The notes below the pieces were generated by a model. It was not told the DNA's origin and did no database searches. It saw nothing but the letters and a program-made list of their open reading frames with translations. This document shows, piece after piece, positions 1-35,872 of a stretch of 35,872 bases of DNA. The stretch comes from Bacteroidales bacterium Bact_13 (GTDB taxonomy: Bacteria > Bacteroidota > Bacteroidia > Bacteroidales > UBA932): NCBI GenBank assembly GCA_001602845.1, contig LUZE01000124.1, forward strand, positions 1 to 35,872. Direction: 5' to 3'. Every line of letters begins with the position of its first letter. The stretch's first letter is position 1. The position numbers and the translations under genes were made by a program.

Positions 1-30
1 GGTAGCGCGATAATGCTGCGCAGCAGCCGT

Positions 31-273
31 TTACTCGGCGTAGATGTCTTCTTCGAGCTCGATGCCTTCAGGGTCGGGCTGGTAATCCAGGATATCGCCG
101 GGGAGGCAGTCCAGCACCTTACAGAGCTTGTTCAGCGTTGTGAAACGGATGGCGCGACCTTTCCCTGTTTTGAGCAGGGAAAGGTTCGTCATCGAAATGC
201 CGATCTTTTCGGAAAGCTCCGAGAGTTTCATATGGCGCTCCCAGAGTATTTTATCTAGATTGACGGTGATCAT
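31..273 (-). CDS. XRE-family HTH transcriptional regulator (YozG/HTH_26 type)
   Basis: This is an 80-residue protein that is almost entirely one helix-turn-helix DNA-binding domain (residues about 10-65; the segments KLSELSEKIGIS and LSLLKTGKGRA resemble recognition helices of small Cro/CI-type proteins). An acidic tail follows (EGIELEEDIYAE). Its ATG overlaps the stop of the upstream DUF2975 gene (ATGA), so the two are translationally coupled. Small XRE proteins are commonly paired with DUF2975 membrane proteins, and the pair is thought to act as a membrane-linked regulatory unit; that role is family knowledge, not shown here. The tandem palindromes at 795-835 upstream of the operon are its most likely binding sites (inference). 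Confidence 0.85.
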   Translation of the reverse strand: MITVNLDKILWERHMKLSELSEKIGISMTNLSLLKTGKGRAIRFTTLNKLCKVLDCLPGDILDYQPDPEGIELEEDIYAE

Positions 274-746
274 ATGGCGAGATTGCTGTCTTTGGCGGCC
301 AGGTACGCCATTTTATAGAGTCCGGCAAAAAGAAGGACAATGAGAGGAATCAGGATGGTATTGGAATCGACCATCAGTTCTGACTCTCCTTTCACAACAG
401 CGTCGTAATTGGAGTGGACAAAGGCGAGGATCGCGGCAACCAGCGCGGTCCATCGGATGAGGGAGATGTTGGATTTGGGGAAGATTTCACCCTCTTTCAA
501 TCCTTTGTTGATGCGGTAAAGGAAGATGCAGCACAAAGCATAGAGAATCGTGATGCCCACGAAGCGTCCGGCAAGGATGAAGATCTGCCAGCCTTTGACG
601 TCCGGATTCCAGGTAATGGGAACAATGAAGTTGTTCAGCCATAATTGGGAAATCATCTGCACATACGTGTAGACAAGCGTCAGGCCACCTATAATAAGGA
701 TGGCGATGGAGAGCCGCTTGATGCTCTTTTGCGTTGAATTATTCAT
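270..746 (-). CDS. DUF2975 family four-helix membrane protein
   Basis: This 158-residue inner-membrane protein has four predicted hydrophobic segments (around LSIAILIIGGLTLVY, FILAGRFVGITILYAL, IRWTALVAAILAFV and TILIPLIVLLFAGLY) and no catalytic motif. The ATG at 746 (MNNSTQKSIKRL) was chosen over an upstream in-frame start at 809, because the upstream choice would translate through the promoter box at 780-787. It is the first gene of a two-gene operon with the XRE regulator, whose start overlaps its stop. The composition, fourth-helix position and partner fit the DUF2975 family. A regulator-sequestering or signal-sensing role is plausible but unproven. Confidence 0.8.
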   Translation of the reverse strand: MNNSTQKSIKRLSIAILIIGGLTLVYTYVQMISQLWLNNFIVPITWNPDVKGWQIFILAGRFVGITILYALCCIFLYRINKGLKEGEIFPKSNISLIRWTALVAAILAFVHSNYDAVVKGESELMVDSNTILIPLIVLLFAGLYKMAYLAAKDSNLAI

Positions 747-779
747 GTGATTTGTTTTTTGTTTCGTGCTTTCGAAGGA

Positions 780-787
780 CAAAGATA
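780..787 (-). promoter_or_regulatory. Bacteroidetes-type -7 box of the DUF2975-XRE operon
   Basis: On the minus strand this reads TATCTTTG, an exact match to the Bacteroidetes -7 consensus TAnnTTTG. A weaker -33 candidate (TATG at 807-810, 19-nt spacer) falls inside the first operator-like palindrome. The expected start of transcription is about 27 nt before the ATG at 746. Confidence 0.7.
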
Positions 788-794
788 ATACCAA

Positions 795-835
795 TTTTAC
801 GAATTTCATAAATTATTTTTACGAAAAACGTAAAA
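795..835. promoter_or_regulatory. Tandem 19-bp palindromic operators between divergent genes
   Basis: There are two 19-bp sites built on the same plan: TTTTACG, a 5-nt centre, then its complement. Site 1 (795-813) is TTTTACGAATTTCATAAAT, an imperfect palindrome. Site 2 (817-835) is TTTTACGAAAAACGTAAAA, whose 7-bp arms are perfect. Their starts are 22 bp apart, about two helical turns, so bound dimers would sit on one face of the DNA. Site 1 covers the -33 region of the leftward operon and site 2 covers the -33 region of the rightward gene. The neighbouring XRE protein is the obvious candidate ligand (inference). Confidence 0.65.
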
Positions 836-845
836 TTTCTGGCAC

Positions 846-853
846 TATCCTTG
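846..853 (+). promoter_or_regulatory. Probable -7 box of the secreted-protein gene at 878
   Basis: TATCCTTG matches TAnnTTTG at all but one position and lies 24 nt upstream of the ATG at 878. Its -33 region would fall in the second operator-like palindrome (817-835), which would place this gene under the same repressor as the divergent operon. Confidence 0.45.
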
Positions 854-877
854 TATATGAGGTGCTTCGTGAAAAGA

Positions 878-1534
878 ATGAAGCACTATCCCGCCCTTAC
901 CTTGCTTGCCGCTCTCCTGCTGGCAGCCCTTGCTTCCCGCCCGGCTTTCGGACAGGATCTGGATTCCCTGATGCGGAGGGAGGCCCTGCTTTCGGATGAG
1001 GCGGAGCGCTATGTCTCCATGGCGCTGCGGGACGGACTCATCGGTGAGCGGGACGCCGACAGCCTGCGGCAAAAGTGTCGGATTCAGGCCGGCGACGGGG
1101 TCCGGCTCACCGTCCTGCAGAATGTCATCCAGACCATCGACAACCTGTATGAATCAGCTTTCTCCGCGTTTCAGGAACCGATGATCGCCCTGCAGCTGGA
1201 CAAAGCATTGGGCAGCCGGATGTTGCCCGGTATCCTCACGTTACCTGAAGATCATCTTACAACGCGGGAGCGAAGACAGTTGCAGGAAGCTGCAGCCGTC
1301 CGCAGGATGACCGACGACCTGGCAGAAGCCGTCGCACTCCCCGAACTCCGGCCCATCGACCACTTTTTCCTGCACGTCGCCCGCTACTTCTTCAACCACC
1401 ACCCCGAAAACTACGGCAAAGAAATCCCGATGAACGGAGGAATCTATACCATCCGCGTCCCGGAAATGCCGCATCTTCCCGGCGGGAAGGAACTGAGCAC
1501 CAATACTTATGAAATGGGGCGTGGCAGCAAGTAA
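878..1534 (+). CDS. Secreted or periplasmic protein of unknown function
   Basis: This is a 218-residue protein with a clear N-terminal signal peptide (MKHYPALTL, a Leu/Ala-rich core, then a likely signal peptidase I site after AFGQ). I do not recognise the family. The mature part is mainly helical and charged (LMRREALLSDEAERYVSMAL, LTTRERRQLQEAAAVRRM), with an aromatic/His stretch near the end (HFFLHVARYFFNHHPENYG) and no known catalytic signature. The ATG at 878 was chosen because it sits directly before the signal peptide; in-frame starts at 851 (TTG) and 857 would overlap or crowd the promoter. It is divergent from the DUF2975-XRE operon and shares its operator region. Its last codons and stop lie inside the outer arm of a 106-bp palindromic repeat. 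Confidence 0.7.
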   Translation: MKHYPALTLLAALLLAALASRPAFGQDLDSLMRREALLSDEAERYVSMALRDGLIGERDADSLRQKCRIQAGDGVRLTVLQNVIQTIDNLYESAFSAFQEPMIALQLDKALGSRMLPGILTLPEDHLTTRERRQLQEAAAVRRMTDDLAEAVALPELRPIDHFFLHVARYFFNHHPENYGKEIPMNGGIYTIRVPEMPHLPGGKELSTNTYEMGRGSK

Positions 1535-1626
1535 TCTGATTACTAGCGTTTTATGCATAATCGGTTGCGTCAAAATACGCAACCGATTTCCAGGATCAAG
1601 CTGGTAATCAACCTTTTATCCGCCAC
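1521..1626. repeat. 106-bp REPIN-like element, copy 1 (left of RAYT)
   Basis: This is an imperfect palindrome with the plan 23-nt foot (1521-1543), 15-nt spacer, 30-nt central hairpin (1559-1588), 15-nt spacer and 23-nt inverted foot (1604-1626). The central hairpin has a perfect 12-bp stem, AATCGGTTGCGT with ACGCAACCGATT, and a CAAAAT loop. The feet begin or end with GTGGC...TGATTAC and its complement GTAATCA...CCGCCAC. The left foot overlaps the last codons and stop of the preceding gene; the hairpin may also act as its terminator. Confidence 0.85.
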
Positions 1627-1636
1627 ACTTAAATAA

Positions 1637-2560
1637 TCACAACAGCGATAGATGCAGGAATTTGGATATCTGGCGGGGAGAAGCCCCCGTTTCCGCTGAA
1701 AGGATCCAGGCAAGTCTGCGTTTCTCTACATCGGGCAGCGACAAAACATCTTTCATATCCTTATAGCTCGTCATCTTTCTAACAATAGCAGACATCCGTT
1801 TGAAAGTAGCGTCCGAATCCGGCCATATTTCCTCTCTGATCTGGTACTCGCTTCCGGTATTCGAATGAATGGCAGTAAGCAGCGTTTCAAAATCCTCATA
1901 GTAAGAAGACAAGTCTTGATAATCGACGCAGTTATATTGCACGATTATATAATCCGTCAACTGCCGTATTTCCCCCGCCGAAAGATCTTTAATGATTCGT
2001 TCGATGAATTCATACCCCAACGGAGTGTCTGATTCCCGCAACGAACGCACCTCCGTAACTGCCCGGCGCATGGCCTGACGGGCAGAACGCACACGGAAAG
2101 GCTCGGAAAATGGATGGTCATTCCGCGAATAATCCAGAAAATTCCACTGAAACTCTTCTGCTTTTCCACATAGTTTCTTTTCGACAGGATTATTGTATAA
2201 ATAGGCTATGGCCGTCCTGGCTTTTTTATCGTCAACCTTTGGCGCACTACCAAACCGGTGTCTGAAAAAGTCTCCCTTTCTCTGGTAACGGATATTTCGC
2301 AGCCGGGCAAAGCGACAGGTGTAATCACGGACGAATGCAGACATATCCGCTTTGCAGGATGCTTTTACAAGAACATGGATATGATCGTACATCAAGCAGA
2401 TTCCCAGCACCCGGATATTATACTTTCTGGCTACGGTACAGAACAATGTGAAGAAAACCAGGAAATCGCGCTTATCATAAAAAATCAGATAACCATCGAT
2501 TGTTCGCTGATAGATATGATGGAGAGCCCCCACCTTGAAAATCCGTTTTCGTCCCTTCAT
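1637..2560 (-). CDS. REP-associated tyrosine transposase (RAYT), Y1/HUH family
   Basis: This 307-residue protein belongs to the IS200-like Y1 transposase superfamily. The HUH metal-binding motif is visible as H60-I-H62 in MYDHIHVLVKAS, and the catalytic tyrosine is probably Y120 in AIAYLYNNPVEKKL, at the place of the conserved Y-I-H-x-NPV motif of RAYT proteins. Family members nick single-stranded DNA next to REP hairpins. The C-terminal region (about 150-307) goes beyond the catalytic core and ends in a helix-turn-helix-like stretch (GASPRQISKFLHLSLL); extended C-termini are known in RAYTs. The gene appears intact, has its own promoter (2585-2616), and is flanked on both sides by copies of a 106-bp palindrome. 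The ATG at 2560 fits the usual N-terminal start (RIFKVGALHHIYQRT). Confidence 0.9.
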   Translation of the reverse strand: MKGRKRIFKVGALHHIYQRTIDGYLIFYDKRDFLVFFTLFCTVARKYNIRVLGICLMYDHIHVLVKASCKADMSAFVRDYTCRFARLRNIRYQRKGDFFRHRFGSAPKVDDKKARTAIAYLYNNPVEKKLCGKAEEFQWNFLDYSRNDHPFSEPFRVRSARQAMRRAVTEVRSLRESDTPLGYEFIERIIKDLSAGEIRQLTDYIIVQYNCVDYQDLSSYYEDFETLLTAIHSNTGSEYQIREEIWPDSDATFKRMSAIVRKMTSYKDMKDVLSLPDVEKRRLAWILSAETGASPRQISKFLHLSLL

Positions 2561-2584
2561 AGCTTTATCACATTACGGTCTTTG

Positions 2585-2616
2585 CAAAGATAGTACGAGA
2601 AAGGTCTTTTTGCAAA
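2585..2616 (-). promoter_or_regulatory. Promoter of the RAYT gene
   Basis: On the minus strand TTTG (2616-2613), a 20-nt spacer and TATCTTTG (2592-2585) form an exact match to the Bacteroidetes -33/-7 promoter. The predicted transcript starts roughly 19 nt before the ATG. It lies inside the two REPIN-like repeats, so the gene carries its own promoter. Confidence 0.8.
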
Positions 2617-2629
2617 AAATAAAAATACT

Positions 2630-2735
2630 GTGGTGGATAACCCCCTGATTATCAGACAAAACACACTAATCGGTTGCGCCAAATGACGCAACCGATTTCA
2701 TGCAAAGCCTTGAGAATCAGCACCCCCAGCGCCAC
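2630..2735. repeat. 106-bp REPIN-like element, copy 2 (right of RAYT)
   Basis: It has the same 23 + 15 + 30 + 15 + 23 plan as copy 1 with no length difference. The feet are 2630-2652 (starting GTGGTGGATAA) and 2713-2735 (ending CGCCAC, more diverged). The central hairpin at 2668-2697 has an 11-bp stem AATCGGTTGCG with CGCAACCGATT and an 8-nt loop. It ends 18 bp from the stop codon of the outer-membrane receptor gene. Confidence 0.85.
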
Positions 2736-2753
2736 GGGGCGAAGACGGACGGT

Positions 2754-4940
2754 CTACAGCTTGTCATCCACTTCGGTTTTCCGGGCGTGCTTTAGATTGA
2801 TGCTGGTCTTGCCGAAGCGCCAGGTGAGGCCGAGGCGAAGGGAACGGGGATCGTAGAAGGATTCGTTATGCTGGTGATAAGTCTCCGTGCGGGTTTCCCG
2901 GACCGTGCCAGCGTAGCGGCGCTGGAAAGGCATGATGGCCGACACATTGAGGATCAGCCGGTTCTGCAGGAAGCCCTGCCGCAGACCGAAGGAATACTCA
3001 TAGTCCACTCCGTAGTAAGTGCGTTGCAAGGTAATATCGCCGCCATAGGCTCCGCCAGATGCGAATGCCGTTGCGCCGCGCCACAACGAGGCGTTCCCGC
3101 TGGCGCTGAAATACCAGTTCCATCCGCCGTTCCGCTGATCCAGCGTCGGCGCATAATAGGAATTATATCCCACATCGCCACTGACTTGAAGATTAAACTT
3201 GCCGGATGGGTTCCACCCCACACTCACCATACAATCGATATGGTCGTAGACGACGGCGTTCTCGTAGGTCGATACCTTGATGCCATCCGGACCCACCACG
3301 GACAAATATTCTATCTTGTTGTTGCAGAGGCTGCCATAGGTGCGTGCCATCAGGTCCCATTGATCACCGACAGTACGGTATGTGAGTGTCAGCGCATCAG
3401 AAACGACAGTCCGCAAATCCGGATTCCCGTGCATCCGGCTGTAGGGAGATTCTTCGAAGATAAAGGGATTGAGATAGTTCACGCTGGGCCTGCCCAGGCG
3501 GCGGGTATAGGATAGAGCCAGCGAACTCTTAGGATCAATCTGCCAGGCCGCATTGAAATACGGGACGATGTTGAAGTTGCTGTTGTCGAAGGTGATATCC
3601 CCGGAAGCACTCTTGGAGAGTCCCCGGTTCAAGGTATATTCCATCCTGGTGCCGGCCTTTAAAGTCACTTTGCTGAACTTGTACCCATAGCTGGCATACG
3701 CCGCAAAGATGTGCTGCTTGTAATCCAGGTCGTTGACGTTGCTGTTGTCAATCACCCACGACCAGGCATCATAATCCCATAGTTCATCCTGCGAATCTGC
3801 CACGTGGCTACGCAGCGTATATTTGCCACCAGCCTCGATCTGGTGTTTCTTCCGGAGGGTGGCGAAATAGTCAATCTGGCTGATTTGCTGGATGGTATGC
3901 TCCGTATTGAAGGAATGCCGGTGATAGTCCGGATAGTTCAGGACAGGTTTCACAATAATGTTGTTGTCCGTGCTGTTCGGATTTCCGTCGATGGAATAGC
4001 TGAAAGTCAGGATACCGCCGTCATTCCGGAAGGTCTTCTGGTACGCCAGTTCGCCGGAGAAGGTGTTGTATCGGTTCGTCCGTACGGTCGGCTCCAGCAT
4101 TTCAACGGTCTTGACATGGTCGGTATTCCAGAAAGTTTCCGTGATGTCGTAATGGCTCAACATCTTCTGGATATTCACCCAGCCCGACAGCGTGATCAGA
4201 TTCAGCGAATCCGGCTCATAACCTGCTTCCAGCGAGAAAGCGCCGGTAGAATAATTATTGTCGCTCGAGAAATCCAGACGCTGGTAATGGTTATTCTCAC
4301 TGACGAAATTCTCGATTTCAGTAATACCGTGCACCGTGGGGTTTGGGAAATACGAGCCGCTGGCATTCGTGCTGAAGGTTAATTTGCCTAGTTGGGCGCT
4401 CAGGTAGCCACTGCCGCCCACGTTGCCAAGGGTACCCGCATTGGCGCCCAGCGAGCCGCTGTAGCCGGATTTCAGGCGCTTGGCCATCACGATATTGATG
4501 ATGCCGCCGATGCCTTCCGCATCGTATTTGACCGGTGGATTGGTGATGACCTGGATCTCCTTGATAGACGATGCCGGAATGGTCTTGATGAGCTGGTTGA
4601 AGTTCCGGGCCAACATCCCTGTGGATCGGCCATTGACCAGCACCTTGTAATCTTTGCTGCCATTCAGGAGAACCTCCTCATCACTGTTGATGCTGAGCAT
4701 CGGCACGTTCCTGAGGATGTCGATCAGGTTGCTGCCATCGGCGAGCGGGTCTGCCTCCACATTATAGGTTAATTTGTCGGCATCGGTCTTGATGCGTTCG
4801 CGACGAGCCGAAACGGTTGCCTCTTTGAGTCGTTCTACTTTTCCGAGGGAATCCTGCGACGCCTTCTGTGGGTCCTGCGCCCAGACAGCAAAGCCTGCGA
4901 ACAGGGCGGCTGCAGTAAGAATAATTGTCTTCGCGTTCAT
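2754..4940 (-). CDS. Outer-membrane beta-barrel receptor (TonB-dependent receptor-like, OMP_b-brl_3)
   Basis: This 728-residue outer-membrane protein has a signal peptide (MNAKTIILTAAALFAGFAVWAQ region), then a plug domain at about 50-150 (segments LIDILRNVPMLSIN, VLVNGRSTGML and EIQVITNPPVKYDAEGIGGI are typical) and a C-terminal barrel of about 550 residues rich in alternating aromatic strands. The C-terminus has the late-strand signature LRLGLTWRFG followed by a short tail. It lacks the N-terminal carboxypeptidase-regulatory-like domain often found in this family. No SusD-like partner is next to it, so it is probably not a standard glycan-uptake SusC; the substrate is unknown. It is monocistronic, with a TAATTTTG -7 box 25 nt upstream. 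Confidence 0.88.
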   Translation of the reverse strand: MNAKTIILTAAALFAGFAVWAQDPQKASQDSLGKVERLKEATVSARRERIKTDADKLTYNVEADPLADGSNLIDILRNVPMLSINSDEEVLLNGSKDYKVLVNGRSTGMLARNFNQLIKTIPASSIKEIQVITNPPVKYDAEGIGGIINIVMAKRLKSGYSGSLGANAGTLGNVGGSGYLSAQLGKLTFSTNASGSYFPNPTVHGITEIENFVSENNHYQRLDFSSDNNYSTGAFSLEAGYEPDSLNLITLSGWVNIQKMLSHYDITETFWNTDHVKTVEMLEPTVRTNRYNTFSGELAYQKTFRNDGGILTFSYSIDGNPNSTDNNIIVKPVLNYPDYHRHSFNTEHTIQQISQIDYFATLRKKHQIEAGGKYTLRSHVADSQDELWDYDAWSWVIDNSNVNDLDYKQHIFAAYASYGYKFSKVTLKAGTRMEYTLNRGLSKSASGDITFDNSNFNIVPYFNAAWQIDPKSSLALSYTRRLGRPSVNYLNPFIFEESPYSRMHGNPDLRTVVSDALTLTYRTVGDQWDLMARTYGSLCNNKIEYLSVVGPDGIKVSTYENAVVYDHIDCMVSVGWNPSGKFNLQVSGDVGYNSYYAPTLDQRNGGWNWYFSASGNASLWRGATAFASGGAYGGDITLQRTYYGVDYEYSFGLRQGFLQNRLILNVSAIMPFQRRYAGTVRETRTETYHQHNESFYDPRSLRLGLTWRFGKTSINLKHARKTEVDDKL

Positions 4941-4965
4941 TGCTTTTTTTGCGTTTTGTCGAAGA

Positions 4966-4973
4966 CAAAATTA
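4966..4973 (-). promoter_or_regulatory. -7 box of the outer-membrane receptor gene
   Basis: The minus strand reads TAATTTTG, an exact TAnnTTTG match, 25 nt upstream of the ATG at 4940. No convincing -33 box was found at the usual distance (CTTG at 4993-4990 is only 16 nt away). Confidence 0.6.
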
Positions 4974-5010
4974 TCTGGGAAAAGTATTACAAGGCCCGGC
5001 AGGGCGCAAA

Positions 5011-5037
5011 AATATCAGCCGGTATGTGGCTGATATT
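5011..5037 (-). terminator. Intrinsic terminator of the TPR/HTH regulator gene
   Basis: A perfect 10-bp stem (AATATCAGCC with GGCTGATATT) and 7-nt loop lie 50 bp past the stop at 5088. On the minus strand the second arm runs into a short T tract (TATTTTTG). It separates the regulator gene from the receptor gene that follows on the same strand. Confidence 0.75.
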
Positions 5038-5087
5038 CAATGGGGATAGAAAGATTTTCGTCCCGTAAGATTTCTAAAAGTTTTACA

Positions 5088-6038
5088 TCAGCGTTCCGTC
5101 TGCAAAAGAAGCTCCCGGAGATAGATGCTGATGTTGGTATCATGCTCGTCCAGCCCCAGCTTCTGGCGAATCTCGTGGCTGATGATGTAGTGACGCTTCT
5201 TCTGAATATACTCACCGATGTCCTTGCCCTTCAGTCCGAGCGTATAGAGGCAGCAGTAGCCAATTTCCCAGTCGGTGAGCCCCTTCCCCTCCAGGTAGGC
5301 TGTGAACTTGGGATGGTTCCCCTCGAAGAGAATCTTGGTGGAACGAAGGAATTCTTCCCGGTCAGCCATCATCACATCCAATTCCTCTTCCGCCGAATCG
5401 AGCATCTTCTCATCGGAGGAGATGCGCGAGGCGATCACCTTGTCAAGCACAGCCAGCCGGTCCCGGATAACGGCCATCGCCTTGTCATCCGGCTTCGAAC
5501 GTAACTTCTTGGCAATAAAATAGATGATGAGCGCGAGAGCGGTTAAAGCAAGGATGGATAGGAAGATGATGTCTCGCATCCGCGCGTCTTTCTCCACCAG
5601 CGACATCTTGTCGGAATACCGCTCCTCGATGATGCGTGCATTCTGGATCTTGAGCGTATCAGAGGGAGCCAGCAAGCTGGCGTTGGAAAGAATCCGCTCC
5701 AAGCATGCCCGGGCCTTCTGCACGTTTTCGCTGTCTCCTACGGAAGCATAAAAATCGAGTGCGATATGGATGATGCTGTCGTCATACACCTCGATGCCGC
5801 ACTTTTCCAGTGCCTGCGAGTACAGCAACGCATGGCGGGCACGAAGTTCGGGGCTGTTGAGAAGACTCCGGTCCATCGAGTCGAGCGACACGAACGCACT
5901 GTCCGGCGCTGTATCGAGTGATAGTTCCGCCTCATCGAGCAGCCGTGCCGCCGGACTTGTATAGCCGCAGGACCACACGAAGAAACTCAGCACTACAGCC
6001 AGAAGGCTCCAATATATTATCTTTTCCAGAGTCGTCAT
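5088..6038 (-). CDS. Membrane-anchored TPR sensor with C-terminal HTH
   Basis: This 316-residue protein looks like a short member of a Bacteroidales regulator type in which periplasmic TPR-like helices are joined through one membrane helix to a cytoplasmic DNA-binding domain. An N-terminal hydrophobic segment (10-24) ends in a possible lipobox Cys (VWSC, C24). A helical region at about 30-145 includes ARHALLYSQALEKCG. A transmembrane helix lies at about 157-176 and a charged helical linker at 180-235. A C-terminal helix-turn-helix occupies about 254-296 (LTDWEIGYCCLYTLGLKGKDIGEY in two parts, then KKRHYIISHEIRQKLGL). The targets are unknown; the divergently transcribed lipoprotein gene is one candidate. 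The -7 box ends only 7 nt before the ATG, so its mRNA may be nearly leaderless. Confidence 0.75.
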   Translation of the reverse strand: MTTLEKIIYWSLLAVVLSFFVWSCGYTSPAARLLDEAELSLDTAPDSAFVSLDSMDRSLLNSPELRARHALLYSQALEKCGIEVYDDSIIHIALDFYASVGDSENVQKARACLERILSNASLLAPSDTLKIQNARIIEERYSDKMSLVEKDARMRDIIFLSILALTALALIIYFIAKKLRSKPDDKAMAVIRDRLAVLDKVIASRISSDEKMLDSAEEELDVMMADREEFLRSTKILFEGNHPKFTAYLEGKGLTDWEIGYCCLYTLGLKGKDIGEYIQKKRHYIISHEIRQKLGLDEHDTNISIYLRELLLQTER

Positions 6039-6045
6039 GCGGTGC

Positions 6046-6077
6046 CAAAGTTATAAAAATTGCCGGAGGTACGCAAG
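6046..6077 (-). promoter_or_regulatory. Promoter of the TPR/HTH regulator gene
   Basis: On the minus strand TAACTTTG (6053-6046) is an exact -7 match, with CTTG (6077-6074) 20 nt upstream as a one-mismatch -33 box. The -7 box ends 7 nt before the ATG at 6038, so transcription should begin at or within a few bases of the start codon. It overlaps the divergent promoter region of the lipoprotein gene. Confidence 0.7.
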
Positions 6078-6084
6078 AATCGCC

Positions 6085-6092
6085 TACCTTTG
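6085..6092 (+). promoter_or_regulatory. -7 box of the small lipoprotein gene
   Basis: TACCTTTG is an exact TAnnTTTG match 27 nt upstream of the ATG at 6120. A TTG at 6060-6062 could be part of the -33 element (22-nt spacer). Confidence 0.65.
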
Positions 6093-6119
6093 GTATTTGG
6101 TAGGAAAACGATTCGAAAC

Positions 6120-6563
6120 ATGAGACGCTTTTATACGATTCTTCCGGTTGCTGTCCTTTTGGTAATGGGGCTGGGTGCTTGTTCCAATTTAAAAGTGAAT
6201 ACCGACTGTCTGTCGAATTCGTGGATACAGATATCACCGGCCGGGAGTTACGAAGACGTGATCCCGTTCTGGAATTTTACGAAAGACGGGTATCTGTACA
6301 TTCAGGAAGGCGGCTATGGAAAAGGGAGTTGCATCCCTGCTGTGTATTCCTATAACGTCCATGGCAGAATTCTGGAACTATTGCTGCCTGAGGTGAGTTC
6401 AGCCTACTATCCGTGGGATAAGCCCTTCAATTTCAAGATCCTGGAATGCACTGAAGAGAGACTGCAGTTGCAACTCCTTTCCATCCCGGACGGCATCTCG
6501 TCGGCCGGACTCAGTCCTGCGACAGAGATTGTAAAACTGGAAAGGCACCATTATTTATTATGA
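6120..6563 (+). CDS. Small lipoprotein, possibly lipocalin-like
   Basis: This 147-residue protein starts with a lipoprotein signal (MRRFYTILPVAVLLVMGLG then AC, lipobox LGAC), so it should be lipid-anchored. The mature part has alternating beta-strand character with patterns such as NSWIQIS, DVIPFWNFTKDGYLYI and FKILECTEERLQLQLL, which recall the short lipocalin-like lipoproteins frequent in Bacteroidetes. That assignment is by pattern only. The start at 6120 was chosen over an in-frame upstream ATG because it gives a clean signal peptide and follows the promoter. It is divergent from the TPR/HTH regulator and convergent with the AlkD-like gene. Confidence 0.7.
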   Translation: MRRFYTILPVAVLLVMGLGACSNLKVNTDCLSNSWIQISPAGSYEDVIPFWNFTKDGYLYIQEGGYGKGSCIPAVYSYNVHGRILELLLPEVSSAYYPWDKPFNFKILECTEERLQLQLLSIPDGISSAGLSPATEIVKLERHHYLL

Positions 6564-6584
6564 GAACAATTTGTCCCGGTAATC

Positions 6585-7367
6585 CTACCTTTTGAGATAT
6601 CGCTGTCGCTCATCCTCGGGGAACTTTTCGATGGCGTAGCGGAGCATGGTACGGGGCATAAGGGATGCCCGGTCGCGCTCCTGCAGCCAGGATTCGAGGG
6701 CGACCTTGTCACGTTTGCCGGCTTCGCGCAGGAGCCAGCCGACGGCCTTGTGGATCAGGTCGTGGGGATGGTTCAGGAGGATATCGGCGATGGCAAAGGT
6801 GTCGTCAAGCTGGCCGTGGCGGATGAAGGTCATCGTGCTGACGATACCGATGCGCTGCTCCCAGAGGGTCTTTCCGTTACGGGCCAGATCATAGAGCAGC
6901 GAACGGTCCTTGTCGAGCAGCCACTCGCCCAGCAGCGGATAGCATGACAGGTCAACCAGGTCCCAGTTATTGATATATTGCGTATGCGCCAGATAAAAAT
7001 CGACACAAACGCGCGCTACGCTCTGATATTTCGTTGTCCTCGCAGAAAAATGCTCGGCCAACGAAATATCATCCGTTCCGCTTCGCTTCGCATGCGAAAA
7101 GATCTGGACCAGCGCGAGCAACGCAGCCAGGCGCACCTCATGATACTCACTCGAGATGCATTCCTCCAGGGCGGCCAGGTCCACTTCCCGCCAACAGCCT
7201 TTAACAACCTCGCGCGTCACCGGCACCTTGATACCCAAGAACTTGTCCCCTTCCCCATACTGTCCGGGGCCCGTCTTGAAAAAACGCGAAAGACCGGCCA
7301 CCTGTGAAGGGTCGGCGTGCGCGAGCATCGCGGAAAGGAGCGAATTACCGGCAGCAATCACAGTCAT
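6585..7367 (-). CDS. AlkD-like DNA alkylation repair protein
   Basis: This 260-residue all-helical HEAT-like repeat protein belongs to the DNA alkylation repair family (AlkD glycosylases, which remove alkylated purines without base flipping). Recognisable family stretches are FFKTGPGQYGEGDKFLGIKVP near the N-terminus (split by a short loop), NNWDLVDLSCYPLLGEWLL, WEQRIGIVSTMTFIRHG with the conserved W-x-x-R, and HKAVGWLLREAGKRD near the C-terminus. The ATG at 7367 overlaps the upstream SGNH gene by 23 nt; an internal ATG at 7328 is an alternative that avoids overlap and still keeps the first family motif. It is probably cotranscribed with the SGNH hydrolase. Confidence 0.88.
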   Translation of the reverse strand: MTVIAAGNSLLSAMLAHADPSQVAGLSRFFKTGPGQYGEGDKFLGIKVPVTREVVKGCWREVDLAALEECISSEYHEVRLAALLALVQIFSHAKRSGTDDISLAEHFSARTTKYQSVARVCVDFYLAHTQYINNWDLVDLSCYPLLGEWLLDKDRSLLYDLARNGKTLWEQRIGIVSTMTFIRHGQLDDTFAIADILLNHPHDLIHKAVGWLLREAGKRDKVALESWLQERDRASLMPRTMLRYAIEKFPEDERQRYLKR

Positions 7368-8079
7368 CAGAAGCGCAGGCTTTCAAAGCCTCGTAGACGG
7401 CCTTGACCACCAACGGCTCCATCACTTCGTAGCCGGCCGCCACAGGATGGACACCATCGTTGGAATAAGCCGGATTGAGGGCGCGGGACGGATCGGAAAC
7501 GACCATCGCTGAATAATAATCGACGTACGGAATACCCTTCGACGCAGCGTAGGCGCGGATGCGCTTATTGAGCGCGGCGATCTTGTCGGCCGCATCGGTG
7601 ATGGAAGGACGCCAGCGGAAAGCAGCGGCGGGAAGCACCGAGGTCAGCACGACGGCAATGCCGTTCGCCTGCGCCAGTTCGGTCATCGAAATGATGTTCC
7701 CCAGCGTAAAGTCCTCATTGTAAGGACCCTGATTCTCAGCCACATCGTTGGTTCCCGCATTGATGACCACCACCGCCGGATGCAGGTCGATGACATCCTG
7801 ACGGAAACGCACCAGCATCTGCGCCGACACCTGGCCGCTGATGCCGCGACCGACATAATCCGAGCCTTCGAAAAACGCCGGATGCCGGTCCGGCCAAATC
7901 TCCGTGATGGAATCGCCCATCAGCACCACCCGCGACTGTCCCGCAGCCGGCTCCGCCAGCGCAGCATTCGCAGCCGCAAACTTCTGCAGCCCGCCCCAAT
8001 CCTGGGCGACAGCCCCGAAAGGAGCCACAAACAAACTGGTCGCCACAATAAGCGTGGCAAATAACCTTCTGATACTCAT
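7345..8079 (-). CDS. Secreted SGNH/GDSL-family hydrolase
   Basis: This 244-residue esterase-type enzyme has a signal peptide (MSIRRLFATLIVATSLF, cleavage near AVAQ). The four family blocks are visible: block I VVLMGDSIT with the nucleophile Ser, block II GISGQ with the oxyanion Gly, block III VINAGTND with the Asn, and block V DGVHP with the catalytic Asp and His. Such enzymes deacetylate glycans or hydrolyse lipids; the substrate cannot be read here. The ATG at 8079 fits the signal peptide. A longer in-frame start at 8115 would begin inside the repeat hairpin. Notably, the start codon and first eight or so codons lie inside a 106-bp REPIN-like repeat (8054-8159), which also forms the whole leader region. 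Confidence 0.88.
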   Translation of the reverse strand: MSIRRLFATLIVATSLFVAPFGAVAQDWGGLQKFAAANAALAEPAAGQSRVVLMGDSITEIWPDRHPAFFEGSDYVGRGISGQVSAQMLVRFRQDVIDLHPAVVVINAGTNDVAENQGPYNEDFTLGNIISMTELAQANGIAVVLTSVLPAAAFRWRPSITDAADKIAALNKRIRAYAASKGIPYVDYYSAMVVSDPSRALNPAYSNDGVHPVAAGYEVMEPLVVKAVYEALKACASDDCDCCR

Positions 8080-8159
8080 CGTTTTGTTTATTTTCGGTTG
8101 CGCATTTTGACGCAACCGATTTATAATAAATAATTAGTAATCAACCACTTATCCGCCAC
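8054..8159. repeat. 106-bp REPIN-like element, copy 3
   Basis: A third copy, 5.3 kb from the RAYT unit, has the same plan and the same length as the other two. The left foot 8054-8076 (GTGGC..ATAA......TGAT) is diverged. The central hairpin at 8094-8119 (TCGGTTGCG with CGCAACCGA, loop CATTTTGA) and the right foot 8137-8159 (GTAATCAACC..TTATCCGCCAC) are well conserved. The left foot is read as codons 2-9 of the SGNH hydrolase, and the left spacer carries its ATG. Confidence 0.8.
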
Positions 8160-8195
8160 GCTCATGTTCTCCTTTCGACGCTCCCAGACTGTGTG

Positions 8196-8222
8196 AGATT
8201 CCCGGTCATGCCGGGAATGACG
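8196..8222 (+). repeat. Short palindromic repeat, second family, solo copy
   Basis: This is an 8-bp perfect-stem palindrome (ATTCCCGG, TCATG, CCGGGAAT) flanked by AG and GACG. It differs by only two bases over 27 from the copy inside the GH3 gene at 29311. It lies between clpC and the SGNH gene. The rest of the gap (8223-8288) is GC-rich with a weak hairpin (GGCTGC with GCAGCC) and no T tract. Confidence 0.75.
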
Positions 8223-8288
8223 AAAGTCGCGGAGCGCGGGCTGCGCGTGAGCCTGGTGGAGCAGCCGCGGTTCGTTTGGGGCGCGCAC

Positions 8289-10739
<2,451 letters not shown>

Positions 10740-10791
10740 TCTGTCTTTCAATTTGAGGCGCAATTTAGCAAAAAAAGCCGGGAATAAATAA

Positions 10792-10823
10792 TTTGTTATC
10801 TTCGGTAAAAATTCGTAATTTTA
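10792..10823 (+). promoter_or_regulatory. Probable promoter of gyrA
   Basis: TTTG (10792-10795), a 20-nt spacer and TAATTTTA (10816-10823) match the Bacteroidetes promoter except for the last base of the -7 box. It lies 32 nt before the ATG at 10856. Confidence 0.55.
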
Positions 10824-10855
10824 CATGTTTATTTAGCATATGAAAGCAAGTAGAA

Positions 10856-13336
10856 ATGGATTTTGAAGAGAACGGCGGTAGGATCATTCCTATCAATATA
10901 GAAAACGAGATGAAGTCGGCCTACATAGACTACTCTATGTCTGTGATCGTGGCCAGAGCATTACCTGATGTAAGAGACGGACTTAAGCCCGTGCACCGGC
11001 GCGTCCTGTTCGGGATGAGCAACCTTGGCGTCACCTACAGCGGCGGCGTCAAGAAGTCGGCCCGCATCGTCGGCGACGTCCTTGGTAAATATCACCCGCA
11101 CGGCGACGCCAGCGTCTACGACGCGATGGCCCGCCTGGCACAGCCCTGGAACCTGCGTTACCTGCTGGTCCACGGACAGGGCAACTTCGGTTCGATCGAC
11201 GGTGACCCCGTGGCAGCCATGCGATACACCGAGGCCAAGCTCCAGAAGCTGGCCGAGGAGGTGCTTGCCGACCTCGACAAGGATACGGTCGATTTCAAGC
11301 CTAACTTCGACGAATCGCTCCAGGAACCGACGGTCCTTCCGGCCAAGGCGCCCCTGCTGTTGATGAACGGCTCCAACGGCATCGCCGTGGGTATGGCCAC
11401 CAACATGGCTCCGCACAACCTCACGGAATGCTGTGACGCCATCTGCGCCTACATCGACAATCCCGACATCGACGTGGACGGGCTGATGGAGTACATCAAG
11501 GGTCCGGACTTCCCCACCGGCGGCATCATCCAGGGCATCCGCGGCATCCGCGAAGCCTTCGAGACCGGCCGCGGCCGCATCGTCATCCGCTCCAAGACCA
11601 ACATCGAGGTATCCGCATCAGGACGCGAAACCATCGTCGTGACGGAGATCCCCTACACCATCAACAAGCGCGAGCTCATCGAGCGCATCGCCGAGCTGGT
11701 GGAGTCCAAGAAACTGGACGGCATCTCCTACATCAACGACGAGAGCGACCGCGACGGCATGCGCATCGTTATCAAGCTCAAGCAGGGCGCCCCTTCCAAC
11801 GTAGTGCTCAACAACCTGTTCAAGCTCACCCCGCTCCAGTCGAGTTTCTCGGTCAACAACATCGCCCTGGTGGACGGCCGGCCGAGGCAGCTCAACCTCA
11901 AGCGGCTCATCAAGTACTTTGTGCGCCACCGCCACGAAGTGGTGGTCCGCCGCACCCGCTTCGAGCTCAACAAGGCGCTCAAGCGCGCCCATATCCTGGA
12001 AGGCCTGCTCAAGGCCCTGGACATCATCGACGAGATCATCGCGCTGATCCGCGCATCCCGCAGCGTGGCCGACGCCCGCGACGGGCTCGTGGCCCAGTTC
12101 GGTTTCACCGTCGAGCAGGCGGACGCCATCGTGGAGATGCGCCTGCGCCAGCTTACCGGACTGGAACGCGACAAGCTCCAGGCCGAATACGACGAACTTG
12201 AAAAGCTGATCGCCTACTACCAGCAGGTGCTCGGCAATGAAGAGATGCAGATGGGCATCATCAAGGACGAGCTCCGCGAACTCAAGGAAAAATACGGCGA
12301 CGCGCGCCGCACCGAAATCGCCGTCTCGGCGGAAGACTTCAACCCCGAGGACTTCTACCCGAACGAAGACGTGGTGATCACGATTTCGCACTACGGCTAT
12401 ATCAAGCGCACTTCCCTGTCCGAATACCGCTCGCAGAGCCGCGGCGGCATCGGTGCGAAGGGCAGCACGACCCGCGACGAAGATTTCATCGAGCATATCT
12501 ACGTGGCCAACATGCACAGCACGCTGATGTTCTTCACGCAGAGCGGCAAATGCTTCTGGCTCAAGGTGTACGAGATTCCCGAGGGTGCGAAGGCATCGAA
12601 GGGCCGCGCCATCCAGAACATTCTCCCGCTCACCCTGGAAGACCGCATCCAGGCTTACCTCAACGTGCAGAATCTCGACGACAAGGAATTCACGAACAGC
12701 CACTATGTGGTGCTCGCGACGGCGAACGGAACCATCAAGAAGACCCTGCTCGAGGCATACTCCCGCCCGCGCGCGAACGGCATCATCGCCGTCAACCTGC
12801 GCGAAGGCGACGCCCTGATCGGCGCCGCCCTGACCAGCGGTAAATGTGAAATCCTGCTGGCCGGCAACCAGGGCAAGTGCTGCCGCTTCGATGAAGAGGA
12901 CGCCCGCGCCATCGGGCGCAACTCCACGGGCGTGCGCGGCATCAACCTCGACGAAGGTGACTTCGTGGTCGGCATGGTATGCATCGATCCTGAGCAGCAG
13001 GCCGAAAAACCGCTCGATATCCTGGTGGTAAGCGAGAACGGATTCGGCAAGCGTTCGGACCTTGAAGAGTACCGCAAGACCAACCGCGGCGGCAAGGGCG
13101 TCAAGACGATCGCCATCACTGAAAAAACTGGCAAGCTAATTGCATTAAAGGCTGTCAGCGACGACAACGACCTGATGATCATCAACAAATCGGGCGTCAC
13201 GATCCGGATGCCGGCCGACAGTATCCGGGTGGCAGGACGGGCAACCCAGGGCGTGAAACTCATCAGCATCCGCGAAGGCGACAGCATCGCAGCGGTCTGC
13301 GTCGTCAGCAAGGAAGAAGAAGAAGAAACACAATAA
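10856..13336 (+). CDS. gyrA: DNA gyrase subunit A
   Basis: This 826-residue subunit cleaves and rejoins DNA in the GyrA2B2 complex that introduces negative supercoils. The N-terminus shows [20 protein letters not shown] and [14 protein letters not shown]; the catalytic tyrosine is Y124 in [11 protein letters not shown] GyrA-box-like motif ([11 protein letters not shown]) starts the C-terminal beta-pinwheel, with repeat-like blade motifs further on ([10 protein letters not shown]), which argues for gyrase rather than ParC. In the quinolone pocket the sequence is [10 protein letters not shown]: Ala85 takes the place of E. coli Ser83, while the acidic residue Asp89 (E. coli Asp87) is kept. The C-terminus is a short acidic tail (KEEEEETQ). 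A TPR gene follows after 22 nt. Confidence 0.97.
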
Positions 13337-13358
13337 TCAAAATTAAACTCAAACAGTT

Positions 13359-14672
13359 ATGAAAAGAATTCTCATCGCACTGTCTTTCATCCTCTCGCTG
13401 ACGATGGTCAGTGCACAGCCCAAATCCGCGGCAGATGCACTCAAAGCCCTCACCAAGGCCCAGACCGCAGCTGCTGACGCAAAGAAGGCGGCGAAACCGG
13501 CGACCTGGATCACCCTGGCCAAGGCTTATGTCGACGCTTACGACCAGCCGACCCGCAACATCCTCATCGGAACGGCGCAGAACGAAGTGAAGCTGTTCCT
13601 CAAGGACCAGAAGGTCCTCAGCACGACCACCAAGAAAGGCGCTGAGACTGACTATACCGTTGACGTGTATGCTGACAAGGAACTCTGGTACAACCCGGAC
13701 GGCATCCTCGAGCTCTATCGCGTGACCACCCCCGCTGCTGAGGGCAACCTCCTCGGCGAAGCCATCACCGCACTGGAGAAGGCACGCGAAGCCGACCCGA
13801 AGGGCAGCAAGACCAAGGACCTGGTCGAAATGATGAACAACATCCACGAGAAGATCTCCAACGAGGCACTCTTCGAGTACTATGCGGGCAACTTCGACAA
13901 GGCAGCCGACCTCTTCAAGCAGGCAGCTGAATGCTCCGCAAGCCCGATCCTCGGCCAGACCGACTCGCTGAACCTCTACTACACCGCACTCGTCTCGAAC
14001 CTCGCCGGCAACAACGCACAGGCCATCGAGTTCTACAACAAGTGCATCGACCTGGGCTACTACCAGAACGGCAACGCTTTCTCGAACCTCGCTGAGGTCT
14101 ATCGCAAGGAAGGCGACACGGAAGCATGCAAGGCAACCCTCGAGAAAGGCTTCGTCAGCTTCCCGGAGAGCAACGGCATCCTGATCGGCCTGATCAACCT
14201 CTACATGGAGAACAACGAGGATCCCGCCAAACTCTTCGAGCTCCTGCACACCGCACAGAGCATCGACCCGCAGAACGCCAGCCTCTACTCCGCTGAAGGC
14301 AACGTGTACAAGAAACTCGGCGACGTTGAGAACGCAGCCAACCTGTACAAGAAGTCCGCAGAGATCAACCCTGACTACGTGTTCGCTCCGCTGAGCCTCG
14401 GCGCCCTCTACTACGACCGCGCAATCGAGCTCCAGACCCTGGCCGGCGAAGAACTCGACGACAACAAGTACTTCGCACTCGTCAAGGAGATGGATGAGAC
14501 CCTCGAGAAGGCTATCGAGCCGTTCGAGCAGTCCTTCGCAAAGACCGACGACATGGAACTCAAGACCGCGATCGCCGAGTACCTGAAGAACATCTACTTC
14601 CGTCTCCGCGAGAAGAACCCCGACTACGAGGCGCTCTCCAAGAAGTACGAAGCTTTCTTAAAAGGTGAATAA
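13359..14672 (+). CDS. Periplasmic tetratricopeptide repeat protein
   Basis: This 437-residue exported protein has a signal peptide (MKRILIALSFILSLTMVSAQ). The mature part is helical, with TPR-like pairs visible in YYAGNFDKAADLFKQAAE, LAGNNAQAIEFYNKCIDLGY, VYRKEGDTEACKATLEKG and KLGDVENAANLYKKSAEINP. It probably works as a protein-binding scaffold in the envelope; the partner is unknown. It starts 22 nt after gyrA and is probably cotranscribed, ending at the terminator at 14708-14740. Codon choice is strongly biased to a few C-ending codons, suggesting high expression. Its last 15 nt overlap the end of the convergent MBL-fold gene. Confidence 0.85.
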   Translation: MKRILIALSFILSLTMVSAQPKSAADALKALTKAQTAAADAKKAAKPATWITLAKAYVDAYDQPTRNILIGTAQNEVKLFLKDQKVLSTTTKKGAETDYTVDVYADKELWYNPDGILELYRVTTPAAEGNLLGEAITALEKAREADPKGSKTKDLVEMMNNIHEKISNEALFEYYAGNFDKAADLFKQAAECSASPILGQTDSLNLYYTALVSNLAGNNAQAIEFYNKCIDLGYYQNGNAFSNLAEVYRKEGDTEACKATLEKGFVSFPESNGILIGLINLYMENNEDPAKLFELLHTAQSIDPQNASLYSAEGNVYKKLGDVENAANLYKKSAEINPDYVFAPLSLGALYYDRAIELQTLAGEELDDNKYFALVKEMDETLEKAIEPFEQSFAKTDDMELKTAIAEYLKNIYFRLREKNPDYEALSKKYEAFLKGE

Positions 14673-15446
14673 TTCCGACGCGCTGCTGCGCGGAAGACAA
14701 TGAAGAGACGCTCGGGAGCCCACGCTTCCGAGCGTTTTTTGTGCCGACTCAAAGGCCAGACGCGGCGTGTTGTTGTTCGCGCTCAGGTGGCAGAGATACA
14801 CGTCCCGGAGCCCGTCGTGGCTGGCGCGGCGGAGCAGCGATGCGGCCTGCTCGTTGGAAAGATGCCCGTGCTGCATCAGGATGCGTTCCTTGAGCTCACG
14901 GGGATAGGAACCCGTGACCAGCATGTCCACGTCGTAGTTCGACTCGACGACCAGATGGTCGGCCAGCGATGCGTAACGGACCGCGTCGTCGGTCACTTCG
15001 CCCAGGTCGGTCATCACGGTAAAGCGTTCGCCGTCGAACGTGAAATGATACCCGACGGTCTGCGTGGCGTCGTGCGGGACGACGAACGGCGTGATCAGCA
15101 GGCTGTCGCCGACCGCCGCCTCCTTCCCCTCCTCCAGGAAGCGCACGCAGCCTTTCAGCCGGCCGGCCGTGCAGAAATTGCGGCGGAGTGCCTGTTCGAG
15201 CGTCCGCGTCAGGTACACGGGCTTGTGATAGCGTTCAGTGAAGGTACCCAGGCTCTTGATGTGGTCGAAATGGTCGTGCGTCACGAAGACGGCGTCGATG
15301 TCATCGATGGAAAGACCCTGTTCAGCGAGCCGCTTCTTGACGGTACGCGTGCCGATCCCCAGGTCGATGAGGAAGGCCGTCCGGTCGTTTCCGAAATAAT
15401 AGCAGTTTCCATTACTGCCGCTCGACAGGCTCAGGAACCGCACCAT
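14658..15446 (-). CDS. MBL-fold metallo-hydrolase (YycJ/WalJ-like)
   Basis: This 262-residue metallo-beta-lactamase-fold protein starts with the typical MVRFLSLSSGSNGNCYY and carries the metal motif H57-D-H59-F-D61-H62 in VFVTHDHFDHIKSL. Further conserved parts are FVVPHDATQTVGY, VMTDLGEVTDD, LVVESNYD and HGHLSNEQAASLL. Related proteins (YycJ/WalJ) are proposed exonucleases or metal-dependent hydrolases linked to cell-wall signalling or DNA repair; the activity here is not established. It lies 4 nt after mtnA and is the last gene of the PNP-mtnA-MBL operon. Its 3' end overlaps the TPR gene by 15 nt and contains that gene's terminator; the final ASELFTF matches the family ending, so the overlap looks genuine. 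Confidence 0.88.
   Translation of the reverse strand: MVRFLSLSSGSNGNCYYFGNDRTAFLIDLGIGTRTVKKRLAEQGLSIDDIDAVFVTHDHFDHIKSLGTFTERYHKPVYLTRTLEQALRRNFCTAGRLKGCVRFLEEGKEAAVGDSLLITPFVVPHDATQTVGYHFTFDGERFTVMTDLGEVTDDAVRYASLADHLVVESNYDVDMLVTGSYPRELKERILMQHGHLSNEQAASLLRRASHDGLRDVYLCHLSANNNTPRLAFESAQKTLGSVGSRASLHCLPRSSASELFTF
14708..14740 (+). terminator. Intrinsic terminator of the gyrA-TPR operon
   Basis: A 12-bp stem (ACGCTCGGGAGC with GCTTCCGAGCGT, one G-T pair), a CCAC loop and six T follow 36 nt after the TPR stop codon. The whole terminator lies within the coding sequence of the convergent MBL-fold hydrolase, close to its C-terminus. Confidence 0.85.
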
Positions 15447-15450
15447 CCTG

Positions 15451-16530
<1,080 letters not shown>

Positions 16531-16532
16531 GG

Positions 16533-17360
16533 TCAGAGCGTTTCGATGAGTTTCGTGAAAATGCGGCACATCTTGTCGGCGGCGGCATCGGCAGCGCGCA
16601 CCACGTCGTCACCGTCGTTGAGCTTGGTGCTGGTATTGTCGAGGTTCGAGATGTTGGTGATGACCGACATGCCGAATACGGGGATGCCGCTGTGACGGGC
16701 CACCAGAACCTCCGGAACGGTGGACATGCCTACCGCATCCGCGCCGATGGCCAGATAATAACGCACCTCGGCGGGCGTCTCGTACGAAGGGCCGGTATTG
16801 CCCAGGTAGACACCCTTGCGCACCTTGATCCGTGCCTTTTTGGCGATGGCTTCAGCCTTGGCGATCAGTTCCTGGTCATACGCCGCCGTCATGTCGGGGA
16901 AGCGTTCGCCGAATTCGGCGAAATTCGGGCCGATGAGCGGATTGGGCAGCATGTTGATATGGTCGCGGATGATCATCAGGTCCCCCACCGAATAGCCCTG
17001 GTTCAGGCCGCCGGCGGCATTCGACACGAAGAGCGCTTTCACGCCCAGCGCAGCGAGCACGCGGACAGGCAGGGTCACCTGCTCCATCGAATAGCCTTCA
17101 TAATAATGGAAGCGGCCCTGCATCGCACAGACCGTCTTACCGGCCAGCGTGCCGAAGATCAGGTTGCCCTTGTGGCCGATGGCCGTCGAACGGGCAAAAT
17201 TCGGAATCTTCGCGTACGGGATGACGGCCTCCGCTTTGATGGCGTCGGCCAGCTTGCCCAGGCCGCTGCCCAGAATGATGCCTACTTCGGGTTTCTTGCC
17301 GCCGGTCTGTTCCAGAATGAAGTCGGCGGCTTCGCGGATCTTTTTGACTCTTCTGTCCAT
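16533..17360 (-). CDS. Purine-nucleoside phosphorylase (trimeric PNP family)
   Basis: This 275-residue enzyme phosphorolyses purine nucleosides to free base and ribose 1-phosphate. It shows the phosphate-site GSGLG near the N-terminus, [45 protein letters not shown] and [18 protein letters not shown]. The base-recognition motif is VITN with Asn, the residue found in 6-oxopurine (inosine/guanosine) PNPs; methylthioadenosine phosphorylases usually carry Asp there. The ATG at 17360 ([14 protein letters not shown]) was chosen over a TTG at 17384. It is the first gene of a three-gene operon with mtnA. Confidence 0.92.
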
Positions 17361-17420
17361 GGGTAGTAGCGTTATATTCAGCAATTATAATGAAAAAAAG
17401 GCACTTTTCCAATTTTTCAT

Positions 17421-17428
17421 TACCTTTG
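17421..17428 (+). promoter_or_regulatory. -7 box directly before the 53-residue membrane protein
   Basis: TACCTTTG is an exact TAnnTTTG match that ends 5 nt before the ATG at 17434, so the transcript would be leaderless or nearly so. No clear -33 box was seen. Confidence 0.6.
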
Positions 17429-17433
17429 TGGAG

Positions 17434-17595
17434 ATGAACCTCTTCCAAAAGATCAAAACCTGGTACGCCGCACAGACCGACACGACGAAGGCCCTCCTGT
17501 GGATCGGCCTGGTCGCCATCATCGGCATCCTGATTCGCTGGGACGCCGTCGTCGCAGGGATCAAGCACGGGTTCGGGTTCTATTCGTCCAAGTAG
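17434..17595 (+). CDS. Small single-pass membrane protein of unknown function
   Basis: This is a 53-residue protein with a short amphipathic N-terminus (MNLFQKIKTWYAAQTD), one transmembrane helix (about 20-36, ALLWIGLVAIIGILI) and a short tail. No family was recognised. Support for a real gene comes from the exact promoter box just upstream, the lack of any other Met in the frame, and the 4-nt gap to the NlpC/P60 gene, with which it probably forms an operon. Confidence 0.6.
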   Translation: MNLFQKIKTWYAAQTDTTKALLWIGLVAIIGILIRWDAVVAGIKHGFGFYSSK

Positions 17596-17599
17596 CGTC

Positions 17600-18661
17600 A
17601 TGAAGTTCTTCCTTTACATAGCCGCTGCGATGCTGCTGGCCCTGGGGCCGGTGCTGCCGCTCCGTGCACAGGACACCGTCATCGCGCAGGGAGAGCCGGA
17701 GGAAGTCGAACTGACCGCGGAAGAGCTGGCCGACCGGCTCGTCGAGTATGCGGCGACCTTTCTCGGCACGCCTTACCGCTACGGGGCCAACGGCCCGAAG
17801 CGCTTCGACTGCACGGCCTACACGCGTTATGTGTACAAGCACTTCGGCTTCAATAACCTGAGCCGTTCGTCGAAGGACCAGGCGCGTGACGGCCGGGAGG
17901 TGGACATTTCCGACGTCCACAATCTCCAGAAGGGCGACATCCTGCTGCTGGGAAGCCGGCGCAACCCGAAGGTCGTGGGGCATGTGGGCATCTTTATCGG
18001 GCTCGACGAGACGGGTACAGACCCGCGCTTCATCCATGCCTCCAACCACGGTGTCCGCTACAGTTCCATCTACACGGAGAGCTATTATGCCAACCGTCTG
18101 CTGGGCGCCCGGCGCATCCTTCCGGACTTCCACGACTACAATGTCGAATTCGATACGACGGCGACCTATGCGTTCAATCCCGAAGAGGGCGTGCACATCG
18201 CACCCGACAGCCTGGTCCTGTCAGACGCCGACCAGCGGATCGTGCTGTTCGCGAACGGGAAATGGGCCTATGTGTCGGCAGATGGCACCTTGGGCGTGCC
18301 TGAGTCCGGAGGGCGCATCATCCTTGCGGAAGACGGCAACTGGGCACCGGTCCGCGATGCGAAGGTCGTCGTGCCGGCGGCGGCCCTGAAGCCGGAGCCG
18401 AAAGACACGGAGCCGGAACAGCCGGCGGCTGCCAAGCCTGTCGTGGCGGTGGCCGATACGACCGCTGTGGCAGCGGCGGCGGACACGACGGCAAAGCCGG
18501 TCGCGCCACAGCCGGAGAAGGTCTATCACACGGTGGTCAAGGGCGACACGCTTTCCAAGATCGCCCGCCAGCACGGCACGACCGTGAACAAGATCTGCCA
18601 GTTGAACGGCATCACTTCCACGACCATCCTCAAGGTCGGCCGCAAACTCCGTGTCAAATAA
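17600..18661 (+). CDS. NlpC/P60 cell-wall hydrolase with C-terminal LysM
   Basis: This 353-residue exported peptidoglycan hydrolase has a signal peptide (to about 24, LRAQ). Its NlpC/P60 domain spans about 42-165 with catalytic Cys71 (KRFDCTAYTRYVY), His128 (VVGHVGIFIG) and third polar residue His146 (RFIHASNHG). The middle part (about 185-250) holds WAYVSADGTLG and NWAPV, a repeat-like short-strand module, and then an Ala/Pro/Lys-rich linker. The protein ends in a LysM peptidoglycan-binding domain (about 306-353, YHTVVKGDTLSKIARQHG...INLNG-like ICQLNGI). Enzymes of this class cleave stem-peptide bonds. It follows a small membrane-protein gene by 4 nt. Confidence 0.92.
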   Translation: MKFFLYIAAAMLLALGPVLPLRAQDTVIAQGEPEEVELTAEELADRLVEYAATFLGTPYRYGANGPKRFDCTAYTRYVYKHFGFNNLSRSSKDQARDGREVDISDVHNLQKGDILLLGSRRNPKVVGHVGIFIGLDETGTDPRFIHASNHGVRYSSIYTESYYANRLLGARRILPDFHDYNVEFDTTATYAFNPEEGVHIAPDSLVLSDADQRIVLFANGKWAYVSADGTLGVPESGGRIILAEDGNWAPVRDAKVVVPAAALKPEPKDTEPEQPAAAKPVVAVADTTAVAAAADTTAKPVAPQPEKVYHTVVKGDTLSKIARQHGTTVNKICQLNGITSTTILKVGRKLRVK

Positions 18662-18694
18662 TCTTTTGCTTGCTTGGCGCTCTGGTGTCGCGAA

Positions 18695-19927
18695 CTATTG
18701 TATTAGAAACGCAACTCTTTCGGCGAGCGTCGGATGGGAGTATTCGACGAAGACGACGACGGGGTGCGGGGTGAGGTTGGCGAGGCTCTTGGCACTCATC
18801 TTTTTCAGGGCGGAGGCTTCGGCGGGACCCATGCCGTGGGCGGCGGCGAAGGCGTCGGCCTGGCGTTCATGGCGACGGGAGATGATATTCGTCACGATGT
18901 CGAGCAGTATGCTCAACGGCGTATAGATGAGCGAGAACACAGCCAGGTTGACGTGGAATGAAGCCACCTCGCAACCCGCGGCCGCAGCCAGCGCATCACT
19001 GCCGATAAACAGACTGAACAGCCAGAACATCAACAAGTTTGTTGCAAATCCCTCGAACGAGGAAAGCAGCGTGTGATGGTGTTTGTAATGCCCGATCTCA
19101 TGCGCCAGGACCGCGACGATCTCTTCCGTCGAAAGCTGCTCCATCAGCGTGTCGTAGAGCACCACGCGCTTGCGACGGCCGAACCCCGTGAAATAGGCGT
19201 TCGACTTGCTGCTCCGCTTCGACGAATCGATGACGAAAATATTGTCAATCCGGAATCCGGCCCTGTCGGCAAAAGCTTCGATGGCCGACCGCAGTTCGCC
19301 TTCCGGCAACGGCGTCTGCTTATTGAAGAGCGGGACGATGAGCTGCGAATAAAAATACTGCATGAACAGCGAGAACAGCGTCACGGCGCCCCAGGCGATG
19401 AGCCAGAACCAGCGTGGCGTGAGCGTATAGATCCAGGCACAGAGCGCCAGCACGGTGCCCATAATGACCATGTTGAGCAGCAGCGACTTGACCGCATCGG
19501 CCGCAAAGAGTTTCGGCGTGCTGCGGTTGAAGCCGAAACGCTGCTCGATGACGAAGGTCCGGTAAATGTCGAAAGGCAGCGAAACGACCCATGAGACCAG
19601 ATAGAAGATACCCCAGAAGACCAGCGCCTGCACGACCGGCGAGGCGCTCACGGCCCGGGCGGCCCGGTCGAAGACGGCGAATCCGCCGAAGGCAAAGATT
19701 CCCAGCGTGATGAGCGTACTCACCAGGCCGGAGACGAGCGAGAACTTGCGGTTCGTCATCGCATAGTCCTGCTGCTTCCGGTAACACTCTTCGTCATACA
19801 GCTCCTTGAGCAGGGCGGGTATCGGAGCATGGGAAGCCCGGATGTTGAGCAGCGTCAATAAGGCCGAGTAGAGGAACTCGGCGAGCACGATCGCAATGAC
19901 CAGCCAGTATAGCGCCAGCGGCGTCAT
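18695..19927 (-). CDS. M48-family integral-membrane metalloprotease (Ste24/CAAX protease-like)
   Basis: This 410-residue membrane protease has several hydrophobic segments before the catalytic part. The zinc site is HEIGH at 276-280 (VLAHEIGHYKHHH), with the third ligand probably Glu354 in RRHERQADAF. The family motif KRSSKSNAYFTGFGRRKRVVLYDTL precedes it in two parts, and SHPTLAERV is near the end. Bacterial relatives take part in membrane protein quality control; the prenyl-protein role is eukaryotic. The ATG at 19927 overlaps the stop of the thioesterase gene (ATGA), indicating translational coupling. A longer frame upstream is overlap with that gene and was not used. Confidence 0.9.
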   Translation of the reverse strand: MTPLALYWLVIAIVLAEFLYSALLTLLNIRASHAPIPALLKELYDEECYRKQQDYAMTNRKFSLVSGLVSTLITLGIFAFGGFAVFDRAARAVSASPVVQALVFWGIFYLVSWVVSLPFDIYRTFVIEQRFGFNRSTPKLFAADAVKSLLLNMVIMGTVLALCAWIYTLTPRWFWLIAWGAVTLFSLFMQYFYSQLIVPLFNKQTPLPEGELRSAIEAFADRAGFRIDNIFVIDSSKRSSKSNAYFTGFGRRKRVVLYDTLMEQLSTEEIVAVLAHEIGHYKHHHTLLSSFEGFATNLLMFWLFSLFIGSDALAAAAGCEVASFHVNLAVFSLIYTPLSILLDIVTNIISRRHERQADAFAAAHGMGPAEASALKKMSAKSLANLTPHPVVVFVEYSHPTLAERVAFLIQ

Positions 19928-20316
19928 GCGAGCTGGGCGCGGAACTGGGGATAACGTTCGTCGATGGGAATCGGCTTCCCGGCCTTGTCCAGGAAGCAGT
20001 GGAGCGACCAGCCTTCGAAGACTTCCTTCCCGCCGCAACGGATGATGTAGCCGATCTTCAGCTTGAAGGTGGTCATCGACTTGACGAACACTTCGATTTC
20101 AAGCAGGTCGTCGAAGGTCGTGGTATGCAGGTAGCGTCCGGACACCTCGATGACGGGCGAGATGACGCCCTCGGCCTCGATGCGGGCATAGCTGGCCCCG
20201 ATCGAGTCGAGGTAGGCCACGCGGGCCTCTTCCATGAAACGGATATAGTTGGAATGGTGTGTCACACCCATCCGGTCGGTTTCGTAATAGTGCACTTTGT
20301 GCTGATAGACGAACAT
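19924..20316 (-). CDS. Acyl-CoA thioesterase, YbgC/FadM type (4HBT hotdog fold)
   Basis: This 130-residue hotdog-fold thioesterase carries the signature YYETDRMGVTHHSNYIRFMEEAR, with the catalytic Asp in ETDRMG. Later strands include GRYLHTTTFDDLLEIEVFV and LKIGYIIRC. It is likely to hydrolyse acyl-CoA or acyl-ACP thioesters; the natural substrate is unknown. The ATG at 20316 (MFVYQHKVHYYE) follows an exact promoter; extending the frame upstream would run through that promoter. It is the first gene of a pair with the M48 protease and is divergent from a radical SAM gene. Confidence 0.9.
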   Translation of the reverse strand: MFVYQHKVHYYETDRMGVTHHSNYIRFMEEARVAYLDSIGASYARIEAEGVISPVIEVSGRYLHTTTFDDLLEIEVFVKSMTTFKLKIGYIIRCGGKEVFEGWSLHCFLDKAGKPIPIDERYPQFRAQLA

Positions 20317-20337
20317 TTCTTTCTGTTTTTTGCATTG

Positions 20338-20368
20338 CAAAGATAAATAATCGCTAACTTTATCCAAA
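20338..20368 (-). promoter_or_regulatory. Promoter of the thioesterase-M48 operon
   Basis: On the minus strand TTTG (20368-20365), a 19-nt spacer and TATCTTTG (20345-20338) match the Bacteroidetes consensus exactly. The ATG at 20316 lies 21 nt beyond the -7 box. Confidence 0.8.
20355..20362 (+). promoter_or_regulatory. Possible -7 box of the radical SAM gene
   Basis: TAACTTTA is one mismatch from TAnnTTTG and lies 18 nt before the ATG at 20381. A TTTG at 20329-20332 (22-nt spacer) may be the -33 box. The two divergent promoters overlap in about 40 bp. Confidence 0.4.
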
Positions 20369-20380
20369 TTTTGGCAAGCC

Positions 20381-21142
20381 ATGATGAGAGAAGAAACGGT
20401 TTTCGGACCGATCCACAGCCGCCGCCTCGGACGTTCGCTCGGCATCAATCTCCTGCCCGTCCACGGCAAGATCTGCAATTTCGACTGCATCTACTGCGAA
20501 TGCGGCTGGAACCGTGAGGGGCGTGAAGATACAGTCCTCCCCACGGCGTCCAAGGTGCGCTCCGACCTCGAGGACAAGCTGACGGAACTGATGCTCGAAG
20601 GCACCCGCATCGACTCGATTACCTTCTCGGGAGACGGGGAACCCACCCTCAACCCCGAGTTCCCCCGCATCATCGAAGACACGCTCTTCCTGCGCGACGC
20701 CTACTATCCCGACGCCAAGGTATCGGTACTATCAAACGCCACCCGCGTCCACATACCTGAAGTGTTCGAAGCGCTCCGCAAGGTCGACAATCCCATCCTG
20801 AAAATCGACGCGCCGACCGACGCCCTTGTGGCAAAGATCAACCAGCCTGCCCCGGGATATTCACTGGAACGAGTCATCGAGGCGCTCGGGCGGTTTGAGG
20901 GCGATTTCATCCTGCAGACCATGTTCCTGCGGAGCCGCGACTTCGATTCCGCGTCGCCCGAGGTGCTGCAGGGCTGGATGGACATCGTGCGCCGGCTCCA
21001 GCCCCGCGAGGTGATGGTCTACACCATCGACCGCCCCACGCCCGACCAGGGCCTGGAAGCCTACACCGTAGAGCAGATGCGCACGCTGGTGCAGCCGCTC
21101 ATCGACGAAGGATTCAAGATCGACATCAAAGGCAAGGAATAA
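20381..21142 (+). CDS. Radical SAM protein (COG0731-like)
   Basis: This 253-residue enzyme has the cluster-binding motif C32-x3-C36-x2-C39 in KICNFDCIYCECGW, which ligates a 4Fe-4S cluster and S-adenosylmethionine. The GGE-like motif appears as FSGDGEPTLNPEFP. The N-terminal FGPIHSRRLGRSLGINLLP is typical of a family related to tRNA wybutosine-type radical SAM enzymes, but the bacterial members have no settled reaction. A second in-frame ATG is at 20384. The next gene, a nucleoside-kinase-like protein, starts 19 nt downstream and is probably cotranscribed. Confidence 0.88.
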   Translation: MMREETVFGPIHSRRLGRSLGINLLPVHGKICNFDCIYCECGWNREGREDTVLPTASKVRSDLEDKLTELMLEGTRIDSITFSGDGEPTLNPEFPRIIEDTLFLRDAYYPDAKVSVLSNATRVHIPEVFEALRKVDNPILKIDAPTDALVAKINQPAPGYSLERVIEALGRFEGDFILQTMFLRSRDFDSASPEVLQGWMDIVRRLQPREVMVYTIDRPTPDQGLEAYTVEQMRTLVQPLIDEGFKIDIKGKE

Positions 21143-21161
21143 TAATCAAACAACAACCGAT

Positions 21162-21809
21162 ATGAACACCAACGAAAGATTCGTCATCACCATCAGCCGG
21201 GAACTGGGTTCCGGCGGTCACACCATCGGCCGTAAACTGGCAGAGAAACTGGACGTACGCTTCTGCGACAAGGAACTCATCAAGGCCCTTACCAAGAAAT
21301 TCGACCTGACACCGTCGACGATCGAGCGTCTCAAGGGCGAAAAGAAGAACTGGTTCACCGACTTTGTCCGCTATCTGTCACCCGCCCAGGGAGCAGCCGG
21401 ATTTGTGGGAGATGAGGTCGTTGCCGGGAAGGAATTCAATCCGCAGGTGACCACCGACGACATCTTCAGGGCTGAGACCGAGATCCTGAAGGCGCTGGCA
21501 GAAGATTCCTCCTGCGTTATCGCAGGCCGTTCCGGGTTCTTCGTGCTCAAAGACCAGCCCAACAAGGTGGATATCTTCATCACGGCTTCTCGCGAGCACC
21601 GCATCGAGCGTACGATGCGCAAGCAGAACCTGACGCGCGAACTGGCGGAAGAGGTTCTCAACAAGGTGGACAAGGCACGGGAGAACTACATCCAGCGCTA
21701 TGCGAACACCAGCCGCTATGATGCCCGCAACTACAGCCTGACCCTGAACGTGGACGACCTCTCCGAGGACGAGGCCGTCGAAGTTATCCTGAAGTACCTG
21801 AAGAAGTAA
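21162..21809 (+). CDS. Cytidylate-kinase-like family protein
   Basis: This 215-residue P-loop kinase-like protein has an N-terminal nucleotide-binding loop in TISRELGSGGHTIGRKLAEKL, then FCDKELIKAL, and CVIAGRSGFFVLKD and VDIFITASREHRIERTM in the core, as in the cytidylate kinase-like family (distinct from the housekeeping Cmk). The lid-type region RKQNLTRELAEEVLNKVDKARENYIQRY holds conserved arginines. The physiological substrate is unknown. It is downstream of the radical SAM gene and ends 6 bp from the convergent MscS gene. Confidence 0.85.
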   Translation: MNTNERFVITISRELGSGGHTIGRKLAEKLDVRFCDKELIKALTKKFDLTPSTIERLKGEKKNWFTDFVRYLSPAQGAAGFVGDEVVAGKEFNPQVTTDDIFRAETEILKALAEDSSCVIAGRSGFFVLKDQPNKVDIFITASREHRIERTMRKQNLTRELAEEVLNKVDKARENYIQRYANTSRYDARNYSLTLNVDDLSEDEAVEVILKYLKK

Positions 21810-21815
21810 TCCGGG

Positions 21816-24530
21816 TTATTTGATGTGTACGTCACGCTGCGGGAACGGGATTTCGATTCCGTTCTCGTTCAGTGTGTTGTAGATCAGTTCGCGGGCGCGG
21901 GCCAGGTAGCTGTAGCGCTCTTCCACAAGCACATACTGTTTCATCGCGATGTCGATGCTGCTGTCGCCGAAGTTGTCGACCGACACCGATATGCCGCGCT
22001 TGGGATCCACCAGGTTGCGGCCGTACTTGTCTTTCGTCAACAACTTCTGCGATGCCTCGAGCAGCAGCGTACGGACTTTCTCCACGTCCGTCCCGTAACT
22101 GACGCCCACCGCCACTTTCACATACTCGTAGGCGCTGCCGCGCGTCAGGTTCTTGAAGTTCTTGTTGAACAGCGTCGTATTGGTGAAGGCGATCAGCGTG
22201 TCCTCGACCGTCTCGATCTGCGTCGTCTGGTAGCTGATCGACGTCACCTTGCCGCGGACACCGTCGCACTCGATGTAGTCGCCCACGCGGAGGCGGCCCG
22301 ACATGAGCTGGATGCCATAGATGAAGTTGTTCAGGATGTCCTTCATCGCCAAGCCAAGACCGGTAGCCAGGCCGGCAGCCACAATCGACAGCGCGCCCAT
22401 CGGGATGCGCAGCATCACCACGGTCATCACGATGTAACTGCCCCACACCAGAATCGAAATCACATTGTTGGCCAGCGTGAAGTTGATCTCGTTGTCGTGG
22501 ATCATCGTCTTGCCTTCCTTCGCGGAAAGACGGTCAAACCGCAGGCGGCGGTAGAACGCCTTGACGACATAGCTGATGTAGCGGAACAGGAAGAACATCG
22601 CGCTCACCAGTACCAGCTTGTAGAGCGACAGGTGCAGGATGGCATTGCCCGCCTTGTCACTCAGGTTGAAGAACGGCTTGAAGAAGAGTTCCCGGCAGAT
22701 TTCGGTCAGGTCGAATACATTGGCAGCGAACCACAGGCAGGCCGGAATCGACAGCACGGTGAGGATGGGCAGGACAGCCTTCTTCACGAAATCGGACAGC
22801 CACGTCACGGCGATGTAGGCATCCTTGCGGTCCGGCTCATAGATGGTATGTGATTTCTTGTATTCCAGTTTCCGGCGTTTCAGGTACTTTTCGTCGTAGC
22901 GTTCCACCAGCAGGTACAGGGCCGTGATGGTCTCGATGGCCGTCAGCTGGAAGAGCCACCAGATAAAGATCTGGATGCCCAGCAGCACATAGCCCGCCCA
23001 CACGATGACCGTGGTTCCCAGCATGACCGCGAAACTGATCCAGGCATACAGCATGTCTCCCCTCGCCTCTTTCGCATCGCGCACGCGCCGGCAGATGACA
23101 TACTGCCAGATGGTGAATCCCAGCACGATGGGCGGGAAGATGAGATTGACGAGCCGGTTGGGAATGAAGATGATGCGGAAGGTAATGACGATCAGGCCCA
23201 GCAGCACGACCGGCAGGTACAGCCGCCAGATCTTGCGGATGTGCTTGGCCGGAATCCGGATCAGCAGCGACACCAGGATCGCTACGAGCAGCCAGGCGTA
23301 CACCAGCAGCAGGCCGGATGCCACCCGGAAGAAGTTATGCTTCACGGACAGGCCGGCGATCATGACGGTCAGCGCGAAAATCACCACGCCGCTCAGCAGC
23401 GTAACGAGCGGGCTGCGAAGCCGGAACGATTCGGTCTGGAAAAGCTGCTTCCTCTTGCGCAGGAACCGGACCACCACGTTGCTCAGCAAGGTGGCGATGC
23501 CGATGAAGGCCAGGATGTAGACGATGAACAGCGAGACCAGCGGACCGCGCCACTCGCTCTCGCGCAGTACCGCCGCATCGGCGGTCGTATCACCCATGCT
23601 GTATTTATGCCGGGCGTCCTGGAAGGCCATCCGTGCATAGCGCGGCAGCGTCCGCAGCACGGTAAAATAGTTGTCCTGGCCGTCGATGAAGATGCGTTTC
23701 TGGATGAGCCGGTACCGTTTGCGGGCGTAGTTATAGCTTTCCTCCAGCCGGTTGCTCATGCCTTCGTAATGGTCATTGTCCATCACGATCTTGTCGCGGA
23801 ACGCCGTATACATCTCCAGCAGGTTCAGCGTATAGGCCAGGCAGGAGTCGCGGTCCGCCTGCCCCTGCTCGTCCAGGTAGAAAGGTTCGTCCGCCGACGT
23901 TTCGTAATCGCTGATACGGTCGAGCAGGTCCGCATGGTGGGAGTGGTCGTGGGTCGTCCCGTCGAAGTGCGTATGTTCGTGCAGGTGGATGCCTTCGGCG
24001 GTCGTATCGGCTTTGCCCACGAAATCGAATCCGTCTTCGTGGTGGTGTGCGGCCTCGTGGACCAGGATGGTATCCATCACGGCGGAGAGGGAGTCGGGAA
24101 CGGCCTCGATCTTGTCGAGGACGGGCGGCAGGCGGCGGAGCGCCTCGGCCAGATACTCATAGCGTTCGATCTCCAGGTTCAGTCGCGCCACGATCTCGTC
24201 GTAGGGCATCCGCTGCTTGTGGTATTCGTTATATTGCTTGGTCACCTCCTCCAGCGCATAGGTCATGTCGAACGTATAATCCTGATTCTGGGAATACAGG
24301 ATCAGGGCCAGCTCGTTGCAGCGCTTGGTCATGTCGACCAGCTGCTGGTGCTGGACCTCGTTGTTCATGTCCAGCCGGGCGCGCATCTGCTCCATCTTCA
24401 CATTTTCCTGATGAAGTTCGGAGCGCAGGATGCTCAGCGTCCGGGCAAAGTCTTTTTCGTTGAAAACGGCATATGCTGGGATGGCGAGCGCCAGGGCAAG
24501 GGCGCAAATGGAAAGAAGTTTCTTTTTCAT
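21816..24530 (-). CDS. Large MscS-family mechanosensitive channel with His-rich periplasmic domain
   Basis: This channel protein of about 904 residues has a signal peptide (MKKKLLSICALALALAIPAYA), a periplasmic helical region (about 25-330), multiple transmembrane helices (about 335-700) and a C-terminal MscS domain. The pore helix and beta domain are visible in AAGLATGLGLAMKDILNNF, GDYIECDGVRGKVTSISY and LIAFTNTTLFNKNFKNLTRG, with the C-terminal alpha/beta part ending in IEIPFPQRDVHIK. The size suits the large MscK/MscM-like group, which protect cells against osmotic downshock. A stretch of 42 residues in the periplasmic part contains 12 His. The start at 24530 gives the best signal peptide; an in-frame ATG at 24539 would overlap the -7 box. 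Confidence 0.9.
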   Translation of the reverse strand: MKKKLLSICALALALAIPAYAVFNEKDFARTLSILRSELHQENVKMEQMRARLDMNNEVQHQQLVDMTKRCNELALILYSQNQDYTFDMTYALEEVTKQYNEYHKQRMPYDEIVARLNLEIERYEYLAEALRRLPPVLDKIEAVPDSLSAVMDTILVHEAAHHHEDGFDFVGKADTTAEGIHLHEHTHFDGTTHDHSHHADLLDRISDYETSADEPFYLDEQGQADRDSCLAYTLNLLEMYTAFRDKIVMDNDHYEGMSNRLEESYNYARKRYRLIQKRIFIDGQDNYFTVLRTLPRYARMAFQDARHKYSMGDTTADAAVLRESEWRGPLVSLFIVYILAFIGIATLLSNVVVRFLRKRKQLFQTESFRLRSPLVTLLSGVVIFALTVMIAGLSVKHNFFRVASGLLLVYAWLLVAILVSLLIRIPAKHIRKIWRLYLPVVLLGLIVITFRIIFIPNRLVNLIFPPIVLGFTIWQYVICRRVRDAKEARGDMLYAWISFAVMLGTTVIVWAGYVLLGIQIFIWWLFQLTAIETITALYLLVERYDEKYLKRRKLEYKKSHTIYEPDRKDAYIAVTWLSDFVKKAVLPILTVLSIPACLWFAANVFDLTEICRELFFKPFFNLSDKAGNAILHLSLYKLVLVSAMFFLFRYISYVVKAFYRRLRFDRLSAKEGKTMIHDNEINFTLANNVISILVWGSYIVMTVVMLRIPMGALSIVAAGLATGLGLAMKDILNNFIYGIQLMSGRLRVGDYIECDGVRGKVTSISYQTTQIETVEDTLIAFTNTTLFNKNFKNLTRGSAYEYVKVAVGVSYGTDVEKVRTLLLEASQKLLTKDKYGRNLVDPKRGISVSVDNFGDSSIDIAMKQYVLVEERYSYLARARELIYNTLNENGIEIPFPQRDVHIK

Positions 24531-24536
24531 ATTCTG

Positions 24537-24544
24537 CAAAGATA
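24537..24544 (-). promoter_or_regulatory. -7 box of the large MscS gene
   Basis: The minus strand reads TATCTTTG, an exact consensus match, ending only 6 nt before the ATG at 24530. Transcription should therefore start at or next to the start codon, giving a leaderless or nearly leaderless mRNA. Confidence 0.7.
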
Positions 24545-24592
24545 CAAAATCAATGGATTTTTGCTAACTTGCCCATTCAAAAGCTAGCCGAT

Positions 24593-25144
24593 ATGAGAAG
24601 AACTGTCACTGTTTTCCTGATTGCAGCCCTGCTGGCGCCCTGCCTGTGTGCCTGCGGGCGCCGCCCGGCCGTCCAACCCGAAGCTTTCCGCGGCATTCCC
24701 AAGGAGCAATTGCAGGAGATGCGCGAAGAGATCCTGTCGCGCCATGCGGACGGCAGCGCTCTTTCTGAACGCGAAACCGCCGAAGTGGAGGCGCTTCGCG
24801 ACCAGGAGCGACGGCTCGAGAACTCCTGGATCTTCGGTGAGTGGCAGGAACGGCATGGGGCGCGGCTCATCTTCCGGGACGACGGCACGGTGAGTGTCGG
24901 TGCCCGGGGCGGTTATTATGACGAAGTGGGCGTCTGGAAGTACATCTCACCCGAGCAGCCGTCCTTCGAGTCCACCTGGACGCTGGTCTACGATGCCGCG
25001 GGCGATCCGGTTGCCATCGTCGCCCGGCCGGAAGGCGAGAGTTTCGTATACCCGTTCCACGACTCCCGCAAGAGCGTACACGAGCAACTGGGCGATCTGC
25101 AGACTGCAGAGGAGACGGGCTTTTATTTCAAGAAAAACCAATAA
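24593..25144 (+). CDS. Lipoprotein of unknown function
   Basis: This 183-residue protein has a lipoprotein signal peptide with lipobox LCAC (MRRTVTVFLIAALLAP, then CLCACGRRP). The mature part has an N-terminal charged helical region (about 35-80, EMREEILSRHADG and EVEALRDQERRLE) and a C-terminal beta-rich half (SWIFGEWQERHGARLIFRDD, VGVWKYIS, FESTWTLVYD), a pattern seen in lipocalin-like lipoproteins. No family was identified with confidence. The ATG at 24593 gives the signal peptide. It is divergent from the MscS gene and heads a cluster of small envelope genes; a TAACTTG at 24565-24571 may be part of its promoter. Confidence 0.7.
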   Translation: MRRTVTVFLIAALLAPCLCACGRRPAVQPEAFRGIPKEQLQEMREEILSRHADGSALSERETAEVEALRDQERRLENSWIFGEWQERHGARLIFRDDGTVSVGARGGYYDEVGVWKYISPEQPSFESTWTLVYDAAGDPVAIVARPEGESFVYPFHDSRKSVHEQLGDLQTAEETGFYFKKNQ

Positions 25145-25154
25145 AATCAAAGAT

Positions 25155-25379
25155 ATGAGTGCCAAGGGATTATTTGCATTTATCGCAGGAGCTGCCGCTG
25201 GTGCGGCTGCCATCTGGCTCCTGAAAACCGATGAGGGCCGCGAGAAGGCCGAAGAGATCAAGAAGAAGGCTGCTTCCGGGCTCGAGGAGCTCGAGAATGC
25301 CGTTGAGAACCTGAAAGACAAGGCGGAAGCCACGGCAAAGGCGGCTGTCGAGACTGTCGAAGAGAAGCTGGGCAAATGA
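25155..25379 (+). CDS. YtxH-like small membrane protein
   Basis: This 74-residue protein has one N-terminal hydrophobic, Gly/Ala-rich helix (LFAFIAGAAAGAAAIWLL) followed by a long Lys/Glu/Ala amphipathic helix (GREKAEEIKKKAASGLEELE and on), the usual layout of YtxH-type envelope proteins. These are often linked to stress responses, but the mechanism is unclear. Its stop overlaps the start of the next gene (ATGA at 25376), so translation is coupled. Confidence 0.75.
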   Translation: MSAKGLFAFIAGAAAGAAAIWLLKTDEGREKAEEIKKKAASGLEELENAVENLKDKAEATAKAAVETVEEKLGK

Positions 25380-25696
25380 GCGAGCTGAAAGACTATGTCG
25401 ACCTGAAGGCCGATGAGCTGAAGCTTCGCACGACGCAGGGCCTTTCGGTGGCGACGGGCCGGCTGGTGGCGGCGCTGCTGCTGGTGGGGCTGCTGGTCAT
25501 CGTGCTGGCGTTGCTGGCCGTGGTGCTGATCCAGTGGATTGCCCAATGGACGGGTTCGCTGGCGGTGTCGAGTTCCATTGTCTGCGGCGTGTTCCTGCTG
25601 GTGCTGGTGGTCCTTTTCCTGCTGCGCAAGCGGCTGTTCCGCGACACGTTCGTACGCTTGTTCATCCAAATTTTCTACGGCGATGGCAAAGCGTGA
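25376..25696 (+). CDS. DUF1469/YqjE-like two-helix membrane protein (phage holin superfamily type)
   Basis: This 106-residue protein has an N-terminal amphipathic helix (ELKDYVDLKADELKLRTTQG) and two long hydrophobic helices (RLVAALLLVGLLVIVLALLA and VSSSIVCGVFLLVLVVLFLL), ending in a basic tail. This is the pattern of the YqjE/DUF1469 family, often annotated as putative Actinobacterial holin-X or phage holin family; there is no phage context here. It is coupled by ATGA to the YtxH-like gene and overlaps the next gene by 14 nt. Confidence 0.8.
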   Translation: MSELKDYVDLKADELKLRTTQGLSVATGRLVAALLLVGLLVIVLALLAVVLIQWIAQWTGSLAVSSSIVCGVFLLVLVVLFLLRKRLFRDTFVRLFIQIFYGDGKA

Positions 25697-25871
25697 TTTC
25701 TCCGACATCCGTAATTATGCGGAACTGGAATCTTCGATCCGGATGGTCCGCCGTGAACTGACGGCCAATCAGTTGTCGCAGCAGGTGTCGCATTTCAAGG
25801 CTGGCGGAGCGCCCCGCTGGACCGATCTGGCCCTGCTCATCATCCGGTCGCTCCGGAAGCGCCTGAAATAA
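25683..25871 (+). CDS. Small basic protein of the YtxH-DUF1469 cassette
   Basis: This is a 62-residue, Arg-rich, mostly helical protein (NYAELESSIRMVRREL at the front, LALLIIRSLRKRLK at the end) with no known domain. It is supported by position: the ATG lies inside the end of the DUF1469-like gene and the stop is 3 nt before the GNAT gene. Similar small third genes follow YqjE-type genes in other bacteria (YqjK-like), but sequence identity to them is not established. Confidence 0.65.
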   Translation: MAKRDFSDIRNYAELESSIRMVRRELTANQLSQQVSHFKAGGAPRWTDLALLIIRSLRKRLK

Positions 25872-25874
25872 GCC

Positions 25875-26408
25875 ATGGCAGGCACATCAAACCCGATTCC
25901 GATCCGCCGCGCCACGGAAGACGACATCCCCGTCATCCGTGCGCTGGCTGACGTGTGTTTCCGCGACACGTACCGGACGATCCTTTCGCCGGAGCAGATG
26001 GAATACATGATGGACTGGATGTATTCCGAAGAGAGCCTGCGCCGCCAGATGGGCCGCGACGGGCATGTCTATTTCCTGGCCGGACCGGCCGATGCGCCTT
26101 GTGCATACTTTTCCGTACAGCCGCTCGGCCTGCAGGAAGATGGTGCCTATTTGTTTGAGTTCCAGAAGATGTATTTATTGCCCGAATGCAAGGGCAAGGG
26201 TTACGGGCGGCAACTGGTCGACCATGTTTTCCGTTTCGTCCGCGAAGCCGGCGGCGGCTGGCCCTGCCGCATCGAGCTGCACGTCAACCGTTACAATCCG
26301 GTCGTGTCTTTCCACAAACACATGGGCTTCACGATCCTCCGCGAAGGTGACTTCCCCATTGGCCACGGCTACTTCATGAACGACTACATCATGGGAATTT
26401 GCCTCTAG
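25875..26408 (+). CDS. GNAT-family N-acetyltransferase
   Basis: This 177-residue acetyltransferase uses acetyl-CoA. The N-terminal strand-helix is IPIRRATEDDIPVIRALADV. The acetyl-CoA loop, motif A, is FQKMYLLPECKGKGYGRQLVDHV with the R/Q-x-x-G-x-G/A-like K-G-K-G-Y-G. Motif B is RIELHVNRYNPVVSFHKHMGF. The acceptor substrate is unknown; the arrangement resembles RimI-like or small-molecule acetyltransferases. It is the last gene of the run that starts with the lipoprotein, and a palindromic element follows 18 nt after its stop. Confidence 0.9.
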   Translation: MAGTSNPIPIRRATEDDIPVIRALADVCFRDTYRTILSPEQMEYMMDWMYSEESLRRQMGRDGHVYFLAGPADAPCAYFSVQPLGLQEDGAYLFEFQKMYLLPECKGKGYGRQLVDHVFRFVREAGGGWPCRIELHVNRYNPVVSFHKHMGFTILREGDFPIGHGYFMNDYIMGICL

Positions 26409-26426
26409 GGCATTGTTCCATCTGCC

Positions 26427-26673
26427 GTCATGCCCGGCTTGACCGGGCATCTCCGCCAGGAAGGTCCTTCTCCTGTCTTCGATGCCCTTTACGCCTGTTT
26501 GCTTGCGCCTAGCGCGGGTGGGTTGTTGATCCAGAACCCGTGCCACCCTCGGCACCGTAAGAGGGAGGGGCCCAAGCGCAGCTTGGGAGGGGTCGAGCGT
26601 AGCGAGACGGTTCTGGATCAACACCCAGAGCGCCTAGCAAGCAAACAGATGCCCGGTCAAGCCGGGCATGACA
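26427..26673. repeat. Composite multi-hairpin intergenic element with palindromic ends
   Basis: The element is about 247 bp and fills the gap between the convergent GNAT and pfkA genes. Each end is a 21-bp palindrome of the second repeat family (26430-26450, ATGCCCGG-CTTGA-CCGGGCAT; 26649-26669, the same in reverse). Inside, 26495-26541 and 26607-26648 are long inverted arms sharing CTGTTTGCTTG and TTGATCCAGAACC. The centre has further hairpins, including CCCAAGC-GCA-GCTTGGG (26571-26587) and CCCTC with GAGGG. It could fold as one branched cruciform and probably ends transcription from both sides. No coding gene is believed to be present despite open frames. Confidence 0.8.
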
Positions 26674-26683
26674 GGACGGAAGG

Positions 26684-27670
26684 TCAGATGGAGAGTTCGG
26701 TGAGGACGTTGATGAGTTCGGGGTCGATGGGCTTGTCGATCTTGACAGCCTTGGCGATGGGGACGTATACGATCTGGTCGTTCTTGATGCCTACCATGAT
26801 GTTGCGCTGCCCCTCCTTCAGGGCCTCAACCGCAGCGACACCCAGCCGTGACGCCAGGATCCGGTCGTAAGCCGACGGCCGGCCACCCCGCTGCAGATGC
26901 CCCAGGATCGTCACCCGTACATCGTATTCCGGATACTCCTTGCGAACACGGTCCGCATAATGCATCGCGCCACCCGTCCCATCCTTGTGACTCTCCGAAA
27001 CAATCACGATCGAACTGTTCTTGCTTTTGCGGATGCCCCGCCCGATGAACTGCGAAAGCTGGTCGATGTCCGTCTTGTCCTCCGGAATGATGGCCGCCTC
27101 GGCACCCGCCGCAATCGCACTGTTCTGCGCCAGGAAACCCGCATCACGCCCCATCACCTCCACAAAGAAGATGCGGTCGTGCGACGTGGCCGTGTCGCGG
27201 ATCTTGTCCACACAATCCACGATGGTGTTCAACGCCGTGTCATAGCCGATGGTCGAATCCGTACCGTACAGGTCGTTGTCGATGGTTCCGGGCAGGCCGA
27301 TGACCGTCACATCGTGCTCCCGGGCCAGTTCCTGCGCGCCCGAAAGCGAACCGTTGCCGCCGATGACCACCAGTGCATCGATATGATGCTTGCGCAGCGT
27401 CTCGTAGGCCTGCGTGCGGCCTTCCGGCGTACGGAACGCCTGGCTGCGCGCCGTCTTGAGAATCGTGCCGCCCCGCTGGACGGTGTTGCTCACCGATTCA
27501 CTGGTAAACTCCTTGACCTCACCACCGATGAGGCCCTCGAAGCCCCGGTAGATGCCATAGACTTTCCAACCCGCAAAGATGGCGGAACGGGTGACCGCAC
27601 GGATGGCTGCATTCATTCCCGGGGAATCACCGCCGGAAGTCAGGATGCCGATGCTCTGGATTTCTTTCAT
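26684..27670 (-). CDS. pfkA: 6-phosphofructokinase, ATP-type
   Basis: This 328-residue glycolytic enzyme phosphorylates fructose 6-phosphate. It shows [16 protein letters not shown] at the N-terminus, the catalytic loop [21 protein letters not shown] with Asp131, the fructose-6-P motif [11 protein letters not shown] and [15 protein letters not shown]. Gly128 in PGTIDND favours ATP over pyrophosphate as donor (pyrophosphate enzymes carry Lys there). The Mg-ATP loop reads GGNGSLSGA, with Asn106 in place of the Asp of E. coli GGDGS. A clean TATATTTG -7 box lies 19 nt upstream. It is convergent with the GNAT gene across the multi-hairpin element. Confidence 0.95.
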
Positions 27671-27689
27671 CGTGTTTTCGATTTGAACA

Positions 27690-27697
27690 CAAATATA
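27690..27697 (-). promoter_or_regulatory. -7 box of pfkA
   Basis: The minus strand reads TATATTTG, an exact TAnnTTTG match, 19 nt before the ATG at 27670. A TTG at 27722-27720 (22-nt spacer) may belong to the -33 box. Confidence 0.65.
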
Positions 27698-27757
27698 GGA
27701 AAAACCCGATGATTATTTTCAATGCCGTTCAAATGTTTGTCAGACTGTATGGGCGAC

Positions 27758-27788
27758 TTGGGAGTTCAGACTTTTTGATGTATCTTCG
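27758..27788 (+). promoter_or_regulatory. Probable promoter of the GH3-esterase cluster
   Basis: TTG (27758-27760), a 20-nt spacer and TATCTTCG (27781-27788) match the Bacteroidetes promoter with one mismatch in the -7 box. It lies 21 nt before the ATG at 27810 and is divergent from the pfkA promoter. Confidence 0.5.
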
Positions 27789-27809
27789 TATCATTAAAAA
27801 CCCTGAACC

Positions 27810-30086
27810 ATGAAGCGTTTTCTCCCCGTATTACTCGTCCTGGCCCTCACCTTGCCGCTCGCATCCTGCGGACAAAAATGGCAGGCCGAAGAGGCCGACG
27901 GCTACCAGCTCATCACCCAGAAAGGCGGCCCGACGCTGGGCTACACCTCCGCCCCTATCCTGACCGTCCGCGGCCATGCATTCAAGGACCTCAACCGCAA
28001 CGGGGAACTCGACCCGTATGAGAACTGGCGCCGGCCGGCATATCAGCGTGCCGTCGACCTGGCCAGCCGGCTCTCGATCGAAGAGATTGCGGGCCTGATG
28101 CTCTATAGCGCCCACCAGGCAGTTCCGACACCTGCGATCACGGATGCCCAGAAGAAGTTCCTGGAGGACGACAACTTGCGCCACGTGCTGGTCACGACCG
28201 TCGGAAGCCCCGAGATTGCAGCCCGCTGGAACAACAATGTCCAGGCCTTCGTCGAAGGACTGGGCTGCGGCGTCCCCGCCAACAACAGCTCCGACCCCCG
28301 CAACGAGACAGCCGTGACGGCCGAATACAACGCCGGTGCAGGCGGACAGATCTCCCTCTGGCCCACGCCGCTGGGACTGGCCGCTACCTTCGACCCCGAC
28401 CTTGTCCGCCGATTCGGCGACATCGCTTCGAAAGAATACCGGGCCCTGGGTATCGCCACGGCCCTCAGCCCGCAGATCGACCTGGCTACCGAGCCGCGCT
28501 GGAACCGCTTCGTCGGAACGTTCGGGGAAGACCCGGACCTGGATACCGACATGGCCCGCGCCTATGTCGACGGCTTCCAGACCACGGCAGGCACGCGCGA
28601 CGGCTGGGGATTCGAGAGCGTCAATGCCATGGTCAAGCACTGGCCTTCCGGTGGTCCGGAAGAAGGCGGGCGCGACGCGCATTTCAACTACGGAAAATAC
28701 GCCGTGTACCCCGGAGGCAGTTTCGAGAGCCACCTCCGCGCATTCACCAAAGGCGCTTTCAAACTCGACGGCAAGACCGGCTCCGCCACGGCCGTGATGC
28801 CGTATTATACCATCTCGTATAATATCGACCCTTCCGGAAAGAACGTAGGCAACAGCTACAGCCACTATATCATCTCCGACCTGCTGCGCGACAAATACGG
28901 CTTCGACGGGGTGGTCTGCACCGACTGGGGCATCACCCACGACAACGCGTCCGTCGCGTCGTTCGACGGCAAGTGCTGGGGTACGGAAACCCTCACCATC
29001 GCACAGCGCCACTATGAGGTCATCAAGGCCGGTGTCGACCAGTTCGGCGGCAACAACGACAAGGGACCCGTGCTGGAAGCCTACAGGATGTGGTGCGAGG
29101 AATTCGGCGAGGACAGCGCCCGCGAGCGCTTCGAGCAGTCGGCTGTTCGCCTGCTGATGAACATGTTCCGCACGGGACTGTTCGAAAACCCGTATGTCAG
29201 CCCGGCCGCCGCGATGGAGACCGTAGGCAACCCGGAATTCATGCAGGCGGGTTACGATGCCCAGCTCAAGTCGGTGGTAATGGTGAAGAACCGCGACAAC
29301 GTGCTGCCGCAGATTCCCGGTCAAGCCGGGAACGACGTAAGAAAAAAGGTCTATGTGCCGAAGCGGCACTATCCGGCGTATGCCGGACGCTTCGGGCTGT
29401 GGGGCGCCCATCCCGATTATTGGGACTGGCCCATTGCCCGGGAAACCGTGGAGAAGTATTTCGACTGGGTGGACTCCCCCGCAAAGGCTGATTTCGCACT
29501 GGTCTTCATCCAGGAACCCTACAGCGGCGTCGGATACGACGTGAAAGACCGCGCTGCGGGTGGAAACGGCTACGTACCCATCTCCCTGCAATACCGTCCT
29601 TATACGGCCGAATACGCCCGGGAAACGTCTGTGGCGGGCGGCGACCCGAAAGAGCCTTCTACCAACCGAAGCTATCGCGGCAAGACCGTTACGACCGATA
29701 ACCAGGATGACCTGTCCAAGCTCATCCCCTTGAGCATCGCCTGCCACGAATCCGAGCCGCAGATTCCCGTCATCGTGGTCATCTCCGCCACGCGGCCCTT
29801 CGTCCCGGCAGAGTTCGAGCCCTATGCCGACGCCATCCTCGTGACCCTCGGCGTCCAGCACCAGGCCGTCCTCGACATCCTCAGCGGCGCCGTGGAGCCT
29901 TCCGGCCTGCTGCCCATGCAGCTGCCCGCCGACATGCGCACCGTGGAAGAGCAGTGCGAAGATACCCCGCATGACATGCGCTGCCACGTCGACGAAGACG
30001 GCCACACCTACGATTTCGCCTTCGGCATGAACTGGAGTGGCGTGATCGACGATGCCCGCACCCGCAAATACGGCAAGAAACAATAA
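27810..30086 (+). CDS. Glycoside hydrolase family 3 lipoprotein (beta-glucosidase-like)
   Basis: This 758-residue enzyme has a lipoprotein signal (MKRFLPVLLVLALTLPLASC). The GH3 N-terminal barrel spans about 60-430, including LSIEEIAGLMLY, SPQIDLATEPRWNRFVGTFGEDPDL and MVKHWPSGGPEEGGRD; the nucleophile is Asp372 in VVCTDWGITHD. The C-terminal sandwich domain begins near VVMVKNRDNVLP, and no fibronectin-III domain follows. It should release glucose or a similar sugar from non-reducing ends of beta-glucans or xylan-derived oligomers. Odd feature: codons 501-511 (QIPGQAGNDVR) are encoded by a palindromic repeat inserted in-frame between the sandwich-domain strand VMVKNRDNVLP and KKVYVPKR. A second GH3 gene follows after 12 nt. 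Confidence 0.93.
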   Translation: MKRFLPVLLVLALTLPLASCGQKWQAEEADGYQLITQKGGPTLGYTSAPILTVRGHAFKDLNRNGELDPYENWRRPAYQRAVDLASRLSIEEIAGLMLYSAHQAVPTPAITDAQKKFLEDDNLRHVLVTTVGSPEIAARWNNNVQAFVEGLGCGVPANNSSDPRNETAVTAEYNAGAGGQISLWPTPLGLAATFDPDLVRRFGDIASKEYRALGIATALSPQIDLATEPRWNRFVGTFGEDPDLDTDMARAYVDGFQTTAGTRDGWGFESVNAMVKHWPSGGPEEGGRDAHFNYGKYAVYPGGSFESHLRAFTKGAFKLDGKTGSATAVMPYYTISYNIDPSGKNVGNSYSHYIISDLLRDKYGFDGVVCTDWGITHDNASVASFDGKCWGTETLTIAQRHYEVIKAGVDQFGGNNDKGPVLEAYRMWCEEFGEDSARERFEQSAVRLLMNMFRTGLFENPYVSPAAAMETVGNPEFMQAGYDAQLKSVVMVKNRDNVLPQIPGQAGNDVRKKVYVPKRHYPAYAGRFGLWGAHPDYWDWPIARETVEKYFDWVDSPAKADFALVFIQEPYSGVGYDVKDRAAGGNGYVPISLQYRPYTAEYARETSVAGGDPKEPSTNRSYRGKTVTTDNQDDLSKLIPLSIACHESEPQIPVIVVISATRPFVPAEFEPYADAILVTLGVQHQAVLDILSGAVEPSGLLPMQLPADMRTVEEQCEDTPHDMRCHVDEDGHTYDFAFGMNWSGVIDDARTRKYGKKQ
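29311..29337 (+). repeat. Palindromic repeat inside the GH3 coding sequence
   Basis: TTCCCGG-TCAAG-CCGGGAA (29314-29332) with the flanks AGA and CGACG matches the intergenic copy at 8196-8222 at 25 of 27 positions. It is read in-frame as IPGQAGNDV within the GH3 protein and causes no stop or frameshift. Confidence 0.85.
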
Positions 30087-30098
30087 TATCAACCATAC

Positions 30099-32354
30099 AT
30101 GAAACGAATCCTATTCCCCCTCCTGCTCGCAGGCCTGCTGGCCATCGGCTGCACCAAGCCCGTCGCCCCGCAGGAAAAGCTCACGGCGCATGACGCCGAG
30201 ATCAATGCGATCATCGCCCAGATGACCCTCGAAGAAAAGGTCGAAATGCTGCACAGCAAGACCAACATGTCTTCGGCCGGCGTGGAACGCCTCGGCATCG
30301 CCGACATCAACTACGCCGACGGCCCGTTCGGCATCCGCGAGGAAGGCCAGCCCAACGGATTCATGAGCGCCGGATGGACCCTAGACTCCGCCACCTATTT
30401 CCCCACCGGAAGCGCCCTGGCAGCCACCTGGAGCGAAGACCTCGCCTACCAGTATGGCACCGGCATGGGCAAGGAAGCACGGCTCCGCGGCAAGGATGTG
30501 ATCCTCGGCCCCGCCGTAAATATCCAGCGCCTGCCCGTGGGCGGCCGTACCTATGAGTACCTGAGCGAGGACCCGATCCTCTCGGCAGCCCTCGCACTCT
30601 ATTACACCAAGGGCGTGCAGGACGAAGGCACCGCCGTGTGCATCAAGCACTTCGCCGTGAACAACCAGGAGACCAGCCGCGGCAGCGTGGACGTGAAGAT
30701 CGACGAGCGCACGCTCCGCGAAATCTATCTCAAACCGTTCGAGCGCGCCATCATCGAAGGCGGTGCCATGAGCGTGATGCCGGCCTACAATAAGGTCAAC
30801 GGCGACTACTGCTCTGAAAACGAGCACCTGCTCAACGAGATCCTGCGCGGCGAATGGGGCTTCAAAGGCATGACCGTCTCCGACTGGGGCGGCACGCACA
30901 GCACCATGGGCGCCATGCTCCACGGCCTCAACGTACAGATGACCGGCTCCAACTACCTCGGCCAGCCCGTCATTGACTCGATCGCCACCGGCGCGCTGAC
31001 CGAAGACCTCGTGGACGAGAAAGTCCGCCAGATCCTGCGCGTCCGCTTCGCCGTCGAAGCCGTCCCTTCCGATGTAGCCAATACGAAGATGACCTCGCAG
31101 CCCGAAAGCCAGCAGATCGCCCGCCGCGTAGCAGAAAAGTCCATCGTCCTGCTCAAGAACGAAGGCATCCTGCCTGTCAAGCAGGAGGTCAAAAAGATTG
31201 CCGTCATCGGTCAGAACGCCGTACTCAAGACCCAGAGCGGCGGCATGGGCGCCGGTGTCAAGGCCCTCTACGAGATTACCCCGCTGGAAGGCATCCAGGC
31301 CCGTGCGGGCGAGAACATCGAGGTGACCTATGCACCGGGGTACAAGAACTTCCCGGGCCGTCGCTGGGGCCCCGCCCCGGCCGAACCCAACCCGCTGGAA
31401 GCAGCTGCCATCGACGAACCCGCCGATCCGGCGCTGCTGGCTGAAGCCGTCGCGCTCGCCAAGGAAGCCGATCTCGTGATCTTCTTCGGCGGCACGAACA
31501 AGAGCATCGAAACCGAAGGTTCCGACCGCAAGACCATCAAGCTCCCCTGCGGACAGGAAGAACTGGTGCAGGCGCTTTACGAAGCCAATCCGAACCTGGC
31601 CACGGTGCTGATCTCGGGTGGCCCGACCGACCTGCAGGTGCTCGAGCCCAATTCCCCCGCCATCGTACAGGGCTGGTGGAACGGCACAGAGGGCGGCACG
31701 GCACTGGCGGAAGTCCTCTTCGGCGACATCGCTCCTTCCGGCAAGCTGCCCTTCACCTTCCCGCGGGCACTGGAAGACTCTCCTGCCTATGCACTGGGCA
31801 ACTTCCCCGGCAACAGCGCGGGCGGCGACCTCTTTACGCTGATGTTCCGCCCCGACGTCCTGAAGATGACCCCGGCTGAGCGCCAGGCGCTGATCGACGC
31901 ACTGCCGAAGCCCGTCTCGGAATACACCGAGCGCTTCTACGTGGGCTACCGCTGGTTCGATACGAAGGGCGTCCAGCCGATGTACGCCTTCGGACACGGC
32001 CTCTCCTACGTTGGCTTTGCCTATCAGAACATGAAGGCCTCCGTCTCCGGCGGCAAGGTGAAAGTCACCTTCCAGCTCAAGAATGAGGGCGGAATGGAAG
32101 CCGACGAAGTGGTCCAGCTCTACGTCCACCGCGAGGAATCGAAGGTGGAATGGCCGGAGAAGGAGCTCAAGGCCTTCAAGCGCGTCAGCCTCAAGGCCGG
32201 CGAGTCCACAAAGGTCACCCTTGAAATCCCGATGGACGATCTCCGCTACTGGAACGAGGCGACGGGAGCCTGGGACCTCGAACACGGCAAACTAAGGCTC
32301 CAGCTCGGCGCCGCTTCCGACGATATCCGCCTGACGGCTGAAGTAACCATCTAA
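30099..32354 (+). CDS. Glycoside hydrolase family 3 lipoprotein with FnIII-like C-terminus
   Basis: This 751-residue enzyme has a lipoprotein signal (MKRILFPLLLAGLLAIGC). The GH3 N-terminal barrel includes QMTLEEKVEMLHS, ADGPFGIREEG, GPAVNIQRLPVGGRTYEYLSEDP split by a short loop, and CIKHFAVNNQE; the nucleophile is Asp262 in MTVSDWGGTHS. The C-terminal sandwich domain carries SIVLLKNEGILPV and LIFFGGTNKSIETEGSDR with the probable acid/base Glu region. The fibronectin-III-like domain runs from about 650 (VKVTFQLKNEGGMEADEVVQLYV) to the end. It fits beta-glucosidase or beta-xylosidase-type enzymes; the exact sugar cannot be read. It lies 12 nt after the first GH3 gene and is probably in one operon with it and the esterase. 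Confidence 0.95.
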   Translation: MKRILFPLLLAGLLAIGCTKPVAPQEKLTAHDAEINAIIAQMTLEEKVEMLHSKTNMSSAGVERLGIADINYADGPFGIREEGQPNGFMSAGWTLDSATYFPTGSALAATWSEDLAYQYGTGMGKEARLRGKDVILGPAVNIQRLPVGGRTYEYLSEDPILSAALALYYTKGVQDEGTAVCIKHFAVNNQETSRGSVDVKIDERTLREIYLKPFERAIIEGGAMSVMPAYNKVNGDYCSENEHLLNEILRGEWGFKGMTVSDWGGTHSTMGAMLHGLNVQMTGSNYLGQPVIDSIATGALTEDLVDEKVRQILRVRFAVEAVPSDVANTKMTSQPESQQIARRVAEKSIVLLKNEGILPVKQEVKKIAVIGQNAVLKTQSGGMGAGVKALYEITPLEGIQARAGENIEVTYAPGYKNFPGRRWGPAPAEPNPLEAAAIDEPADPALLAEAVALAKEADLVIFFGGTNKSIETEGSDRKTIKLPCGQEELVQALYEANPNLATVLISGGPTDLQVLEPNSPAIVQGWWNGTEGGTALAEVLFGDIAPSGKLPFTFPRALEDSPAYALGNFPGNSAGGDLFTLMFRPDVLKMTPAERQALIDALPKPVSEYTERFYVGYRWFDTKGVQPMYAFGHGLSYVGFAYQNMKASVSGGKVKVTFQLKNEGGMEADEVVQLYVHREESKVEWPEKELKAFKRVSLKAGESTKVTLEIPMDDLRYWNEATGAWDLEHGKLRLQLGAASDDIRLTAEVTI

Positions 32355-32365
32355 TGTTGAACGTC

Positions 32366-32455
32366 ATGAAACGATTCCTTCTTCTGGCGGCCCGGCTGGG
32401 CTGCGCCCTTCCGCTATCGGCACAATGGTTCCGGCAGCCCACCCTTTTTCGTTAA
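32366..32455 (+). pseudogene. Orphan signal-peptide micro-ORF, probably a truncated gene remnant
   Basis: An open frame of 29 codons consists of a complete signal peptide (MKRFLLLAARLGCALPLSA, then Q) followed by only nine residues (WFRQPTLFR) and a stop. The tripartite layout matches the secreted enzymes around it. It sits 11 nt after the second GH3 gene, where another cluster gene would be expected, so a deletion that removed nearly the whole coding part is the simplest reading. A short translated leader peptide is an alternative. Confidence 0.5.
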
Positions 32456-32476
32456 TCATTTAACAATAAATATTTT

Positions 32477-33649
32477 ATGAAAAAACTGATCACCCTTTTC
32501 GCAACCTGCCTGCTCGCCGTCAGCGCGCTGCACGCACAGGAACTGACCAACTTCGCCTTCGGCGGACGTCCCATCATCTCGCCCGAGCTCACGCAGGACA
32601 GCGTGACCTTCCGGCTGAAAGCAGACTATGCCACCATCGTGAAACTCAGCGGCTCGTGGATGGAGAATCCCTGGACGGGAACCATCGACATGCGTCGCGG
32701 CGAGAACAACGTCTGGGCAGTGACCATTCCGCTTCCCTCCCCGGAAATCTACACGTATTACTTCCTGGTCGACGGCGTAGCGGTCAACGACCCGCAGAAC
32801 GTGCTCGTCCAGCGTGACGGCACGCGCTACCTGCCGATGCTGCTGGTGCCCGGCGAACGCACGGAGAACTACAGCGAGGCAAAACAGCACGGCACGGTGA
32901 GCCATCCCTGGTACCACAGCAACATCCTGGGCATGGACCGTCGCCTGACCGTCTACACGCCGTACGGCTACGAGAACAATCCCAAGAAGAAATACCCGGT
33001 GCTTTACCTGCTGCACGGCGCGGGTGGCGACGAGGAAGCCTGGATCTCGATGGGCCGCACCGCCCAGATCCTCGACAACCTGATCGAGAAGGGCCTGGCA
33101 GAGCCGATGATCGTGGTCATGCCGAACGGCAACGCCAACCAGGCTGCAGCCCGCACCCTCAACATCCCGGAGAAGCCCATGGCCAACCGCTGGGACCGCG
33201 AAGCCTTCGAGAAGATGAGCGAAGCCGAGCGTGACCTCATCATGAACGGCTATGTGAGGAGCCTCTGCACGGAGATCGTTCCGTTCATCGAGAAGAACTT
33301 CCGTGCGATTCCGAAGCCCGCATCGCGTGCGATCGCCGGCCTGTCGATGGGCGGCGGCCACACCATCTCCGCTTCGATCCTCTATCCGGAACTGTTCGAC
33401 TACATCTGCCCGCTTTCCGCAGCAGGCAGCGCTACGCCGGAGCAGATCGCCGCTTTGAAGAAGGCAGGCGTGAAGCTCTACTTCCTGGCATGCGGCAACA
33501 CCGACTTCCTGTTCCAGGGTGCTGAAGAGATGCATGCGAAACTTACGGAACAGGGCCTCGACCACGTGTACTACGTCTCTGACGGCGGCCACGTCTGGTC
33601 CAACTGGCGCCTGTACCTGAACACGTTCGCACAGCTGTTGTTCAAATAA
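32477..33649 (+). CDS. Secreted alpha/beta-hydrolase esterase with N-terminal E-set domain (CE1-like)
   Basis: This 390-residue enzyme has a signal peptide (MKKLITLFATCLLAVSALHAQ), an immunoglobulin-like E-set/CBM48-type domain (about 25-125, VTFRLKADYATIVKLSGSWM and YTYYFLVDGVAVND) and an esterase-D type alpha/beta-hydrolase domain (about 145-390). The catalytic triad is likely Ser290 in AGLSMGGGH, Asp343 in CGNTDFLF and His372 in SDGGHVWSNW; the oxyanion region is YLLHGAGGDEEAW. Relatives include feruloyl and acetyl-xylan esterases, which suits a cluster with two GH3 enzymes acting on decorated hemicellulose. A terminator-like hairpin follows. Confidence 0.92.
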   Translation: MKKLITLFATCLLAVSALHAQELTNFAFGGRPIISPELTQDSVTFRLKADYATIVKLSGSWMENPWTGTIDMRRGENNVWAVTIPLPSPEIYTYYFLVDGVAVNDPQNVLVQRDGTRYLPMLLVPGERTENYSEAKQHGTVSHPWYHSNILGMDRRLTVYTPYGYENNPKKKYPVLYLLHGAGGDEEAWISMGRTAQILDNLIEKGLAEPMIVVMPNGNANQAAARTLNIPEKPMANRWDREAFEKMSEAERDLIMNGYVRSLCTEIVPFIEKNFRAIPKPASRAIAGLSMGGGHTISASILYPELFDYICPLSAAGSATPEQIAALKKAGVKLYFLACGNTDFLFQGAEEMHAKLTEQGLDHVYYVSDGGHVWSNWRLYLNTFAQLLFK

Positions 33650-33667
33650 AAGGCTGACGCCTCCATG

Positions 33668-33699
33668 GGGCGCCGCGTCGGGGGATGCTGCGCCCTTTA
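33668..33699 (+). terminator. Probable terminator between convergent esterase and RyR genes
   Basis: GGGCGCCGC (33668-33676) pairs with GCTGCGCCC (33687-33695) with one mismatch, followed by TTTATT. It starts 19 nt after the esterase stop and touches the stop codon of the convergent RyR gene. Confidence 0.5.
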
Positions 33700-34836
33700 T
33701 TGTGCCCGGACCTTATCGAGGATCTGGGGGATGGCGAGCATCAGGAAACTGTCGTATTTCAGGCTGTCGGGATCGACACGGCAGAGATCGCGGTAGGAAC
33801 AGATGTCGATGTGGGCCGGATGGGCGGATGCGTTTTTCAGCTGCTTGCTGAAAGCCGCCCGCTTCTTACCGAACAGGCTTTCATATTCCGTGCGTTCCTG
33901 CAGGCTCAACGGCTTGAAACCCATAATGAGTTTTTCGGCCACCCAGCGGCAGTGTTCACTCAGCGAAAGTGCGGCGTTGTTCTTCTCCCAAATCGAATTC
34001 CTTTCCTTGTCGGTCATCTTTCTGTTGCCGGGATACAACTGGCTGATAGTGCGATCCCGGGATTCGAAACAGTCGGTACAGAAGACATTCGAAAGGCCAT
34101 TCTTGACGACTGTAAGATCCTTCCATTTCGGAGTGACCAGTTGCAGTTCATTCTTGTCCTCCAATACTTTGTACCGGAAAGTATCCAGCGCCCGGCTATA
34201 CCTTCCGGGAGAGTGGACATCTTCGTACGGGAGATTGTCAATCACGGCGCCCAGGCAGTAAACCCTGCTGGCGAAGACCGCCTTCCGGGTATCGATGGAG
34301 AAAATCTCGTCGGAAGAACCGGATTCGACAAAAGCCTGGACCTCTTCTTCCGTTATCTCGACAGTTTCGGTTCCCACGGGCAGTTCCCTGACGATCTCAA
34401 ACTCGATGTCGAGATAGGAATCCGCATTCTCTACCTTGCCGAAAACGGTGTATTTGGCGATCTTCAGCAGATTGCCCAGATATTCCTCCTTCTCCAGTTC
34501 TTCCAGAATCTCAGCAGCTTCCTTCTGCGTAACCAGCGTGATGACCGTCCTGTTCCTGCACACCAGGCGGTCCAGCAGGTCATATTCTTCAAAATTGAGA
34601 TAATGGGCCGACAAGGCCAGCTGGCGAACGACGGCCAGCAGCAGCGGACTGTCGCCCCGCACGACGGCGTGCAAATGGCCGCCGGAACCCGGGACAAATG
34701 ATACATCCTTCAACCTGTCAAGCACATAAGCCCGCGCGATATACCAATTAATGACAATCTCTTCCGGGAAAGGCTCATCCGTGCATTGCCGTTTCAGGTA
34801 CTCAAAGGGGCGCTCGCGTAGGATTTCCTTTTTCAT
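33697..34836 (-). CDS. RyR-domain protein coupled to a mechanosensitive channel
   Basis: This 379-residue cytoplasmic protein has an N-terminal Rossmann-like segment beginning near 50 (GSGGHLHAVVRGDSPLLLAV, then LSAHYLNF and NRTVITLVTQ), which resembles nucleotide-binding domains of TrkA-N/Castor-type channel regulators. A middle region (about 110-270) has no clear family. The C-terminal RyR domain (about 285-355) carries the marker RW in LSEHCRWVAEKLIMGFKPLS. Bacterial RyR domains are predicted ligand sensors, perhaps for nucleotides; none of this is proven here. The ATG at 34836 overlaps the channel stop codon (ATGA) and has a perfect AGGAGG at 7 nt, so the two are made together. An upstream in-frame start lies inside the channel gene and was not used. 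Confidence 0.75.
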   Translation of the reverse strand: MKKEILRERPFEYLKRQCTDEPFPEEIVINWYIARAYVLDRLKDVSFVPGSGGHLHAVVRGDSPLLLAVVRQLALSAHYLNFEEYDLLDRLVCRNRTVITLVTQKEAAEILEELEKEEYLGNLLKIAKYTVFGKVENADSYLDIEFEIVRELPVGTETVEITEEEVQAFVESGSSDEIFSIDTRKAVFASRVYCLGAVIDNLPYEDVHSPGRYSRALDTFRYKVLEDKNELQLVTPKWKDLTVVKNGLSNVFCTDCFESRDRTISQLYPGNRKMTDKERNSIWEKNNAALSLSEHCRWVAEKLIMGFKPLSLQERTEYESLFGKKRAAFSKQLKNASAHPAHIDICSYRDLCRVDPDSLKYDSFLMLAIPQILDKVRAQ

Positions 34837-35872
34837 TGCTCGTCCTCCTGATTGAAATTGTATGCCGAAGGCCGCTGGTAGAGCCGCAGGCCGAACCATT
34901 CCATCGAAGTGATGATATGCTCGGTGATCTGCGATTGTTGCCACTCGAACGTGGACCAGTCACTGTCGGTGAGGAAGGCGTGGACCTGCAGCGTCATGCC
35001 GCTGTCATCCTGCTCCGCCCACCGGACGAACAGGCGGGGCCGTTGGGAGATGCAGGGATTGTTCATGAGCCAGTGATGCAGGTAGAGCCTGTACAGATGG
35101 GCATTGAGCACGCCGGTTTGGATTTCGTCTTCCGGCAGATAATCCAGAATGTCGTGCTTTCCGCTTTTCAAATCCGCCACCCCTGCCTCATCCAACGGGC
35201 GGATACATTCCGTATCCAGGATGAAAGACTTGAGCATTTGTCGCCCGTATGTCTTCCCTTCCGCCATATGCTGCAGGTTCGTGAACTGTTCCGATTGCAG
35301 GGCGTTGATGGGAATGGTGGATGTGGTGGTATCCCAGTTGTAGATCGTTACCGTGGTCAATGTCACCTTCTTCACTTCACCGTCCACATCCAGTTTCGGC
35401 ACCTTGATCCAATCGCCGATATTCAGCAGATGGTGCCGGCGGAGATGGATAAAAGCGGCCACGCCTTTCACCCGGTCCTGGAAAATCCAGCCCAGGACAG
35501 CGCCGATGACGCCCATGGCGGCTGCCATCCGGCCGTTGTTCCGGATATCGAAAATCAGCATGAATCCAATGATCCAGAACCCGATGGCTGCCAGGATGAC
35601 GATCTGGCAGACAGTGATGCCGTTATCGTTCCGGTTCAGGCTGAAGATGTCGGTGAGCGCATGGCACACCTTGATGAGCAGCCAGACAAGCAGATTCAGC
35701 CCCAACAGAAACAGGCAGGGCGTGAACGAATCCGGCGACAATACCATCGACAGCCCGACGGAGAGCGGCGTCACCAGCAGGACGAACGCCCAGAACGGCT
35801 TTGCGCGCCATTGAAACAGGGCCCCGATGATTTGTCGGCCCAGTTTGTCGGAAGAGATGTTCTTCCTGTAGA
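34833..35872 (-). CDS. YbdG-like mechanosensitive channel (MscS family), 5' end beyond the window
   Basis: The frame is open from the window edge to the stop at 34833 (about 345 codons), so the start is outside. A GTG at 35774 is internal, because coding continues upstream (KLGRQIIGALFQWRAKPFWAF in two parts). Visible parts are transmembrane helices (near LFLLGLNLLVWLLIKV and VILAAIGFWIIGFMLIFDI), the MscS pore region AAAMGVIGAVLGWIFQDRVKGV and beta domain IGDWIKVPKLDVDGEVKKVTL. A long C-terminal domain contains GRQMLKSFILDT, RPRLFVRWAEQDDSGMTLQVH and the family ending LRLYQRPSAYNF, which is typical of the E. coli YbdG miniconductance type. It works in osmotic or mechanical stress; its tight coupling to a RyR protein suggests ligand control (inference). 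Confidence 0.85.
   Translation of the reverse strand, partial: YRKNISSDKLGRQIIGALFQWRAKPFWAFVLLVTPLSVGLSMVLSPDSFTPCLFLLGLNLLVWLLIKVCHALTDIFSLNRNDNGITVCQIVILAAIGFWIIGFMLIFDIRNNGRMAAAMGVIGAVLGWIFQDRVKGVAAFIHLRRHHLLNIGDWIKVPKLDVDGEVKKVTLTTVTIYNWDTTTSTIPINALQSEQFTNLQHMAEGKTYGRQMLKSFILDTECIRPLDEAGVADLKSGKHDILDYLPEDEIQTGVLNAHLYRLYLHHWLMNNPCISQRPRLFVRWAEQDDSGMTLQVHAFLTDSDWSTFEWQQSQITEHIITSMEWFGLRLYQRPSAYNFNQEDEQ
34844..34849 (-). promoter_or_regulatory. Shine-Dalgarno site of the RyR gene
   Basis: The minus strand reads AGGAGG, 7 nt before the ATG at 34836, inside the last codons of the channel gene. Full Shine-Dalgarno sequences are uncommon in this group and in this window, so it supports the chosen start and strong re-initiation. 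Confidence 0.7.

Follow-up and report, generated by a model that had tools for sequence, protein, structure and literature searches.

The window analysed here, a stretch of 35,872 nucleotides from a Bacteroidales genome, probably carries a REPIN-like system, that is, a family of miniature elements served by a branch of RAYT transposases. This reading draws on sequence comparison, in which the association with the gene, the number of copies, their fixed geometry, the covariation and lineage specificity of their stems and in-place stem change are apparent. Most likely, the gene for a RAYT-type HUH single-strand endonuclease/transposase lies between two copies of the element that the protein would recognize, and the 14 other full copies in the same genome are non-autonomous miniature elements. 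Each half of the element has three blocks at fixed spacing: an outer foot (GTGGC), a CTGATNATCAG-like middle block and an arm of the central hairpin. These parts most likely divide their labour in an unusual way: feet and middle block would be read as sequence, and the central stem would be the lineage-specific part.

In the window, two palindromes of exactly 106 bp bracket an intact RAYT-like gene (1637–2560, minus strand), one on its 3′ side (1521–1626) and one on its 5′ side (2630–2735). The initial annotation had described both with a layout of 23-15-30-15-23 nt, and we confirm their places and this layout; they are further characterized below by comparison with shuffles, foot spacing and folding. 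As judged from layout and covariation, the central hairpin (11-bp arms, 8-nt loop) occupies 1559–1588 in the first copy (loop 1570–1577) and 2668–2697 in the second (loop 2679–2686). The layout places the middle block (YTGATTATCAGC-like in the first copy) at 1536–1547 in the left half of the first palindrome, mirrored at 1600–1611, and at 2645–2656 and 2709–2720 in the second. The outer foot of the first copy reads GTGGC on the plus strand (1521–1525), mirrored by GCCAC (1622–1626); the feet of the second are GTGGT (2630–2634) and GCCAC (2731–2735). A neighbouring plus-strand ORF (851–1534) has its stop codon within the left half of the first palindrome, and at several other loci, too, the outer part of a palindrome supplies the stop codon of the adjoining gene. 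A third, dispersed palindrome (8054–8159) emerged from the hairpin search and from ortholog comparison: its central hairpin (8092–8121) has two mismatches, and copies at its orthologous site in other genomes are found at loci L085, L112 and L131, with both flanks, and L024, with one flank. The 30-nt hairpin thus has three matches in the window, compared to none in 100 dinucleotide shuffles, and both strands of all three copies fold more stably as single strands than shuffled sequences (z −3.6 to −5.8).

The source genome is a metagenome-assembled genome (MAG) of 2.1 Mb in 178 contigs, 92% complete. A hairpin search allowing up to three mismatches retrieved 16 full palindromes, and the reversed-pattern control none. 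This search was run without a foot condition, and in 16 of 16 copies GTGG and CCAC lie exactly 38 nt outside the hairpin. A 17th copy (L226, contig C38) is interrupted by a contig end, so the palindromes may break assemblies and copy numbers in MAGs may be low. The initial annotation had named many copies of fixed length as the outcome that would support it, and a total of three as one that would speak against it; the 16 full copies and one partial copy, with their constantly spaced feet, bear out the former. When half-sites were searched with at most one mismatch, 17 matches were obtained with a pattern that detects only 13 of the 32 known half-sites: 13 in full copies, one in the contig-end copy and three, each with one mismatch, without a partner within 106 bp, which may be chance matches or solitary halves.

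Across 206 half-sites, corresponding to 103 finder matches (one of them by chance), the strong positions are GTGGC (1–5), A10, YTGA...TCAG (16–26), TT (31–32) and the stem AATCGNNTGCG (39–49). The conserved foot proposed initially, GTGG..GATAA, therefore holds in its first part, as GTGGC is strong, but not in its second, as GATAA is only weakly kept. Scoring at least six of ten foot letters as a foot, the foot spacing is kept by 39 of 40 hairpins retrieved without a foot condition (source genome, 16/16; G023, 13/13; G033, 7/7; G035, 2/2; G034, 1/2), a count that leaves out four of the six G038 hairpins and does not draw on G014, G015 and G016, whose hairpins came from a foot-containing pattern. 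All seven G033 copies and both G035 copies have CTGGC, ATGGC or TTGGC on at least one foot. We then removed the chance match and one near-duplicate, leaving 101 distinct copies. In these, the two arms of the central stem covary at positions 44 (z 7.2) and 45 (z 4.3), and none of 2000 shuffles equalled the stem as a whole. By contrast, no block within positions 1–38 covaries between the halves, nor do the tested pairs within a half. Hence, the foot does not qualify as a REP hairpin of the classical type, and in this respect the initial interpretation lacks support. The initial annotation also suggested that GTGG may act as the guide tetranucleotide. The element has the two inverted conserved ends and the constant-length spacer able to pair that are expected of a REPIN, but not, at each end, a GT[AG]G head with a palindrome of its own and compensatory changes; since no pairs covary within half-sites, we file it as REPIN-like rather than as a REPIN.

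The protein encoded between the palindromes (307 aa) comprises an HUH/Y1 domain (residues ~1–125) and a helical C-terminal region (~146–307). Its motifs are DHIH and YLYNNP, and H60-I-H62 and Y120 are invariant in 13 aligned RAYT sequences. The gene had been annotated as a RAYT, and this assignment stands: the protein combines the Y1 fold with the HUH motif and the catalytic tyrosine, its closest solved fold is a RAYT, and it is encoded between two inverted, dispersed and coevolving palindromes, the arrangement described for RAYT/TnpA-REP genes in the accessible text of PMC2817692. With the NCBIfam model NF047646 (REP_Tyr_transpos), it scores 50.9 bits, below the cut-off of 80, which marks it as a distant relative and not as a curated equivalog. 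At E ≤ 1e-5, the 92% complete source genome holds this RAYT and one further, distant Y1 transposase with 27% identity (contig C32, 5828–6175).

The conservation of feet and middle blocks as sequence, free of pairing covariation, also suits another reading: the element would be a double-stranded dyad site bound, for example, by the C-terminal helical region of the RAYT, which would act as a regulator or organizer of the chromosome, and single-strand cutting would play no part today. HTH_23 matches this region weakly: six of 13 members have a signal at E up to 1, the strongest at 0.0034, and the window's own C-terminal piece reaches 14.1 bits against a cut-off of 24.6, with weak fold matches. 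The maintenance of copies in place, described below, points the same way. Yet a pure binding protein has no need of the invariant HUH motif and tyrosine, stem covariation and loop flips fit a hairpin that forms in vivo, and two pairs of similar copies suggest copying, so that we regard a duplex site as rather unlikely.

We sampled 40 genomes of the genus and considered a RAYT cognate if it was at least 66% identical to that of the window. All eight genomes with such a RAYT have 6–18 palindromes. Of the 32 others, seven have any, and one has at least five copies with GTGG feet (G014, 13 copies); this count becomes two if the seven CTGG-foot hairpins of G033 are included. G014, an 87% complete MAG, has no RAYT match, and G033, a 78% complete MAG, has only distant RAYTs (47% and 43% identity); given this incompleteness, loss of the RAYT and a missed gene look the same. 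The remaining five (G017, G021, G034, G035 and G037) have one to four copies each. In the reversed-pattern control over the 40 genomes, matches occurred in G032 alone, one per strand. The association is thus strong, with G014 and G033 as exceptions, although the p-values of our permutation, Fisher and Wilcoxon tests are too small, since related genomes and elements used more than once were counted as independent. The correlation anticipated by the initial annotation is therefore there, and the palindromes are not equally common in genomes lacking the gene (8/8 compared to 7/32).

The flanks of the genes tell a similar story. Among 46 distinct RAYT proteins with retrieved loci, the window's included, a similar palindrome is found on every flank at ≥60% identity (20/20; 10 distinct RAYTs, two sides each), on 17 of 22 at 45–60%, on 20 of 40 at 36–45% and on none of nine below 36%. 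Dinucleotide-shuffled flanks yielded no palindromes (0/455), and only 2 of 166 other 480-bp windows of 13 loci were positive, both at known dispersed copies. At 36–60% identity, many RAYTs have palindrome versions with other feet and stems. The feet vary by clade (GTGGC, CTGGAG, GTGGAG, TTGGC, GTGCAC, CTGCAA and others), and examples of other stems are GTGTGCG (L038) and CCCTTGCG (L041). Since the first subfamily's middle block was among the criteria of the finder, the conservation of this block between clades is partly built in; a look by eye that did not use the block found a similar one in many loci. Stem similarity between the two flanks of one RAYT averages 0.93 (n=23, lowest 0.62), compared to 0.58–0.59 for distant RAYTs, and RAYT distance correlates with stem distance (Mantel r 0.29, 0/2000 permutations, 34 RAYTs). 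Variation by RAYT lineage lies in the central stem and also, when clades are compared, in the outer foot. Within the samples drawn, the RAYT branch is confined to one Bacteroidales family: among 249 genomes sampled from the family, a profile search (E ≤ 1e-30) matched 46, spread over 5 of 25 genera, and it matched only the window's own genome in draws from the order (344 genomes) and the phylum (395), both of which include some genomes of the same family.

Many copies lie at orthologous sites of different genomes, which allows their evolution to be followed in place. We compared 25 ortholog pairs with homologous flanks on both sides, leaving out the RAYT-flanking copies and the near-identical L122/L129; the pairs share elements and are not independent. 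Spacers are more alike between orthologs than between paralogs (identity 0.51 compared to 0.37), whereas the reverse holds for stems, with dinucleotide agreements of 0.28 and 0.64, respectively. The stem differs in 20 of the 25 pairs, on both arms in 16. When oriented by the flanks, the loop is flipped in 12 pairs, and the arms match the orientation of the flanks in 20. Regardless of orientation, loops are barely more alike in same-stem paralogs (0.76) than in orthologs (0.69–0.70), so a replacement of whole hairpins is unsupported. Of 124 arms of dispersed copies, 81 agree with the stem next to the RAYT of their own genome (six genomes; 12 of 720 genome permutations were as high). G016 and G023 also carry stem types unlike that beside their cognate RAYT, and G016 has a second RAYT.

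Two sets of copies deserve separate mention. L122 (G009:C23) and L129 (G019:C11) hold near-identical elements; on one side their surroundings are 99.3% identical over 1 kb, on the opposite side 87.9%, due either to recent transfer or to cross-binning of MAG contigs. In the source genome, the element sites L006 and L015 have paralogous stretches nearby, which share 72% DNA identity over 543 bp, and several genomes retain copies at both sites.

Small inversions at hairpins are common in plastid DNA, and with this precedent the stem changes and loop flips may result from template switching of the ordinary kind, promoted by the 11-bp inverted repeat and independent of the RAYT. Mixed stems, as expected of one-arm intermediates, do occur (L085 and L112). 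Such switching leaves unexplained, however, why stems agree more among paralogs than among orthologs, and why they agree with the stems flanking the resident RAYT; it is a possibility that we take seriously but do not favour. The central hairpin may also be a lineage-specific address, with the RAYT, or conversion via its nicks, rewriting and flipping hairpins at sites that stay fixed while species diverge, and thereby syncing them to the current transposase. The elements would then be self-updating genomic marks, with non-equivalent halves in at least one subfamily, an idea that we regard as rather improbable.

For the preferred RAYT-served element, knowledge of the protein family suggests how recognition, cutting and a single-strand step might proceed. 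Once the element is in single-stranded form, as may happen on the lagging strand, its central hairpin would extrude; the RAYT protein would read stem and feet and cut a few bases outside the feet, and a unit somewhat longer than 106 bp would be copied or moved. Stem changes might be driven by the tracking of RAYT specificity, through selection or through conversion between copies. Copying to new sites is suggested by two similar pairs at unrelated sites within one genome: in L135/L141 (88%), the likeness spans the element and 6 nt past each end, and in L093/L098 (86%), it spans the element with 7 nt on one side and about 2 nt on the other. With these two clean pairs and a median paralog identity of 0.66, recent copying appears to be rare. 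In L137/L140, one half is far more alike than the other (0.92 compared to 0.68). Where the source genome has L003, within 142 bp that include the element, the flanks are colinear in G014 but only 34 bp apart, and G025 has 184 bp of other DNA; the empty site in G014 may reflect gain or loss, in either direction. Five first-subfamily copies in G014 (L076, L081, L084, L086 and L088) lie within longer shared stretches (~150–930 bp, 78–94% identity) and hence look like pieces of larger repeats.

The placement of the copies raises the question of a host function. An ORF heuristic placed 44 of 102 copies between convergent, 31 between co-directional and 7 between divergent ORFs and left 20 unresolved; 37 share more than 30 nt with a retained ORF, and spurious ORFs are certainly among these. 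The convergent fraction would suit elements that act mainly as bidirectional terminators or 3′-end stabilizers, kept for ending transcripts and tied to the RAYT by history only, as would the A's before and T's after the stem in the first subfamily, a terminator-like site scored at 2668–2697, and orthologous maintenance, which fits a host benefit. A terminator, however, needs neither a fixed length of 106 bp nor feet or a middle block; stems track the RAYT lineage, and T's do not always follow the stem (L057 and L058, by eye). Furthermore, the terminator scan hardly exceeds shuffles (2 compared to 1.7), and convergent or unidirectional placement is also reported for REPs in the accessible text of PMC3733652. 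We consider this role quite improbable as the main one. The terminator, duplex-site and template-switching explanations are compatible with one another, and their odds overlap with those of the main account.

A second subfamily comprises 39 copies in 8 of the 40 genomes, 18 of them in one genome. It was searched by an exact foot with a free span of 102–118 bp and thus says nothing on foot conservation; 37 of 38 retrieved copies share a span of 105 bp. In these 37 copies, the stem covaries (z 4.4, 0/2000 shuffles). The halves are less alike than expected in the middle block (z −4.0) and the inner spacer (z −3.7). Mixed middle-block types occur in 23 of 38 copies, a number reached by 46 of 5000 shuffles, and the second type is never found on both halves, a pattern which suggests two unlike ends. 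In L259–L296, a conserved T-rich stretch and CGC extend about eight bases past the searched foot, and the true unit therefore exceeds 105 bp. At the site of L011, G014 has a second-subfamily palindrome (L202) directly after the same left-hand gene that precedes a first-subfamily one in the source genome, and G009:C30 and G037:C10 have a near-identical second-subfamily element in common.

Because the central hairpin differs between transposase lineages, transposase-site recognition becomes testable: one bacterial family with some tens of RAYT-palindrome pairs of similar geometry and different stems is a natural experiment in the recognition code. Likewise, orthologous sites with different stems in different species make it possible to ask whether it is selection or conversion that keeps dispersed sites in step with their transposase, and the unlike halves of the second subfamily offer a handle on left and right ends.

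The initial annotation held that a Bacteroidales version of such a system may be undescribed. This may be so for its particulars, as neither the open-literature matches listed nor the accessible text of PMC11194056 contain a description of the 307-aa branch, the three-block palindrome or the in-place stem change, but not for its general kind. Palindrome-flanked RAYTs and their coevolution, studied mainly in Proteobacteria, double-foot REPs and atypical structures in Bacteroidetes are already in print, as far as the accessible portions of these papers go (PMC2817692, PMC3116915, PMC3733652, PMC8266576, PMC6006769). In the accessible text of Quentin (2018, PMC6006769), the 'double foot' REPs of subclass 2.4 have GT[AG]G and its complement at opposite ends, and the Bacteroidetes RAYT genes of subclass 2.6 have flanking 'atypical secondary structures' that also occur elsewhere. 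The window system resembles the former in its foot and complementary foot, and the latter in its Bacteroidetes host, its flanked gene and its copies elsewhere; compared by their description in the text, our palindromes and the structures of subclass 2.6 may even be identical. The proteins differ: the window's has 307 aa, DHIH and YLYNNP, whereas subclasses 2.4 and 2.6 have median lengths of 194 and 179 aa (Table 1, PMC6006769) and the motifs NH[..]H and YIxNNP or YIH[QN]NP. By length and motifs, the window's protein does not match subclass 2.6, whose proteins have about 179 aa (median), NH[LIV]H and YIH[QN]NP.

Longer Y1 proteins with C-terminal HTH-like regions and flanking inverted repeats, some with dispersed families and some 'double palindromic', are described for the TIRYTs or TIRtrons of subclass 2.1 in the accessible text of Di Nocera (2013, PMC3733652) and of PMC6006769. 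The window's longer Y1 protein and the location of its gene between inverted repeats are reminiscent of them; unlike TIRYTs, the family has a fixed three-block layout, and by eye the listed feet contain no GGGGWSAS. With IS200/IS605 elements, it shares the HUH/Y1 fold, the catalytic residues and hairpin-marked DNA. We rejected an IS200/IS605 element with several near-identical copies, as the 92% complete MAG has a single copy and the 27% identical relative. Parallels may also be drawn to the REPINs of Pseudomonas fluorescens. The accessible text of Bertels and Rainey (2011, PMC3116915) portrays these as short palindromic doublets that have inverted ends and a spacer of constrained length, are dispersed outside genes and are linked to a Y1 transposase gene. 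The window family likewise consists of dispersed doublets with inverted ends, linked to a Y1 transposase. Unlike P. fluorescens REPINs, it has no covarying hairpin inside its conserved halves, its copies are few (6–18 per genome with a cognate RAYT) and diverged (median identity 0.66), and its lineage-specific part is the centre.
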